Of a stretch of 64,000 nucleotides of DNA, positions 1 through 64,000 are shown piece by piece. Below the pieces are notes generated by a model. It did not search any database. It worked only from the letters and a program-made list of their open reading frames with translations, and was not told the origin of the DNA. The stretch's first letter is position 1. The number at the start of each line of letters is the position of its first letter. The position numbers and the translations under genes are program-made. The stretch is from Kitasatospora kifunensis (lineage in GTDB: Bacteria > Actinomycetota > Actinomycetes > Streptomycetales > Streptomycetaceae): the NCBI RefSeq assembly GCF_014203855.1, contig NZ_JACHJV010000001.1:5084001-5148000 (forward strand), given 5' to 3'.

Positions 1-1382
1 CGGCGGCCAAGGCGCAGTGGCGGATCACCGACCTGCCGAACGCCCTGATCCTCAACCAGACCAACTTCCACAACGCCTACCAGCAGGTGGACCGGTACTT
101 CTTCTCGTTGCCCGACCCCTCGGGCAGCGGAGGCGACCAGTCGGTGCTGGTACCCGACCCGATCTTCGTACGCCGCCGGATAGATCCGGCCTCGGCCGCG
201 GTCGCCGCGCTGGCCCAGGGCCCCTCCGACTGGCTGCGCCCGGCCGTCCGCTCGGCCTTCGACGGCACCGAGCCGGCCGCCACCGTCAACACCGACGACC
301 CGAGCAAGCCCAAGCTCCAGGTCAACGGCGTCGACTGTGTGACCAGCGAGCGGCAGTGCCAGCAGATGGCGGCGCAGCTCTACTTCACGCTGGCCAGCCT
401 GAGCGGGACCGGCGCGCTCGAGAAGGTGACGCTGACCGCCAAGCACGGAAACGTCGAGTTCAGTTCGGCGACGGCCAAGACCTCGCCGTGGGCGCCGGGC
501 GCGCTGGCCGACACCCCGGGAGCCGACGGCCAGTCGTACGCCCGCAAGGCGGACACCGGCCAGCTGGAGCGGCCGGACAGCGGGGCCACGGTGCCCGGCG
601 TCCTCGGGGCGAGCACCAGGCCCACCGCGCTGACACCGGTCGGCGGTCATGTGCTGGGCCCGTTCGCGGTGCGGCGGGACAGCAAGGCCGCCGCTGTGGT
701 CAGTGAGGACGGGAAGGCGCTGTACGTGGCCAACCTGGACGACTCGGCCAAGCAGTTGGGCACCCCGCTGCTCACCAGCCACGCCGCGCAGGGGCTCACC
801 TCGCCCAGCTGGGACGGTCTCGGCGGCCTGTGGGTGGTGGACCGTGATCCGGCCAACCCGCAGGTCTGGCTGCTGCGCGGGCAGAACCGCACCGCCGTCC
901 CGGTGGACCTGCCGACCGGCAGCACGGTGGACACCATCCGGCTCTCCTCCGACGGCACCAGGGCCGCGGTGCTGCTGCGCAACGGCACGACCGGTGCCCA
1001 CACCCTGGCGCTCGGCCTGGTCCTGCGGGGCAGCGGCGGACCGTCGGCCGTCTCGATCGTCGGGGTGCGGGCGATCGCGCCGCAACTGTCCGACGTGACC
1101 TCGGTGTCCTGGGTCGCGCCCGACCAACTGCTGGCGCTCGGCAAGGAGATCGACAGCGTGCCGCAGCTGCACTACGTGCCCACCGACGGCTCGCCCGGGG
1201 CGGACAACGCGCTGCAGTCGGTGGACGGGATGACGGTGGTGGCGGCCTCGGAGGACCACAGCGACGCGGTGTTGGCCGACTCCAAGGACCAGGACCACAC
1301 CATCTACTCGCTCAGCGGTGCGGGCCAGCCGCAGTGGAAGATCTTCGGCAAGGACGGGGTGCTGCCCGCCTATCCGGGGTGA
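1..1382 (+). CDS. lpqB: LpqB-type lipoprotein, C-terminal part (5' end outside window)
   Basis: The reading frame enters at the first base with no start codon, so the N-terminus and any lipobox are missing; 459 residues remain. The first ~140 visible residues look like the GerMN domain of LpqB (note QGPSDWLRPAVRSAF). The rest resembles a beta-propeller with blades such as DGKALYVANLDDS and SSDGTRAAVLL. In actinobacteria LpqB is encoded with the MtrAB two-component system and is thought to modulate the MtrB sensor kinase at the membrane; mtrAB would lie just upstream of the window. Its last 71 bases overlap the 3' end of the convergent comF-like gene. The family call is firm; its role here is inferred from the family. 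Confidence 0.85.
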   Translation, partial: AAKAQWRITDLPNALILNQTNFHNAYQQVDRYFFSLPDPSGSGGDQSVLVPDPIFVRRRIDPASAAVAALAQGPSDWLRPAVRSAFDGTEPAATVNTDDPSKPKLQVNGVDCVTSERQCQQMAAQLYFTLASLSGTGALEKVTLTAKHGNVEFSSATAKTSPWAPGALADTPGADGQSYARKADTGQLERPDSGATVPGVLGASTRPTALTPVGGHVLGPFAVRRDSKAAAVVSEDGKALYVANLDDSAKQLGTPLLTSHAAQGLTSPSWDGLGGLWVVDRDPANPQVWLLRGQNRTAVPVDLPTGSTVDTIRLSSDGTRAAVLLRNGTTGAHTLALGLVLRGSGGPSAVSIVGVRAIAPQLSDVTSVSWVAPDQLLALGKEIDSVPQLHYVPTDGSPGADNALQSVDGMTVVAASEDHSDAVLADSKDQDHTIYSLSGAGQPQWKIFGKDGVLPAYPG

Positions 1383-2136
1383 GCGGGTCCGCGGGGCGGG
1401 GGCCTTCGGTGCGCAGGGTGGCGGCCACGGTCGCGGCGGCCAGCGGTGGCGCGCCGGCCGCGCGCAGCGCTCTGGCGGCCTCGGCGAGGCTGGCGCCGGT
1501 GGTCACCAGGTCGTCCACCAGGACGAGTTGACGGCCGCGCAGGGCGGCGTGGAAGTACGGCGGGACGGTCAGCGCGCGGTGCAGGTTGGCGCGGCGCTGC
1601 TCGGCGCCGAGGCCGGCCTGGTCGGCGACCGCTCTGCCCTGGCGCAGCACCGGGGCCACGCGGCAGGGCAGTCCGGCGCGACTGAGCCGGCGGGCGGCGC
1701 TGCGGGCCAGGCGCCGGGTGGCGTCCTGCCCGCGGGCCCGCACGGCGTGCCGGGCGGAGGGGACGGGGACCAGCAGCACCGGGCGCTGGTGGTCCGCTCT
1801 GGTGCCCGCTCGGGTGCCTGGAGTGGTGACCGGCGTGCTCACCGGCGGCGCTCCCGCGAGAGCGGCTTGCACCGCTTCGGCGAGCACCGCGCCCAGCGGC
1901 CCGGCCAGCCGCAGCGCACCGCGCTCCTTGTGGGCGATCAGCAGGCGGCGCAGCGGATCGCGGTAGATCGCGCAGGAGTGCAGTGGCGGCAGGCCGGGCG
2001 GTGCCGGGTCGGGGCCGCTGGGCCTGCCGCGCAGCCCGGCGAGCAGGGCCCGGCAGGCGGGGCAGATCTGGCTGCCCGGCTCACCGCAGCCGGCGCAGCA
2101 GACGGGTAGCAGGAGATCGAGCAGGGCACCGGACAC
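1312..2136 (-). CDS. ComF-type phosphoribosyltransferase
   Basis: This 274-residue protein has the ComF layout: an N-terminal zinc-binding motif (C14-x2-C17 and C25-x2-C28) followed by a type I phosphoribosyltransferase fold whose PRPP loop reads LVLVDDLVTTGAS at residues 204-216. ComF is tied to DNA uptake in competent bacteria; in actinomycetes a competence role is unproven and the substrate is unknown. The proline- and arginine-rich tail after residue ~250 is coded by DNA that also encodes the end of LpqB on the other strand, a 71-bp tail-to-tail overlap. There is no terminator between the two genes. Confidence 0.85.
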   Translation of the reverse strand: MSGALLDLLLPVCCAGCGEPGSQICPACRALLAGLRGRPSGPDPAPPGLPPLHSCAIYRDPLRRLLIAHKERGALRLAGPLGAVLAEAVQAALAGAPPVSTPVTTPGTRAGTRADHQRPVLLVPVPSARHAVRARGQDATRRLARSAARRLSRAGLPCRVAPVLRQGRAVADQAGLGAEQRRANLHRALTVPPYFHAALRGRQLVLVDDLVTTGASLAEAARALRAAGAPPLAAATVAATLRTEGPRPADPLTPDRRAAPRPCRRSSTAAGPHR

Positions 2137-2496
2137 GACACCTCCCGAGCGGTTCGGTCACGCTGCGTGGTGGGCCCATGGTGGGCCGTCCGGGCGGAGT
2201 TGTCCAGATATTTACCCTCACTTCACTCGATAGAGGGTAGACAGAGGTGAACAGCTGTCCGGCCGCCCCGCACGCCCTCTAGGGTCCCGCTGAGGAGGCG
2301 AAAAAACCGCCCTGGGTGTCTGATGAGGCTCCAAGGGGTTTCAAGCTCCCCCGGTGGGGAGTAAGTGGGTGAGGGCCCGGCCCGCCGGATCAGTACTGAT
2401 CAGGCGGTGGGCCGGCGGCAGAGTGGCTGGTCAGGCTGGGTCTCAGTCCGGTCCGGTAGTCCGGATCGGCGTCAGCACGAGGGATCGGAGTTCTGC
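2137..2496. promoter_or_regulatory. Divergent intergenic region, comF-like / hpf
   Basis: No gene is seen in these 360 bases. A perfect 7-bp inverted repeat TACCCTC/GAGGGTA (2213-2219 and 2233-2239, 13-nt spacer) lies between the two divergent starts and could be an operator. For hpf, a -10-like TAGGGT (2280-2285) with TGTCCG (2256-2261) 18 bp upstream is a weak promoter candidate, which would give a leader of about 205 nt. A GGAG 6 bases before the GTG at 2497 sets the hpf start. Confidence 0.4.
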
Positions 2497-3189
2497 GTGG
2501 ACATCGTCGTCAAGGGCCGCAAGACCGAGGTGCCCCAGAGGTTCCGCGAGCACGTGGCCGAGAAGCTGGAGAAGGTCCAGAGGTTCGACGGCAAGGTGAT
2601 CAGCCTTGACGTCGAGGTGTCCAAGGAACACAACCCGCGCCAGGCCGACCGGTCCGACCGGGTGGAGATCACCGTCCGTACCCGCGGTCCGGTGATCCGA
2701 GCCGAGGCCGCCGCCGCCGACCCCTACGCGGCGCTCGACCTGGCCTCGGCGAAGCTCGACGCCCAGCTGCGCAAGTCCGCCGACCGGCGCCGGGTGCACC
2801 ATGGCGCCCGCACCACGCCGTTGAGCGTGGCCGAGGCCACCGCGCGGATCGCGGCGCTGCCGGGCACGGCGACCCCGGAGGAGTTGGAGGAGCTGCCGGT
2901 GCGCAAGACCGTGGCCCCCTCCCTGGAGGTCGAGGGCGAAGGACCGTTGGTGGTCCGCGAGAAGACGCACAGCGCCTCGCCGATGACGCTGGCTCAGGCG
3001 CTGCACGCGATGGAGCTGGTGGCGCATGACTTCTACCTCTTCGTGGAGAAGGACAGCGGGCTGCCGAGCGTGGTCTACCGGCGCCGTGGCTACGACTACG
3101 GCGTCATCCACCTGAAGGCGGACGGCCTGGAGCCGGACGGCGACATCGGCGGTGCCGGCGGCGCGATCAACGCGGCGGCCGATCGCTGA
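2497..3189 (+). CDS. hpf: Long-form ribosome hibernation promoting factor HPF
   Basis: The 230-residue product has the S30AE ribosome-binding domain (about residues 1-105, starting VDIVVKGRKTEVPQRFREHV) and the C-terminal dimerisation domain (about 170-225, FYLFVEKDSGLPSVVYRRRG) of long HPF. Long HPF binds the decoding centre of the 30S subunit and brings two 70S ribosomes together as an inactive 100S dimer in stationary phase or stress. The GTG at 2497 is preferred to a start 132 bases upstream because it has a good GGAG at 6-base spacing and gives the usual family length. A strong terminator follows at once. Confidence 0.93.
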   Translation: MDIVVKGRKTEVPQRFREHVAEKLEKVQRFDGKVISLDVEVSKEHNPRQADRSDRVEITVRTRGPVIRAEAAAADPYAALDLASAKLDAQLRKSADRRRVHHGARTTPLSVAEATARIAALPGTATPEELEELPVRKTVAPSLEVEGEGPLVVREKTHSASPMTLAQALHAMELVAHDFYLFVEKDSGLPSVVYRRRGYDYGVIHLKADGLEPDGDIGGAGGAINAAADR

Positions 3190-3213
3190 CCGCACCTTCC
3201 CATCTGGAGCGCT

Positions 3214-3246
3214 CCGGCGGCCGGCGAAGGACCGGCCGCCGGTTTT
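3214..3246 (+). terminator. Rho-independent terminator of hpf
   Basis: A perfect 11-bp GC stem CCGGCGGCCGG/CCGGCCGCCGG (3214-3224 and 3232-3242) with a 7-nt loop is followed by four T residues, 25 bases after the hpf stop. Confidence 0.85.
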
Positions 3247-3369
3247 GTCATCTGCCGCTTGTCATCTGCCGCGCACCCGTCCGGGGGACCCCGCCGATCG
3301 ACGGTTGAGTTCGGCCGCCGAGGGCGTGGAATGATGAGGCCCACAGCGTTCGGCAACGGGGAGGGGCGG

Positions 3370-4101
3370 ATGGCGGACCGGTTCGAGGGTGGCGGCGGCA
3401 GCGAGAGCCTGGAGCCCGCGTACGCGCCACGGGGCGGCGAGCCGATCCGCGTCCTGGTGGTGGACGATCACGCGCTGTTCCGGCGCGGCCTGGAGATCGT
3501 GCTCGCGGAGGAGAGCGACATCCGGGTGGTCGGCGAGGCGGGGGACGGCGCCGAGGCGGTGCTCAAGGCGGCCGACCTGCTGCCCGACATCATCCTGATG
3601 GACGTCCGGATGCCGCGCCGCAGCGGTATCGAGGCCTGCACCTCGATCAAGGAGGTGGCCCCCAGCACCAAGATCATCATGCTGACGATAAGCGATGAGG
3701 AGGCCGACCTCTACGAGGCGATCAAGGCGGGCGCCACTGGCTACCTGCTCAAGGAGATCTCCACCGACGAGGTGGCCACCGCGATCCGCGCGGTGGCCGA
3801 CGGCCAGTCGCAGATCAGTCCGTCGATGGCGGCCAAGCTGCTGACCGAGTTCAAGTCGATGATCCAGCGCCGTTCTGACGACCGGGAGTTGGTGCCCGCG
3901 CCGCGGTTGACCGACCGCGAGCTCGAGGTGCTCAAGCTGGTGGCCACCGGGATGAACAACCGGGAGATCGCCAAGGAGCTGTTCATCAGCGAGAACACGG
4001 TGAAGAACCACGTCCGCAACATCCTGGAGAAGCTGCAGCTGCACTCCCGGATGGAGGCCGTGGTCTACGCGATGCGGGAGAAGATCCTCGAAATAGGGTG
4101 A
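3370..4101 (+). CDS. NarL/FixJ-family response regulator
   Basis: This 243-residue regulator has a receiver domain (about residues 26-143) with acidic pocket V-D-D near 31-33, phospho-acceptor D78 in ILMDVRMP and conserved K128, then a LuxR-type helix-turn-helix (about 178-235, LTDRELEVLKLVATGMNNREIA). The ATG at 3370 is chosen because GGGGAGG lies just upstream; an in-frame start 37 codons earlier would enter the hpf intergenic region. No histidine kinase gene adjoins, so it is an orphan regulator in this window. Targets cannot be told from the sequence. Confidence 0.88.
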   Translation: MADRFEGGGGSESLEPAYAPRGGEPIRVLVVDDHALFRRGLEIVLAEESDIRVVGEAGDGAEAVLKAADLLPDIILMDVRMPRRSGIEACTSIKEVAPSTKIIMLTISDEEADLYEAIKAGATGYLLKEISTDEVATAIRAVADGQSQISPSMAAKLLTEFKSMIQRRSDDRELVPAPRLTDRELEVLKLVATGMNNREIAKELFISENTVKNHVRNILEKLQLHSRMEAVVYAMREKILEIG

Positions 4102-4182
4102 CGGGCGGGGGAGTCGGGCTGCGGGGCGGCCCAGTCGAGCAGCCCGGTCGAGCAACTTGGTCGAGCAACTCGGTCGAGTGGC

Positions 4183-5385
4183 TCAGCCGAGCAGCTTCGC
4201 CAGCGCGGGCCGCAGTGACTCGGCGGCCTCGCCCTCGACGGACAGTGCCTCGATGCGGACCTCGGTGCAGCCCACCCAGGCCGCCGCCTCGCGCAACGCC
4301 TCGGCCAGTGCGGGCAATTGGCGCGGCGAGGTCAGCGATACCTGACGGGCGATCAGAGTGGTTCCCTCGCGGGCCGGATCGACCCGGCCGACCAGGCGGC
4401 CGCCGGTCAGCAGCGGCATCGCGAAGTACCCGTGCACCCGCTTGTGCTTGGGGGTGTAGGCCTCCAGTCGGTGCGACATGCCGAAGATCCGCTCGGTCCT
4501 GGCGCGATCCCAGACCAGTGAGTCGAAGGGCGAGAGCAGGGTGGTGCGGTGCCGCCCGCGCGGCTCGGCGGCCAGCGCCACGGGATCGGCCCACGCGGGG
4601 GCGGTGGCAGTGCCGCCGCCCTGGCCCCAGCCCGCCACCGCGACCGGGGTCAGCCCGGACTCGGCCAGCACGGCGTCCAGTTGGGCCGATTTGAGTCGGT
4701 GGTAGTCCATCAGATCGGCCCGGGTGGCCACCCCGAGGGCCTGGCCTGCCTGCCGGACCAGCTGCGCCAGGCACTCCTGGTCGCCGGGTTCGCGCTGGTG
4801 GAGCTCGGCGGGCACGGCCTGCTCGGCGAGTGCGTAGACCCGCTTCCAGCCGCGGCGTTCGGTGCAGACCACGTCGCCGAAGGCGAGCGCCCGCTCCACC
4901 GCGATCTTGGTGTCGGACCAGTCCCACCACTCGGCCGTCTTCTTCGCCCCGCCCAACTCGGTGCTGGTCAGCGGCCCCTCGCCGCGCAGCCGGTCCAGCA
5001 CGCCCCGGTAGGCCTGGGGGCTCACCTGGTGGCCCCAGAGGCGGCCGCGATCGCGGTAGGCGCGGCGGCGGAAGGCGAACAGCGGCCACTCCTCGATCGG
5101 CAGCACGCAGGCCGCGTGCGACCAGTACTCGAAGCTGGTCCGCGCGCCCCACAGGGCATGCTCCACGGCCGGACGGCCGACCGCGCCGAGCCGGGCGTAG
5201 GGGACCAGTTCGTGCGACCGGGCCAGCACCGAGATGGTGTCCAACTGGACGGCGCCGAGGTGGCGCAGCACACCGCGCACCCCGGCCCGGCGGTCCGGCG
5301 CGCCGAGCAGGCCCTGGGCGCGCAGGGCGATCCGGCGGGCCTGGTCGGCGCTGAGGGTCAGGACGGGCGGCGGCGCTGCGGTCAT
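4183..5385 (-). CDS. YcaQ/AlkZ-type winged-helix DNA glycosylase (HTH_42)
   Basis: The 400-residue protein belongs to the HTH_42 family (formerly DUF1006) of DNA glycosylases, which includes E. coli YcaQ and the azinomycin self-resistance enzyme AlkZ; these remove bulky alkylated bases and unhook interstrand crosslinks. A Q-hydrophobic-D triad (Q47-L48-D49, AVQLDTISVLARSHE) sits at the known catalytic motif position and, as I recall, is typical of the YcaQ-like rather than the AlkZ-like subgroup. It stands alone, with no biosynthetic genes near it, so a housekeeping repair role is more likely than self-resistance. The start is the first ATG of the conserved reading frame. Confidence 0.82.
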   Translation of the reverse strand: MTAAPPPVLTLSADQARRIALRAQGLLGAPDRRAGVRGVLRHLGAVQLDTISVLARSHELVPYARLGAVGRPAVEHALWGARTSFEYWSHAACVLPIEEWPLFAFRRRAYRDRGRLWGHQVSPQAYRGVLDRLRGEGPLTSTELGGAKKTAEWWDWSDTKIAVERALAFGDVVCTERRGWKRVYALAEQAVPAELHQREPGDQECLAQLVRQAGQALGVATRADLMDYHRLKSAQLDAVLAESGLTPVAVAGWGQGGGTATAPAWADPVALAAEPRGRHRTTLLSPFDSLVWDRARTERIFGMSHRLEAYTPKHKRVHGYFAMPLLTGGRLVGRVDPAREGTTLIARQVSLTSPRQLPALAEALREAAAWVGCTEVRIEALSVEGEAAESLRPALAKLLG

Positions 5386-5502
5386 GCGGGCAGCGTAGGC
5401 GGTGGTACTGACAGCGGGCGGTGGGCCCGGGCCGCCGCGGTGGGCCGTGGTGGATCGGGGCGGCGGCCGTCGGTGGGCGGGGAGTTCGCAGGAGTAGCCC
5501 GG

Positions 5503-6120
5503 TCAGCCCTGCTCCCACTCGGTGGCCAGCAGCGAGCCCATCCAGCAGTCGCGCCAGACGCCGCGCTGGGCCCCGTAGGAGCGCAGGGTGCCTTCCAGGG
5601 TGAAGCCGGCCTTGCGGGCCATCGCCAGCGAGGGTTCGTTGCCGGCGTAGGCGACCCACTCCAGGCGGCGCAGTTCGCGCGTGGTGAAGGCCCAGTGGGC
5701 CACCGCGCGCAGCGCCTCCACGCCGTAGCCGCGGCCGCGCGCCCCGGCGGCGATCCAGAAGCCGACCTCGGCCGCGCCGGGGCCGCGTGCGGCCAGGCTC
5801 TGGGTGCCGACCAGGGCGCCGGTCTCCTTCTCCAGTACGCACCAGATCGGGTTCCGGCCGCTGCGCCAACCCTCGGCGGCGAGCTCCTCGATGAAGTACG
5901 CGGCGTCCTCGCGTCGGTACGGCGAGGGGACGACGGTCCACCGCTGGATCTCGGCGTCCTGGCAGGCCTCGAAGATCGCGTCGAGGTCCGCCGCGACCGG
6001 GGCGCGCAGGATCAGGCGCTCGGTCTCCAGGACGGCGGGCTCCACTGCCGCGGGCTCCAGGGTCGCGGGCTCCAAGGTCGGGGGCTCCAGGGGAGGGGGA
6101 TTCGAGATCGGGGTGCTCAT
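5503..6120 (-). CDS. GNAT-family N-acetyltransferase (RimJ/RimL-like)
   Basis: The 205-residue protein opens with a low-complexity stretch of repeated LEP/VEP units (about residues 9-31), then a GNAT domain from LETERLILRAPVAADLD with the acetyl-CoA loop in GFWIAAGARGRGYGVEAL and the later NEPSLAMARKAGFTLEG. This is the RimJ/RimL pattern, which acetylates protein N-termini, antibiotics or small amines; the substrate is not predictable. The repeats are also visible in DNA as imperfect GGCTCCA units near 6035-6100. It is divergent from secA. Confidence 0.85.
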   Translation of the reverse strand: MSTPISNPPPLEPPTLEPATLEPAAVEPAVLETERLILRAPVAADLDAIFEACQDAEIQRWTVVPSPYRREDAAYFIEELAAEGWRSGRNPIWCVLEKETGALVGTQSLAARGPGAAEVGFWIAAGARGRGYGVEALRAVAHWAFTTRELRRLEWVAYAGNEPSLAMARKAGFTLEGTLRSYGAQRGVWRDCWMGSLLATEWEQG

Positions 6121-6354
6121 GAGGGGAGTATGGCGACGCGTCCGAGGAGCCGAAAGTGACTTTCCCGTGCCCGATTTGTCCTGATAGTGATACCTATCAC
6201 GGGATCCGCCCCCAAGGGTGACACCGGAATGGCGTGCTGACGCACCTCCCGGCGCGTTGGCCTCCTCGCATACGATGGCCCGTGCGGTGGGGTGGATCCC
6301 GCCGCGCAAGTCGTTGCTCAGTCCAGTGCCAATCCAGGCGAGGAGCCCGCTCAA
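6121..6354. promoter_or_regulatory. Divergent GNAT / secA control region with palindrome
   Basis: The region holds the perfect palindrome GTGATACCTATCAC (6187-6200) nested in GATAG...CTATC (6183-6198), midway between the two divergent starts. A secA -10-like TACGAT (6271-6276) lies downstream of it, so the secA leader would be about 70 nt. GAGGAG (6340-6345) serves as the ribosome binding site for the GTG at 6355. Confidence 0.45.
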
Positions 6355-9132
<2,778 letters not shown>

Positions 9133-9157
9133 CGCAGGCCGGGCGTACCGGTTGATC

Positions 9158-9190
9158 AGGGCGCCGTCCGGGAGACCCGGGCGGCGCCCT
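9158..9190. terminator. Hairpin terminator between secA and the Rv3235-like gene
   Basis: A 15-bp stem with one G-U pair (9158-9172 and 9176-9190) and a 3-nt loop lies between the convergent stops. There is no T tract, so it probably works as a GC-rich terminator in both directions. Confidence 0.7.
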
Positions 9191-9196
9191 GCCGTG

Positions 9197-9724
9197 TCAC
9201 CGGGCCTCCACGGCGGCGCACTGCCACTGCGCGGTGCGCCAGTGCCGCTCGAGGCGGAAGGCCACCATGCGGTGCCGGGCGCCGGCTTCGACCCGGACGC
9301 AGGCCTCCAGCGCGCCGGGCCCCGGAGCGCTGGTGTGTACCCGGCCGAGCTTGGGACGCGGCAGTGCCCCGGACCGGCGCAGCGGACCGTCCTGCGCGAG
9401 GCGGGCCAGCTGGCGGTAGCCGTCGTGGGTGGTGTGGCGGGCCAGTTGGCCCACCGGGCGCGCCCCGGCGAGCACCTCGACCAGGCGCAGCGCGAAGCGG
9501 GTGGCCAGGCCGCCGTCCGGCTCGGGCGCGCCGGTGTCGCAGGCGGCACGCGGGTGGCGGGGACCGCGCGGCGCTCCGGCGCGGTCGGCGGGGCCGTGCG
9601 GCGCCTGGCGGTGCGCCGGGGCCCGATGCCCGGCGGGCGTGCGGTGGACGGCAGCCGGATGACGGGGCGCCAGTCGGTGGATCGCCGGTGCGGCAACGGT
9701 GCGGTGGAGCGCGGTCTCGGCCAT
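9197..9724 (-). CDS. Rv3235-family protein (DUF6459 type)
   Basis: The 175-residue protein has an Ala/Pro/Arg/His-rich, likely disordered N-terminal third and a folded part from about residue 70 (RFALRLVEVLAGARPVGQLARHTTHDGYRQL). The latter matches the small family represented by M. tuberculosis Rv3235, which lies next to secA in many actinobacteria. No enzymatic motif or signal peptide is seen. Its constant place beside secA suggests a link to export or envelope growth, but that is only context. Confidence 0.72.
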   Translation of the reverse strand: MAETALHRTVAAPAIHRLAPRHPAAVHRTPAGHRAPAHRQAPHGPADRAGAPRGPRHPRAACDTGAPEPDGGLATRFALRLVEVLAGARPVGQLARHTTHDGYRQLARLAQDGPLRRSGALPRPKLGRVHTSAPGPGALEACVRVEAGARHRMVAFRLERHWRTAQWQCAAVEAR

Positions 9725-10092
9725 GAGCGGTACCCCCGGTTCGGGTGCGGACGGTCTGCCTCTGTTATCGGCGTTCGTCGCCGTGCCCGCAGTGCGCCCC
9801 GGCGGCCCTCGCGCCGTCCCCCGGATGGCGGCTTGACGTGCCCGGAAGCCCTGCCGCCCCGGGCCTGCGGCGGTGGCCGGGCGGGGCAGCGGGCCGCCCG
9901 GCGATCCGCTCGAAGGGGGACACCGCGGTGATCGCCCGGGCCGTATTCTGTGGACGTCCCCCAGGGCCGCCCCAGAGATCCGTTCCCCGGGGAGAGCCCC
10001 CGGAAGAACCCACGAACCAACTCGCCAAGCAACTCACCAAGCAACTCACCAAGCAACTCACGAATACCTTACGAATGCGGAGCGTGCCCCCG
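9725..10092. other. Divergent intergenic region, Rv3235-like / DUF6912
   Basis: No gene is supported in these 368 bases. They hold a four-unit tandem repeat (listed separately) just upstream of the DUF6912 gene. GGAG at 10079-10082 is the likely ribosome binding site for the ATG at 10093. Confidence 0.4.
10018..10065 (+). repeat. Four tandem 12-bp repeats
   Basis: The units are CAACTCGCCAAG, CAACTCACCAAG (twice) and CAACTCACGAAT, with exact 12-bp period. They lie 28 bases upstream of the DUF6912 start, probably in its leader or promoter, and are less GC-rich than their surroundings. Confidence 0.85.
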
Positions 10093-10608
10093 ATGCGTGT
10101 CTACGTGCCCACCACCCTGGCCGCCCTGGCCCAGGCGCACCCGGACGGCGCGCTGGAGCAGTCCGCGGCCTACGCGGTCACCCCCGCGCTGCGCGAGTGG
10201 TACGTCAGCGATGACCTGGAGGAGCTGGAGTACGCCGCCCTGGTCCGCGCCGCGCAGTCCTCGCTGCGGCTGCTGGCCGCCGACCCCGGCGCGCCGCGCC
10301 GCCGCGTGGTGGTGGCGCTGGACGTGGCGGACGGCGGCGTCCAGCCGTTCCCCGGCGACGAGTACCAGGACCAGGCCTCGCTCGGCCGGGTCGTGCTGGC
10401 CGGCCCCGTCCGCCTGGCCAAGGCCGCCGCCGTGCACGCGGACGCCGCCGACCAGGAGGTGCTCCAGGACGTCACCGCCGCCGTGGGTGCCATCGCCGCC
10501 GCCGACGCGGGGGACACCGACGCGCAGTTCAGCGTGGACGGCGCCGAGGACCACGAGCTGCTCTGGTTCGCCACCCAGGAGATCCCCGGGCTGCTCGGGC
10601 CTGCCTGA
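10093..10608 (+). CDS. DUF6912-type hypothetical protein
   Basis: This 171-residue acidic protein begins MRVYVPTTLAALAQAHPDG and ends in HELLWFATQEIPGLL, the pattern of a conserved actinobacterial family of unknown function found near secA. No signal peptide, membrane segment or catalytic motif is visible; it is likely cytoplasmic. The ATG at 10093 matches the conserved family start. An in-frame ATG at 10075 would add six residues. Confidence 0.65.
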   Translation: MRVYVPTTLAALAQAHPDGALEQSAAYAVTPALREWYVSDDLEELEYAALVRAAQSSLRLLAADPGAPRRRVVVALDVADGGVQPFPGDEYQDQASLGRVVLAGPVRLAKAAAVHADAADQEVLQDVTAAVGAIAAADAGDTDAQFSVDGAEDHELLWFATQEIPGLLGPA

Positions 10609-10714
10609 CAGTTCCCGCCGGGCGCGGGCGGGTAGGCCACGCCTGAGCGGCTGCGCCATCTCCCGGTCCGCCCCGCGACACCCGGTTGTCGGTGTCAGCC
10701 GCTACCGTGCCCGG

Positions 10715-11371
10715 GTGCGAACTCATATCGTCTGGGACTGGAACGGCACGCTGCTGCACGACATGGCCGCGGTGCTCGGGGCGAGCAACGCGGCCTTCGC
10801 GGTGGTCGGCGGCGCGCCGCTGACGCTTGAGCAGTACCGCGAGATGTACGAGATCCCCATCCCGCGCTTCTACCACCGGGCGCTGGGCTTCCAGCCCAGC
10901 GGAGCCGAGTGGGAGCGGCTGGACGCAACCTTCCAGCAGCGCTACTCCGAGCTGAGCTCCGGCTGCACGCTGACCGCGGGCGCCCCCGAGCTGCTCGCCG
11001 CCTGGGCGGCCGAGGGCGGCACCCAGTCGCTGCTGTCGATGTACGAGCACGAGCGCCTGCTGCCCGCCGTCGAGGCCTTCGGCATCCGGCGGCACTTCCT
11101 GCGGGTGGACGGCCGCACCGGCCCCTCGCACGGGCAGAAGGCCGCCTCGCTGGTGCGCCACCTGGCCGCGCTCGCCCCCGCGGTGGACCCGGCCCGCACG
11201 GTCGTGATCGGGGATGCGGCCGATGACGCGCTGGCGGCCCGTCAGGTCGGTGCGCACGCAGTGCTCTACACCGGCGGGTCGCACACCCGGGCGAACCTGG
11301 AGCCGGTGGGGGTCCCGGTGGTGGACAGCCTGGCCGAAGCGGTCGAGCTGGCCCGCCGGATCACCGGCTGA
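10715..11371 (+). CDS. HAD-superfamily phosphatase (PGP/Gph-like) with DWNGT motif
   Basis: The 218-residue protein has HAD motif I as D8-W-N10-G-T12, a helical cap, a Ser motif II (TQSLLSMY) and motif IV in VVIGDAADDALAA. It resembles phosphoglycolate or pyrophosphate phosphatases that clear small phosphate esters. The second Asp of motif I, normally the general acid/base, is Asn here. The GTG start lies 6 bases after a TACCGT -10-like element (10703-10708), so the mRNA is probably leaderless. Confidence 0.82.
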   Translation: MRTHIVWDWNGTLLHDMAAVLGASNAAFAVVGGAPLTLEQYREMYEIPIPRFYHRALGFQPSGAEWERLDATFQQRYSELSSGCTLTAGAPELLAAWAAEGGTQSLLSMYEHERLLPAVEAFGIRRHFLRVDGRTGPSHGQKAASLVRHLAALAPAVDPARTVVIGDAADDALAARQVGAHAVLYTGGSHTRANLEPVGVPVVDSLAEAVELARRITG

Positions 11372-11440
11372 GCCGCAAGCCGCCCGGGCGAGCCGTCTGG
11401 GCGCCCGCCGGTGTGTCGCCGCCCGGCGCCGGGCCGTGCC

Positions 11441-11462
11441 GTGGTCAATCTAGGTTGACCAC
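11441..11462. promoter_or_regulatory. Palindromic operator candidate upstream of pruA
   Basis: GTGGTCAA and TTGACCAC form a perfect 8-bp inverted repeat separated by TCTAGG. The central TAGGTT (11451-11456) could be the pruA -10, so a bound regulator would block or position RNA polymerase. A likely ribosome binding site, GGAG, follows at 11471-11479. Confidence 0.6.
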
Positions 11463-11485
11463 AGTCCCACGGAGCGGAGCCACCC

Positions 11486-13117
11486 ATGCCGATCGACGCC
11501 GTGACCAAGGTGCCCGTCCCGGTCAACGAGCCGGTGCACGGCTACGCCCCGGGCAGTCCGGAACGCGAGCGCCTGCTCAAGCGGCTGGACGCGTTGGCGG
11601 CCGAGCCGATCCCGCTGCCGATGACCATCGGCGGCGAGCAGCGGTTCGGCTCCGGCGAGCGGATCGAGGTGGTCCAGCCGCACCACCACGCGGCCAAGCT
11701 CGGCGTGCTCGGCAACGCCACCACCCAGGACGCCGCGCTCGCGGTGCAGGCGGCGCTCGACGCGGGTCCCGACTGGCGCAGGCTCTCCTTCGACGACCGG
11801 GCGGCGGTCTTCCTGCGGGCCGCCGAGCTGCTGGCGGGGCCCTGGCGCGAGACGCTCGCGGCGGCCACCATGCTCGGTCAGTCCAAGACCGTCCAGCAGG
11901 CCGAGATCGACGCGCCCTGCGAGCTGGTCGACTTCTGGCGCTTCAACGTGCACTTCGCTCGGCAGATCCTGGCCGAGCAGCCCGAATCCTCGCCCGGCGT
12001 GTGGAACCGCACCGACCACCGCCCGCTGGAGGGCTTCGTCTACGCCGTCACGCCGTTCAACTTCACCGCCATCGCCGGCAACCTGCCCACCGCCCCGGCC
12101 CTGCTGGGCAACACCGTGGTCTGGAAGCCCGCGCCCACCCAGACCTTCGCGGCCTACCACCTGATGCGCCTGCTGGAGGCGGCCGGGCTGCCGCCCGGGG
12201 TGATCAACCTGGTCACCGGGGACGGCCAGGCGCTCTCCCAGGTGGCGCTGGCCAGCCCCGACCTGGCCGGCCTGCACTTCACCGGTTCGACCGCCACCTT
12301 CCGCACGCTCTGGCAGGGCATCGGGGCCAACCTGGCGAACTACCGGAGCTATCCGCGGATCGTCGGCGAGACCGGCGGCAAGGACTTCCTGATCGCGCAC
12401 CCTTCGGCCGACCCGCAGACCCTGACCACCGCGCTGATCCGCGGCGCCTTCGAGTACCAGGGCCAGAAGTGCTCCGCGCTCTCCCGCGCCTACCTGCCGC
12501 GCAGCCTCTGGGAGCGGATCAAGGACGAGCTGCTGGGCCAGATCGACGCCCTGACGGTGGGTGACGTCAGCGACCTGTCCAACTTCATGGGCGCGCTGAT
12601 CGACGCCCGGGCCTTCGCCAAGAACCGCGACGCGATCGAGCGGGCCCAGCGGGACCCGGCCGTCGAGCTGGTGGCCGGCGGCCAGTACGACGACGCGATC
12701 GGCTACTTCGTGCGCCCCACCGTGCTGGTCGGCGGCGCGGGGCGGAACGAGATCTTCAGCACCGAGTACTTCGGCCCGATCCTGGCGGTGCAGCTCTACG
12801 AGGACCGCCGCTGGCCCGAGGCGCTGGCCGCGGTGGACGCCGATGCTCCCTACGGTCTGACCGGCGCGGTCTTCGCCCAGGACCGGCACGCCATCGCCGA
12901 GGCCCTGGAGGCGCTGCGCTTCGCGGCCGGCAACTTCTACATCAACGACAAGCCCACCGGTGCGGTGGTCGGCCAGCAGCCCTTCGGCGGTGGCCGGGCC
13001 TCGGGGACCAACGACAAGGCCGGTGCCGCGCAGAACCTGCTGCGCTGGACCTCGGCCCGGTCGATCAAGGAGACCTTCGTCCCGGCGACCGCGGTCGGCT
13101 ACCCGCACCTGGGCTGA
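11486..13117 (+). CDS. pruA: L-glutamate gamma-semialdehyde (P5C) dehydrogenase
   Basis: The 543-residue aldehyde dehydrogenase oxidises glutamate gamma-semialdehyde, in equilibrium with pyrroline-5-carboxylate, to glutamate with NAD+. Catalytic Glu295 (GETGGKDF) and nucleophile Cys329 (FEYQGQKCSALSR) are present. The length matches the monofunctional type 1 enzyme rather than bifunctional PutA. No proline dehydrogenase gene is next to it; instead the NAD-glutamate dehydrogenase follows, so the pair would take P5C through glutamate to 2-oxoglutarate. The palindrome at 11441-11462 suggests dedicated control. Confidence 0.93.
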   Translation: MPIDAVTKVPVPVNEPVHGYAPGSPERERLLKRLDALAAEPIPLPMTIGGEQRFGSGERIEVVQPHHHAAKLGVLGNATTQDAALAVQAALDAGPDWRRLSFDDRAAVFLRAAELLAGPWRETLAAATMLGQSKTVQQAEIDAPCELVDFWRFNVHFARQILAEQPESSPGVWNRTDHRPLEGFVYAVTPFNFTAIAGNLPTAPALLGNTVVWKPAPTQTFAAYHLMRLLEAAGLPPGVINLVTGDGQALSQVALASPDLAGLHFTGSTATFRTLWQGIGANLANYRSYPRIVGETGGKDFLIAHPSADPQTLTTALIRGAFEYQGQKCSALSRAYLPRSLWERIKDELLGQIDALTVGDVSDLSNFMGALIDARAFAKNRDAIERAQRDPAVELVAGGQYDDAIGYFVRPTVLVGGAGRNEIFSTEYFGPILAVQLYEDRRWPEALAAVDADAPYGLTGAVFAQDRHAIAEALEALRFAAGNFYINDKPTGAVVGQQPFGGGRASGTNDKAGAAQNLLRWTSARSIKETFVPATAVGYPHLG

Positions 13118-13406
13118 CCAGCGAAGTCCCCGCCAACTGGACAACCTGTCCAGGAAGAGTCGATCTCCCTTCGACTTTGCGCCTCCCTGTCCCCTGACAC
13201 CCTGGTTTTCGCCCGTTAGGCTGGCTGGCGTCGTCGGGGCGCGTCCCACAGGCCGAAAGACCTGTCGTACCCAGGCGGGAGGTTCTTTAAGCGTGCCTTG
13301 AGCGCCTCCGGCTGGGATGGTGCGGGAGGATTGCGGACAGGCCCGGCGGTGCACACCCTGACCACCACCGAGTCACGCAACGGCGCGCGACAGGAGCCAA
13401 ACAGCC
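13118..13406 (+). promoter_or_regulatory. Promoter and long leader of the glutamate dehydrogenase gene
   Basis: A sigma-70-type promoter is visible: -35 CTGACA (13194-13199), 17-bp spacer, -10 TAGGCT (13217-13222). The start site would be near 13229, giving a leader of about 178 nt that includes a small ACAGG/CCTGT hairpin (13248-13265). AGGAG near 13391 is the ribosome binding site. No terminator is seen after pruA. Confidence 0.5.
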
Positions 13407-16400
13407 ATGCAGACCAAGCTGGACGCGGCGAAGGCCGAACTGCTCGTCAAGGCGGCCGCGGCCGCCGAGCACAGCCAGGTAGGGGGAGCAGCGCCCGGGG
13501 AAGGTCTCAGCAACGGCGCTCTGACCGCGTACCTGCACCACTACTACCTCCACACCGCCCCCGAGGACCTGGTCGACCGCGACCCGGTCGACGTCTACGG
13601 GGCGGCCGCCTCGCACTACCGGTTGGGCCTCAAGCGACCCCAGGGCACCGCCGAGGTCCGGGTCTCCACCCCGACCGTCGACGAGAACGGCTGGTCCAGC
13701 GGCCACACGGTGGTCGAGGTGATCACCGACGACATGCCGTTCCTGGTCGACTCGGTCACCAACGAGCTGTCCCGCCAGAACCGGGCGATCCACCTGGTCA
13801 TCCACCCGCAGCTGATCGTGCGCCGTGACATCACCGGCAAGCTGCTGGAGATCATCGACATCGACGCCTGTGCGCGCAGCCAGGCCGCCGGCGCCGAGTG
13901 GCCCGCGGACGCGACCGTCGAGTCGTGGATGCACATCGAGATCGACCGCGAGAGCGACCGCGAGGACCTGCGCCAGATCGAGGCCGACCTGCGCCGGGTG
14001 CTGGGCGATGTGCGCGAGGTGGTCGAGGACTGGGCGAAGATGCGCACCTCCGCGCTGCGCCTGGCCGACGAGCTCGCCGAGCAGCCCCCGGCCCACCTGC
14101 CCGAGCAGGAGGTCGGCGAGGCCTGGGAGCTGATGCGCTGGCTGGCCGACGAGAAGTTCACCTTCCTCGGCTACCGCGAGTACGACCTGGTCGAGCACGA
14201 GGGCGAGGAGGTGCTGCGGGCCATCCCCGGCACCGGCCTGGGCATCCTGCGCTCCGACCCGCTGAGCATGGACACCGACCACCACCCGGTCAGCGAGTCC
14301 TTCGGCCGCCTGTCCGCCCCCGTGCGGGCCAAGGCGCACGAGAAGAAGCTGTTGGTGCTCACCAAGGCCAACTCCCGGTCCACCGTGCACCGCCCGGCGT
14401 ACCTGGACTACGTCGGCGTGAAGAAGTTCGACGCGGCCGGCAACGTGGTCGGCGAGCGCCGCTTCCTGGGCCTGTTCTCCTCGGCCGCCTACACCGAGTC
14501 GGTCACCCGGATCCCGGTGGTGCGCCGCAAGGTGCAGGAGGTGGTCGACGGCTCCGGCTTCGCCGCCGAGAGCCACGACGGCCGGGACCTGCTGCAGATC
14601 CTGGAGACCTTCCCGCGCGACGAGATCTTCCAGACCCCCGCCGAGGAGCTCCAGCAGATCGCCACCAGCGTCCTGTACCTCCAGGAGCGCCGCAAGCTGC
14701 GGCTGTACCTGCGCCAGGACGAGTACGGGCGCTACTTCTCCGCCCTGGTCTACCTGCCGCGCGACCGCTACACCACCCGCATCCGGCTGCGCCTGATGGA
14801 CATCCTGATGCAGGAGCTGAACGGTGCGGCGATCGACTACACGGTCTGGTCCACCGAGTCGGTGCTGACCCGGCTGCACTTCGTGGTCCGGGTCGCCCCG
14901 GGCAGTGAGCTGCCGGAGCTGACCGAGGCCGAGGTCGAGCGGATCGAGGCCAAGCTGGCCGAGGCCGCCCGGTTCTGGATGGACGGCTTCAACGACCAGT
15001 TGCTGGTCGAGCTGGGCGAGGAGCGGGCCGCCGAGCTGGCGCACAAGTACGCCAACGCCTTCCCCGACGGCTACCGCGCCGACTTCAGCGCCCGCACCGC
15101 GGTGGCCGACCTCAAGCAGATCGAGTCGCTGCACGGCGAGGGCGACTTCCGGCTCAACCTCTACCAGCCGGTCGGCGCGGGCGAGGACGAGCGCCGCTTC
15201 AAGGTCTACCGGGTCGGCGGCCCGATCTCGCTGACCGAGGTGCTGCCGGTGCTCCAGCGCCTGGGCGTCGAGGTGCTCGACGAGCACCCGTACGCGCTGC
15301 GCCGCTCCGACCACACCACGGCCTGGATCTACGACTTCGGCCTGCGGCTGCGCGAGAACACCGAGCTGACCGACGAGGCCCGCGAGCGCTTCCAGGAGGC
15401 CTTCGCCGCCACCTGGACCGGTCTCGCGGAGAACGACGGCTTCAACGGCCTGATCCTCACCGCGGGCCTGAACTGGCGTCAGGCCGTGGTGCTGCGCGCC
15501 TACGCCAAGTACCTGCGCCAGGCCGGCAGCACCTTCTCGCAGGACTACGTCGAGGACGCGCTGCGCAACAACGCGCACACCACCCGCCTGCTGGTCAACC
15601 TCTTCGAGGCCCGCCTGAGCCCCAGCCACCAGCTGGGCGCCGACGAGCTGACCGAGGGCATCCTGGAGGAGCTGGCCGGCGCGCTCGACGAGGTCGTCTC
15701 GCTGGACGAGGACCGCATCCTGCGCTCCTTCCTGCACCTGATCAAGGCCACCCTGCGGACCAACTTCTTCCAGCGCGCCGCGGACGGCCAGTGGCACCCG
15801 TACGTGTCGATGAAGCTCGACCCGCACGCGATCCCCGACCTGCCGGCCCCCCGCCCGGCCTTCGAGATCTGGGTCTACTCGCCCCAGGTCGAGGGCGTGC
15901 ACCTGCGCTTCGGCAAGGTCGCGCGTGGCGGTCTGCGCTGGTCGGACCGGCGCGAGGACTTCCGCACCGAGATCCTCGGCCTGGTCAAGGCCCAGATGGT
16001 CAAGAACACCGTGATCGTGCCGGTCGGCGCCAAGGGCGGCTTCGTCGCCAAGCAGCTGCCGGACCCGGCGGTGGACCGTGACGCCTGGCTGGCCGAGGGC
16101 ATCTCGTCCTACAAGACCTTCATCTCGGCACTGCTGGACATCACCGACAACCTCAAGGGCGGCCAGGTCGTCCACCCGGCGGACGTGGTCCGCCACGACG
16201 AGGACGACACCTACCTGGTGGTCGCCGCCGACAAGGGCACCGCGACCTTCTCGGACATCGCCAACGGCGTGGCCGAGGAGTACGGCTTCTGGCTGGGCGA
16301 CGCGTTCGCCTCCGGCGGTTCGGCCGGCTACGACCACAAGGGCATGGGCATCACGGCGCGCGGCGCCTGGGAGTCCGTCAAGCGCAACTTCCGCGAGCTG

Positions 16401-18353
16401 GGCGTGGACACCCAGACCGAGGACTTCACCGTGGTCGGCATCGGCGACATGTCCGGTGACGTGTTCGGCAACGGCATGCTGCTCAGCGAGCACATCCGCC
16501 TGGTGGCCGCCTTCGACCACCGGCACATCTTCCTGGACCCGAACCCGCAGGCCGCCGCCTCCTACGCCGAGCGGCGCCGGCTCTTCGACCTGCCGCGCAG
16601 CTCCTGGGACGACTACGACAAGTCGCTGATCTCGGCCGGCGGCGGGATCTTCCCGCGCAGCGCCAAGTCGATCCAGCTCAGCCCCCAGGTCCGTGCGGCG
16701 CTCGGCATCGAGGTGGCCAAGCTCACCCCGGCCGAGCTGATGAAGGCGATCCTCCAGGCCCCGGTGGACCTGTTCTGGAACGGCGGCATCGGCACCTACG
16801 TCAAGGCCGAGCGGGAGACCAACGCGGACGTCGGCGACAAGGCCAACGACGCGATCCGGGTCAACGGCAGCCAGATCCGGGCCCGGGTGATCGGCGAGGG
16901 CGGCAACCTCGGCTGCACCCAGCTGGGCCGGATCGAGTACGCCCAGATCGGCGGCCCGAACAGCTCCGGTGGCTGGATCAACACCGACGCCATCGACAAC
17001 TCGGCCGGCGTGGACACCTCGGACCACGAGGTGAACATCAAGATCCTGCTCAACCAGGTGGTCGCCGAGGGCGACATGACGGTCAAGCAGCGCAACGTCC
17101 TGCTGGCCGAGATGACCGAGGACGTCGGCAAGCTCGTCCTGCGCAACAACTACGCGCAGAACGTGGTGCTGGCCAACGCGGTGGCCCAGGCGCACAGCAT
17201 GGTCAACGTGCACTCGCGGATGATCAACCGGCTGGAGGCCGACGGCCAGCTCGACCGCGGGCTGGAGTTCCTGCCCAGCGAGAAGCAGCTGAAGGACCGT
17301 CAGCAGGCCGGTTTCGGGCTCACCCAGCCCGAGCTGTCGGTGCTGCTCGCCTACACCAAGATCACGCTGGCCGAGGAGCTGCTCGCCACCGGGCTGCCCG
17401 ACGACCCGTACTTCCGCGACACCCTGCACCTGTACTTCCCCAACGCGCTGCACCAGCGGTTCGCCGAGGCGGTGGACAACCACGCGCTGCGCCGGGAGAT
17501 CGTCACCACGCTGATCGTCAACGACACGATCAACCGCGGTGGTTGCACCTTCGCCTTCCGGCTGCGCGAGGAGACCGGGGCGACCTACGAGGAGATCGCC
17601 CGCACCCACACCGCGGCCCGTGCGGTCTTCGGCCTGGAGAAGATCTGGGACGAGGTCGAGGGTCTGGACAACCGGATCCCGGCGGAGATCGCCACCCGGA
17701 TGCGCCTGCACTCGCGCCGTCTGGTCGAGCGGGCCACCCGGTGGATGCTCAACAACCGCCGCCAGCCGCTGGACATCGCGTCGACCATCGCCTTCTTCCA
17801 GCAGCGGGTGGACCAGGTCTGGAGCAGCCTGCCCAAGCCGCTGCGCGGCGAGAACCTGGCCTGGTTCGAGAAGATCCACGCCGAGCTGATCGCGGCTGGC
17901 GTTCCCGAGGCGCTGGCCACCCGGGTGGCCGGACTCTCCTCGGTCTTCCCGACCCTGGACATCACCGAGGTCGCGGACCGCTCGGGCAAGGACGTGGCCG
18001 AGGTCGCCGACCTCTACTACGACCTGGGCGACCGCCTGGGCATCACCCACCTGCTGGACCGGATCATCGAGCTGCCGCGCGTCGACCGGTGGTCCTCGAT
18101 GGCGCGCACCTCGATCCGCGAGGACCTCTTCGCGGCGCACGCCCAGCTCACCGACGACGTGCTGGCCTGCGGTCCGCAGAACGCGACCAGCGAGCAGCGC
18201 TACAACGCCTGGGCCGAGCTCAACGGCACGCTGCTGAGCCGGGCGCAGACCACGCTGGACGACATAAGGGGTTCGGACACTTACGCCCTGTCCAGCCTCT
18301 CGGTGGCCATGCGGGTGATCCGCACGCTGCTGCGCACCGGTTCGATGCGCTGA
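13407..18353 (+). CDS. NAD-specific glutamate dehydrogenase, large (180-kDa) type
   Basis: The 1,648-residue protein is of the very large NAD-GDH class first described in Streptomyces clavuligerus, which deaminates glutamate to 2-oxoglutarate and ammonia for catabolism. The catalytic core lies past residue ~750, with the active-site lysine near K876 in PVGAKGGFVAKQ and the dinucleotide-binding stretch VVGIGDMSGDVFGNGM. The ~700-residue N-terminal part holds ACT-like regulatory regions and the ~500-residue C-terminal part is the helical extension of this class. The ATG at 13407 has a good AGGAG. It forms a glutamate-degrading unit with pruA and may be allosterically controlled by amino acids, as in the family. 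Confidence 0.93.
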   Translation: MQTKLDAAKAELLVKAAAAAEHSQVGGAAPGEGLSNGALTAYLHHYYLHTAPEDLVDRDPVDVYGAAASHYRLGLKRPQGTAEVRVSTPTVDENGWSSGHTVVEVITDDMPFLVDSVTNELSRQNRAIHLVIHPQLIVRRDITGKLLEIIDIDACARSQAAGAEWPADATVESWMHIEIDRESDREDLRQIEADLRRVLGDVREVVEDWAKMRTSALRLADELAEQPPAHLPEQEVGEAWELMRWLADEKFTFLGYREYDLVEHEGEEVLRAIPGTGLGILRSDPLSMDTDHHPVSESFGRLSAPVRAKAHEKKLLVLTKANSRSTVHRPAYLDYVGVKKFDAAGNVVGERRFLGLFSSAAYTESVTRIPVVRRKVQEVVDGSGFAAESHDGRDLLQILETFPRDEIFQTPAEELQQIATSVLYLQERRKLRLYLRQDEYGRYFSALVYLPRDRYTTRIRLRLMDILMQELNGAAIDYTVWSTESVLTRLHFVVRVAPGSELPELTEAEVERIEAKLAEAARFWMDGFNDQLLVELGEERAAELAHKYANAFPDGYRADFSARTAVADLKQIESLHGEGDFRLNLYQPVGAGEDERRFKVYRVGGPISLTEVLPVLQRLGVEVLDEHPYALRRSDHTTAWIYDFGLRLRENTELTDEARERFQEAFAATWTGLAENDGFNGLILTAGLNWRQAVVLRAYAKYLRQAGSTFSQDYVEDALRNNAHTTRLLVNLFEARLSPSHQLGADELTEGILEELAGALDEVVSLDEDRILRSFLHLIKATLRTNFFQRAADGQWHPYVSMKLDPHAIPDLPAPRPAFEIWVYSPQVEGVHLRFGKVARGGLRWSDRREDFRTEILGLVKAQMVKNTVIVPVGAKGGFVAKQLPDPAVDRDAWLAEGISSYKTFISALLDITDNLKGGQVVHPADVVRHDEDDTYLVVAADKGTATFSDIANGVAEEYGFWLGDAFASGGSAGYDHKGMGITARGAWESVKRNFRELGVDTQTEDFTVVGIGDMSGDVFGNGMLLSEHIRLVAAFDHRHIFLDPNPQAAASYAERRRLFDLPRSSWDDYDKSLISAGGGIFPRSAKSIQLSPQVRAALGIEVAKLTPAELMKAILQAPVDLFWNGGIGTYVKAERETNADVGDKANDAIRVNGSQIRARVIGEGGNLGCTQLGRIEYAQIGGPNSSGGWINTDAIDNSAGVDTSDHEVNIKILLNQVVAEGDMTVKQRNVLLAEMTEDVGKLVLRNNYAQNVVLANAVAQAHSMVNVHSRMINRLEADGQLDRGLEFLPSEKQLKDRQQAGFGLTQPELSVLLAYTKITLAEELLATGLPDDPYFRDTLHLYFPNALHQRFAEAVDNHALRREIVTTLIVNDTINRGGCTFAFRLREETGATYEEIARTHTAARAVFGLEKIWDEVEGLDNRIPAEIATRMRLHSRRLVERATRWMLNNRRQPLDIASTIAFFQQRVDQVWSSLPKPLRGENLAWFEKIHAELIAAGVPEALATRVAGLSSVFPTLDITEVADRSGKDVAEVADLYYDLGDRLGITHLLDRIIELPRVDRWSSMARTSIREDLFAAHAQLTDDVLACGPQNATSEQRYNAWAELNGTLLSRAQTTLDDIRGSDTYALSSLSVAMRVIRTLLRTGSMR

Positions 18354-18365
18354 CGCTGCGACGCA

Positions 18366-18401
18366 ACGGCGGGGCCGCACCTTCGGGTGCGGCCCCGCCG
18401 T
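18366..18401. terminator. Bidirectional terminator with UUCG tetraloop
   Basis: A perfect 16-bp stem (18366-18381 and 18386-18401) closes a TTCG tetraloop and is followed by TCTTTCG. It sits between the convergent glutamate dehydrogenase and FHA/FtsK-like genes and should serve both. Confidence 0.92.
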
Positions 18402-18426
18402 CTTTCGTCTGCCGTCGTCGCGGGGG

Positions 18427-21171
18427 TCAGCCCTGGGCGGCCCGCTGCAGGGCGCTGGCCAGCAGTGCCAGGTCGGTGGGCCCGTTGCCCAGCTCGCGCA
18501 CCGGGCGGCGGGTGGGCGGAGCGCCCAGCTGGGCCGGGTCGACGGCGACCACGGTGGGGCGCAGCGTGGCGGTGCGCGGGATCCGGCCGCTGACCCGGGC
18601 CGTCTGGAAGGCCAGCACCGCGCCGTCGGGCCGACGCAGGTAGCCGCGCCCGGGAGTCTGCTCGGGCAGCGCGGCCGCGTCGTCCACGTGGACCAGCAGC
18701 TCGGAGTCGGCGGGGTGGTCGGTGCGCAGGGCGATCCGCCACTGGGCGGCCTCGGCCAGTTCGCTGCCCGCGCTCAGCTCCGGTCGGCTGGTGGCGGCCA
18801 CCAGGTGCATGCCCAGGCGGGCACCACGCTGGGCGATGGCGGCCAGCGCGCGGGCCAGCGGCCGGCCGGCGGGCGAGGTGGGGGAGAGCAGCGCGTCGTA
18901 GTCGTCGACCACCACGATCAGCCGAACGGGGGGCGCGTCGGCCACCACGGTCGCGCTGCCGGGGACGGCGGCGGTGGCCACCGCCGCCCGGGCGGGTGCC
19001 GGCTCGGGGCTGCGCGGCTGCCCGATCACGGCCGGGCGGGTGGTCAGCGCCTGCTCGGCGAACCAGACCGGGAAGGAACGCCCGCCGAACAGCGCCTCGC
19101 GTCGGGCCAGCTCCTCCTGCAGGGCCTCGGCGGCCAGCAGCGCCTGGCGCGGGTCGGCGGCGGCGTCCAGCGCGGCGGTGACGTGCGGCAGTTCGGCGCA
19201 GCCGGCCAGGCCCGCGTCCCGGCCGCCGATGAGCTGCACATGCAGCCGGTCCGGGCGTTCGCCGACGGCCAGCGAGGCGACCAGGGTGCGCAGCAGCTCG
19301 CTCTTGCCGGCGCCGCGGGCGCCGCCGACCAGCAGGTGCGCCGGGCCGGTCAGTTCGGACCCGGCCAGGTCGACCGTGCACAGGTCGTCCCTGGTGGTGC
19401 CGAGCAGCGCGGCGGCGGTACCGGCGGTGCTGGGCAGGTCCTCCCAGCGGGCCGAGAGCTTGCTGGGGGTGACGGTGTCCAGCTGCAGCAGGTCGAGCAG
19501 GCGCAGCGCCTCCGGCAGCGGACCGCGCGACATCGGCGCGGCCTCCCGCAGCGGGGCCAGCGCCCGGGCCAGCCGCTCGGCCCAGGCGGCCGAGACGGCG
19601 TCCAGCGCGACCTCCTCGGTGCGCTGGTCACCGCAGGCGACCGTCAGCCGGGTGGCGACCTCGCCGGTGACCGTGGCGGTGGCGCCCAGGCCGGGCGGCA
19701 GCTGCTCGGGCCGCTCGGCCAGGCAGAGCGGGAAGACACCGGAGGCCGGGCCGTGGCGCAGCAGCCGCTCCAGCGCCTGGCGGGCCGGGGTCGAGCCCGG
19801 ATCGCCGTCCACCAGCAGCACCGTGACGGGCTGCGCGGCCTCCTCGGGCGGGCGGTCGGCCAGCTCGGCCAGGCGCTGCTCGGCCTGTGCGGCGTCCAGA
19901 CCGATCAGCAGGCGGCAGTCCTGGCCGTGGCCCGGGCGCAGGTGCGGCAGCCAGAGCGACCAGGCCCAGTCGGCGGTGCGCCGCTCGCTCTGGTGCTGCT
20001 CGTCGGCGCTGACCACCACCAGGCTCAGCCCGCTCGGCGGGTGCAGCGTGGCGAGCTGGGCGAGCAGCGCCCGGGCAAGGCCCAGCAGCCGGGCGCGCGG
20101 CCCGGCAACGCCGAGGCTGCCGGCCCGGCGCAGGTCGACGGTGACCGGGACGGCGGGCAGCATCGTGCCGGGCGTGGTGCCGGGGCCGCCGGCCAGGTCG
20201 GCGGTGCCCAGGCGCAGGGTGAGCGCGTCCGGATGGGCGGGCACCCGCTCCCAGAGCCGCGGGCCCGGGCCGAGCGCGTTGAGCAGCAGGGTGGCGGGGT
20301 CGGGCCAGCGCTCGCGCAGCGCGGTGGCCTGGCGGTCGCGGGCCTTGGCGTGCTGCTGCGCCGCGTCACGCGCGACGGCACGCGCGGCAGCGGGTGCGGC
20401 CGTGTCGGGCGCGGGGGAGCGGCCGAGTCGGCGGGCCAGCAGCGAGCGGGTGCGACCGGCTCCGCTGGGCACGGGCGGTTCGGGCTGCTCGGCCACGGGG
20501 ACGCTGGGGCGGGCCGGGGGCGGTGGGCTGACCTGCAGGTGGCCCAGGCCGTCCGGCGTGGTGGCGCGGGCCTGCTCGGCGCCGGGGGCGGCGGCCAGCG
20601 TGACGGTCGACTCGCCCAGGCGCAGCAGGGCGCTCTCGGTCAGCACTCGCGGTTCCTCGCCCAGGGCGCGGCCGTCCAGCGCGGTGCCGTTGGTCGAGCC
20701 GAGGTCGTGCACCGTCACGGTGCCGTCGGTGGCCAGCTGGAGGGAGAGGTGCAGTCTGGAGACGTCGGGGTCGTCGAGCGGCACATCGGCCTCGCTGGAG
20801 CGGCCGACCCGCACCTGGCGGCCGTGCAGCCGGTGCACGCCGCCGGCGTCCGGGCCGCCGATCACCCGCAGCTCGGCGGCGGGCCCGGCCGGCGGCTCGT
20901 CGGCGTCCGGGTCGGGTTCGCCGAGCGCGAGGACCGCGCCGTCCAGCAGCGGGGGGTGGCCGAGCGGGGTGCGTTCGTCGATTCGCTGGGACCCGGCGTA
21001 GAGGTGCACATGGGTGGCGCTGCGGGCGCCGCGCACGCCCACGGCGCCGGCCAGCGCCGCCGCGAGCGATCCGAGCGGGGTGCCGACCGGAGCGGTGACC
21101 AGGACGTCGGTGGCGGATGCGGGCACGCCCGCGCCCACGCGGGGTCGGAGGACCGTCAGCCGGATCTGCAT
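18427..21171 (-). CDS. FHA-domain FtsK/SpoIIIE-type ATPase
   Basis: The 914-residue protein has an N-terminal ubiquitin-like region, an FHA domain (about 104-192, with GRSSEADVPL, SRLH and STNG) that binds phosphothreonine, a linker, and an FtsK/SpoIIIE-type ATPase with Walker A GGARGAGKS near residue 615 and Walker B VVVDDYDAL near 750. The layout is like EssC/YukB proteins of type VII secretion, but no WXG100, EccB/D/E or mycosin genes are here and no clear transmembrane helices are seen. Divergence from two Ser/Thr kinases suggests its FHA domain reads their phosphorylation; this is inference. Confidence 0.78.
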   Translation of the reverse strand: MQIRLTVLRPRVGAGVPASATDVLVTAPVGTPLGSLAAALAGAVGVRGARSATHVHLYAGSQRIDERTPLGHPPLLDGAVLALGEPDPDADEPPAGPAAELRVIGGPDAGGVHRLHGRQVRVGRSSEADVPLDDPDVSRLHLSLQLATDGTVTVHDLGSTNGTALDGRALGEEPRVLTESALLRLGESTVTLAAAPGAEQARATTPDGLGHLQVSPPPPARPSVPVAEQPEPPVPSGAGRTRSLLARRLGRSPAPDTAAPAAARAVARDAAQQHAKARDRQATALRERWPDPATLLLNALGPGPRLWERVPAHPDALTLRLGTADLAGGPGTTPGTMLPAVPVTVDLRRAGSLGVAGPRARLLGLARALLAQLATLHPPSGLSLVVVSADEQHQSERRTADWAWSLWLPHLRPGHGQDCRLLIGLDAAQAEQRLAELADRPPEEAAQPVTVLLVDGDPGSTPARQALERLLRHGPASGVFPLCLAERPEQLPPGLGATATVTGEVATRLTVACGDQRTEEVALDAVSAAWAERLARALAPLREAAPMSRGPLPEALRLLDLLQLDTVTPSKLSARWEDLPSTAGTAAALLGTTRDDLCTVDLAGSELTGPAHLLVGGARGAGKSELLRTLVASLAVGERPDRLHVQLIGGRDAGLAGCAELPHVTAALDAAADPRQALLAAEALQEELARREALFGGRSFPVWFAEQALTTRPAVIGQPRSPEPAPARAAVATAAVPGSATVVADAPPVRLIVVVDDYDALLSPTSPAGRPLARALAAIAQRGARLGMHLVAATSRPELSAGSELAEAAQWRIALRTDHPADSELLVHVDDAAALPEQTPGRGYLRRPDGAVLAFQTARVSGRIPRTATLRPTVVAVDPAQLGAPPTRRPVRELGNGPTDLALLASALQRAAQG

Positions 21172-21492
21172 CGCGCCCGGGGTTCCCCTCTGCTCGTGAT
21201 GAGTGTTGGACCGCAGGAGTGCCAGGGCCTTCCGGCCCTAGGTGTCATCCTGCCACCCGGGACTGACAGTCCGTGCACCGTACCGGATTTGACGATCTTG
21301 TGATCAGCGCCATGGTGGAGCCGACGAGGACTCAGGTCAAGGTCACCTCGACCCGCCGGAATCGGCCACCGCGAGCCACCCACAGTGCGTAGTCGTCGGG
21401 CGCCTGTTTGGCGGACACCGTTAGAGTTGCCGCACACACGGACTATCGCCCGCAGGCGACGGTAGGCCTCGGTAGGGCAAGGAGTGCACCAG
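21172..21492. promoter_or_regulatory. Divergent FHA-ATPase / pkaA control region
   Basis: No gene is seen in these 321 bases. For the kinase, TAGAGT (21422-21427) is a -10 candidate that would give a leader of about 59 nt; AAGGAG (21479-21484) is the ribosome binding site. For the ATPase gene, TACGGT on the minus strand near 21277-21282 is a weak -10 candidate. Confidence 0.35.
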
Positions 21493-23397
21493 GTGCGGCC
21501 GGTAGGCAGCAAGTATCTGCTCGAGGAGACCATCGGGCGTGGTGCCATGGGCACCGTCTGGCGTGGGCGGGTGCGCGAGGATGCCGGGCTGGCGGACCTG
21601 GTGCCGGGCCAGCAGGTCGCGGTCAAGGTGCTCAAGGAGGAGCTGGCCGCCGACCAGGACATCGTGCTGCGGTTCCTGCGCGAGCGCTCGGTGCTGCTGC
21701 GGCTGAGCCATCCCAATATCGTCCGGCTGCGCGACCTGGTGGTCGAGGGCGAGCTGCTGGCCCTGGTGATGGACCTGGTGGACGGCCCCGACCTCTACCG
21801 CTACCTGCGCACCAACGGCCCGCTCAGCCCGATCGCGGCGGCCCTGCTGATGGCCCAGATCGCCGACGCGCTGGCGGTCAGCCACGCGGACGGCGTGGTG
21901 CACCGCGACCTCAAACCGGCCAACGTGCTGCTCGCCAGCAGCTACGCCGACGGCCAGGGCGAGCAACTGCACCCGATGCTCACCGACTTCGGCATCGCCC
22001 GGCTGGCCGACTCCCCGGGAATCACCCGTACCAGCGAGTTCGTCGGCACCCCCGCCTACGTCGCGCCCGAGTCCGCCAGCGGCCGCCCGCAGACCTCGGC
22101 CGTCGACATCTACGGCGCCGGGATCATGCTCTACGAGCTGGTCACCGGGCGCGCGCCGTTCCAGGGCGACGGTGCGCTCCAGGTGCTCCAGGCGCACCTG
22201 ACCCAGGAGCCGCCGCGCCCGCCCGGCATGCCCGAGCCGCTGTGGATCGTGGTCGAGCGCTGCCTGCGCAAGGACCCGGCCCAGCGGCCCAGCGCCACCT
22301 CGCTGGCGCACGCGCTGCGGGTGGTGGCCGCCGGGATCGGTGTGCACGCCGCGCCGGCCGCGGTGGACGCCGCGCTCGCCGTGGGCGCGCTGCTGGTGCC
22401 CGAGGTGCAGCCGGCCGAGGTGCCGGGGACCGGCCCCGGCAGCACCCTGCCGGGCGCCACCCAGGTCGGCGACCCGACCCAGCCGGACCCGGCCACCCAG
22501 CTGCTGACCGCGCAGTACGACCCGGGCGCGGCCACCCAGGTGATGCCGCACGGCGCCCCGGGCAACGGCCTGGGCCAGCCGACCGCCGACCCGACCCGGC
22601 TGATGCCGAGCTCGCCCGGCGGCCCGTTCGCCACGCCGCCGAGCCCGGCCGGGCCGCCCGCCCCCGCCCAGCCCGAGGCCCCGCACCCCTGGCAGACCCA
22701 GCTGCGCGCGGCCCGGGACCGCAACCAGCAGACGCAGGTCTTCGCCGCCGAGGAGTTCGAGCCCCCGCAGCCGTCCCCGCAGGCCTACCAGGGCGGCGGC
22801 TACCCCGGCTCCGGCTATCCGCCGCAGGGCCAGCCGCGTCCGGGCGGCTACCCGCCGCCGAGCGGGCAGCGCGGGCCCGAGCCGTACCAGGGCGCGCAGG
22901 GCCGGCCGGGGTACGGGCGCGGCGAGCGCCCGCCGGTGGCCCCGCCGCCGTACCAGTCCCGGCGTCCGCAGCAGCCGCCGGGCCCCGGCCAGCGAGACCC
23001 GTACGCAGGTCAGGGCTACGCCGAGCCGGACCCGCGCTACAGCGGCGAGCAGGCCTACCGTGAGCCGGCCCAGCGCCAGGCCCCGCCGTCGGCCGCACCC
23101 CGGCGCCCCGAGCCGCAGCACCGCCCCGAGCCGCCGCTGCCCCGGGAGCGCGAGCCGGAGCCGGAGCGCGAGCCAAGGCCGCGCCGCGAGCCGCGTCCGC
23201 GCAGCCGCAACCGGATGTACATCCCGGGCCTGGGCTGCCTCAAGGGCTGTCTGATGGTGCTGCTGATCCTGGCGGTGGCCGCGGTCGCACTGTGGAACTT
23301 CACGCCGCTGCCGCGGTACTGGGACGACGTGCACAGCACGTTCACCTCCACCACCACCTGGATCAGCAGCACCTGGCACTCCGTCACGGGGAACTGA
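21493..23397 (+). CDS. pkaA: Membrane Ser/Thr protein kinase, PkaA-like
   Basis: The 634-residue kinase has all Hanks motifs: glycine loop IGRGAMGTVW, VAVK lysine, HRDLKPANVL, DFG and APE, within about residues 5-275. A long Pro/Gly/Gln-rich linker (about 300-570) follows, then one transmembrane helix (about 582-602, GCLMVLLILAVAAVALW) and a short outer tail. The GTG at 21493 is preferred over one 9 bases upstream because the AAGGAG then has 8-base spacing. Position beside a second kinase and prfB matches pkaA/pkaB of S. coelicolor, as I recall that locus. Partners are unknown; the divergent FHA protein is a candidate. Confidence 0.85.
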   Translation: MRPVGSKYLLEETIGRGAMGTVWRGRVREDAGLADLVPGQQVAVKVLKEELAADQDIVLRFLRERSVLLRLSHPNIVRLRDLVVEGELLALVMDLVDGPDLYRYLRTNGPLSPIAAALLMAQIADALAVSHADGVVHRDLKPANVLLASSYADGQGEQLHPMLTDFGIARLADSPGITRTSEFVGTPAYVAPESASGRPQTSAVDIYGAGIMLYELVTGRAPFQGDGALQVLQAHLTQEPPRPPGMPEPLWIVVERCLRKDPAQRPSATSLAHALRVVAAGIGVHAAPAAVDAALAVGALLVPEVQPAEVPGTGPGSTLPGATQVGDPTQPDPATQLLTAQYDPGAATQVMPHGAPGNGLGQPTADPTRLMPSSPGGPFATPPSPAGPPAPAQPEAPHPWQTQLRAARDRNQQTQVFAAEEFEPPQPSPQAYQGGGYPGSGYPPQGQPRPGGYPPPSGQRGPEPYQGAQGRPGYGRGERPPVAPPPYQSRRPQQPPGPGQRDPYAGQGYAEPDPRYSGEQAYREPAQRQAPPSAAPRRPEPQHRPEPPLPREREPEPEREPRPRREPRPRSRNRMYIPGLGCLKGCLMVLLILAVAAVALWNFTPLPRYWDDVHSTFTSTTTWISSTWHSVTGN

Positions 23398-23428
23398 CGG
23401 ATCGCCACGAAGCGGTCGACATTGCCTC

Positions 23429-23440
23429 TTTGTCGACAAA
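23429..23440. promoter_or_regulatory. 12-bp palindrome between the kinase genes
   Basis: TTTGTCGACAAA is a perfect palindrome, extended by GCCT/AGGC with a one-base bulge. It lies 32 bases after the pkaA stop and upstream of a TAGGTT -10-like element (near 23478). It could be a weak terminator or an operator for the second kinase. Confidence 0.45.
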
Positions 23441-23564
23441 AGGCCGCCGGAGGTCCCGCGTAGGGGCCAGGGGCGCGTAGGTTGGTCGGTGACGCACCGA
23501 CCTCACGAGCGCTCCCGGTCCCCCGCGGCGTCCCGGGAGCGCTCCCGCCGCCCACGGAGCAGCA

Positions 23565-24866
23565 TTGGCACGCAAGATCGGCAGCCGGTACACCGTGCAC
23601 CAGGTGATCGGCCGGGGGTCCGCCGGCACCGTGTGGCTGGGCGAGGGACCAGATGGGCCGGTGGCCGTCAAGCTGCTGCGCGAGGACCTGGCCACCGATC
23701 AGGTGCTGGTCGGCCGTTTCGTCCAGGAACGCGCCGCGCTCACCAGCCTGGACCACCCCCGGGTGGTCGGGGTGCGCGACATGGTGGTGGACGGCGACGA
23801 CCTGGCCCTGGTGATGGAGCTGGTGCACGGCACCGACCTGCGCTCCCGGCTGGAGCGCGAGGGCGTGCTGGCTCCGCAGGCGGCCGTCTCGGTGATCGCG
23901 GACGTGGCCGACGGCCTGGCCGCCGCGCACGCGGCCGGCATCGTGCACCGGGACGTCAAGCCGGAGAACGTGATGCTCGACCTCGCCGCGCCCGCCGGTC
24001 CTGGCGGGGCACCGCGGGCCAAGCTCACCGACTTCGGGATCGCCCGGCTGGTCGACGCCCCGCGCCGGACCAGGGCCACCCGGATCATCGGCACCCCCGA
24101 CTACCTGGCCCCCGAGATCATCGAGGGCCTTGAACCGCGGGCGGCCGTCGACATCTACGCGCTGGCCACCGTGCTGTACGAGCTGCTGGCGGGCTTCACC
24201 CCGTTCGGCGGTGGGCACACCGGGGCGGTGCTGCGCCGGCACGTCACCGAGAGCGTGCCGCCGGTCCCCGGGCTGCCGGACGGGCTGTGGCGGATCATCG
24301 CGGAGTGCCTGGCCAAGGCCCCCGCCTCCCGGCTGCGCGCCGCCGAGCTGGCCGAGCGGCTGCGCGAGCAGCTGCCCGCGCTGGCCGGCCTGCCGCCACT
24401 GGCGCTGCCCGCCCAGGACCGCCCGCCGGCCGAGGAACCGCTGACCCCCGCCGAGGCCGTCTACGCCGAGGCGGAGACCGGCACCGGCACCCACCGCCGC
24501 CGGCGCGGCCCGGCCGTCCCGCTGGTCCCCGCCTCGGCCCCCGACTCCACCCGGGACACCCACACCAGCCTGCGCCGCCCCTCCGCCCAGGAGCTGGCCG
24601 GCTACGCCGCCGAGTCGCGCGCCCAGCGCTCGGCTCCGGCGGGCGGGCACCGTGGCGCCGGCCGGCGCGCGCTGGTGCGCCGCCGTCGCCAGCTCGCGGT
24701 GCTGCTGGCGGTGGTGCTGCTGCTGGCCGGTGCCATCGCCGCGTTCAGCGCCTTCGCGGGGGGCGGGCGGCACCACGCGGGCGCCCCCGCCCCGCGCACC
24801 GCGGCGATTACGGCGAGTGGCCCGGCAAGCACGGGGCTACCGGCCGGTCCCAGTGCCCCGCGCTAA
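23565..24866 (+). CDS. pkaB: Membrane Ser/Thr protein kinase, PkaB-like
   Basis: The 433-residue kinase has intact catalytic motifs (IGRGSAGTVW, VAVK, HRDVKPENVM, DFGIAR, APE) in about residues 8-270, a basic linker, one transmembrane helix (about 378-398, LAVLLAVVLLLAGAIAAF) and a ~35-residue outer tail. The start is TTG at 23565, supported by GGAG 5 bases upstream and by the conserved MARKIGSRY-type opening. It is the second of a kinase pair and probably has its own promoter in the 167-bp gap. Confidence 0.85.
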   Translation: MARKIGSRYTVHQVIGRGSAGTVWLGEGPDGPVAVKLLREDLATDQVLVGRFVQERAALTSLDHPRVVGVRDMVVDGDDLALVMELVHGTDLRSRLEREGVLAPQAAVSVIADVADGLAAAHAAGIVHRDVKPENVMLDLAAPAGPGGAPRAKLTDFGIARLVDAPRRTRATRIIGTPDYLAPEIIEGLEPRAAVDIYALATVLYELLAGFTPFGGGHTGAVLRRHVTESVPPVPGLPDGLWRIIAECLAKAPASRLRAAELAERLREQLPALAGLPPLALPAQDRPPAEEPLTPAEAVYAEAETGTGTHRRRRGPAVPLVPASAPDSTRDTHTSLRRPSAQELAGYAAESRAQRSAPAGGHRGAGRRALVRRRRQLAVLLAVVLLLAGAIAAFSAFAGGGRHHAGAPAPRTAAITASGPASTGLPAGPSAPR

Positions 24867-24882
24867 CCATTAGGCTGGTGGC

Positions 24883-25992
<1,110 letters not shown>

Positions 25993-26030
25993 GCGCGTAA
26001 GTCGGGCAAAGAGTTGTAAAAAGCATTGAG

Positions 26031-26064
26031 GAGGGGCCCCGGACGGTAGCGTCCGGGGCCCCTC
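26031..26064 (+). terminator. Terminator of prfB
   Basis: A perfect 15-bp stem (26031-26045 and 26050-26064) with loop GTAG is followed by GGTCTTGTCTG. It also faces the 3' end of the convergent zinc-ribbon gene. Confidence 0.9.
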
Positions 26065-26090
26065 GGTCTTGTCTGTGGGTGGTTGCGGGC

Positions 26091-26285
26091 CTAGGCCAGC
26101 GCCTGCCGGCAGATCACCGCTACCGCCAGCAGCGCCGTCAGTAGGGCGAGCAGCGTGGCCGGGGAGAGCGAGGCGAACGGGCTCTGCTGCTCCTGCAGCC
26201 GGGCGCGCTGGGCACGGCACACCGGGCAGCGGCCATCGCTTACGCGGCCGGCGCAGTTGGCGCACACCAGATGGTCGCACGTCAT
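26091..26285 (-). CDS. Small zinc-ribbon membrane protein
   Basis: The 64-residue product has five cysteines near its N-terminus (C-x4-C-x2-C-x9-C-x2-C), fitting a zinc ribbon, then a Gln/Arg-rich spacer and one transmembrane helix (about 42-60, ATLLALLTALLAVAVI). It would be a tail-anchored peptide with the metal site in the cytoplasm. Function is unknown. Coding is supported by the coherent domain pattern and codon use. Confidence 0.65.
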   Translation of the reverse strand: MTCDHLVCANCAGRVSDGRCPVCRAQRARLQEQQSPFASLSPATLLALLTALLAVAVICRQALA

Positions 26286-26777
26286 GCGATCTCCTCCTTG
26301 CTGCTAGTGCCAACGCACCGGGGGGCCCGATGGTTCCCGTACCTGACCCGAGCGGGGGATCGGCGCGGACCGCGGCCTCGCGGTTTGCCTTCTACTCTGC
26401 CAGGTTCCGGAGCATCCGGCGCCCGGGCCGGGGAACCCGGTCGGGCACTTCTACCCCAATCATCACATCGGAGACAAGGTGCCCACGAAACCCTGGGCAT
26501 GCTGTGAATTGGCTCGCAATTTTGCCGTCATTTCTCCGCAAGAGCGGACAATCCGCCAGCTTCCTTGGCCGGGGCTCCCTGCGCGGCGCGGGTCGGGTCG
26601 CGTATGGTCCCGAGCCAAGGAAGCGGCCCTCGGTCGCTGCCGCCACCCGCCCCGGCCGGTTCGCGGGGGTGGGACCGACCCAGGAACGGTGCGACCGGCA
26701 GGCCCCGCTGGCCTGAAGTAACGATCGGGTTACGGAAGTTGTCCGTGTCGTCAGCTGTTCCGCCTAGGATGGCCTCC
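26286..26777. other. Long intergenic region before ftsE
   Basis: I see no convincing gene in these 492 bases. The stretch near 26505-26560 is less GC-rich than average and may hold promoter elements for the zinc-ribbon gene on the minus strand. The ftsE promoter lies at the right edge. Confidence 0.35.
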
Positions 26778-26792
26778 GTGATGCAGCCGTGA
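26778..26792 (+). CDS. Four-codon leaderless minicistron coupled to ftsE
   Basis: GTG ATG CAG CCG TGA starts 7 bases after TAGGAT (26765-26770), the place where a leaderless transcript would begin. Its TGA overlaps the GTG start codon of ftsE (GTGA). If real, ribosomes would load on the minicistron and restart on ftsE. This is inferred from sequence layout only. Confidence 0.4.
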
Positions 26793-27478
26793 TCAGATTC
26801 GACAACGTTTCCAAGACCTATCCCAAGCAGAACCGCCCCGCCTTGTCGGAGGTCTCGCTGGAGATCGAGAAGGGCGAGTTCGTCTTCCTGGTCGGTTCCT
26901 CCGGCTCGGGCAAGTCCACCTTCCTGCGGCTGTGCCTGCGCGAGGAGCGCCCCAGCACCGGTGAGGTGCACGTGCTCGGCAAGGACCTGGGCAAGCTCTC
27001 CAACTGGAAGGTGCCGCACATGCGGCGGCAACTGGGCACCGTCTTCCAGGACTTCCGCCTGCTGCCGAACAAGACCGTGGCGCAGAACGTGGCGTTCGCG
27101 CTGGAGGTCATCGGCAAGCCGAAGAGTGCCATCAACAAGGTGGTGCCCGAGGTGCTCGACCTGGTCGGCCTCGGCGGCAAGGAGGACCGGATGCCCGGTG
27201 AGCTCTCCGGTGGTGAGCAGCAGCGCGTGGCGATCGCCCGAGCCTTCGTCAACCGCCCGATGCTGCTGATCGCTGACGAGCCGACCGGAAACCTGGACCC
27301 GCAGAACTCGGTCGGCATCATGAAGCTGCTGGACCGGATCAACCGCACCGGGACCACGGTGCTGATGGCCACCCACGACCAGGCCATCGTCGACCAGATG
27401 CGCAAGCGCGTGATCGAACTGGACAAGGGGCTGCTGGTCCGCGACCAGGCCCGCGGCGTCTACGGATACCAGCACTAG
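26789..27478 (+). CDS. ftsE: Cell-division ABC ATPase FtsE
   Basis: The 229-residue ATPase has Walker [10 protein letters not shown] (36-44), signature LSGGEQQR and Walker [12 protein letters not shown]. FtsE pairs with FtsX at the divisome and, in actinobacteria, activates peptidoglycan hydrolases such as RipC across the membrane. The GTG at 26789 has no Shine-Dalgarno sequence and overlaps the stop of a tiny upstream frame. ftsX follows 56 bases later. Confidence 0.97.
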
Positions 27479-27534
27479 CCGGCTACCGCCTCGCCGTCGG
27501 TCCACCAGCATTCACCTTGGAGTAGAAGAAGCTC

Positions 27535-28446
27535 ATGCGCGCCCAGTTCATCCTGTCGGAGATCGGTGTGGGTCTCCGCCGCAACCTGACCATGACCATC
27601 GCGGTCGTGGTCAGCGTCGCGCTCTCGCTCGCGCTGGCCGGAGCCAGTCTGTTGGTCCGCGACCAGGTCAACTCGATGAAGGGGTACTGGTACGACAAGG
27701 TCGAGGTCAGCATCTACTTCTGCACCAAGGCGGATGCGAAGAACGCCCCGCAGTGCGCGAACGGTGCGGCCACCGACCAGCAGATCGCCGATGTCAAGGC
27801 GGGCCTGGACAAGCTCCAGCCGCTGGTCCAGAGCTCGACCTTCGAGACCCAGGCGGAGGCGTACAAGCACTGGAAGGACATGAACCCGAACAACTCTCTG
27901 GTCTCCGTCCTCGGTGCCGACGCCATCCCCTCCTCCTGGCGGGTCAAGCTGAGCGACCCGACCCGCTACGACGTGATCCAGAGCGCCTTCGCCGGCCACC
28001 CGGGCGTGCGCTCGGTGGAGGACGAGCGGCAGATCCTGGACAACCTCTTCGGGCTGCTCAACGGTCTGCAGACGGCGGCCTTCGTGATCATGGTGCTGAT
28101 GCTCTCGGTGGCGCTGCTGCTGATCGTCAACACGGTCCGGGTCTCGGCCTTCAGTCGAAGGCGCGAAACCGGGATCATGCGCCTGGTCGGTGCCTCCAAC
28201 TTCTACGTGCAGATGCCGTTCATCGCGGAGGCGGCGTTCGCCGCCTTGTTGGGTGCGGTGCTGGCCTCCGGCCTGCTGCTGCTGGGCAACTACGGCGTGC
28301 AGACCTGGCTGGCCAAGAAGGTGCTCTTCATCCACTTCATCGGACTCTCCTCGGTGCTGCAGGTGATCCCGCTGCTGATCGTGGCCGGTATGGCGATGGC
28401 GGCGGTGGCGGCCTTCCTGACCCTGCGCAAGTACCTCAAGGTCTAG
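27535..28446 (+). CDS. ftsX: Cell-division permease FtsX
   Basis: The 303-residue protein shows the FtsX plan: a first transmembrane helix (about 20-42), a large extracellular loop (about 45-170) that contacts cell-wall hydrolases, and three more helices (about 175-197, 225-248, 270-292). The loop has two cysteines (near FCTKADAKNAPQC) that could form a disulfide. GGAG lies upstream of the ATG. It is co-transcribed with ftsE. Confidence 0.96.
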   Translation: MRAQFILSEIGVGLRRNLTMTIAVVVSVALSLALAGASLLVRDQVNSMKGYWYDKVEVSIYFCTKADAKNAPQCANGAATDQQIADVKAGLDKLQPLVQSSTFETQAEAYKHWKDMNPNNSLVSVLGADAIPSSWRVKLSDPTRYDVIQSAFAGHPGVRSVEDERQILDNLFGLLNGLQTAAFVIMVLMLSVALLLIVNTVRVSAFSRRRETGIMRLVGASNFYVQMPFIAEAAFAALLGAVLASGLLLLGNYGVQTWLAKKVLFIHFIGLSSVLQVIPLLIVAGMAMAAVAAFLTLRKYLKV

Positions 28447-28492
28447 CTGCTGCTCTGTGACGGAGCGCACCGGGCGCCTAGACTCCGGTCCC

Positions 28493-29638
28493 ATGAGCGC
28501 GACTTGGCGGCGGGCACGCCACGGCGCCACCCTCAGCCTGCTGTTCGGCGCGCTGCTGTTCAGCGGCGCGGCGGCGGGCGCCTGGGGCGGCACCGTGCCC
28601 GCCGCCGTCCCGCGCCGCTCCGGTGCCGAGGCCGGCGGGCCGCAGGCCTCGGGGCTCTCCCCGCAGCAGGCCGAGCGCCTGGTGGCCAGCGGCGACGACC
28701 GCTGGGCCGCCTACTACAGCCCGCAGGAGTACGCCGAGTTCGCCCAGGGGCTGGACGGCGAGTACCTGGGTGTCGGGCTCTTCGTGGACCGGGAGGACGA
28801 CGGTGCCACGCTGGTCACCGAGTTGACGGCGGGCTCGCCGGCGGCCGCCGCCGGGTTCGAGGTGGGTGATCGGCTGCTCGCGGTCGACGGCACGGTGGTG
28901 GACCGGCTGCCGGTGACCGAGGTGGTGGCCCGGTTGCGCGGCCGCCCCGACACCCCGTCAGCGGGCGGGCACCCGGCCCAGCCAGGCTCCAGTGTGCGGT
29001 TGACCGTGCTGCGGCCCGGCGCCGGGCCGCGCGAGGTGACGCTGCGCCGCACCGTGCTCGCCGCCCAGGACGTCGCGGTGGACCACCCCGCGCCCGGGGT
29101 GCTGTGGATCACCGCCCGGGCCTTCACCAGCGGGGTCGGCGAGCAGATCGCGGCGGCCCTGCGACGCGCTCCCGAACGCGGCGTGGTGCTCGACCTGCGC
29201 GGCAACTCCGGTGGCCTGGTGGCCGAGGCGGTCACCGCCGCCTCGGCGTTCCTGGACGGCGGCCCGGTCGCCTCCTACCTGGTCGGCGGCGAGCGGCGGG
29301 AGTTGACCGCCGCGCCCGGTGGAGACACCGCCACGCCGCTGGTGGTGCTGGTCGACGGCGGCACGATGAGCGCCGCCGAACTGCTGGCCGGCGCACTGCA
29401 GGACCGCTGTCGGGCGGTGCTGGTGGGCAGCAGGACCTTCGGCAAGGGCACCGTGCAGCAACCCAGCCGACTGGCCGACGGTTCGGTCCTGGAGCTCACG
29501 GTGGGGCGTTACTTCACCCCCGCCGGGCACTCCCCGGAGGGCACCGGGCTGCTCCCCGACGTGCGCGCCGGCGGTCCTGGAAGCGCCGACACGCTCGCCC
29601 TGCGGGTGCTGGGCGGCCTCGGTGGTGCCCGCAGTTAA
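28493..29638 (+). CDS. S41-family C-terminal processing peptidase
   Basis: The 381-residue protein has an N-terminal signal or anchor (about 8-28), a PDZ domain (about 80-165) and an S41 catalytic domain with Ser293 (GGTMSAAEL) and Lys318 (TFGKGTVQ), spaced as in CtpA/Prc proteases. It would cleave exported proteins near their C-termini. Its place after ftsEX suggests a part in division or wall remodelling. The ATG lies 8 bases after TAGACT (28479-28484), so the mRNA is probably near-leaderless. Confidence 0.9.
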   Translation: MSATWRRARHGATLSLLFGALLFSGAAAGAWGGTVPAAVPRRSGAEAGGPQASGLSPQQAERLVASGDDRWAAYYSPQEYAEFAQGLDGEYLGVGLFVDREDDGATLVTELTAGSPAAAAGFEVGDRLLAVDGTVVDRLPVTEVVARLRGRPDTPSAGGHPAQPGSSVRLTVLRPGAGPREVTLRRTVLAAQDVAVDHPAPGVLWITARAFTSGVGEQIAAALRRAPERGVVLDLRGNSGGLVAEAVTAASAFLDGGPVASYLVGGERRELTAAPGGDTATPLVVLVDGGTMSAAELLAGALQDRCRAVLVGSRTFGKGTVQQPSRLADGSVLELTVGRYFTPAGHSPEGTGLLPDVRAGGPGSADTLALRVLGGLGGARS

Positions 29639-29683
29639 ACCGGCTGCCGCGCAGGTCCACGGGATGCGAGAATGGCCGGTGCT

Positions 29684-30160
29684 ATGGCAAAGGAAAAGGG
29701 ACAGAAGCTGATCGCGCAGAACAAGAAGGCGCGACACGAGTACATGATCCTCGACACCTACGAGTGCGGGATGGTGCTCACCGGCACCGAGGTCAAGTCG
29801 CTGCGCGAGGGTCGGGCCAACCTGGTGGACGGCTACGCCTACACCCAGGCCGGCGAGGTGTGGATCGACAACGTCTTCATCCCCGAGTACACCCAGGGGA
29901 CGTGGACCAACCACTCCGCGCGGCGCAAGCGCAAGTTGCTGCTGCACAAGATGGAGATCCGCAAGCTCGAGGCGAAGACCAAGGAGACCGGGCACACCCT
30001 GGTGCCGCTCTCGCTGTACTTCAAGGACGGCCGGGTCAAGCTGGAGCTGGCTCTCGCGGTCGGCAAGAAGCTCTACGACAAGCGGCAGACGCTGCGCGAG
30101 AAGCAGGACACCCGGGAGACCGCCCGCGCGCTCGCCGCGGCCCGCCGTCGCCAGGGCTGA
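29684..30160 (+). CDS. smpB: SsrA-binding protein SmpB
   Basis: SmpB (158 residues) binds tmRNA and brings it to stalled ribosomes. The conserved core ([27 protein letters not shown]) and the basic C-terminal tail that enters the empty decoding channel ([13 protein letters not shown]) are present. The ATG at 29684 (MAKEKGQK) is preferred to an in-frame ATG 12 bases earlier by family length. Its RNA partner ssrA is 1.5 kb downstream. Confidence 0.97.
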
Positions 30161-30251
30161 TTGTGCGCTTTCTGTAGCAGCTTGGTCCCAACCGAGTGGA
30201 CTGCCCTGGTCAGAGGCCTTTCGTCCCAGATTGCCTCAGTACGATCGCGGG

Positions 30252-31586
30252 ATGAACGTCTCCCTGTTGGACGGCTGGTTTCCGTGGACCGTCCAGCTCG
30301 CCGCCGCCGTCGCACTGCTGGTAGCGGTCGGCTGGCGGGACCGTCGCTGGCGGTTGCGCCGGGCCCCGATCGCGATCGGCGCCGCGGCCGCGCTGACCGC
30401 GCTGCTCGGACTGCTGACCGTCACCGTCGGCGGGGTCACCGACCCGCTGCCGCTCGCGCTCTGGTTCTGGCTGGGCGCGGCGGTGCTCGCGCTCGCCGTG
30501 CTGGTGTTCGGCTGGCGCTCGGCGCGCTGGTGGCGCCGCGCGCTGGCACCGCTGGCCGCGCTGCTCGCGGTGGTGGCCGGGGCCAACGCGCTGAACGCGT
30601 CCACCGGTTACTTCCCCACCCTGGACGACGCGATCGGTGAGCTCAGTGGCGCCCCGCTGCCCCAGCAGGTGACGCTCGACCAGCTCGGTTCGCTCACCGG
30701 CAAGACCAACACGGGCCGGATCGTCCAGGTGGACATACCCGACACCGCCAGTGGCTTCGCCCACCGGCAGGAGCTGGTCTACCTGCCGCCGGCCTGGTTC
30801 CGCAGCAAGACCCGACCCAAGCTGCCGGTGCTGGAGATGATCGGCGGCGAGTACGCGGCCCCCGACAACTGGGTGCGGGCCGGTGACGCGGTGCAGACCG
30901 CGGACGCCTACGCGGCCGAGCACGGCGGATTCGCCCCGGTGCTGGTCTTCGCGGACGCGACCGGCGGATTCAAGGTCGACACGGAATGCGTGGACGGGCC
31001 CAGCGGTATGGCCGAGGACCACCTGGTGAAGGACATTCCGCCGTACGTCGAGAAGACCTTCGACACCGCCACCGACCCGCGCAAGTGGGGCGTGGTCGGC
31101 TGGTCCATGGGCGGTACCTGTGCGATTGACCTGACGGTCGAACACCCTGGGACCTTCACGCATTTCGAGGACATCTCCGGCGACCTCGGCCCCAATACCG
31201 GGGACAAGCAGCAGACCATCGACAAGCTCTACGGCGGCGACGCGTCGGCCTGGGCGGCGCACGACCCGATGACCGTCCTGGCGCACCACGCCAAGTACCG
31301 TGACCTCTCCGGCTGGTTCGAGAGCGGGGACCAGGAAGGCAACCACATCGCGCAGGGCAAGGAGCTGGCGGCGGCCGCCCGCAAGGACGGGATCAAGTGC
31401 GAGCTGAGCGTGCAGCCGGGCCGACACGTCTGGCAGTTCGCCTCCACCGCGTTCGCCGAGGCGCTGCCCTGGCTCTCCCAGCAGTTGGGCACTCCGGGCC
31501 TGCACACCGGCAAGCCGGTGCCGGTGCCCACCCCGAAGCAGCCGCAGGCGAGCCCGAGCGCGTCGGCGCCCACCCCGAAGGTGTAA
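30252..31586 (+). CDS. Membrane-tethered alpha/beta-hydrolase esterase
   Basis: The 444-residue protein has about four N-terminal transmembrane helices (first ~115 residues), then an esterase-D/antigen-85-like alpha/beta-hydrolase domain with nucleophile Ser285 in GWSMGG, an acidic loop and a late His (PGRHVWQF). A Pro/Ser-rich tail ends the protein. The domain should face outside. The same plan recurs in the gene at 56906-58228. Substrate is unknown; family members act on acyl esters of sugars, lipids or glutathione. The ATG is 6 bases after TACGAT (30240-30245), indicating a leaderless mRNA. Confidence 0.78.
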   Translation: MNVSLLDGWFPWTVQLAAAVALLVAVGWRDRRWRLRRAPIAIGAAAALTALLGLLTVTVGGVTDPLPLALWFWLGAAVLALAVLVFGWRSARWWRRALAPLAALLAVVAGANALNASTGYFPTLDDAIGELSGAPLPQQVTLDQLGSLTGKTNTGRIVQVDIPDTASGFAHRQELVYLPPAWFRSKTRPKLPVLEMIGGEYAAPDNWVRAGDAVQTADAYAAEHGGFAPVLVFADATGGFKVDTECVDGPSGMAEDHLVKDIPPYVEKTFDTATDPRKWGVVGWSMGGTCAIDLTVEHPGTFTHFEDISGDLGPNTGDKQQTIDKLYGGDASAWAAHDPMTVLAHHAKYRDLSGWFESGDQEGNHIAQGKELAAAARKDGIKCELSVQPGRHVWQFASTAFAEALPWLSQQLGTPGLHTGKPVPVPTPKQPQASPSASAPTPKV

Positions 31587-31591
31587 TCGGC

Positions 31592-31620
31592 TGGACCGGG
31601 CCATACCAGGCGCGTACGAT
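31592..31620 (+). promoter_or_regulatory. Promoter of ssrA
   Basis: TGGACC (31592-31597) and TACGAT (31615-31620) are separated by 17 bp, close to the HrdB consensus. Transcription would begin near 31627, giving a precursor with about 50 nt removed by RNase P. Confidence 0.6.
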
Positions 31621-31676
31621 GGGCGCAGCACGACCGGGTGGCGATGGCCAGCCGGAGCTGTTTCTCAAAAAAACAT

Positions 31677-32048
31677 GGGGATGATCGGTTTCGACAGGGG
31701 ACGTCGAAACAGGAGAAGCGAGCCGAGGAACGCGGCAATGATCTCGTTAACCATCTGTCGCAAAAAAATAATCGCCAATTCTAAGCGCGAGTCCTTCGCG
31801 CTCGCTGCCTAAGCAGCGAGTAGCCAAGGTGTCAGACCGGGGAGTTCCCGACCCGGAACCTGGCATAATCTAGGGAACTGAACCGTCCGCCCCGGTTACG
31901 GGGGCGGCTGGGAAATCAAACAGTAACTGGGCCTGTTGGTGGCTTGTCCGTGTGACCGCCAGGGCCGAGAAAAGCACAGCGGACTGCGCTCGGAGAAGTC
32001 CTGAATCCACTCCACTGGACCCGGGTTCGATTCCCGGCATCTCCACCA
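31677..32048 (+). ncRNA. ssrA: tmRNA (10Sa RNA)
   Basis: The 372-nt RNA begins GGGGATGATCGGTTTCGACA and ends in a tRNA-like T arm (GGGTTCGATTCC) and encoded CCA. The 5' GGGGATG pairs with CATCTCC to form the 7-bp acceptor stem. The tag frame runs from GCC at 31774 to TAA at 31812 and encodes ANSKRESFALAA, ending in the ALAA degron. It frees ribosomes stalled on broken mRNA and marks the product for proteolysis, with SmpB. Confidence 0.97.
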
Positions 32049-32063
32049 TCCCATGTGCATGCA

Positions 32064-32098
32064 GGCCGCCTTCCTCAACCGAAGGCGGCCTTCGTGTT
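32064..32098 (+). terminator. Terminator of ssrA
   Basis: A perfect 10-bp stem GGCCGCCTTC/GAAGGCGGCC (32064-32073 and 32081-32090) with a 7-nt loop is followed by TTCGTGTTT. Confidence 0.88.
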
Positions 32099-32193
32099 TC
32101 TCCGACGGGGCTGCGGGAGTAGGATCGTCCGTCCGCCGACTTTGGACGGCGGCCTTCTCCCACCAGCAGACGAGACGTACGACAGGGGATTCC

Positions 32194-34542
32194 TTGGGCG
32201 CGCACGGCAGGCAGCACGCGGCCGCAACCACCGAGGCCGGCACGGCACCAGCGAGCAACGGCACCACGATCACTTCGGCCGAGGGGCTGCGCGAGCGTGA
32301 GATCGCCGGTGAGCAGCAGCACCTCGACACGGTCTACCAGCGCCTCGAGGAGAAGCTCGCCGAGGCCGAGTACGTCCTGGAGGACGCCGCCCGGCGGGTC
32401 CAGGTCGGCACCCCCGGCGCGCTCGCCGAGCGGGACGCCCAGGTCTACCGGGCCGGCACTCACCTCAACCGGCTGAACAACGAGTTCGAGGACTTCCTGT
32501 TCGGCCGGATCGACCTCCAGCAGGCCGACGCGCCCGAAGAGCACGGGATCCCCTCCTTCACCCCGCTCGACCCGGCGGACCAGAACGTCGCGCAGAGCCT
32601 GCACATCGGCCGGCTCGGCGTGCTCGACGCGGAGTACGGCCCGCTGGTGATCGACTGGCGGGCGCCCGCCGCCGCGCCGTTCTACCGGGCCACCCCGCTG
32701 GAGCCGGGCCGGGTGCTGCGCCGCCGGGTGATCCGCTCCAAGGGCCGCAAGGTGATCGGCGTCGAGGACGACCTGCTGCGCCCCGACCTCACCCCGACCC
32801 TGGACGGCCAGGAGCTGGCGGTGATCGGCGACGGTGCGCTGATGGCCTCGCTCGGCCGGGCCCGCAGCCACACCATGCGCGACATCGTCTCCTCGATCCA
32901 GAAGGAGCAGGACGAGGTGATCAGGGCGCCCGCCGCCGGCGCCACCCTGGTCACCGGTGGTCCCGGCACCGGCAAGACGGCGGTGGCCCTGCACCGGGCC
33001 GCCTTCCTGCTCTACCAGGACCGGCGCCGCTACTCCGGCGGGATCCTGGTGGTCAGCCCGACCCCGCTGCTGGTCTCCTACACCGAGGGTGTGCTGCCCT
33101 CGCTCGGCGAGGAGGGCCAGGTGGCCATCCGCGCGGTCGGCAGCCTGGTGGACGGTATCGAGGCCGAGCGCTACGACACGCCCGAGGTGGCCCGGGTCAA
33201 GGGCTCGGCCCGGATGGTCCAGCTGCTGCGCCGCGCCGCGCGGGCCGCGCTGGAGATCAGCGCGCCCACCGAGCTGAGGGTGGTGGCCCGCGGCGAGGTG
33301 GTGCGCCTGGACGCCGGGCGGCTGCGCACGGTGCGCGGCAACGTGGTCGGCAGCGGTGGCACCCCGCTCAACCTGCTGCGTCCCAGGGCCCGCAGGCTGC
33401 TGCTGGACGCGCTCTGGTCGGAGGCCACAAGGCACCTGCCGGCGCCCACCGACCACTTCTCCCGCGAGCAGCGCCAGGACCAGAAGGAGAGCTTCGACGA
33501 GTACGTCTCGGACGAGGCGTCGTTCCTGGACTTCCTGGACGCCTGGTGGCCGGCGCTGACCCCGCGTCAGGTGCTGGCCACGCTGCGGCAGGCCAAGCAC
33601 ACCAACCGGATCGCCCGGCGCACCGTCACGCCCGAGGAGGCCCGCCTGCTGGCCGCCTCCTGGCGCCACCTGGACGAGCGCGGCAGGGGCCCGCTGTCGG
33701 CGCACGACGTGGCGCTGATCGACGAGCTGCAGCTGCTGCTCGCCGAGCCGGCCCGGCCCAAGGTGCGCGAGGTGGACGCGGTGGACCTGCTCACCGGCCT
33801 GGACGAGGTGACCACCTACGCCGACCGCAGCGCCCGCCAGCGGATAGCGGTGCCGGTGGAGCGCACCGAGTACGCGCACGTGATCGTGGACGAGGCGCAG
33901 GACCTCACCCCGATGCAGTGGCGGATGATCGGCCGCCGTTCCCGGATGGCGACCTGGACCATCGTCGGCGATCCGGCGCAGAGCTCCTGGCCGTTCCCCG
34001 AGGAGGCCAGGAGCGCCCTGGACGAGGTGCTCTCCGGCAAGCCGCGCCGCCGCCACACGCTGACCGTCAACTACCGCAACCCGGCCGAGATCGCCGAGGT
34101 GGCGGCCAAGGTGCTGGCGCTGGCCGCGCCGGGCACCCCGTCGCCGACCGCGGTGCGCTCCACCGGGATCGAGCCGCGGTTCGCGGCCGTCACCGCCGTG
34201 GCGCCTGCCGCCTTCGCAGCCGCCGCGCGGGCCGAGCTGGCCCGGCTGCTGGACGAGGTGGACGGCACGGTCGCGGTGGTGGTCCCGATGGAGCGCCGGG
34301 CCGAGGCCGCGGGCTGGATCGCGGACCTGGGCGAGCGGGTGGTGGCGCTGGGCAGCCTGGAGGCCAAGGGCCTGGAGTACGACGCGACGGTGGTCGCCGA
34401 TCCGACCGGCATCGCCGGCGAGTCGGAGGCCGGTCTGCGGGTGCTCTACGTGGCGCTGACCCGGGCCACCCAGCGCCTGACCGTGCTGTCGGGCCCGGAC
34501 GACCTGCCGGACGCCGCGGGGGTGCCGGCGCTGCTGCGCTGA
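32194..34542 (+). CDS. HelD-like RNA-polymerase-associated UvrD/Rep-type ATPase
   Basis: The 782-residue protein has a helical N-terminal arm (EREIAGEQQHLDTVYQRLEEKLAEAE), superfamily 1 motifs with Walker A GGPGTGKTAVAL near residue 260, DEAQ box (VIVDEAQDLTPMQWR) and motif VI (LYVALTRATQRLTVL). This is the layout of actinobacterial HelD, which removes RNA polymerase from stalled complexes and, in the HelR subgroup, displaces rifamycins. TTG at 32194 is favoured because earlier in-frame starts run into the ssrA terminator. It is not a processive helicase by family knowledge. Confidence 0.85.
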   Translation: MGAHGRQHAAATTEAGTAPASNGTTITSAEGLREREIAGEQQHLDTVYQRLEEKLAEAEYVLEDAARRVQVGTPGALAERDAQVYRAGTHLNRLNNEFEDFLFGRIDLQQADAPEEHGIPSFTPLDPADQNVAQSLHIGRLGVLDAEYGPLVIDWRAPAAAPFYRATPLEPGRVLRRRVIRSKGRKVIGVEDDLLRPDLTPTLDGQELAVIGDGALMASLGRARSHTMRDIVSSIQKEQDEVIRAPAAGATLVTGGPGTGKTAVALHRAAFLLYQDRRRYSGGILVVSPTPLLVSYTEGVLPSLGEEGQVAIRAVGSLVDGIEAERYDTPEVARVKGSARMVQLLRRAARAALEISAPTELRVVARGEVVRLDAGRLRTVRGNVVGSGGTPLNLLRPRARRLLLDALWSEATRHLPAPTDHFSREQRQDQKESFDEYVSDEASFLDFLDAWWPALTPRQVLATLRQAKHTNRIARRTVTPEEARLLAASWRHLDERGRGPLSAHDVALIDELQLLLAEPARPKVREVDAVDLLTGLDEVTTYADRSARQRIAVPVERTEYAHVIVDEAQDLTPMQWRMIGRRSRMATWTIVGDPAQSSWPFPEEARSALDEVLSGKPRRRHTLTVNYRNPAEIAEVAAKVLALAAPGTPSPTAVRSTGIEPRFAAVTAVAPAAFAAAARAELARLLDEVDGTVAVVVPMERRAEAAGWIADLGERVVALGSLEAKGLEYDATVVADPTGIAGESEAGLRVLYVALTRATQRLTVLSGPDDLPDAAGVPALLR

Positions 34543-34556
34543 ACCTGACGCTCCGT

Positions 34557-34599
34557 CAACGACTGTGGCCCCCACCGGAGGTGGGGGCCACAGTCGTTG
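34557..34599 (+). terminator. Strong terminator after the HelD-like gene
   Basis: A perfect 20-bp stem (34557-34576 and 34580-34599) closes a GGA loop, 15 bases after the stop. It is the longest perfect terminator hairpin in the window. Confidence 0.92.
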
Positions 34600-34944
34600 C
34601 GTTGGTGACACCGACCCGCCATGCTCGCCTCGCGGCAAGTGGTCGCTCGAAGCGACTAAGGTTGGGCCCGGGGGCTTGGATCGAGCCGGTGTCCCGTCCA
34701 ATGTAACCCATCGGTCCCGGCAGGCAATCCCATGTGGCGGATTTTCGGTGCTTGTCCGGCTGCACCGGACCCTCTGTTGTCGATTCCGTGCAATCAACGG
34801 ACGATATTTCTGGGAAGCCCCTGGAAGGTGCGACGATCGGGGCCTAGGATGCGCGAGGCGCAGCATCAACAAACTGTTGAATCCGACGGCGCGTTGAGGA
34901 CGGTCTGGCAGCTCTCACCCTCAGTGGACGGAAGAAGGACGTCG
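34600..34944 (+). promoter_or_regulatory. Malic enzyme promoter region with inverted repeat
   Basis: No gene is seen in these 345 bases. TAGGAT (34845-34850) with TGGAAG (34822-34827) 17 bp upstream is a promoter candidate starting near 34857. A perfect inverted repeat TCAACA-AAC-TGTTGA (34866-34880) lies just downstream of that start, the place for a repressor roadblock. GAAGAAGGA (about 34931-34939) is the ribosome binding site. Confidence 0.5.
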
Positions 34945-36420
34945 ATGGCGACGGTGCCCAGTGTCTCCAACTCGATCACGGTGCGGCTGGAGGTTCCGGC
35001 CAGCGGCAACGCGGTCAGCAACATCACCACCGCGGTGGAGTCCTCCGGTGGGTCGGTGACCGGTCTGGACGTCACGGCCTCGGGCCTGGAAGCGCTGCGG
35101 ATCGACGTGACCGTGGCCGCCGCCTCGGTGGCGCACGGCGAGGAGATCGTCGAGAAGCTGCGGGCGATCGACGGCGTCACGATCGGCAAGGTCTCGGACC
35201 GAACCTTCCTGATGCACCTCGGCGGCAAGATCGAGATGTCCTCGAAGCTGCCGATCCGCAACCGTGACGACCTGAGCATGATCTACACCCCCGGTGTCGC
35301 CCGGGTCTGCATGGCGATCGCCGAGAACCCCGAGGACGCCCGCCGCCTGACCATCAAGCGCAACAGCGTGGCCGTGGTCACCGACGGCTCGGCCGTGCTG
35401 GGCCTGGGCAACATCGGCCCGCAGGCCGCGCTGCCGGTGATGGAGGGCAAGGCGGCCCTGTTCAAGCGCTTCGCCGGCATCGACGCCTGGCCGATCTGCC
35501 TGGACACCCAGGACGCCGACGAGATCGTGGCCATCGTCAAGGCGATCGCCCCCGGCTTCGCCGGCATCAACCTGGAGGACATCTCCGCGCCGCGCTGCTT
35601 CGAGATCGAGGCCCGGCTGCGCGAGGCGCTGGACATCCCGGTCTTCCACGACGACCAGCACGGCACCGCGATCGTGGTGCTCGCCGCGCTGACCAACGCG
35701 CTGCGGGTGGTCGGCAAGGAGATCGGCGACATCCGGGTCGTCATGTCGGGCGCCGGCGCGGCCGGCACCGCGATCCTCAAGCTGCTGCTGGCCGCCGGCG
35801 TCGAGCACGCCACCGTGGCCGACGTGAAGGGCGTGGTGCACAGCGGCCGCGAGGACCTGAACGACTCGCTGCGCTGGATCGCCGAGCACACCAACCGCTC
35901 GGGCCGCACCGGCAGCCTCAAGGAGGCGGTGGCGGACGCCGACGTCTTCATCGGCGTGTCGGCCCCGAACGTCCTGGACGGCGACGACATCGCCTCGATG
36001 GCCGACAACGCGATCGTCTTCGCGCTGGCCAACCCGGACCCGGAGGTCGACCCGGCGGTGGCCCGCCAGACGGCCGCGGTGGTCGCCACGGGGCGCAGCG
36101 ACTTCCCCAACCAGATCAACAACGTGCTGGTCTTCCCCGGCGTCTTCCGCGGCCTGCTGGACGCGCAGAGCCGCACGGTGAACACCGAGATGATGATCGC
36201 CGCGGCCCGGGCGCTGGCCACCACGGTCACCGCCGACCAGCTCAACCCGAACTACATCATCCCCAGCGTCTTCCACCCGGACGTGGCCAAGACGGTCGCC
36301 GCCGCCGTCCGGGAGGCCGCGCTGGCCGCCGGCGGCCAGGGTGAGCAGGCCCCCTCCCGGCCGACCCCGGGCATCGTCGGCACCCTCGACACGGCCGCCT
36401 TCCCGGTCGTCCGGCTCTGA
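34945..36420 (+). CDS. NAD-dependent malic enzyme with N-terminal ACT-like domain
   Basis: The 491-residue enzyme decarboxylates malate to pyruvate. An ACT-like regulatory domain (about 8-85) precedes the catalytic part, with YTPGVARVC, the metal/substrate region [11 protein letters not shown] and Rossmann motif [12 protein letters not shown]. coelicolor has such an enzyme next to an HU gene, described as NAD-dependent; cofactor choice is carried over from that. The ACT-like domain suggests feedback control by a small molecule. A terminator follows. Confidence 0.93.
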
Positions 36421-36436
36421 CCTGGGCAACCTTCTT

Positions 36437-36474
36437 GGGCGGTATTCGGTCGATCGCCTGACCGAATACCGCCC
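36437..36474 (+). terminator. Terminator of the malic enzyme gene
   Basis: A perfect 14-bp stem (GGGCGGTATTCGGT, 36437-36450, with 36461-36474) with a 10-nt loop begins 16 bases after the stop. Confidence 0.85.
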
Positions 36475-36923
36475 CCGCTCGTGTCAGACGGCCCCGAAGC
36501 CTTGCGACACAAGGGCATGGGTGTGTTTGGGCTTGTCCCCGTCAGGGCGTACGGTAGCCCTGCACGGGGCGGCGTGTCCGACAAGTACGGAACGTCCCCC
36601 CAACCACTCGGCGAGTCGTTCCCGGCCGCCGCCCGCGTCGGTCCGCCGACGCCGACGGAGCGTCATAGCTGCGTGGGGAGGGCGCCGTTCGGGGTGGATG
36701 GCCGAGGCCCGATTGGCTTTCTCGGGGCCGGTAAGGGCAGGATTCGTTCCCAGGCAGGCACGTGGCAGGACTGACACGACGCGCGGCCCGGAGCACGAGC
36801 CGAGCCCCTACCACCAGCCGCCTGAATGAGCACAGTGTGCGGACCAGCGGCCCAGCCGGGTGCCTCCGGAGGGACGACCGATGGGCCCCCGCACACCGCA
36901 ACGAACAGACCACAGGAGTACAC
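36475..36923 (+). promoter_or_regulatory. Upstream region and long leader of the HU gene
   Basis: No gene is supported in these 449 bases. A promoter candidate is TTGGGC (36527-36532), 17 bp, TACGGT (36550-36555), which would give an unusually long leader of about 365 nt; a nearer promoter may exist. The ribosome binding site AGGAG is at about 36914-36918. Confidence 0.4.
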
Positions 36924-37205
36924 ATGAACCGCAGTGAGCTGGTGGCCGCTCTGGCCGACCGCGCCGAGGTGACCCGCAAGGACGCCGACGCCGTTCTGGC
37001 GGCATTCGCCGAGGTCGTGGGCGAGGTTGTGGCCAAGGGTGACGAGAAGGTCACCATCCCCGGTTTCCTGACCTTCGAGCGCACCCACCGTGCCGCCCGC
37101 ACCGCCCGGAACCCGCAGACCGGTGAGCCGATCCAGATCGCGGCCGGCTACAGCGCCAAGGTGAGCGCCGGTTCCAAGCTGAAGGAAGCCGCCAAGGGCG
37201 TCTGA
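36924..37205 (+). CDS. hupA: HU-family nucleoid protein (HupA type)
   Basis: The 93-residue protein (MNRSELVAALADRAEVTRKD) is a standard HU without the long Lys/Ala-rich tail found in the second streptomycete HU (HupS). The DNA-binding arm (FERTHRAARTARNPQTGEPI) is intact. It bends and compacts DNA. An AGGAG site precedes the ATG; upstream in-frame starts lack such a site and would add a non-HU extension. Confidence 0.95.
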   Translation: MNRSELVAALADRAEVTRKDADAVLAAFAEVVGEVVAKGDEKVTIPGFLTFERTHRAARTARNPQTGEPIQIAAGYSAKVSAGSKLKEAAKGV

Positions 37206-37214
37206 TTTCCGCTG

Positions 37215-37250
37215 GAGCGGGGGCGGTCCGATCTCGGGCCGCCCCCGCTC
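37215..37250 (+). terminator. Terminator of the HU gene
   Basis: A perfect 12-bp stem GAGCGGGGGCGG/CCGCCCCCGCTC (37215-37226 and 37239-37250) with a 12-nt loop is followed by TGCCTTTCCC. Confidence 0.85.
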
Positions 37251-37265
37251 TGCCTTTCCCGGCCC

Positions 37266-37315
37266 GCTCCCGCCTCCCGCGCTGCCTTCGAGCTCCCGCC
37301 TCCTGCGCTGCCTTC
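37266..37315 (+). repeat. Two 24-bp direct repeats upstream of the response regulator
   Basis: GCTCCCGCCTCC(C/T)GCGCTG followed by CCTTC occurs at 37266-37289 and 37292-37315, with one mismatch and a 26-bp period. The copies end 17 bases before the -10 element of the two-component operon, so they could carry regulator sites. Confidence 0.7.
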
Positions 37316-37331
37316 CCGCCCTCGCTCGACG

Positions 37332-37337
37332 TAGGGT
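37332..37337 (+). promoter_or_regulatory. -10 element of the two-component operon
   Basis: TAGGGT ends 8 bases before the ATG at 37346, and no Shine-Dalgarno sequence is present, so the operon mRNA is probably leaderless. Confidence 0.5.
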
Positions 37338-37345
37338 CGAGCACC

Positions 37346-38029
37346 ATGCGTGTACTGGTACTGGAGGACGACCCCGGCCTCGGCCCGGAGATAGCCGACG
37401 GACTGCGCCGGGCCGGGTTCGCCGTCGACCTGGCGGCCGACCTCGCCGAGGCCGACCTCAAGCTCTCGGTCACCGACTACCACTGCCTGGTGGCCGACCG
37501 GGGGCTGCCCGACGGCGACGCGCTCGGCCTGGTCGCCGCCCGCCGTGCGGCCGGCTGGCTGCGCCCGGTGCTGCTGCTCACCGCGATGGACTCGGTGGCC
37601 GACCGGGTGGCCGGCTTCGAGTACGGCGCCGACGACTACCTGGTCAAACCCTTCGCCGCCGCCGAGTTGGCCGCCCGGGTGCGCAACCTGTGCCGCCGCC
37701 CCGAGCCGGCCCGGCTGCCGCAGCTGCGCCTCGGTGACCTGGAGCTGGATCTGCCGCGCCGCCGGGTCACCCGGGCCGGGGTGCTGCTGACCCTGACGGC
37801 GAAGGAGTTCGCCGTCCTGGAGCTGCTGATGCTGCACGCCGGTGCGGTGGTCACCCGCACCCAGCTGATCGAGAGCTGTTGGGACGAACTGAACGAGCCG
37901 ATGTCCAACGTGGTCGAGGTGCTGATCCGTCAGCTGCGCCGCCGACTCGGCCCGCCGGACCCGATCGAGACCGTGCGCGGCGCCGGCTACCGACTGATCG
38001 ACCCGGCAGATCCGGTCGGTGGCGGATGA
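37346..38029 (+). CDS. OmpR/PhoB-family response regulator
   Basis: The 227-residue regulator has a receiver domain (1-115) with phospho-acceptor D51 in CLVADRGLPDG and Lys in YLVKPF, then an OmpR winged helix (about 128-222, TLTAKEFAVLELLMLHAG to VRGAGYRLI). It overlaps the kinase gene by 4 bases (ATGA) and so is translationally coupled to it. A tandem 11-bp repeat 1.5 kb downstream at 39497-39518 is a likely target. Confidence 0.92.
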   Translation: MRVLVLEDDPGLGPEIADGLRRAGFAVDLAADLAEADLKLSVTDYHCLVADRGLPDGDALGLVAARRAAGWLRPVLLLTAMDSVADRVAGFEYGADDYLVKPFAAAELAARVRNLCRRPEPARLPQLRLGDLELDLPRRRVTRAGVLLTLTAKEFAVLELLMLHAGAVVTRTQLIESCWDELNEPMSNVVEVLIRQLRRRLGPPDPIETVRGAGYRLIDPADPVGGG

Positions 38030-39306
38030 CCTCCCCGGCCGCCCGGGGCCTGCGCCGGCTGCGCTGGACCCTGACCCTGCTCTTCGCCGGCACCACGGCC
38101 GCCTGCCTGCTGGTGCTGGCCACCCTGGCCGCGCACACCGACGCCCACTCCCGCGTCAAGGAGCTGGACAACGACGTCGCCCGGCGGGCCGGCGGGCTGG
38201 CCCGCGCGCTCTGGTTCGACAACGACACGCTGGCCGTGGACTCGCTCAACGAGGACGAGCTGGCCCGCGGCGCCGACGTGCTCGGCGCGGTACAGGTCCC
38301 GCCGGGCGGCGGCACCGGCCTGCCGAGCGTGGTGCGCTGGGTCCGCCCGGACACCGCCCACCTGCCGGGCAACGAGCTGCTGGCCCGGCTCTGGGCCCAG
38401 GTGCAGAGCAGCCAGGACAGCACGCTGGCCACCGGGCCCGGCGGGAGCGGCCGGATGATGCGTTGGGCCGCCGCGCCGGTCTGGAACGGGGACACCGTCG
38501 CCGCCCTGGTGGTGGTCGGCGCCGACCCCGCGCAGAGCCGGGCCGACCACGAGCGGCTGGTCCGCTGGCTGCTGCTGGGCTGCTCGGCGCTGGTGCTGGC
38601 GGCCGCCGCGATCGGGCACCTGCTCTCCGGACGGGCGATGCGCCCGGCGCTGCTCGGCCTGGAGCGCCAGGAGCAGTTCCTCACCGAGGCCGCCCACGAA
38701 CTGCGCACGCCGCTGGCCACGCTGCGCCTGGCGGTGGAGCGCGCGGCCTCGGCGCCGCGGGGCGCGCCCGCCGCGCTGGCCGAGGCGGCGGCGCTCAGCG
38801 ACCGGCTGGCCAGGCTGGTCACCGGCCTGCTGGCACGGGCCCGGATCGAGTCCGGCAGCCAGCAGGTGGAGTTGACACCGCTTCGGCTGGACCAGCTGGT
38901 CGAGCAGACCGTGGCGGAGCTGGTGGAGGGCATGGGGGTCCCGCAGGGCGAAGGCCGCGGGCAGGTGAGTGTGCTGCTCGGCGAGCAGCCGGTGATCGTG
39001 CGCGGCGACCCCGAGCTGCTCGGTCAGGCGGTGCGCAACCTGGTGGAGAACGCGCTGCGCCACGGCGGTGGCACCCCGGTGACGGTGGCCACCGAGCCCG
39101 GGCTGGTCACCGTGACGGACTCCGGCCCCGGGGTGCCCGAGCAGCGCCGCGAGGCGGTCTTCAGACGCGGTGTCACCAGCGGTGCGGGCACCGGGACGGG
39201 GCTGGCCATCGTCCGCTGGGTGGCCGAACTGCACGGCGGCAGCGCGCGGCTGGAGCAGGCACCGGGTGGTGGCCTGCGGGCCGAGCTGCGGCTGCCGGAG
39301 AACTAA
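38026..39306 (+). CDS. Sensor histidine kinase of the two-component pair
   Basis: The 426-residue kinase has two transmembrane helices (about 14-36 and 180-202) flanking a ~145-residue extracytoplasmic sensor region, a HisKA domain with H224 (EAAHELRTPLATLR) and an HATPase domain with N box (LVENALRHGG), G1 box (DSGPGVP) and G2 box (GTGTGLAIV). There is no clear HAMP domain. Its TAA stop (39304-39306) coincides with one copy of a 3-bp repeat flanking the element at 39307-39464. Confidence 0.92.
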   Translation: MTSPAARGLRRLRWTLTLLFAGTTAACLLVLATLAAHTDAHSRVKELDNDVARRAGGLARALWFDNDTLAVDSLNEDELARGADVLGAVQVPPGGGTGLPSVVRWVRPDTAHLPGNELLARLWAQVQSSQDSTLATGPGGSGRMMRWAAAPVWNGDTVAALVVVGADPAQSRADHERLVRWLLLGCSALVLAAAAIGHLLSGRAMRPALLGLERQEQFLTEAAHELRTPLATLRLAVERAASAPRGAPAALAEAAALSDRLARLVTGLLARARIESGSQQVELTPLRLDQLVEQTVAELVEGMGVPQGEGRGQVSVLLGEQPVIVRGDPELLGQAVRNLVENALRHGGGTPVTVATEPGLVTVTDSGPGVPEQRREAVFRRGVTSGAGTGTGLAIVRWVAELHGGSARLEQAPGGGLRAELRLPEN

Positions 39307-39464
39307 GACCGACCGGCACATGGTGGGCGGCGTCGCGGCGCCCGTGCTCTCGCCTGGACGGCTTCTCCTCAGTCGCCGATGCTCCGCATGGACTCCTTCG
39401 TCGGCGCCGCCCAGACTCGGCCCGGACGCCGCTCCTTCATCCGCCCACCATGTGCCGGTCGGTC
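39307..39464. mobile_element. Candidate 158-bp MITE with 24-bp perfect terminal inverted repeats
   Basis: GACCGACCGGCACATGGTGG followed by GCGG (39307-39330) is repeated exactly in inverted form at 39441-39464. The element is flanked on both sides by TAA (39304-39306 and 39465-39467), consistent with a 3-bp target duplication. A subterminal pair (39335-39344 and 39423-39432) is inverted with one mismatch. No coding sequence is inside. A long RNA hairpin serving as terminator is the main alternative. Confidence 0.5.
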
Positions 39465-39496
39465 TAAGCCGGCGAGCTGTTACAGAGCCGGTGAGA

Positions 39497-39518
39497 TTTC
39501 CTCATCGTTTTCTCATGA
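39497..39518 (+). promoter_or_regulatory. Tandem 11-bp repeat, likely OmpR-family regulator site
   Basis: TTTCCTCATCG (39497-39507) and TTTTCTCATGA (39508-39518) match at 8 of 11 positions in direct orientation. This is the usual form of an OmpR/PhoB dimer site. It ends 21 bases before the start of the small secreted protein gene. Confidence 0.5.
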
Positions 39519-39544
39519 AGCCCCTGGGAAGCTTGCTTCATGAG
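39512..39544 (+). promoter_or_regulatory. Inverted repeat covering a start codon
   Basis: CTCATGAAGC (39512-39521) and GCTTCATGAG (39535-39544) are perfect inverted repeats with a 13-nt loop; the right arm includes the ATG at 39540. In RNA this would hide the start codon; in DNA it may be an operator. Confidence 0.5.
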
Positions 39545-39824
39545 CAAGCGCACCTCGGCGAGCGGCCGGCGACTGTGGCAGATGGGCGGTACGGGCCTGG
39601 CGGCCGCGGCCGTCGCCGGCGTGCTGTACGCGATGCCGGCCACCGCCGCGGCCGAACCGCCTGCCGTACCCAGCGTGCCCACCGCGGCCCTCGTGGGTGC
39701 GGGATCGGCCAGGACGGGCGTTCACCCCGACCCGATGTTCCGCTCGGGCCGTGAGCTGCTCGGCGTCCTGCTGGAGCGCCGCGCCCGCCGGTCCCACCAC
39801 CACGGCCACGGCGGGCGCCACTGA
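39540..39824 (+). CDS. Small secreted protein of unknown function
   Basis: The 94-residue product has a basic start, a hydrophobic core (about 16-32) and an Ala-rich cleavage region (ATAAAEPPA), so it is a Sec-exported protein of about 55 residues after cleavage. The tail is basic and His-rich (RRARRSHHHGHGGRH), suggesting metal or anionic-polymer binding. I do not recognise a family. It lies just downstream of a two-component system and of a likely regulator site. Confidence 0.65.
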   Translation: MSKRTSASGRRLWQMGGTGLAAAAVAGVLYAMPATAAAEPPAVPSVPTAALVGAGSARTGVHPDPMFRSGRELLGVLLERRARRSHHHGHGGRH

Positions 39825-39828
39825 GCTA

Positions 39829-39962
39829 CCGGTGCACCGCGTGCCGGTGGATGGGAGGACACACCTGGCGGGGTGCCTCCCTACGCGACGGGGCCGCCCT
39901 GGCGGGGGCGGCCCCGGTCTTTACCGAGATTTTCCGGTGCACCGAGTCTTTCCGGTGCACCG
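39829..39962. repeat. Three copies of CCGGTGCACCG
   Basis: The 11-mer, with palindromic core CGGTGCACCG, occurs at 39829-39839, 39934-39944 and 39952-39962; the last two belong to a 14-bp direct repeat (TTTCCGGTGCACCG). All lie between the convergent stops of the secreted protein gene and murA. Confidence 0.75.
39889..39916. terminator. Terminator between the secreted protein gene and murA
   Basis: An 11-bp perfect stem CGGGGCCGCCC/GGGCGGCCCCG (39889-39899 and 39906-39916) with a 6-nt loop is followed by GTCTTTACC on the plus strand. Confidence 0.8.
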
Positions 39963-39979
39963 GGGCTTGCGGCCTACCG

Positions 39980-41326
39980 TCACACGGCCGCGAGCAGCTC
40001 CTGCTCGCTCGGCAGCTCGACGTGTGCGCCCAGCCCGCGCAGCTTCTCCATGAAGTTCTCGTAACCGCGGTTGATCAGCGAGATCCCGTGCACGGTGGAG
40101 GTCCCCTCGGCGGCCAGCGCCGCGATCAGGTACGAGAAGCCGCCGCGCAGGTCCGGGATCACCAGCTCGCCGCCGAGCAGCTTGGACGGCCCCGAGACGA
40201 CCGCGGAGTGCAGGAAGTTGCGCTGCCCGAACCGGCACGGGGTGCCGCCCAGGCACTCGCGGTAGAGCTGGATGTGCGCGCCCATCTGGTTGAGCGCCGA
40301 GGTGAAGCCGAGCCGCGACTCGTAGACCGTCTCGTGCACGATCGACAGGCCCGCGGCCTGGGTCAGCGCGACCACCAGCGGCTGCTGCCAGTCGGTCTGG
40401 AAGCCGGGGTGCACGTCGGTCTCCAGGGCGATGGCGTTCAGCTCGCCGCCCGGGTGCCAGAACCGGATGCCCTCGTCGTCCACCGCGAAGGCGCCGCCGA
40501 CCTTGCGGAAGGTGTTGAGGAAGGTCATCATCTCCAGCTGGCGCGCGCCGCGGACGTAGATGTCGCCCTTGGTGGCCAGCGCCGCGCAGGCCCAGGAGGC
40601 GGCCTCCAGCCGGTCCGGCAGCGCACGGTGGTGGTAGCCGCCGAGCTCGTCCACGCCGGTGATCAGGATGGTCCGGTCGGTGCCCATCGAGATGATCGCG
40701 CCCATCTTCTGCAGCACGCAGATCAGGTCGACGATCTCCGGCTCGATGGCCGCGTTGCGCAGCTCGGTGTCGCCCTCGGCGAGCACCGCGGTGAGCAGCA
40801 CCTGCTCGGTCGCGCCGACCGAGGGGTAGGGAAGCTCGATCTTGGTGCCGCGCAGGCGCTGCGGGGCCACCAGGTAGGTGCCCTGCGGGTGCTTCTCGAT
40901 GGTGGCGCCGAACTGGCGCAGCACCTCGAAGTGGAAGTCGACCGGTCGGCCGCCGATGTCGCAACCGCCCAGGCCGGGGATGAAGGCGTGGCCGAGGCGG
41001 TGCAGCAGCGGGCCGCAGAACAGGATCGGGATCCGCGAGGAGCCGGCGTGCGCGTCGATGTCGGCGACGTTGGCGCTCTCCACGTGGGAGGGGTCGAGGA
41101 TCAGCTCGCCCTCCTCGTCGCCGCTGCGCACGGTCACCCCGTGCAGCTGGAGCAGGCCGCGGACCACCTTGACGTCGCGGATGTCCGGAACGTTGCGCAG
41201 TCTGCTGGGACCCTGGCCGAGCAGGGCGGCCACCATCGCCTTGGGCACCAGGTTCTTGGCACCGCGGACGCGGATCTCGCCTTCCAGCGGGTTTCCGCCG
41301 TGCACCAGCAGGACGTCGTCGGTCAT
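39980..41326 (-). CDS. murA: UDP-N-acetylglucosamine 1-carboxyvinyltransferase MurA
   Basis: MurA (448 residues) transfers enolpyruvate from PEP to UDP-GlcNAc, the first committed step of peptidoglycan synthesis. The early K-N pair (RGAKN) and active-site loop with C122 (GLGGCDIGGRPVDFH) are present. Keeping Cys rather than the mycobacterial Asp predicts fosfomycin-sensitive chemistry. The first ATG of the conserved frame (MTDDVLLVHGG) is used. A 7-bp inverted repeat CCGCGGC/GCCGCGG (41352-41358, 41371-41377) lies in its leader. Confidence 0.96.
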   Translation of the reverse strand: MTDDVLLVHGGNPLEGEIRVRGAKNLVPKAMVAALLGQGPSRLRNVPDIRDVKVVRGLLQLHGVTVRSGDEEGELILDPSHVESANVADIDAHAGSSRIPILFCGPLLHRLGHAFIPGLGGCDIGGRPVDFHFEVLRQFGATIEKHPQGTYLVAPQRLRGTKIELPYPSVGATEQVLLTAVLAEGDTELRNAAIEPEIVDLICVLQKMGAIISMGTDRTILITGVDELGGYHHRALPDRLEAASWACAALATKGDIYVRGARQLEMMTFLNTFRKVGGAFAVDDEGIRFWHPGGELNAIALETDVHPGFQTDWQQPLVVALTQAAGLSIVHETVYESRLGFTSALNQMGAHIQLYRECLGGTPCRFGQRNFLHSAVVSGPSKLLGGELVIPDLRGGFSYLIAALAAEGTSTVHGISLINRGYENFMEKLRGLGAHVELPSEQELLAAV

Positions 41327-41580
41327 CGTTCTCGCAATCCGGGGGTTGCAACCGCGGCAAACGGGGGTATGCCGCGGCTGGGGAGAGGTAGGACCGGCGG
41401 ACGTACGGCTCGGGCCGCACGGGCGCCACCTTCGATAGATGGTAGTAGCCGGTTGAACGGTTCCCTGTTCTTCTGATGGTGATCATGCTCTCTTAGGGTG
41501 GAAGCCGCTCATCTTGTCCGCCGAGCGGGTGAGGCGCGGCGCGCTGGAGGTTTCACCGCACACTGCGGGATCATGTGGGC

Positions 41581-42150
41581 ATGACCGCGGCCTCTTCGCA
41601 CACCGGCCGACTGCTGGTGGCGGCCCCAGTGCTCACCGACCCGAACTTCGCCCGGTCGGTGGTCCTGCTGCTGGACCACGACGCGCAGGGCGCGCTGGGT
41701 GTCGTCCTCAACCGGCCCACTCCGGTGGCGGTGAACGACGTCCTGGACGGCTGGGCCCAGCTGGCCGGGGCCCCTTCGGTGGTCTTCCAGGGCGGTCCGG
41801 TGGGCCTGGACTCCGCACTGGCCGTGGCCGTGATCCCGGGTGAGCCGGGCCCCGAGGACCCGCTGGGCTGGCGCCGGGTGCACGGGGCGATCGGGCTGGT
41901 CGACCTGGAGGCGCCGCCGCAGGTGCTGGCCGGCGAGCTGGGCGGCCTGCGGGTCTTCGCCGGCTACTCGGGCTGGACGCCGGGCCAGCTGGAGGCGGAG
42001 ATCGCCGAGGGCGCCTGGTACCTGGTGGACGCCGAGCCCGGTGACATCTCCTGCCTGCGCCCGGAGCTGCTGTGGCGGGCGGTGCTGCGCCGCCAACGCG
42101 GGGCGCTGGCGATGCTCGCCACCTATCCGGAGGATCCGACCCTCAACTAG
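41581..42150 (+). CDS. YqgE/AlgH-family protein
   Basis: The 189-residue protein matches the UPF0301 family (TGRLLVAAPVLTDPNFARSVVLLLDH, GVVLNRPT, FQGGPV, FAGYSGWTPGQLEAEI). It is conserved in most bacteria but has no settled biochemical role. The ATG at 41581 is used; a GTG 6 bases upstream is the alternative. Confidence 0.9.
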   Translation: MTAASSHTGRLLVAAPVLTDPNFARSVVLLLDHDAQGALGVVLNRPTPVAVNDVLDGWAQLAGAPSVVFQGGPVGLDSALAVAVIPGEPGPEDPLGWRRVHGAIGLVDLEAPPQVLAGELGGLRVFAGYSGWTPGQLEAEIAEGAWYLVDAEPGDISCLRPELLWRAVLRRQRGALAMLATYPEDPTLN

Positions 42151-42239
42151 GCGCGGCCTGGACCCGCCACCAGCCGTCGTGCGCGGCGCAATGGTGGTGG
42201 GGGTCCGTTTCGCGCGCCGCCCCCATAGACTTGGCGCCT

Positions 42240-42518
42240 ATGAGCACTCTTGAGCCCGAGCGCGGCCTCGGCACCGGCACCCTGGTCGAGCCCGTCCCGC
42301 AGGTGTCCCACGGCGACGGTGACCACGAGCGCTTCGCGCACTACGTCCAGAAGGACAAGATCATGGAGAGCGCGCTCTCCGGCTCCCCGGTGGTCGCGCT
42401 CTGCGGCAAGGTCTGGGTGCCCGGGCGCGACCCGAAGAAGTACCCGGTCTGCCCGATGTGCAAGGAGATCTTCGAGGGCATCGAGCCGGCCGGCGGCGGG
42501 GACGACAAGAAGAAGTAG
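42240..42518 (+). CDS. DUF3039-family protein
   Basis: The 92-residue protein has a conserved core (HYVQKDKIMESALSGSPVVALCGKVW) and a Cys pair CPMC, with another Cys in VALCGK, suggesting a small metal-binding fold. It is an actinobacterial family of unknown function. The ATG is 8 bases after TAGACT (42226-42231), a leaderless arrangement. The C-terminus is lysine-rich. Confidence 0.82.
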   Translation: MSTLEPERGLGTGTLVEPVPQVSHGDGDHERFAHYVQKDKIMESALSGSPVVALCGKVWVPGRDPKKYPVCPMCKEIFEGIEPAGGGDDKKK

Positions 42519-42601
42519 CCGCTGCCGGATCCCGGCGGTCCTGGGGCCTTTTCTCGGTATTGGTCTATGCCAGTTGGGTCAGTCGGGGCAGGATGGGCGC
42601 C

Positions 42602-44212
42602 ATGGACCTGATCCCCGCTCCGATCGCTGTCCGTAGCACCTCCACCGACCCCGGGCTCCCGCTGGGCCCGGCGACCACGCTGGCCGGCGGACCCGGCACC
42701 GAGGACGCCGAGCGCTGGCTGCGCGGCGCGCTCGGCGCGGCCACCGGCCTGGCGCTGCCATCGGCCGCCGACCCGGTGATCGCGCTGAGTCTGGACCCGG
42801 CGCTGGCGCCCGAGGAGTACCGGATCGGCGTCGACGCCGAGCGGGCCCGCATCACCGCGGGCGGCGCGGCGGGCGCGCACTGGGGCGCCCAGACGCTGCG
42901 TCAGCTGCTCGGGCCCGAGGCCTACCGCCGTGCCCCGCTGCGCCGCACCGGCTGGGTGCTGCCCGCCTGTGAGCTGCGCGACGCGCCCCGGTTCGGCTGG
43001 CGCGGGGTATTGATCGACGTCGCCCGCCACTTCCTGCCGCTGGGCGACCTGCTGCGCTACGTGGACCTGCTGGCCGCGCACAAGCTCAACGTGCTCCACC
43101 TGCACCTGACCGATGACCAGGGCTGGCGCTTCGAGGTCAAGCGCTACCCGCGGCTGACCGAGGCGGGCAGCTGGCGGGAGCGCTCGATGGTGGGCTACCG
43201 CAGCGCGGGCCGCCACGACGACCGGCCGCACGGCGGCTACTACACCCAGGACGACCTGCGCGAGCTGGTCGCCTACGCCGCCGAGCGCGGCATCACGGTG
43301 GTCCCCGAGATCGACCTGCCGGGCCACACCCAGGCGGCCATCGCGGCCTACCCCGAGCTGGGCAACACCGACGTGGTGGACACCGCCGCGCTCGGCGTCT
43401 GGCCGGACTGGGGTGTCAGCAGCAACGTGCTGAACGTCTCCGACGCCACCCTGGCCTTCTTCGAGGGGGTGCTGGAGGAGCTGCTGGAGATCTTCCCGTC
43501 CGACTACGTCCACCTGGGCGGGGACGAGTGCCCCAAGGACCAGTGGCGGGCCAGCGCGGCGGCGCAGGCGCGGATCAAGGAGCTGGACCTGGCGGACGAG
43601 GACGAGCTGCAGAGCTGGTTCATCCGGCACTTCGACGCCTGGCTGACCGCGCGCGGCCGGCGGCTGATCGGCTGGGACGAGATCCTGGAGGGCGGCCTGG
43701 CGCCGAACGCCGCCGTTGCCTCCTGGCGCGGCTACGCGGGCGGGGTGGCCGCCGCGCGGTCGGGGCATCCGGTGGTGATGTGCCCCGAGCAGTACGTCTA
43801 CCTGGACCACCGGCAGGCCGAGGGGCCCACGGAGCCGATCCCGGTCGGCTTCGTGCGCACGCTGGCCGACGTCTACCGCTTCGAGCCGGTTCCGCCGTCA
43901 CTGGATGAGGTGAGTGCGCGTCAGGTGATCGGGACCCAGGCGAACCTGTGGAGCGAGTTCGCCGACAGCGCCAGGGACCTCGACTACCGGGCCTTTCCGC
44001 GGCTGGCCGCCTTCGCCGAGGTGGCCTGGTCGGCGCTGCCGCGCGACCCCGCCGAGCGGGACCTGGCCGACTTCGAGCGCCGGATGCGCACCCACTACGC
44101 GCGGCTGGACGCGCTCGGCGTGGCGTACCGGCCGCCGACCGGGCCGCACCCGTGGCAGCAGCGCCCCGGGGTGATCGGCCGGCCGCTGCCGGGGCCTCCG
44201 CCGCAGGTCTGA
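42602..44212 (+). CDS. Beta-N-acetylhexosaminidase, GH20
   Basis: The 536-residue enzyme has a GH20b-type N-terminal domain (about 1-125) and the catalytic barrel (about 130-480) with the Asp-Glu pair D308-E309 in HLGGDECP and substrate Trp residues (GWDEILEGG, TQANLWSE). It cuts terminal GlcNAc/GalNAc from chitin or cell-wall sugars. No signal peptide is visible, so it may act inside on imported chitobiose or recycled muropeptide sugars. A CAGGAT element 7 bases before the ATG suggests leaderless expression. Confidence 0.92.
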   Translation: MDLIPAPIAVRSTSTDPGLPLGPATTLAGGPGTEDAERWLRGALGAATGLALPSAADPVIALSLDPALAPEEYRIGVDAERARITAGGAAGAHWGAQTLRQLLGPEAYRRAPLRRTGWVLPACELRDAPRFGWRGVLIDVARHFLPLGDLLRYVDLLAAHKLNVLHLHLTDDQGWRFEVKRYPRLTEAGSWRERSMVGYRSAGRHDDRPHGGYYTQDDLRELVAYAAERGITVVPEIDLPGHTQAAIAAYPELGNTDVVDTAALGVWPDWGVSSNVLNVSDATLAFFEGVLEELLEIFPSDYVHLGGDECPKDQWRASAAAQARIKELDLADEDELQSWFIRHFDAWLTARGRRLIGWDEILEGGLAPNAAVASWRGYAGGVAAARSGHPVVMCPEQYVYLDHRQAEGPTEPIPVGFVRTLADVYRFEPVPPSLDEVSARQVIGTQANLWSEFADSARDLDYRAFPRLAAFAEVAWSALPRDPAERDLADFERRMRTHYARLDALGVAYRPPTGPHPWQQRPGVIGRPLPGPPPQV

Positions 44213-44551
44213 CGGGGTGTCAGTCAAATGAAGTGATCATCCGGGAACCGAGGGCGGGCTCGGGACGTCAAGAAATGGTGAACATCCGGTCTCATTGGTG
44301 GGGGATCTGCCCGAAAAGCGACCGGATCGTCCGGGACTCCCAGGGTGATCAGGGTGCGCGATGTGCCACAGTGGCCCGACTCGGAGGGCGGCTTCAGTTT
44401 CGGCGGCCCGGACCCGTACTCTACGGGCGGTACCGCAGACCCGCGGTGCGGGAGGAACGGGTCGGCCCGGCGCCGGCCGACGAGTGGCTGAGCGCAGGCC
44501 CGAGCGCAGGCCCGGGAGCAGCCCAAGAGACTGGAGCACGGTGGGATCCTG
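44213..44551 (+). other. Intergenic region before the molybdenum hydroxylase operon
   Basis: No gene is supported in these 339 bases. TACTCT (44417-44422) is a -10 candidate for the operon, which would give a leader of about 120 nt. A clear terminator for the GH20 gene is not seen. Confidence 0.35.
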
Positions 44552-45463
44552 GTGAACCGGACGATCATGCTGCCGACCTCCCTCGACGAGGCCGTCGAGA
44601 CCCTGGCCACCAGCCCCACCGCCGTGCCCGTCGCCGGCGGGACCGACCTGATGGAGGCCGTCAACGCCGGTCGGCTGCGCCCGGCCGCGCTGCTCGGCCT
44701 GGGCCGGATCACCGAACTGCGCGGCTGGCGCTACGAGGACGGCGGCACGGCGGTGCTCGGCGCCGGTCTGACCCTGGCTCGGATGGACCGCCCCGACTTC
44801 GCCGCGCTGATTCCCGCACTGGCCGACGCCGCCCGCACCGCCGGCCCCCCGCAGACCCGCAACGTCGGCACGCTGGGCGGCAACATCGCCAGCGCCGCGG
44901 CGAGCGGCGACACGCTGCCGGTGCTGGCCGCGCTGGAGGCGGTGGTCACCCTGGCCAGAGCCGGCGCCACCCGCGAGGTGCCGGTCGGTCACCTGCTCAC
45001 CGGAGTCGACCCGATGCGCCCGGGCGAACTGCTCACCTGGGTCAGGGTTCCGCTGCTGCACGCCCCCCAGGTCTTCCTCAAGGCCACCGGGCGCAGCGGC
45101 CCCTCCCGGGCGATCGCCTCGGTGGCGCTGGTGCTCGATCCGGCCCGGCGCGCGGTGCGTTGCGCGGTGGGCGCCGTGGCGCCGGTGCCGCTGCGGCCAC
45201 TGGACGCGGAGGCCTGGGTGGCCGGCTGCATCGACTGGGACGCCCGCGGTGAGGAGGGCGCGCAGTCGATCGACCCGGCCGCGGCCGCCGCCTTCGGCGA
45301 GTACGTCGCCACCGCCTGCGTCCCCGACGGCTACGGGGCTCTGGGCCACGAGTTGGACGCGGGGGCGGCGCTCGCCGTCGAGGGGCCGACGGCGGCGGCC
45401 GTGCGGCTACGGCGTACCGTGGCGGTGCTGGCCCGCCGGGCACTGGGAAGGGCACTGAAGTGA
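44552..45463 (+). CDS. Molybdenum hydroxylase FAD-binding subunit
   Basis: The 303-residue subunit has the FAD-binding motifs of the xanthine dehydrogenase/CO dehydrogenase medium subunit: VPVAGGTDLMEAVNAGR and TRNVGTLGGNIASAAASGDTLP, then the CO_deh_flav_C domain (about 185-295). It passes electrons from the Fe-S subunit to an acceptor. Its GTG start has a weak ribosome site. The stop overlaps the next start (GTGA), so the three genes form one coupled operon. Confidence 0.9.
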   Translation: MNRTIMLPTSLDEAVETLATSPTAVPVAGGTDLMEAVNAGRLRPAALLGLGRITELRGWRYEDGGTAVLGAGLTLARMDRPDFAALIPALADAARTAGPPQTRNVGTLGGNIASAAASGDTLPVLAALEAVVTLARAGATREVPVGHLLTGVDPMRPGELLTWVRVPLLHAPQVFLKATGRSGPSRAIASVALVLDPARRAVRCAVGAVAPVPLRPLDAEAWVAGCIDWDARGEEGAQSIDPAAAAAFGEYVATACVPDGYGALGHELDAGAALAVEGPTAAAVRLRRTVAVLARRALGRALK

Positions 45464-46752
45464 CGGCCGAGGTGACCGCCGACATGGCGACCGAACCGAC
45501 CAACCACCCCGTCGCGCTGGGCGACGGACGACCCACCACCTCCTACACGCTGCGGGTCAACGGCTTCGAACGACCCGTCACCGACGCCTGGATCGGCGAG
45601 AGCCTGCTCTACGTGCTGCGTGAGCGGCTCGGCCTGGCCGGCGCCAAGAACGGCTGTGAGCAGGGCGAGTGCGGGGCCTGCTCGGTGCAGGTGGACGGCC
45701 AGTTGGTGGCCGGCTGCCTGGTGCCGGCGGCGCTCGCGGCGGACAGCGAGATCAACACGGTGGAGGGCCTGTCGGCCGCCGGCGCGGCCAGCGATGTGCA
45801 GCAGGCGTTGGCCGAGTCCGGCGCGGTGCAGTGCGGCTACTGCACGCCCGGGATGGCGATGGCGGTGCACGATCTGCTGCAGCGCAACCACCGCCCCAGC
45901 GAGGTGGAGGCGCGCCAGGCGCTGTGCGGCAACCTCTGCCGGTGCACCGGCTACCGCAGCGTGCTGGCCGCCGTGCAGACGGTGGCGGACGCGCGGGGCG
46001 CGGCGCTGCTGGAGGTCGAACAGGCGGCCGAACAGGCCGCCGAGGCGGCGGGTGGCACGCAGGCCCTGCCCGAGTCGGGCGCCCCGGCCACCCCGGGCCC
46101 CGAAGCGCCCGCACTCGAACCGGTCGGCGGGCCGGCCCCGGTGGATCCGATGGACCCGCCGGTCTACCAGGACGCCTGGACCGAGACCGCCACCACCGGC
46201 GAGGTGCCGCTGTTCGGCGCCGACGGCAGCGGCTGGATCAGCGCGGACCCGGCCCCCGTCGGCCAGCAGCCGCCCACCGATCAGCACGTGGCCACGGCCC
46301 TGGGCACCGGCACCGGCCTCGGGGTGATTCCGGCCCAGAACTACCCCGGCTACGACTCGACCGCCTACGGCCCGGGCACCGTCTACGACGGGGGCAGCAG
46401 CTACGAGCCCACCCCCGCGCACGGCACGGCCGCCCCCGGCGCGCCGTTCGAGGGCACCCCGGCGCACGGCACGCCGTACGAGCCGACGCCCGCGCACGGC
46501 GTCCCGTACGACGGCACGCCCGCGCACGGGACCGTGTACCAGGCCGCGCCGCCGTACGCGGCCGGACCGTACACCGGCGCGCCCTACCCGGGCGTGGCCT
46601 ACGACGGCATCGGCTACCAGGGCACCCCCGCGCACGGGATCCCGGCCCCCGGCACCCCGTTCGACGGCACCGTCTACGAGACCGCCCCCGCGATGCCCGA
46701 GACGGGCACCCCGGCCCACGGCCTCCTCCTCCCCGAGGACGACCACGCATGA
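45460..46752 (+). CDS. Molybdenum hydroxylase 2Fe-2S subunit with TPAHG-repeat tail
   Basis: Residues 28-190 form the usual two-cluster subunit: ferredoxin cysteines in NGCEQGECGACS plus a later Cys, then CGYCTPG and CGNLCRCTGYRS. A normal subunit ends there at 160-200 residues; this one continues to 430 with a Pro/Gly/Tyr/Ala-rich, probably disordered tail carrying six TPAHG motifs. The tail keeps the codon bias of its neighbours. Start (GTGA) and stop (ATGA) both overlap the neighbours. Confidence 0.9.
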   Translation: MTAEVTADMATEPTNHPVALGDGRPTTSYTLRVNGFERPVTDAWIGESLLYVLRERLGLAGAKNGCEQGECGACSVQVDGQLVAGCLVPAALAADSEINTVEGLSAAGAASDVQQALAESGAVQCGYCTPGMAMAVHDLLQRNHRPSEVEARQALCGNLCRCTGYRSVLAAVQTVADARGAALLEVEQAAEQAAEAAGGTQALPESGAPATPGPEAPALEPVGGPAPVDPMDPPVYQDAWTETATTGEVPLFGADGSGWISADPAPVGQQPPTDQHVATALGTGTGLGVIPAQNYPGYDSTAYGPGTVYDGGSSYEPTPAHGTAAPGAPFEGTPAHGTPYEPTPAHGVPYDGTPAHGTVYQAAPPYAAGPYTGAPYPGVAYDGIGYQGTPAHGIPAPGTPFDGTVYETAPAMPETGTPAHGLLLPEDDHA

Positions 46753-49100
46753 CCGCGCCCACCGACACCACCGCCGCCGCCCCCGCAGGCGAGGACGGCG
46801 AACACGCGAGCGCGCCGCAGGGCCGCCCCTCGCCGGCCTTCGGCCGGGGCAGCCCCTACGGCCTGGGCAGCTCGCCGCTGCGCACCGACGCGCTGCCCAA
46901 GGCGCTCGGCATCTACCCGTACGCCGCCGACCTCTGGGCCGAGGGGATCCTGTGGGGCGCGGTGCTGCGCTCGCCGCATCCGCACGCCCGGATCGTCTCG
47001 ATCGACACCTCGGCCGCGCTCGCGATCCCCGGTGTGCACGCGGTGCTCACCGCCGCCGACCTGCCGGGTGGGGTGGGCGGCTCGCTCGGGCCCGGTGGGC
47101 GCCCGGTGCTGGCCGGCGAGGTGGTCCGGCACCACGGCGAGCCGGTGGCCGCGGTGGCCGCCGACCATCCCGACACCGCGCGCCTGGCGGCGGCCTCGAT
47201 CGCGGTCGAGTACCAACTGCTCGACGCGCTCACCGACCCCGAGCAGGCCTTCCACGGCCCCGCCCTGCACCCCGACGGCAACCTGCTGCGCCACCTGCCG
47301 CTGCGCACCGGCGACCCCGAGGTGGTCGGCGAGGTGATCGTGGAGGGCCTCTACCAGGTCGGCCGTCAGGACCCGGCCCCGATCGGCGCCGAGGCGGGCC
47401 TGGCCGTGCCGCGCCCGGACGGTGGCGTCGAGCTGCACCTGTCCTCCACCGACCCGCACGGCGACCGCGAGCGCACCGCCGCCTGCCTCGGCCTGGAGGC
47501 GGACCGGGTGCGGCTGGTGGTCACCGGTGTGCCCGGCGCCGCAGCCGACCGCGAGGACCTCTCGTTCCAGGCGACGCTGGCCCTGCTGGCGCTGCGCACC
47601 GGGCGACCGGTGAAGATGACGCTCACCCGCGAGGAGTCCTTCCTGACCCACGCGGCCCGGCACCCCGCGCTGCTGAGGTACCGCCACCACGCCGACGCGC
47701 AGGGCAAGCTGGTCAAGGTGGAGGCGCAGATCCTGCTGGACGGCGGCGCCTACGCCGACGTGTCGAGCGAGGTGCTGGCCGCCGCGACCGCCTTCTCGGT
47801 CGGTCCCTACCTCTGCCCGAACGTCTTCGTGGACGCCTGGGCGGTGCGCACCAACAACCCGCCGGCCGGGCGGATGCGCGGCGAGGGCGCGCTGCAGTCC
47901 TGCTTCGCGCACGAGTCGCAGCTCGACCTGCTGGCCGCCCGGCTCGGCCTGGATCCGCTGGAGGTGCGCCGGCGCAACGTGCTGGCCACCGGCGACGCGC
48001 TGCCCACCGGACAGGCCGTCACCTGCCCGGCCCCGGTGGCCGCGCTGCTCGACGCGGTCGCCGAGACCCCGCTGCCCGCGCTGCCGGTGGCCGAGCCCGA
48101 CACCGAGTGGCTGCTGCCCGGCGGCCCCGGTGGCGCCGGTGACCCCTCGGCGGTGCGGCGCGGAATCGGCTACGCGGTGGGCATGGTGCACATGCTCGGC
48201 GCGGAGGGCGCCGACGAGGTCTCCACGGCCACCGTGCGGGTCAGCGGCGACAGCGCCACGGTGATCTGCGCGGCGGTCGATGCCGGGCAGGGCTTCGCCA
48301 CGCTGGCCCGGCAGATCGTGCAGTCGGTGCTCGGGGTGAGCGAGGTCTACGTCGCGCCGGTGGACAGCGACCAGTCGATCGCCGGTCCCTCGGCCCGTGG
48401 CCGGCACACCTGGGTGTCCGGCGGGGCGGTGGAGAAGGCCGCGCTGATGGTCCGCCACCAGCTGCTGGCGCCGATCGCCGCCGATTTCGGCATGTCGGTG
48501 GAGCTGCTCTCGATCGCCGAGGGCAAGATCACCTCCTACGACGGGGTGCTCGGCATGCCGGTCGACGAGGCGCTGGAAGGCAAGGAGCTCTGGGCCACCG
48601 CCCAGTGCCGCCCGCACCCCACCGAGCCGCTCGACGAGGCCGGGCAGGGCGACGCCTTCGTCTCGATCGCCTTCTGCGCGATGCGCGCGGTGGTGGACGT
48701 GGACATCGAGCTGGGCGCCGTCCGGGTGGTCGACGTGACGGTGGCCCAGGACGTGGGCCGGGCGTTGAACCCGGGGCAGATCGAGGACCGGATCGAGGCG
48801 GGGGTGGCCCAGGGCGTGGGCCTGGCCCTGCTGGAGGACCTGCGCACCGTCGGCGGTGTGATCGCCAACCCCTCGCTCACCGGTTACCGCCTGCCCACCG
48901 CCCTGGACACGCCAGAGGTGCGGATCGCCGCCCTGCTGGAGGAGCGCGACGTGGTCGCGACCTTCGGCGCCAAGGCGGTCAGCGCCGTCCCCGCCGTGGT
49001 CGCCCCCGCCGCAGTGGCGGCCGCCGTCCGCGCCGCCACCAACCTCCCGATCGGCCGCCTGCCGATCCCGCCGGAGGACGCGGTGGTCCTGGCGGGCTGA
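46749..49100 (+). CDS. Molybdenum hydroxylase large (molybdopterin-binding) subunit, atypical active site
   Basis: The 783-residue protein is the Mo-cofactor subunit of the xanthine dehydrogenase family (LRSPHPHARIVSIDTSAAL, the PPAGRMRGEGA loop, DAGQGFATLARQI). At the C-terminal site where the family has G-V-G-E with the catalytic Glu, the sequence is K742-A-V-S-A746-V-P, so Ala replaces that Glu by my alignment. The active-site loops also depart from classical XDH. Substrate is unknown; xanthine activity is doubtful. No XdhC-type maturation gene is in the window. A terminator hairpin follows. Confidence 0.88.
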   Translation: MTAPTDTTAAAPAGEDGEHASAPQGRPSPAFGRGSPYGLGSSPLRTDALPKALGIYPYAADLWAEGILWGAVLRSPHPHARIVSIDTSAALAIPGVHAVLTAADLPGGVGGSLGPGGRPVLAGEVVRHHGEPVAAVAADHPDTARLAAASIAVEYQLLDALTDPEQAFHGPALHPDGNLLRHLPLRTGDPEVVGEVIVEGLYQVGRQDPAPIGAEAGLAVPRPDGGVELHLSSTDPHGDRERTAACLGLEADRVRLVVTGVPGAAADREDLSFQATLALLALRTGRPVKMTLTREESFLTHAARHPALLRYRHHADAQGKLVKVEAQILLDGGAYADVSSEVLAAATAFSVGPYLCPNVFVDAWAVRTNNPPAGRMRGEGALQSCFAHESQLDLLAARLGLDPLEVRRRNVLATGDALPTGQAVTCPAPVAALLDAVAETPLPALPVAEPDTEWLLPGGPGGAGDPSAVRRGIGYAVGMVHMLGAEGADEVSTATVRVSGDSATVICAAVDAGQGFATLARQIVQSVLGVSEVYVAPVDSDQSIAGPSARGRHTWVSGGAVEKAALMVRHQLLAPIAADFGMSVELLSIAEGKITSYDGVLGMPVDEALEGKELWATAQCRPHPTEPLDEAGQGDAFVSIAFCAMRAVVDVDIELGAVRVVDVTVAQDVGRALNPGQIEDRIEAGVAQGVGLALLEDLRTVGGVIANPSLTGYRLPTALDTPEVRIAALLEERDVVATFGAKAVSAVPAVVAPAAVAAAVRAATNLPIGRLPIPPEDAVVLAG

Positions 49101-49111
49101 CCGCCACCGTG

Positions 49112-49132
49112 CCCGCCGGGATTCCCGGCGGG
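49112..49132 (+). terminator. Hairpin after the molybdenum hydroxylase operon
   Basis: CCCGCCGGG and CCCGGCGGG form a perfect 9-bp stem with loop ATT, 11 bases after the stop. Confidence 0.7.
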
Positions 49133-49138
49133 TTCGGC

Positions 49139-49209
49139 ATTTCCTGGCCCGCTCGGGCATGCCGGAATTCCGGACGGCACAAAGGCTGCCGGCCGGAATT
49201 CCAGGAAAT
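49139..49209 (-). repeat. Nested repeats downstream of tRNA-Cys
   Basis: ATTTCCTGG/CCAGGAAAT (49139-49147, 49201-49209) enclose two copies of GCCGGAATTCC (49161-49171, 49192-49202), the first within palindrome CCGGAATTCCGG. On the minus strand this starts 8 bases beyond the tRNA 3' end and may act as its terminator. Confidence 0.6.
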
Positions 49210-49216
49210 ACTGCGG

Positions 49217-49288
49217 AGGCCATGGCGGGAATCGAACCCGCGTAAACCGCTTTGCAGGCGGTTCCCTCAACCACTCGGGCACACGGCC
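49217..49288 (-). tRNA. tRNA-Cys (GCA)
   Basis: The minus-strand cloverleaf has acceptor GGCCGTG pairing with CATGGCC (one G-U pair), anticodon loop CTGCAAA with anticodon GCA, T loop TTCGATT and discriminator U. CCA is not encoded. The variable loop is short, which excludes Ser or Leu. Confidence 0.95.
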
Positions 49289-49548
49289 GTGCGATGGGCT
49301 CTGACAGCCCTTCGGGTCAGGAGTGGGTGGGGCGACAACAGGAGGGAGCGGCGGGGTGGGACATCGCGGGCTCCTCTCCGGTGCTGGTGGTATTTCTGCG
49401 GTGCTTTCGAAATTTATTCTGGCGGCCGATTGATGGGGCGTCAATAGCCGAATGTGACGGGCGCATGAAGTCCTACGACCATGGTCGGAGGACGGTCGGG
49501 ACCGCAGGTCAGGAGTCAATCGCCTCGTTGGCACTTACTATTGCGGGC

Positions 49549-50982
49549 ATGACCACAGCCGCTGAGACCTCGAAGATCTCGTCCACGTCGGCGGACCACG
49601 GTGGGGACGGGGTGTTGGGCGCCCGCTATCGCGCGCTCACCCTGGGGATCATCTCCGTCGTGCTGTTGCTCGCCTTCGAGGCGACCGCCGTCAACACCGC
49701 GATGCCGGTGGCGGCCCGGCAGTTGCACGGTCTGGGGTTGTACGCGTTCGCCTTCTCCGGGTACTTCACCAGCACGCTCTTCGCGATGGTGCTGTCGGGG
49801 GAGTGGTGCGACCGGCGCGGTCCGGTGCTGCCGCTGTTCGCCGGGATCGGGATCTTCGCGGGCGGGCTGGTGGTGGCGGGGACGGCGAGCGGCATGTGGA
49901 TCTTCGTCGGTGGCCGGGCGATCCAGGGCCTGGGCGGCGGCCTGGTGATAGTCGCGCTCTACGTGGTGGTGGGGCGGGCGTTCCCGGAGCGGCTGCGCCC
50001 TGCCGTCTTCGCGGCCTTCTCGGCCGCCTGGGTGCTGCCTTCGATCGTCGGTCCGCTGGTCTCCGGTCTGGTGACCCAGCACCTCGGGTGGCGCTGGGTC
50101 TTCCTGGCGGTTCCGGTTCTGGTGGTGCTGCCGCTGGCGGTGATGGGCCCGGCGCTGCGCCGCGCCGAGCACGAGCAGCCGCCGGCCCCCGGCGGGGCGC
50201 TGAACCGGGGCCGGATCGGGCTGGCCGCGATGGCGGCACTCGGTGCCGGGCTGCTCCAGTACGCGGGGGAGCGGTTGGACCTGCTGGGCCTGCTGCCGGC
50301 CGTGGCGGGCGGCGCGCTGCTGGTGCCGGCGGTGCTGCGACTGCTGCCGGGCGGCACGCTGCGGGCCGCCCGCGGTCTGCCGACGCTGATCCTGCTGCGC
50401 GGGGTGGCGGCGGGCGCCTTCTTCGCCACCGAGGCGTTCATCCCGCTGATGATGGTCACGCAGCGGCACCTGTCGCCGACCCTGGCCGGGCTGACCCTGA
50501 CCAGCGGCGGGCTCTCCTGGGCCTTCGGCTCCTGGCTCCAGGGGAGGCCGGGCGCCGAGCGCTACCGCGAGCGGCTGATCAGGCTCGGCTTCCTGCTGAC
50601 CGCCGTGGCGATAGCCGGCGCCGCACTGGTGCTCCTGCCGGCCGCGCCGACCTGGACCGCCGCCCTCGCCTGGGTGTTCGGTGGGGTGGGGATGGGCCTG
50701 GCGATCGCCAGCATCAGCGTGCTGATGATGAAGCTCTCGCCGCCCGAGGCGGCCGGTGCCAACTCGGCCTCGCTGCAGATGTCCGACGCGCTGGGCAACG
50801 TGCTGCTGGTGGGTCTGGCCGGGGTGCTGTTCTCCGCCTTGGGCGGCGGTGCGGTGGCGGCCGCGGACGGGAGCGGCGCGGGCGCCGGGGCGCGGGGCGG
50901 CTTTGCCGTGATCTTCCTGGTGATGACGGCCGTCGCGCTGCTCGGCGCGGTGCTGGCCGCCCGGGTCAAGGAGCGCGGCTGA
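49549..50982 (+). CDS. Major facilitator superfamily drug-type exporter
   Basis: The 477-residue permease has about 14 hydrophobic segments and DHA2-like motifs: motif A-like GEWCDRRGPVLPLF after helix 2 and motif C-like GPLVSGLV in helix 5. The likely role is proton-driven efflux of a small compound. No regulator gene is next to it. The ATG is 7 bases after TACTAT (49536-49541), a leaderless layout. The upstream 260 bases to tRNA-Cys contain no other gene. Confidence 0.85.
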   Translation: MTTAAETSKISSTSADHGGDGVLGARYRALTLGIISVVLLLAFEATAVNTAMPVAARQLHGLGLYAFAFSGYFTSTLFAMVLSGEWCDRRGPVLPLFAGIGIFAGGLVVAGTASGMWIFVGGRAIQGLGGGLVIVALYVVVGRAFPERLRPAVFAAFSAAWVLPSIVGPLVSGLVTQHLGWRWVFLAVPVLVVLPLAVMGPALRRAEHEQPPAPGGALNRGRIGLAAMAALGAGLLQYAGERLDLLGLLPAVAGGALLVPAVLRLLPGGTLRAARGLPTLILLRGVAAGAFFATEAFIPLMMVTQRHLSPTLAGLTLTSGGLSWAFGSWLQGRPGAERYRERLIRLGFLLTAVAIAGAALVLLPAAPTWTAALAWVFGGVGMGLAIASISVLMMKLSPPEAAGANSASLQMSDALGNVLLVGLAGVLFSALGGGAVAAADGSGAGAGARGGFAVIFLVMTAVALLGAVLAARVKERG

Positions 50983-51010
50983 CGGTCCGTCGGTAACCGG
51001 GCGGACGAAA

Positions 51011-51058
51011 CCGCCGGGTGCGGGGCCGAGTCGGCCCAGGCTCCCCCGCGCCCGGCGG
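51011..51058. terminator. Terminator between the MFS gene and the surface protein gene
   Basis: A 15-bp stem with one G-U pair (51011-51025 and 51044-51058) and an 18-nt loop lies between convergent stops. Confidence 0.75.
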
Positions 51059-51066
51059 GTGGCCGC

Positions 51067-51885
51067 TCAGGAGGAGGTCCGGCGACGCCGGTACTGGTGG
51101 AAGGTGGCCGCGCCCGCGGTGGCCAGGAGGATCACCCCGGCCAGCGTCTCGGGCATGTTGGGCCCGGTGCTGCCGCCCAGGCCCGCGTGCGAGGGGCCCT
51201 TGGGGCCACTGTCGCCGCGGCCGCCCGGCTGCTCGTGGTGACCGGCGCCGCCTGACTGGTCGGAGTGTCCTGACTCGCCCGGCTGTTCGTGGTGACCGGC
51301 GCCGCCTGACTGGTCGGAGTGTCCTGACTCACCGGGCTGCTCGTGGTGACCGGCGCCGCCCGGCTGATCGGAGTGTCCTGACTCACCGGGCCGCCCGGAG
51401 TAGCCCGACTGACCTGACTGACCTGACTGACCCGACTGACCCGACTGCTCGTCGTGGCCGGAGTGCTCCGATTGGCCCGATTGGCCCGACTGGCCCGACT
51501 GGCCCGACTGCCCGGGCTTGCCGTCGTGCACGGTGAAGCTGGTGGTCGCCTGGCTCCTGGTCAGCGCGGTGCACTTGATCGTCACGTCGTAGACACCGGG
51601 CCTGGCGCGCTCGGGGACGGTGGCCATGGCGCCCACCAGCCCGCGCAGTGAGCCGAGCTTGACCGAGGGGATCTCCTGACCGTTGCGGCCGCCCTGCTCG
51701 TGGGAACGGAAGACCGCCTGGCCGCCGGCGTTGTCGCAGTTGCCGCCGTCGAAGACAGCGAACTGGCCGCCGGGCTTGACCGGGTTCGGCTCGATGATGA
51801 CCGGATTGGCGGCGGCGGTGCCGGCGCAGCTGAGGCCGACGGCCAGGGCCAGCAGCCCGGTGGCGGCGAAGTGACGAGCGCGCAT
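51067..51885 (-). CDS. Repeat-rich secreted surface protein with C-terminal anchor
   Basis: The 272-residue protein has a signal peptide (1-26, cleavage near TAAAN), a small beta-rich domain with one Cys pair (about 27-120), a hydrophilic repeat region made of GQS triplets and about three 18-residue units (GESGHSDQSGGAGHHEQP), and a C-terminal sorting-like signal: MPETLAG, a hydrophobic stretch and RRRR. MPETLAG resembles a degenerate LPXTG motif, so sortase attachment is possible but a plain membrane anchor is as likely. A class F sortase gene is 5 kb away. Confidence 0.72.
   Translation of the reverse strand: MRARHFAATGLLALAVGLSCAGTAAANPVIIEPNPVKPGGQFAVFDGGNCDNAGGQAVFRSHEQGGRNGQEIPSVKLGSLRGLVGAMATVPERARPGVYDVTIKCTALTRSQATTSFTVHDGKPGQSGQSGQSGQSGQSEHSGHDEQSGQSGQSGQSGQSGYSGRPGESGHSDQPGGAGHHEQPGESGHSDQSGGAGHHEQPGESGHSDQSGGAGHHEQPGGRGDSGPKGPSHAGLGGSTGPNMPETLAGVILLATAGAATFHQYRRRRTSS
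51220..51385 (-). repeat. 54-bp coding tandem repeats in the surface protein gene
   Basis: About three near-identical 54-bp units encode the 18-residue GESGHSDQ(S/P)GGAGHHEQP module. Beside them (about 51395-51520) lie 9-bp units coding for GQS triplets. Such repeats change copy number easily. Confidence 0.85.
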
Positions 51886-52068
51886 GGTGCATCTCCGGGG
51901 ACGCGGCCGCGGGGCTGGCCCCGCGGAGGAGTAGGCGAAACCGTGTCCTGCGATCCAGGGGACGGGCTCGGGCGGTGGTGCGCATCCGCACCAAACCCGG
52001 CCGTGAGCCCGAAAACCGGCGGCTACCTGGGGTGATGGCAGCTCACCCGGGGTGGCGCCAAACGGGGG

Positions 52069-53328
52069 TCAGTGTGCGGCGCCCAGGAAGCTCGACCAGT
52101 TGCCGGCCGGGGCCTCGCCGACCGACAGCGACTGCAGCTTGCGCAGCACGGCCGGCTCCTGCACCTCCAGCCACTGCACCAGCTGACGGAAGGAGACCAG
52201 CCTGACCTCGGGCTTCTCCGCGATGGTCTTGAGGACCTCCTCGACGGCGTTCATGTAGATGCCGCCGTTCCACCCCTCGAAGTGGTTGCCGATGTACATC
52301 GGTGCGCGGTTGGTGGTGTAGGCCCGCTCGAAGCCGGCCAGGTAGGACTCCGTGGCCTGCTTCTGCCAGGCGGCGTGCATCGACGAGTCGCCCTTGGTGT
52401 TGTCGCCGGACTGGTTGAACATGATGTTGTAGTCCATCGAGAGCACCTGGAAGGTGTGCCCGGGGAACGGGATGGACTGCAGCGGCATGTCCCACAGGGC
52501 GCCGCCCTGCACCTTCTGCGGCCACACCTGCAGCCCGCCCGGTCCGCTGGTGTCGTACTTCCAGCCGCGCGCGGCCGCCGTCGGGAGCAGTCCGCGCTGG
52601 CCCTCCAGGCAGGGCGCGCGGCCGCCGATCAGCTCCTTGCGGTAGTCGAAGGGCAGCGCCGGCAGGTCGGTGAAGCCGGTGTTGCTCTTCCAGTTCATGA
52701 CGAAGGACACCGCCTGCTCGATCTCGCTGTCCCAGTCCTCGGGCGACCACTTGCCGCCGCCGGTGGCGCCGCAGAAGTGGCCGTTGAAGTGGGTGCCGAT
52801 CTCGTGCCCGTCCAGCCAGGCGGAGCTGATCTGGGTCAGCGTGTCGTGGATGTGCTGGTCGCTCAGGTAGCCGATGTCGGAGGCGCCGACGCGGTGCTGC
52901 GGCGGGTGGTAGAGCTCCTTCTTGGACTCCGGCAGGGTGTAGATCCCGCTCAGGAAGAAGGTCATCGACGCGTCGTGGTCCCTGGCCAGCCGGCGGAAGC
53001 GGGAGAACAGCTTGTCGTCCAGCTCGCCCGCGCCGTCCCACGAGAAGACCACGAACTGCGGTGGCTTCTCTCCTAGTTCGAGCGGGACCGGTTGCGGCTG
53101 ACCGGGTTGCGGGCCGGTGTCGGAGGTCGAGCCGTCACCGATCAGGGTGGTGGGGGGCTTGGCGGGGGTGTTCGGCGTGCCCGGGGAGACCGAGGAGAGG
53201 CCGGTGTTCGGGAGCGGCGCGGCTCCGGTGGTGTTGGCGGTGGTGCCGGGGCGGGCGCAGCCGGCGGCCACCGTCGCGGCGGTGGCGGCGCCGGCGGCGA
53301 GCAGGGTTCGGCGGGACAGGGCGTCCAT
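52069..53328 (-). CDS. Polysaccharide deacetylase-like lipoprotein (Tat signal)
   Basis: The 419-residue protein begins with a twin-arginine signal (LSRRTLLAAG) and a lipobox (VAAGC), then a Thr/Pro-rich linker and a NodB-like domain from FVVFSWDGAGELDD. Metal-binding motif H-x3-H is present in GHEIGTHFNGHF. It would be an exported, lipid-anchored deacetylase of cell-wall or capsular sugar. The Asp motif is atypical, so activity is uncertain. ATG at 53328 is preferred to the adjacent 53331 because GGAG then has 5-base spacing. Confidence 0.8.
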   Translation of the reverse strand: MDALSRRTLLAAGAATAATVAAGCARPGTTANTTGAAPLPNTGLSSVSPGTPNTPAKPPTTLIGDGSTSDTGPQPGQPQPVPLELGEKPPQFVVFSWDGAGELDDKLFSRFRRLARDHDASMTFFLSGIYTLPESKKELYHPPQHRVGASDIGYLSDQHIHDTLTQISSAWLDGHEIGTHFNGHFCGATGGGKWSPEDWDSEIEQAVSFVMNWKSNTGFTDLPALPFDYRKELIGGRAPCLEGQRGLLPTAAARGWKYDTSGPGGLQVWPQKVQGGALWDMPLQSIPFPGHTFQVLSMDYNIMFNQSGDNTKGDSSMHAAWQKQATESYLAGFERAYTTNRAPMYIGNHFEGWNGGIYMNAVEEVLKTIAEKPEVRLVSFRQLVQWLEVQEPAVLRKLQSLSVGEAPAGNWSSFLGAAH

Positions 53329-53634
53329 CATCACTCCAGTTCGGGCGGGGCTCATGGGGTCTGGGCCGGTGGGCGGGCAACGGTGTGCCGCAGTGAGGGC
53401 GGACGGCGGGCCCAACGACGATGCAGTGCCCGGCTGGTGATGAATAGTCCGCTGAAAGACCGTTATGGGCGATTTGTCCAACAGCATGGCACGCTACGCC
53501 TCGGCTCAGCGGGAGGGCGTTGGTCAAACGCCCGTTAAGCGCAGTCGTACGGCGTGTCGAGTCGCGTCGCGACCCGAAAGATCATCAGATTGGACGCGGG
53601 CTGTGCAGTGCGGGGTGGGAGGAGCCGGGACGTC
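53329..53634. promoter_or_regulatory. Divergent deacetylase / MprF-operon control region
   Basis: No gene is seen in these 306 bases. GGGCGTT/AACGCCC (53515-53521 and 53527-53533) is a perfect 7-bp inverted repeat with a 5-nt loop, 100 bases before the operon start. GGGAGGAG (about 53617-53624) is a strong ribosome binding site for the ATG at 53635. Confidence 0.4.
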
Positions 53635-56244
53635 ATGTGGGAGTCGGTGCAGGGGGCGTACCACTCCCGGATCGTCGAAGCCGGGCGTGAGCCGCTCTTC
53701 CTGCTGCTGATCGGCTTGATCACGGCCTTCCTCTTCATCCGGTTCAGCACCCGGATGATCCGGCGCGGCACTCCGTGGTGGCCGGGCAACGTGACCCCCG
53801 GCGGCCTGCACATCCACCACGTGGTCTTCGGGCAGACGCTGATGCTGGTGGCCGGTGTCGGCGGCTTCGCCTACCACGGCTCGCACGGGCTGCTGCGCAA
53901 CGGGCTGGCGATCGCCTTCGGCGCGGGCTGCGGCCTGGTGCTGGACGAGTTCGCGCTGGTGCTGCACCTGGAGGACGTCTACTGGAGCGAGCAGGGCCGC
54001 AAGTCGGTGGACGCGGTGATCCTGGCGATCGCCCTGATCGCGCTGCTGCTGCTCGGCGAGCTGCCGCTGGGCGGGTTCACCGGCAGGCCCTCGATCGGGC
54101 AGCTGATCGGGGCCGCGGTGCTGCTCCTCCTGGTGGTGGTCAGCCTGCTCAAGGGCAAGCTGTGGACCGGGCTGATCGGTGTGATGCTGCCGGTGCTCGC
54201 CGTGGTCGGCGCGATCCGGCTGGCCCGGCCCGGCAGCCCGTGGGCCCGCTGGCGCTACCGCAGCCGACCCAAGCGGATGGCCCGCGCCGAGCGGCGCGAG
54301 GCCCGGGTGCACCGGCGGGTGACGGCGTTCAAGGCCCGGGCGTACAACCTGCTGGCGGGTGCCCCGGACGTCGTGCAGGGCGGTGACGTACCCCCGACCG
54401 CGCTCCCCGGGCCGGCCCTCGTCCCCGTCCCGGCCACCGCGCCCGTGCCGGTGCCCGCGCGTGCGCTGGCGCCCTGGCGCCGACGCTGCGCCGGCTTCGC
54501 CGAGTGGTACCTGCGGATCGCCGCCCTGCTCAACCTGCTGGCCGGGCTGATCGCCCCGTTCCGCGAGCGGGTGCAGCGGGCCAACAGCGGCGACTTCTTC
54601 ACCCCGGTGCTGGTCACCGCCGGATTCACCGCCGCGCTCTTCGCCGCTCTGCTCGCCGTGATGCTGCGCCGCCGCAAGCGGGCCGCCTGGATCGTGGCCA
54701 CCGCCGTGGTGGCGCTCTACGCCGTGCTCTTCGGCCTGGCCCTGGTCCTGTTGCCGGAGGATCGCGAGCACCCCTTCAACTGGGTCTCGGCCACGCTCAC
54801 CGCGCTGCTGCTGGGTGCCCTGCTGGCCAGCCGGCGTGCCTTCCACGCCCGCGGCGCCCGCGGGAACCTGCTGCTGGGGCTGTCGGTGCTGCTGGTCGGC
54901 GGCCTGCTGGTCACCACGCTCGGTGCCGTACTGGTGCACGCCGGCACCACCCCGCGGGCCGACTGGGGGGACTGCTTCGACTACGCGCTGGTGCGGCTGT
55001 TCACCGTCTCCGGCTTCGGCGAGGTGGCGCCGAGCGTGACCGTCAACCGCTGGGCGGGACTGACCATCAACGTGCTCGGCGCCGCGCTCTTCCTGCTGGT
55101 GCTGCGGGTCTTCTTCCGCTCCCCGCACGGCCGGGTGCTCCTGGAGCCGCAGGACGAACAGCGGCTGCGCGCCCTGCTGGAGCGGCACGGCGCGCGCGAC
55201 TCGCTCGGCTACTTCGCGCTGCGCCGCGACAAGTCGGTCTGCTGGTCGCCCTCCGGCAAGGCCGCCGTGCTCTACCGGGTGGTCAACGGTGTCTCGCTGG
55301 CCTCCGGCGACCCGATCGGCGACCCGGAGGCCTGGCCGCAGGCGATCGAGCGCTGGCGGGAGCTGGCCCGGCTCAACGCCTGGGTGCCGGCCGTCACCGG
55401 CGCGGGCGAGCAGGCCGGCACGATCTACCGGCGCACCGGCCTCAAGGCGCTGGAGTTCGGCGACGAGGCGATCGTCGAGGTGGCCGACTTCAGCCTGGAG
55501 GGCCGCAGCATGCGCACCCTGCGCCAGGCCCACAACCGGGTCCGCAAGGCCGGCTACCACGCGGTGATACGCCGGCACCGGGACATCCCCGAGGCCGAAC
55601 TGACCGCGCTGGTGCACCTGGCCGACGCCTGGCGGCACGGCCGCACCGAGCGCGGCTTCTCGATGGCGCTGGGCCGGCTCGGCGACCCGGCCGACGGCGA
55701 CTGCGTGATGGCCGAGTGCCGCGACGAGAACGACCGGACCTGCGCGCTGCTGAGCTTCGTGCCCTGGGGTGCGCACGGCCTCTCGCTCGACCTGATGCGC
55801 CGTGACCGGGAGTCTACGAGCGGCCTGGTGGAGTTCCTGGTCACCGAATTGCTGCTGCGCGGCAAAGCCCGCACGTTGCCGCTCACCCGGGTCTCGCTCA
55901 ACTTCGCGATGTTCCGCTACGTCTTCGAACAGGGCGGCAAGCTGGGCGCCGGGCCGGTGCTGCGGCTGTGCCGGGCCACGCTGCGCTTCCTGTCCCGGTG
56001 GTGGCAGCTGGAGTCGCTGTACCGGGCCAACGCCAAGTACCAGCCCAGCTGGGAGCCGCGCTTCCTGCTCTACGAGAAGTCCTCCGAGCTGCCCACCATC
56101 GCGGTGGCCAACGGTCTGGCCGAGGGGTTCCTGGTGCGGCCCAGGCTGCCGAGCGTGCGCTCGCTGCGCCGCGGCGAGCCTCACCCGTCCGGCGGCCCAG
56201 CCGATGCGGGCGGGCAGAGCTCCGGCTTGGCTGGGCAGGTGTGA
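53635..56244 (+). CDS. MprF-type aminoacyl-phospholipid synthase homologue with extra membrane domain
   Basis: The 869-residue protein has three parts: a membrane domain (about 1-200) with GGLHIHHVVFGQ and at least four helices; an MprF-like membrane domain (about 290-500); and a C-terminal LPG-synthase/DUF2156 domain (about 505-840; GDPIGDPEAWPQAI, LRQAHNRVRKAGY, SLDLMRRD). MprF enzymes move an amino acid from tRNA to phosphatidylglycerol and flip it, lowering surface charge and giving resistance to cationic peptides. The first domain is not part of standard MprF. It heads a four-gene operon with 4-bp overlaps. No lysyl-tRNA synthetase domain is attached. Confidence 0.82.
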   Translation: MWESVQGAYHSRIVEAGREPLFLLLIGLITAFLFIRFSTRMIRRGTPWWPGNVTPGGLHIHHVVFGQTLMLVAGVGGFAYHGSHGLLRNGLAIAFGAGCGLVLDEFALVLHLEDVYWSEQGRKSVDAVILAIALIALLLLGELPLGGFTGRPSIGQLIGAAVLLLLVVVSLLKGKLWTGLIGVMLPVLAVVGAIRLARPGSPWARWRYRSRPKRMARAERREARVHRRVTAFKARAYNLLAGAPDVVQGGDVPPTALPGPALVPVPATAPVPVPARALAPWRRRCAGFAEWYLRIAALLNLLAGLIAPFRERVQRANSGDFFTPVLVTAGFTAALFAALLAVMLRRRKRAAWIVATAVVALYAVLFGLALVLLPEDREHPFNWVSATLTALLLGALLASRRAFHARGARGNLLLGLSVLLVGGLLVTTLGAVLVHAGTTPRADWGDCFDYALVRLFTVSGFGEVAPSVTVNRWAGLTINVLGAALFLLVLRVFFRSPHGRVLLEPQDEQRLRALLERHGARDSLGYFALRRDKSVCWSPSGKAAVLYRVVNGVSLASGDPIGDPEAWPQAIERWRELARLNAWVPAVTGAGEQAGTIYRRTGLKALEFGDEAIVEVADFSLEGRSMRTLRQAHNRVRKAGYHAVIRRHRDIPEAELTALVHLADAWRHGRTERGFSMALGRLGDPADGDCVMAECRDENDRTCALLSFVPWGAHGLSLDLMRRDRESTSGLVEFLVTELLLRGKARTLPLTRVSLNFAMFRYVFEQGGKLGAGPVLRLCRATLRFLSRWWQLESLYRANAKYQPSWEPRFLLYEKSSELPTIAVANGLAEGFLVRPRLPSVRSLRRGEPHPSGGPADAGGQSSGLAGQV

Positions 56245-56909
56245 GCACCGATCAGCGGACGGGAGCTGGCGTGGGCGGGCAGCGCAGTCCCTGGTCGGCG
56301 GCGGTGCTGCTGGGGGCGACGGTGGTGCTGGGGGCCTGGCTGGTGCAGGACGGCAGCCGCGGCTCGCTGCCGCCCACGCCCTCCGCCGCCGAGGCGCAGG
56401 CCGACGGTGCGATCCGCCCTGCGGCGCTCAGCGGTACGCCGATGCGGGCCTCGGCGCCGATCCGGGTCAGGATCCCGGCGGTCGGCGTGGACGCCCCGGT
56501 GACCGGTGTCGGCCTGGACGGCGAGGGCCATCTGGCCACCCCGCCGGACCGTCAGCGCAATCTGGCGGGCTGGTACCGTGACGGGGTGACGCCCGGCCAG
56601 CGCGGCACCGCGCTGCTGATCGGCCACGTGGACACCGCCGCCGGCCCCGCCGTCTTCTACGGTCTGGGCGCGCTGCACCGCGGTGACCGGATCGACGTGG
56701 TCCGGCAGGACGGCACCACCGCCTGGTTCGTGGTCGACGCCGTCGACGTCTACGATCGGGCCGCCTTTCCGGACCACCGGGTCTACGGCCAGGCGCCGGA
56801 CCCGCAGCTGCGGCTGATCACCTGTGGCGGCGGGTTCACCGAAGGACAGGGCTACCGCGGCAACGTGGTGGTATTCGCACATCTGACAGGCCATCGGGGG
56901 GCACAGTGA
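56241..56909 (+). CDS. Class F sortase
   Basis: The 222-residue protein has an N-terminal membrane anchor (about 19-36) and a sortase fold with catalytic His129 (LIGHVDT), Cys195 (LITCGG) and Arg206 (GYRGNVVVFA). Class F sortases are common in actinobacteria, but few substrates are known. Both ends overlap neighbours by 4 bp (GTGA), so it is made together with the MprF-like proteins and the esterase. The surface protein at 51067-51885 is a possible substrate. Confidence 0.9.
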   Translation: MSTDQRTGAGVGGQRSPWSAAVLLGATVVLGAWLVQDGSRGSLPPTPSAAEAQADGAIRPAALSGTPMRASAPIRVRIPAVGVDAPVTGVGLDGEGHLATPPDRQRNLAGWYRDGVTPGQRGTALLIGHVDTAAGPAVFYGLGALHRGDRIDVVRQDGTTAWFVVDAVDVYDRAAFPDHRVYGQAPDPQLRLITCGGGFTEGQGYRGNVVVFAHLTGHRGAQ

Positions 56910-58228
56910 CGGCGGAACTGGCATGGGAAGGTCCGTTGGACTGGCCGATCACCAGCGGGGTGATACCGGTCCTGCTGCTGGCCCTCGGCTGGCTCGCGCT
57001 GGTCGGCCTGGCCGTCTCCAGCAGCACCCACTGGTGGAGCCGGCGCTTCCCGTGCGCCGTACTGCTGGCCGCGGCCCTCACCGTGCTGACGCGGGCCGTG
57101 GTGAACGACTGGTGGCAGCCGTGGCCCGACGGGCTGACCCGCGAGGTGGTGTTCTGGGTCGGGATCGGGATCCTCGGTCTGCTGCTGGCGCTCTTCCGGC
57201 TGCCCCCGCTGCGTTGGCGCGGCCGGTTCGCCGCGCTGGGCGCGGCGCTGCTGGTGCTCCTGATGTCCGGCTCGCAGATCAACCGGCAGTACGACCAGTA
57301 CCCGACCTTGCGGGTGCTGCTGGCTCCCTGGCTGCAGCACACCCCGAAGTTCTCGGCGGGCAAGGCCGCCAGCACCCTGAGCGCGCCCGGGGGGCGGACG
57401 CTGGCCGAGGTCTGGCACCGCCCGGCCGGTCTGCCGACCAAGGGCACCATCACCACCTCGCCGATTCCCGGGGTCAAGTCCGGCTTCAACCCCCGCGCCG
57501 CCTACGTCTACCTGCCGCCGGCCTACCAGGCCACCGAACCGCGCCCACTGCTGCCGGTGCTGGTGCTGATGGCCGGCCAGCCCGGGGGACCGGCCGACTG
57601 GGTCAACTCCGGCGACCTGGCCGGCACCATGGACTCCTTCGCCGCCGAGCACCAGGGCCTGGCGCCGATCGTGGTGGTGGTCGACCCGACCGGCTCCGAC
57701 TGGGCCAACACGCTCTGCATGGACTCCAGGATCGCCAAGGCACAGACCTACCTCGCCCAGGACGTGCCCGACTGGGTCCACGCGCACCTGCAGACCGGCA
57801 CCGGGCGCACCTCCTTCGCGATCGGCGGGCTCTCGCTCGGCGGCACCTGCTCGCTCCAGCTGGCCGTCAACGCGCCGCAGGTCTACGGCTCCTTCCTGGA
57901 CATCTCCGGCCAGGACGAGCCCACCCTGGGCAGCCACGACAAGACCGTGCAGGCGGCCTTCGGCGGCGACGAGGCGGCCTTCGACGCGGTGGATCCGCTG
58001 CATGTGATGGCCCGCCAGAAGTTCCCCGACACGGCCGGCGCGTTCGTGGTCGGCAAGAGCGACGGCGAGTACGGCCCTCAGCAGAAGAAGGCCTATCAGG
58101 CCGCCGTCGCGGCGGGGATGAAGGTGACCTTCACCGAGGTGCCCGGCGGCCATGACTGGACCGTCTTCCGGGCCGGGCTGCGCGGCCAGCTGACCTGGTT
58201 GTCGCAGCAGTTCGGGCTGATCAGATGA
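56906..58228 (+). CDS. Membrane-tethered alpha/beta-hydrolase esterase (operon member)
   Basis: The 440-residue protein has about four N-terminal helices (first ~120 residues) and an esterase-D/antigen-85-like domain with nucleophile Ser310 (GGLSLGGTC) and a late His (GGHDWTVF). It is built like the esterase at 30252-31586. Between two MprF-type genes, a plausible role is hydrolysis or transfer of aminoacyl or acyl groups on envelope lipids, since some bacteria pair aminoacyl-PG synthases with hydrolases; this is inference. Confidence 0.8.
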   Translation: MTAELAWEGPLDWPITSGVIPVLLLALGWLALVGLAVSSSTHWWSRRFPCAVLLAAALTVLTRAVVNDWWQPWPDGLTREVVFWVGIGILGLLLALFRLPPLRWRGRFAALGAALLVLLMSGSQINRQYDQYPTLRVLLAPWLQHTPKFSAGKAASTLSAPGGRTLAEVWHRPAGLPTKGTITTSPIPGVKSGFNPRAAYVYLPPAYQATEPRPLLPVLVLMAGQPGGPADWVNSGDLAGTMDSFAAEHQGLAPIVVVVDPTGSDWANTLCMDSRIAKAQTYLAQDVPDWVHAHLQTGTGRTSFAIGGLSLGGTCSLQLAVNAPQVYGSFLDISGQDEPTLGSHDKTVQAAFGGDEAAFDAVDPLHVMARQKFPDTAGAFVVGKSDGEYGPQQKKAYQAAVAAGMKVTFTEVPGGHDWTVFRAGLRGQLTWLSQQFGLIR

Positions 58229-60771
58229 GTCCGGCAGAGCCGCACGCGTCCGGCCCCCTCACCCCGGACGCGGGCTCCGCGCAGCCCGTCACCCCGCGCC
58301 CCGAGGCCTCCTGGCGGCGTGGGGTGCGCGCCTTGGTACTGGTGGCCAGGGCGCTGCGCCGGGCGCCGCTGACGGTGGCGCTGACCGTGTTGCTCTGGGT
58401 GGTCGGCGGGCTCACCGGGAGCCTGGGCTCGGGCCCTTCGCCACGGCTGCTGTCGCGGGTCGGCGTGGGCATCCCGACGCTGGGGGAGGGGCGCTGGTGG
58501 ACCCCGGTCAGCTCGCTGCTCTGGTGCTCGGGCATCACCGCCTACCTCCTGACCACCGCCGGGCTGCTGCTGATCGGGCCGATCGCCGAGCGGCGGCTGG
58601 GGCGACGGCGGGCCGGCGCGGTGGTGATCGCCGGCCAGCTGGTCGGCGTGCTGCTGGGCACCGGCCTGGTGCGGCTGGGCATCGCGGTCGGTGAGACCTG
58701 GACCCAGGGGCTGAACGAGCAGATCGCCCTCGGCCCGGCGCCCGGGCTGTTCGCGCTGGCCGGCGCGCTCAGTTTCAGGCTCACCGCGCTGTGGCGGCGC
58801 CGGCTGCAGCTGGTGGTGGTGCTGGTGCCGCTGGTGCTGATGCTCTACGTCGGCCACCTGCCGGCCGTCCAGCGCCTGGTCGGGGCGGTCTTCGGGCTGG
58901 TCGCCGGGCTGCTGCTGGCCCACGGCCGGGTGGCCTGGCGGCCGCGCCGGCCCTCGCACGCCGAGACCCGGGTGCTGGTCGCGCTCTGCGTGGCCGGCTC
59001 CGCGCTCGGGCCGCTGGTCGCCTCGCTCTACCGGGACGCCTACGGCCCGTTCAACACCTTCAGCGACCTCTACTTCTCCCGACCGCCCAGCGCCGAGGAC
59101 ATCGCCTACGCCTGCTCGGTGTCGGCCGACGAGTGCGCGCACCTCAAGTCCTCGCTGCACTTCTTCGACTCGCCGGGGCGGCTGATGGCCGCGCTGATCC
59201 CGGTCCTGCTGCTGGTGCTGGCCGAGGGGCTGCGGCGCGGGCTGCGGCTGGCCTGGTGGTGCATCGCGGTCGTCCAGCTGCTCTGGATCGCGCTGCTGAG
59301 CTGGCTGCTCAAGGTGCTGCTGGAGCAGGCCGGCGACCTCGGCGGGCCCAGCCAGGTCTGGCAGCTGGTCGGCGAGGCGCTGCTGATGCCGGCGCTGGTG
59401 CTGCTCCTGCTGCTGGTCACCCGCAAGCGCTTCTCGCTGCGGCTGCCCGCCCGGGACCTCAGGCGACTGGGCCTGGTGATCGGCGGCACCTTCCTGGCCG
59501 CCTGCCTGGCCTACGTCGGGATCGGCTACCTGGTGCGCGACCAGTACAACCCGGACGCCACCTTGCCCGCGCTGCTCAAGGGCCTGCCCTCGGAGTTCCT
59601 GCCGCCCGCCTACAACGACCTGATCCTCAGCTCTCCGGTGGCCGTCGGCGGCACCTCGCAGGCCGTCACCACCTACGTCGGACTGCTGTTCTGGGTGGTG
59701 GCGCTGCTCGCCCTGCTGCTGGCGTTCCGCCGTCCGAGCGTGCAGGCGGACGCGGCCCGGGCGCGCGAGCTGCTGACCCGCCACGGCGGCTCGACCCTGT
59801 CCTTCATCGCCACCTGGGACGGCAACCACTACTGGTTCGACGAGCACGGCGAGGCCGCCGTGCCGTACCGGGTGATCTCCACCGTGGCGCTGACCACCGG
59901 CGATCCGTTCGGCGAGCCGGCGGCCCGGCAGCGGGCGGTGGGCGGGTTCGCGGCGTACTGCGACGCGCGCGGCTGGACCCCGTGCTTCTACAGCGTCACC
60001 CCGCAGACCCGCCAGGAGGGCGAGCGGCTCGGCTGGCGCTCGCTGCAGGTGGCCGAGGACACCGTGGTGCCGCTGGCGGAGCTGGCCTTCACGGGGAAGA
60101 AGTGGCAGGACATCAGGACCTCGCTGAACAAGGCCAAGAAGCAGGGCATCACCGCCGAGTGGTGGAGCTGGCAGCACGCGCCGCTGGCCGTGCGCGACCA
60201 GGTCCGCTCGATCTCCGAGGAGTGGGTGGCCGACAAGGGACTGCCCGAGATGGGCTTCACCCTGGGCGGCCTGGACGAGCTGGCCGATCCGGCGGTGCGG
60301 ATCCTGGTCGCCGTCGACCAGGAGCGCACGGTGCACGGGTTGACCAGTTGGATGCCGGTCTATCGGGACGGCGAGCCGATCGGCTGGACGCTGGACTTCA
60401 TGCGTCGCCGTGCGGAGGGGTTCCGCGGCGTGATGGAGTTCCTGATCGCCTCCGCCGCGCTGGGTTTCAAGGAGGAGGGAGCCGAGTTCCTGAGCCTGTC
60501 CGGCGCGCCGCTGGCCCGGGCGGACCGCGGCCTGCCGCAGACCGCGCTGCAGCGGATGCTGGACTGGATGGGAAAGAGCCTGGAGCCGGTCTACGGGTTC
60601 CGCTCGCTGCTGGCCTTCAAGGCGAAGTTCCAGCCCGAGTACCGGCCGATGTACATGCTCTACCCCGACCCGGCGGCGCTGCCCAACATCACCCGGGCGA
60701 TCGGCAAGGCCTACCTGCCGCACCTGACGCCCGGTCAGGGCATGCGGCTGATGCGCAGGCTGTCGGGCTGA
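58225..60771 (+). CDS. MprF-type protein with rhomboid-like domain lacking catalytic residues
   Basis: The 848-residue protein starts with a rhomboid-like domain (about 75-250; GRWWTPVSSLLWCSG, GPIAERRLG) in which the GxSG-type motif reads GPAPG and the helix-6 His is missing, so it should not be a protease. A middle membrane part (about 270-500) and a C-terminal DUF2156/LPG-synthase domain (about 505-840; TTGDPFGEPAARQ, LNKAKKQGI, LDFMRRR) follow. It is the last gene of the coupled operon. Confidence 0.82.
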   Translation: MSPAEPHASGPLTPDAGSAQPVTPRPEASWRRGVRALVLVARALRRAPLTVALTVLLWVVGGLTGSLGSGPSPRLLSRVGVGIPTLGEGRWWTPVSSLLWCSGITAYLLTTAGLLLIGPIAERRLGRRRAGAVVIAGQLVGVLLGTGLVRLGIAVGETWTQGLNEQIALGPAPGLFALAGALSFRLTALWRRRLQLVVVLVPLVLMLYVGHLPAVQRLVGAVFGLVAGLLLAHGRVAWRPRRPSHAETRVLVALCVAGSALGPLVASLYRDAYGPFNTFSDLYFSRPPSAEDIAYACSVSADECAHLKSSLHFFDSPGRLMAALIPVLLLVLAEGLRRGLRLAWWCIAVVQLLWIALLSWLLKVLLEQAGDLGGPSQVWQLVGEALLMPALVLLLLLVTRKRFSLRLPARDLRRLGLVIGGTFLAACLAYVGIGYLVRDQYNPDATLPALLKGLPSEFLPPAYNDLILSSPVAVGGTSQAVTTYVGLLFWVVALLALLLAFRRPSVQADAARARELLTRHGGSTLSFIATWDGNHYWFDEHGEAAVPYRVISTVALTTGDPFGEPAARQRAVGGFAAYCDARGWTPCFYSVTPQTRQEGERLGWRSLQVAEDTVVPLAELAFTGKKWQDIRTSLNKAKKQGITAEWWSWQHAPLAVRDQVRSISEEWVADKGLPEMGFTLGGLDELADPAVRILVAVDQERTVHGLTSWMPVYRDGEPIGWTLDFMRRRAEGFRGVMEFLIASAALGFKEEGAEFLSLSGAPLARADRGLPQTALQRMLDWMGKSLEPVYGFRSLLAFKAKFQPEYRPMYMLYPDPAALPNITRAIGKAYLPHLTPGQGMRLMRRLSG

Positions 60772-60806
60772 CCCGGGGGCCTCTCGGGGTCGGGGCGGAC
60801 GGCGGG

Positions 60807-61256
60807 TCAACCCAGCAGCTCGGCCAGGGCACGGTCGGCGTCCAGGTGCCGGCCCTCCTGGCCCTCGGGCACGCAGCGGTAGCTGGCCCACAGGAAGCGC
60901 CGCAGGTCGCCGGCCTCGAAGCGGAGCAGCGCGACACCCTCGGGCGCCCGCAGCTCGACCATCGTGTGCGGGCCGCGCGAGGGCCTGATGTGCACGTCAC
61001 CCAGCCCGCTCGGCAGGTCGAGCCCGCTCGCCAGCAGCTGCCGGGCGAAGACCCACACCACCTCGGCCCCGGGCGCCGGCTCCGTCGGCTCGTCCAGCGG
61101 GGCCGCCGTGTCCAGCGAATATTCCGCCGGGAACGCCATCCGCACCGCGAGCGGGTCCGCGGCCCGGTAGCGCAGGGTCACCCGCAACTGCGTGGAGCAG
61201 TGGCTGGACAGGATCAGGCGGGCGTGGACGGCCTGCTCGACGACGGCGCTGCGCAT
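60807..61256 (-). CDS. ssgG: SsgA-like sporulation/cell-division regulator (SsgG-like)
   Basis: The 149-residue protein fits the SsgA-like family restricted to morphologically complex actinomycetes (LILSSHCSTQLRVTLRYRAADPLAV, VWVFARQLLASGL, RFEAGDLRRFLW). These proteins control septum placement in aerial hyphae. By remembered synteny with SCO2924 it is probably SsgG, but assignment within the family is not certain. AAGGAG lies 6 bases before the ATG. Confidence 0.82.
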   Translation of the reverse strand: MRSAVVEQAVHARLILSSHCSTQLRVTLRYRAADPLAVRMAFPAEYSLDTAAPLDEPTEPAPGAEVVWVFARQLLASGLDLPSGLGDVHIRPSRGPHTMVELRAPEGVALLRFEAGDLRRFLWASYRCVPEGQEGRHLDADRALAELLG

Positions 61257-61546
61257 GGGGGGCTCCTTGGGGTGAGGACGGGCCTGTGTGAGGAGAGAGT
61301 GCTGGGCCGCCGATTGATTACACGGCTTGAGGGTGATCCCGGTCACCTGGACTGCGCCGATCGGGTGAGCTCCGACGCAGTGCCTGGTAGGCCGCTCGCG
61401 GCGGGCAAGCGGGCGGCGCGCGCCGCCGGTGTCGAGGCCGCTCTGTCGGCGCCGCCCGGTAGGCTAGGCGGGTTGTCCGATCGCCCGCCCATCGCGGAGC
61501 TGGGCCGCTTCACCGCCCTGACCTGCGACGATCCCCCTCGGAGACC

Positions 61547-63412
61547 GTGAGTACTGCCGCCTCGTCCGACATGTCGCCGCTGTTCTCCGATGCCGCGCGG
61601 CCGCACGCGCCCGCCCAGGCGCAGGCTCGGCCCGCCGTCGCCGCGGCCGGGCAGCACCACCTGTCGCCGGCCTTTCCCGGGCGAGCCCCCTGGGGTACCG
61701 CGGGCAAGCTGCGCGCCTGGCAGCAGGGGGCGCTGGACCGGTACATCGAGAAGCAGCCGCGGGACTTCATGGCGGTCGCCACCCCGGGCGCCGGTAAGAC
61801 CACCTTCGCCCTCACCCTGGCCTCCTACCTGCTGCACAACCACCTGGTGCAGCAGGTGACGGTGGTCGCCCCGACCGAGCACCTGAAGAAGCAGTGGGCC
61901 GAGGCCGCCGCGCGGATAGGCATCCGGCTGGACCCGGCCTACTCCTCGGGCCCGCTCTCGAAGGACTACCACGGCATCGTGGTCACCTACGCGGGCGTGG
62001 GCGTCAACCCGATGCTGCACCGCAACCGCACGGAGGCCCGCAAGACGCTGGTGATCATGGACGAGATCCACCACGCCGGCGACTCCAAGTCCTGGGGCGA
62101 GGCCTGCTTCGAGGCCTTCGAGCCAGCCGCCCGGCGGCTCGCACTGACCGGAACGCCGTTCCGCTCGGACACCAACCCGATCCCGTTCGTGCAGTACGAG
62201 GCGGACACCGACGGGCTGCGCAAGTCGGTGGCCGACTACACCTACGGCTACGGGCACGCGCTGGCCGACCACGTCGTGCGCCCGGTGATCTTCCTCTCCT
62301 ACAGCGGCAACATGCGCTGGCGCACCAAGTCCGGCGACGAGCTCGAGGCCCGGCTCGGCGAGCCGATGACCAAGGACCTGATCGCCCAGGCCTGGCGCAC
62401 CGCGCTGGCCCCGCAGGGCGAGTGGATCCCCAACGTGCTGCGGGCCGCCGACAAGCGGCTGACCGAGGTGCGCAAGGCGATCCCGGACGCCGGCGGCCTG
62501 GTGATCGCCACCGACCAGAACGCGGCCCGCGCCTACGCCAAGATGATCCGGGAGATCACCGGGCACAAGGCCACCCTGGTGCTCTCCGACGAGAGCGAGG
62601 CCTCCCAGCGGATCTCCGACTTCTCCGCGAGCGAGGACCGCTGGATGGTCGCGGTCCGCATGGTCTCCGAGGGCGTCGACGTGCCGCGCCTGGCGGTCGG
62701 CGTCTACGCCACCTCGATCTCCACCCCGCTCTTCTTCGCCCAGGCCGTCGGCCGCTTCGTGCGAGCCCGCAAGCGCGGCGAGACCGCCTCGGTCTTCCTG
62801 CCCTCGGTGCCGATGCTGCTCGGCTTCGCCAACGAGATGGAGCTGCAGCGCGATCACGTCCTCGACCGGCCGAAGAAGGAGAGCGAGGGCCTCTTCGACG
62901 AGGAGGACCGCCTGCTCGCCGAGGCCGAGCGGGCCAACGACGGCCCGGACGGCGCCGGCGGCGACGAGTTCTCCTACGAGGCGATCGGCTCCGACGCGGT
63001 CTTCGACCGAGTGCTCTACAACGCCATGGAATTCGGCATGCAGGCGCACCCGGGCAGCGAGGAGGAAGAGGAATACCTCGGCATTCCCGGCCTGTTGGAG
63101 CCCGACCAGGTGCACCTGCTGCTGCAGAAGCGGCAGAGTCGGCAGATCCAGCGCTCCAAGTCCAAGCCCGCCGAGGAGGCCGACCTGCTCGAACTCCCGG
63201 CCGAACAGCGTCCGGTGGTGACCCATCAGGAGCTGCGTGACCTGCGCAAGGAGCTGAACGGGCTGGTCGCCGCCTGGCACCACCGCACCAACCAGCCGCA
63301 TGGCACGATCCACAACGAGCTGCGCCGTCAGTGCGGCGGTCCGCTCACCGCGCAGGCGACGGCCAATCAGCTGAAGGCCCGGATCGCGATGGTCAGGCAG
63401 TGGGCGAACTGA
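61547..63412 (+). CDS. DEAD/DEAH-box superfamily 2 helicase
   Basis: The 621-residue protein has motif I TPGAGKTT (K84), motif II MDEIHHAGD, motif III LTGTPF and motif VI QAVGRFVRARK. It resembles the XPB/RadD-like group of DNA-repair helicases in streptomycetes. An acidic insertion (about 445-510) and a basic C-terminal region follow the helicase core. The GTG start has a GGAG site upstream. No nuclease or restriction genes adjoin. Confidence 0.88.
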   Translation: MSTAASSDMSPLFSDAARPHAPAQAQARPAVAAAGQHHLSPAFPGRAPWGTAGKLRAWQQGALDRYIEKQPRDFMAVATPGAGKTTFALTLASYLLHNHLVQQVTVVAPTEHLKKQWAEAAARIGIRLDPAYSSGPLSKDYHGIVVTYAGVGVNPMLHRNRTEARKTLVIMDEIHHAGDSKSWGEACFEAFEPAARRLALTGTPFRSDTNPIPFVQYEADTDGLRKSVADYTYGYGHALADHVVRPVIFLSYSGNMRWRTKSGDELEARLGEPMTKDLIAQAWRTALAPQGEWIPNVLRAADKRLTEVRKAIPDAGGLVIATDQNAARAYAKMIREITGHKATLVLSDESEASQRISDFSASEDRWMVAVRMVSEGVDVPRLAVGVYATSISTPLFFAQAVGRFVRARKRGETASVFLPSVPMLLGFANEMELQRDHVLDRPKKESEGLFDEEDRLLAEAERANDGPDGAGGDEFSYEAIGSDAVFDRVLYNAMEFGMQAHPGSEEEEEYLGIPGLLEPDQVHLLLQKRQSRQIQRSKSKPAEEADLLELPAEQRPVVTHQELRDLRKELNGLVAAWHHRTNQPHGTIHNELRRQCGGPLTAQATANQLKARIAMVRQWAN

Positions 63413-63689
63413 CGGCTCGCCGGGCGGGGCGCGCCTGACGATTCGCTGGGAGTCCACTGGGGGGCCGCTGTGAAAGCGCGGGTGTCCGGAGTCCGAACCC
63501 GGGGCGCCTGGATCGTCTCCGCGCTCCCGCGAAATAGTGCTCGTTGTCCTGATTGGTCCGAATTAAAAATATCGATCATGACCGAATTTTGGACAACCAC
63601 TTCCATAGTGGCGAATCAGTTATTACTTTCTCCCCACGCTCTCTCGTAGGCACGACCTCCGACCGGAGCGCGCAGGGCCGTGTGTGCCA
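63413..63689 (+). promoter_or_regulatory. AT-rich regulatory region before the IclR-type gene
   Basis: The stretch 63530-63640 is strikingly AT-rich for this genome. It holds an inverted repeat GTTGTCC/GGACAAC (63543-63549, 63591-63597) around two copies of CCGAATT. This is a likely promoter and operator region, possibly for autoregulation by the IclR-type protein. Confidence 0.45.
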
Positions 63690-63803
63690 ATGACGACGCA
63701 GCCGACCCAGACCGCGTCCACCACCCCTGCGCGCGACACCACTGTCCCGGCTCGGCTGCCCGCCGAGGCCGCCGACCACCGCGGAAAGGAATGCGTGTCG
63801 TGA
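63690..63803 (+). CDS. Possible 37-residue upstream peptide coupled to the regulator
   Basis: ATG at 63690 opens a 37-codon frame (MTTQPTQTASTTPARDTTVP...) ending at TGA 63801-63803, which overlaps the GTG start of the next gene (GTGA). Third positions are G or C in about 32 of 37 codons, but that is weak evidence in such DNA. No good ribosome site is seen. A chance frame is possible. Confidence 0.35.
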   Translation: MTTQPTQTASTTPARDTTVPARLPAEAADHRGKECVS

Positions 63804-64000
63804 CCGCCGAGACTTCCCAGACCCTCGACCGTGGCGTACGGGTCCTCAAACTGCTGGCCGACTCCGAACGCGGGCTGACCGTGACCGAGCTGGCCGCCCG
63901 GCTCGCCGTCAACCGAACCGTGGTCTACCGGCTGCTGGCCACCCTGGAGCAGCACGGCCTGGTCAGACGTGACATCGGCGGCCGGGCCCGGGTGGGCCTG
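63800..64000 (+). CDS. IclR-type transcriptional regulator, N-terminal part (cut by window end)
   Basis: The 67 visible residues form an IclR winged helix: TLDRGVRVLKLLADSERGLT, VTELAARLAVNRTVVYRLLA, TLEQHGLVRRD. The ligand-binding domain lies beyond the window. GTG at 63800 is chosen because GAAAGGA (63784-63790) has 9-base spacing to it; an ATG at 63791 directly abuts that site. Targets are unknown. Confidence 0.82.
   Translation, partial: MTAETSQTLDRGVRVLKLLADSERGLTVTELAARLAVNRTVVYRLLATLEQHGLVRRDIGGRARVGL

Follow-up and report, generated by a model that had tools for sequence, protein, structure and literature searches.

A class F sortase encoded in one operon with predicted aminoacyl-lipid enzymes

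Why should a sortase be encoded together with proteins predicted to aminoacylate membrane lipids? The question is raised by an operon in the window, the whole 64,000-nucleotide stretch of Kitasatospora kifunensis DNA analyzed here. Its gene content points to a locus that would make and remodel aminoacyl-lipids of the membrane and co-produce a class F sortase, a reading to which we assign a probability of roughly 60%.

Gene order and overlaps in the operon

The operon spans positions 53635 to 60771 of the plus strand and consists of four genes, M1, sortase, esterase and M2, with a 4-bp overlap at each junction. M1 (53635-56244, +) codes for an HIHH membrane domain, a PF16995-type transmembrane (TM) region and an LPG_synthase_C domain, i.e., a GNAT-type aminoacyl-tRNA transferase domain. 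It shares GTGA with the class F sortase gene (56241-56909, +), which in turn shares GTGA with the gene of a membrane-tethered, pesT-type esterase (56906-58228, +) whose hydrophobic N-terminal region is joined to an alpha/beta-hydrolase domain. An ATGA overlap leads to M2 (58225-60771, +), made up of a rhomboid-like N-terminal domain, a TM region and an LPG_synthase_C domain. The first-pass annotation had described these four genes and their GTGA, GTGA and ATGA overlaps correctly, coordinates included, and Pfam and NCBIfam matches bore out the families that it had named, MprF-type for M1 and M2, class F sortase and esterase.

What the analysis shows directly are the genes with their overlaps and domains, their conservation and their configurations. 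In relatives of the same genus, the operon genes are found again in this order with approximately 50 to 85% protein identity, arguing that their association is not due to chance. With the nearest start codon taken as the gene start, 27 of 28 loci retain the 4-bp overlap for esterase/M2 and 19 of 24 for sortase/esterase, but only two of eight four-gene relatives do so for M1/sortase. A divergent upstream gene (52069-53487, -), whose product has a Tat-signal match below threshold and no Pfam family, belongs to the same island, being present in 34 of 36 on-site relatives; the remaining two lie on cut contigs. An SsgA/SsgD-like gene (60807-61346, -) forms the downstream border, and it was not detected in two of the loci (L044 and L049).

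Control of the window M1 by sigma-E was rejected, as no sigma-E-like promoter was found upstream of the gene. A stricter search of the window returned two occurrences of the pattern for 1.58 expected, and a loose sigma-E-like pattern was matched upstream in some relatives.

Two putative synthases, an esterase and the HIHH domain

The LPG_synthase_C domain of M2 (residues 514-813; 59764-60663, +) matches PF09924 with 280 bits over profile positions 1-298, with no tRNA-synt_2 match. The rhomboid-like domain (residues 89-232; 58489-58920, +) matches PF01694 with 25.7 bits for a cut-off of 22.6 and lacks the catalytic GxSG serine. The window protein reads GPAPG at this place, and no Ser is conserved among 26 aligned M2 proteins, two of them from the same locus; those of L053, L055 and L058 read GASVG. 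The possibility that M2 is an active rhomboid protease was rejected for the window protein, and the absence of the GxSG serine indicates that the domain is probably not a protease.

The esterase matches PF00756 (71 bits), and its residues Ser310, in the motif GLSLGGTC, and His416 are conserved. Such an esterase is encoded directly upstream of a rhomboid-like and LPG synthase gene in 69 of the 80 named loci kept of 405, a set that does not comprise C. glutamicum. The hosts include Corynebacterium, Rhodococcus, Gordonia, Williamsia, Arcanobacterium and Mobiluncus, showing that the esterase-M2 arrangement is an old, stable actinobacterial tandem that extends far beyond the genus of the window. 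M2 is 35 to 36% identical over 765 to 819 aa to its counterparts in three Corynebacterium loci (L233, L238 and L255), the matching species being C. silvaticum, C. lowii and C. pacaense. The similarity to the second protein of the C. silvaticum tandem (36% over 765 aa) starts within the rhomboid-like region and continues to the end. No match to a lysyl-tRNA synthetase (LysRS) domain was obtained for that protein, which is what an AlaDAGS, but not a LysX, should look like. By these similarities, M2 is predicted to be an AlaDAGS-type MprF homologue.

The pesT-alaDAGS pair of C. glutamicum likewise has a PF00756 esterase gene directly upstream of, and on the same strand as, the gene of an MprF homologue without LysRS. 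In 2015, Smith et al. reportedly described pesT as an esterase whose gene lies upstream and which is required for Ala-PG. According to excerpts of PMC10580965, a paper that uses neither the word 'esterase' nor the word 'operon', AlaDAGS makes Ala-DAG and the pair is linked to both Ala-DAG and Ala-PG. The match of the window pair to pesT-alaDAGS is one of predicted architecture, established via the Corynebacterium relatives. In contrast to pesT-alaDAGS, the two genes of the window pair share 4 bp and follow a class F sortase gene, and some genomes add a second synthase with the HIHH domain upstream. The esterase-M2 half of the operon is thus of a known type and is not new.

The enzymatic steps, amino acids, lipids and topology that sequence suggests would be as follows. 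At the cytoplasmic face, M2 would use aminoacyl-tRNA to load an amino acid, with alanine the most likely one, onto a lipid that is most likely diacylglycerol. The esterase, which membrane helices would keep on the outer side, would pass the aminoacyl group from the lipid of M2 to phosphatidylglycerol as a transacylase, or hydrolyze it. That it is instead a hydrolase that removes aminoacyl groups and thereby tunes lipid charge, comparable to the enzymes that hydrolyze aminoacyl-PG in Enterococcus and Pseudomonas, appears unlikely. Its PF00756 alpha/beta-hydrolase nature with conserved Ser310 and His416, its solved relatives by sequence, which are mostly feruloyl and carbohydrate esterases, and the existence of such hydrolases, known from titles cited in PMC10580965, all agree with hydrolysis, but its arrangement in tandem with an AlaDAGS-type synthase corresponds to that of the C. 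glutamicum pair, which excerpts of the same paper link to the formation of Ala-PG. The first-pass annotation had proposed an envelope-modification unit with two synthases of different aminoacyl-lipids and an esterase removing or transferring the group; such a unit with two different synthases is supported, and transfer is the more probable role of the esterase.

M1 would supply the second aminoacyl-lipid, probably Lys-DAG. Its LPG_synthase_C domain (residues 512-813; 55168-56073, +) matches PF09924 with 310 bits, and residues 286-492 match PF16995. Residues 282-840 match the model of LysX (NF002821), the Lys-DAG synthase of Mycobacterium and Corynebacterium treated in the accessible text of PMC10580965, with 601 bits, which is below the 742-bit cut-off; M1 further differs from LysX in having no lysyl-tRNA synthetase domain by Pfam and NCBIfam and in carrying the HIHH domain in front. 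With the NCBIfam model of bifunctional MprF, M1 and M2 score only 185 and 187 bits, through their C-terminal parts, for a cut-off of 600, and neither thus qualifies as a canonical MprF flippase-synthase. M1 is 57% identical to the LysX-side paralogue L062 of the same genome; its identities to LysX-side paralogues, 57% and 44%, compare with 23 to 28% for M2-type proteins. These values place M1 among the putative LysX-side (Lys-DAG side) MprF homologues.

The HIHH domain (residues 1-210; 53635-54264, +) has approximately five to six TM helices in the model used (pLDDT 84.6; an earlier model from 10 sequences, with a pLDDT of 56, was not used). The HIHH motif noticed in the first pass is real, with H59, H61 and H62 invariant in 48 sequences, and the invariant set comprises HxHH, D104, D114, Y116, W117, G121, S124, K173 and R195. 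The window domain has no Pfam match at E<=1, no match to PDB sequences at E<=1, and no match to PDB folds at E<=0.001 with Foldseek. VIA-align gave middling Z scores only, the best being 8.4 over 86 residues of a multidrug pump. We take as chance the weak, scattered Pfam matches among the 48 members, the best of which has an E value of 0.002 (TspO, 4 of 48). The absence of a solved fold does not make the HIHH fold new; by its distribution and invariant residues, the domain appears to represent a widespread, highly conserved membrane family.

In M1, the HIHH domain would probably act on the lipid acceptor, by supplying, binding or moving it, at the face where M1 works. It could also be an unrelated membrane protein accidentally fused and acting outside lipid aminoacylation, which we regard as improbable, somewhat less so than hydrolysis by the esterase. 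Matches to HIHH were obtained in 99 of 296 genomes, mostly as stand-alone genes without a clear common neighbor, and only four of 40 fetched HIHH regions contain an LPG gene; the two largest families of ORFs nearby, which overlap or adjoin the HIHH gene on the other strand, have the look of antisense frames. These observations favor an accidental fusion, but the fusion to a synthase in the genus of the window has kept the invariant residues, and unfused copies adjoin esterase or LPG genes in four of the 40 regions (L098, L099, L118 and L119), for a chance expectation of approximately 0.3 of 40, estimated by hand without tree correction. Further unfused copies beside such genes were found at L054, L058, L059, L221/L312, L347 and L348, loci that had been fetched because of an esterase or LPG match. 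The fusion in M1 provides a clue that may link a conserved membrane family to lipid aminoacylation.

The sortase and its synthase neighbors

The sortase, with an N-terminal hydrophobic anchor read from its sequence, matches PF04203 in Pfam and, with 208 bits for a cut-off of 166, NF033748, which assigns it to class F. A His-Cys-Arg triad had been claimed for it, and all 26 sequences compared do have His129 and Cys195, but the Arg is not conserved: position 206 is Arg in two sequences and E, D, Q or K in the other 24. Asn208, in contrast, is invariant in all 26, so that the predicted conserved residues are His-Cys-Asn. Excerpts of PMC6998099 state that Asn replaces Arg in actinobacterial class F sortases. 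The sortases of Cutibacterium acnes and Actinoplanes missouriensis (SrtF1-4) share the NF033748 match, His, Cys and Asn with the window protein, which differs in being encoded within a predicted lipid aminoacylation operon. According to the available part of PMC13251363, class F sortases have no known physiological role.

Analyses of 37 sampled genomes of the genus revealed the sortase gene at one site with M1 and/or M2 in all of them: sortase-esterase-M2 in 16, M1-sortase in 11, all four genes in nine, and M1-sortase-M2 in one. Random neighbors in relatives would have spoken against the first-pass annotation, and a block conserved in the genus was found; the four-part set that it had put forward does occur, but as one of four configurations, in nine of 37 genomes. 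New here is a sortase gene that keeps the same site in all sampled genomes of the genus and is always accompanied by one synthase or both. The open-access literature searched held no description of the four-part set among the matches listed, as far as those texts were available. On a tree of the 37 genomes, M1 changes once, M2 four times and the esterase five times; because independent changes are few, only a small number of events underlie the observation that a synthase always accompanies the sortase. For a dependence between M1 and M2, the tree offers only a single independent pair.

Outside the genus, the site lacked all four genes in eight of eight fetched regions of the sister genus. In two sister-genus genomes another class F sortase lies 2.6 to 2.8 kb, domain to domain, from LysX; one sister-genus LysX scores 1612 bits with the LysX model. 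A locus of another family (L058) has a sortase-M2 pair with an esterase and a stand-alone HIHH gene; no other esterase-M2 pair from beyond the genus adjoins a sortase, apart from L221 with a looser spacing (approximately 3.5 kb). Only three of 101 class F-like sortases in 69 class-wide genomes were within 10 kb of an LPG synthase, indicating that the link is not general.

This rarity also fits an ordinary cell-wall sortase whose gene shares a promoter with the lipid genes and has no tie to them other than co-expression in envelope stress or sporulation, a possible explanation that we hold to be rather unlikely, though less so than the other alternatives. The SsgA-like neighbor and the further conserved gene agree with it, as the island may represent no more than a group of envelope genes under joint regulation. 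In Streptomyces coelicolor, the neighboring esterase and MprF genes sco3396 and sco3397, which recall those of the window, are both sigma-E targets (PMC6767563, whose available text does not contain the word 'sortase'). The genome of the window has a similar divergent pair (L063; C1:3674029-3677301), but the operon genes are a different paralogue set (26% identity between esterases, 44% between M1 and the L063 synthase) without a sigma-E-like promoter upstream. Also against mere co-expression, the sortase stays in 37 of 37 genomes while synthases come and go, its gene keeps the overlap with the esterase gene in 19 of 24 loci, and a separate sortase-M2 pair and sortase-LysX neighbors exist in another family and the sister genus, respectively.

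In the favored reading of a joint lipid and sortase operon, the sortase would anchor surface proteins in the membrane region modified by aminoacyl-lipids. The overlap of the four genes suggests that lipid decoration and protein anchoring may work together at the cell surface. As the sortase lies beside aminoacyl-lipid synthases in every sampled genome of the genus, the pairing provides a testable lead on the role of class F sortases, and on how actinobacteria use aminoacyl-lipids.

A bolder proposal, which we consider quite improbable, is that the sortase uses the free amino group of Lys-DAG, Ala-DAG or Ala-PG as acceptor, attaching the C terminus of a surface protein to a membrane lipid. M1 would supply Lys-DAG, and M2 with the esterase Ala-DAG and Ala-PG; either synthase could give an amine lipid, which would account for a constant sortase while M1 and M2 seem interchangeable. 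Excerpts of PMC7157517 and PMC6219818 describe C-terminal processing tied to an amine-bearing lipid for archaeosortase, with PssA/PssD, and for rhombosortase, and note that artA adjoins lipid genes in Methanosarcina, whereas enzyme families and lipids differ from those of the window. Among the literature matches listed, none reported, in the text available, a class F sortase with a lipid-linked product. If true, the proposal would provide a bacterial counterpart of anchoring by archaeosortase/archaetidylethanolamine and rhombosortase/phosphatidylethanolamine, and class F sortases would gain their first role.

Action of the sortase on a neighboring surface protein, also claimed in the first pass, is possible. 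The candidate substrate (51067-51885, -) has a signal-peptide-like start, a collagen-like repeat, NMPET, a C-terminal hydrophobic stretch and RRRR, but was detected in only five of 37 genomes. A search of the 42 fetched loci for LPxTG-like motifs gave only two matches, both looking like wrong frames. A polysaccharide deacetylase beside the sister-genus sortase is unrelated to the 52069-53487 protein. The candidate substrate resembles a secreted protein encoded beside the same sortase (34% over 102 aa, E value of 5e-6), a link that is suggestive only.

Operon organization and conservation in the genus

The four genes lie on the forward strand and overlap by GTGA, GTGA and ATGA, in order along the operon. 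M1 (53635-56244, +) encodes an HIHH-bearing N-terminal membrane region, followed by PF16995 and PF09924. Next come the class F sortase (56241-56909, +; NF033748, 208 bits against a cut-off of 166), the esterase (56906-58228, +; PF00756, preceded by an N-terminal hydrophobic region) and M2 (58225-60771, +), which combines a weak rhomboid match with PF09924.

Relatives were searched for in 61 genomes, including 37 from the genus with the window genome among them; the esterase, sortase and HIHH domain were located in these relatives, and loci were fetched for all 36 other genus genomes. A sortase was present in 37/37 genus genomes at a common site, flanked by an MFS gene plus the 52069-53487 (-) gene at one end and by an SsgA-like gene plus a helicase gene at the other. 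No SsgA-like gene was detected at genus loci L044 and L049, and L045 and L050 lie on cut contigs. The configurations, labelled by hand, were sortase-esterase-M2 (16 genomes), M1-sortase (11), all four genes (9) and M1-sortase-M2 (1). When mapped onto a tree built from the two flanking proteins, helicase and MFS, M1 requires one state change, M2 four and the esterase five, few independent changes in a sample of 37 genomes. In 20 of the 21 M1-bearing genomes one frame encodes both HIHH and synthase; at locus L328 they occupy two frames. With the nearest start codon, 4-bp overlaps were found for sortase/esterase at 19/24 loci, esterase/M2 at 27/28 and M1/sortase at 2/8. Three genus genomes hold four extra esterase-M2 loci away from the site and without a sortase (L028, L030, L039, L040).

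In the 16 genomes without M1 (L034-L038, L042-L052), the region upstream of the sortase is strongly conserved over a stretch that contains a TTCCCAGGAAACTCCCAGGAA-like repeat, possibly a regulator site.

Esterase, M2 and M1

The MFS and helicase genes adjoin each other in the sister genus (g15, of the same family), and none of the four genes was found in the 8/8 MFS-helicase regions fetched, nor in 2 further such regions from another family. The esterase-M2 tandem is older than the genus block. It was found in the other family of the order (L053-L057) and in three g15 genomes out of 147 searched across the order, such an esterase occurring in 8 of the 147 overall. It was also present at 12/20 fetched loci of a Mycobacteriaceae-like family, 3/20 class-wide esterase loci (L165, L166, L173) and 69/80 named loci, including Corynebacterium, Rhodococcus, Gordonia, Williamsia, Arcanobacterium, Mobiluncus and others; the named loci are 80 kept from 405, do not include C. 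glutamicum and overlap in part with the unnamed sets. Among the 11 named loci without the tandem is L277, where the contig ends 108 bp past the esterase. At L058, from another family, a sortase-M2 pair lies together with a stand-alone HIHH gene and an esterase in convergent orientation, all within about 5.5 kb.

Ala-DAG is made by AlaDAGS, according to one report (PMC10580965). Alignment of M2 with the proteins encoded next after the esterase in Corynebacterium and in Mobiluncus gave 35-36% over 765-819 residues, and a domain scan of its C. silvaticum counterpart gave no LysRS match. In the work of Smith et al. in 2015, pesT was reportedly an esterase encoded upstream and required for Ala-PG. 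The Corynebacterium alignment, the AlaDAGS report and the role ascribed to pesT together suggest that the esterase is an aminoacyl transacylase and M2 an Ala-DAG-type synthase.

M1, by sequence similarity, is assigned to the LysX side: it matches one paralogue in the window genome at 57%, a paralogue beside a divergent esterase at 44%, and M2-type proteins at 23-28%. The window-genome paralogue with its divergent esterase resembles sco3397/sco3396. A Streptomyces coelicolor sco3397 mutant showed higher vancomycin and bacitracin sensitivity (PMC3123327, PMC6767563), and in C. pseudotuberculosis deletion of alaDAGS left resistance to the tested antimicrobials unchanged and deletion of lysX changed resistance (PMC10580965). 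Given the alaDAGS result, the M2 half should not simply be assumed to have a charge-resistance role.

Two more LysX-side synthases with PF09924 are encoded in the genome (L062, C1:3961035; L063, C1:3674029), neither with LysRS in the stretch scanned; beside the L063 synthase lies a divergent esterase, an arrangement resembling sco3396/sco3397. The window holds another member of the operon esterase's family (30231-31586, +; 35% to the operon esterase), which comes after an smpB-like gene in surroundings that are ftsE-ftsX-like by eye; of the four PF09924 matches in the genome, none is located there.

The HIHH domain

HIHH matches occurred in 99/296 class genomes, mostly as a stand-alone protein. 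Residues invariant in 48 sequences include R36, R43, H59, H61, H62, G66, D104 and D114, as well as Y116, W117, G121, S124, P144, K173, G174 and R195. The window domain matched no Pfam family at E<=1, a PDB sequence search gave no match, and a fold search with a good model gave none at E<=0.001. Based on the positive-inside rule, the invariant polar residues would face the cytoplasm, where the synthase domain works; we speculate that HIHH handles the lipid acceptor. A PF09924 synthase gene was near HIHH in 4/40 fetched HIHH regions. HIHH stands beside esterase or synthase genes at L054, L058, L059, L221/L312, L347 and L348, loci fetched because of a match to one of these genes.

The window genome has a second, stand-alone HIHH gene (C1:4582270-4582896, L095; 63% to the M1 domain). 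A shorter HIHH-like family found in many genomes (e.g., G027:C60, G015:C2) covers model positions about 10-145 only (E 1e-20 to 1e-27) and is perhaps a second subfamily.

The sortase and its possible acceptor

His129, Cys195 and Asn208 of the sortase are conserved in 26/26 sequences; position 206 is Arg in 2/26. A surface protein (51067-51885, -) is a candidate substrate, tied to the sortase by position and weak similarity only.

In one source (PMC7157517), a Methanosarcina archaeosortase gene adjoins amine-lipid genes, the S-layer glycoprotein loses its lipid attachment in a Haloferax pssA mutant, and a lipid amine is proposed as the archaeosortase nucleophile; in another, a rhombosortase substrate bears a glycerophosphoethanolamine-type group (PMC6219818). 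By analogy with this genomic logic, the operon's class F sortase might use aminoacyl-lipids as acceptor. On an ordinary reading, it may be a wall sortase that shares expression with lipid genes.

Class F-like sortases gave 101 matches at E<=1e-10, spread over 40 of 69 class-wide genomes, and PF09924 matches were present in 38 of the same 69. Three of the 101 lie <=10 kb from a synthase on the same contig (coordinates compared by hand), namely, that of the window and one each in the g15 genomes G069 and G108; some neighbours may be missed because many of the 69 assemblies are split into numerous contigs. In G069 and G108, a LysX with a LysRS domain lies 2.6-2.8 kb from the class F sortase, separated from it in G108 by a polysaccharide deacetylase; in both genomes the sortase's neighbours include secreted proteins whose C-terminal tails are basic. 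The synthase link holds for certain sortases only and is no rule for the class.

Loci L345 and L346 carry, beside a sister-genus class F sortase, two secreted-looking proteins with a C-terminal hydrophobic stretch and a basic tail. These tails (e.g., TGATPTDMA, a hydrophobic stretch, then RRR) hint that the signal of class F sortases may not be of the LPxTG type.
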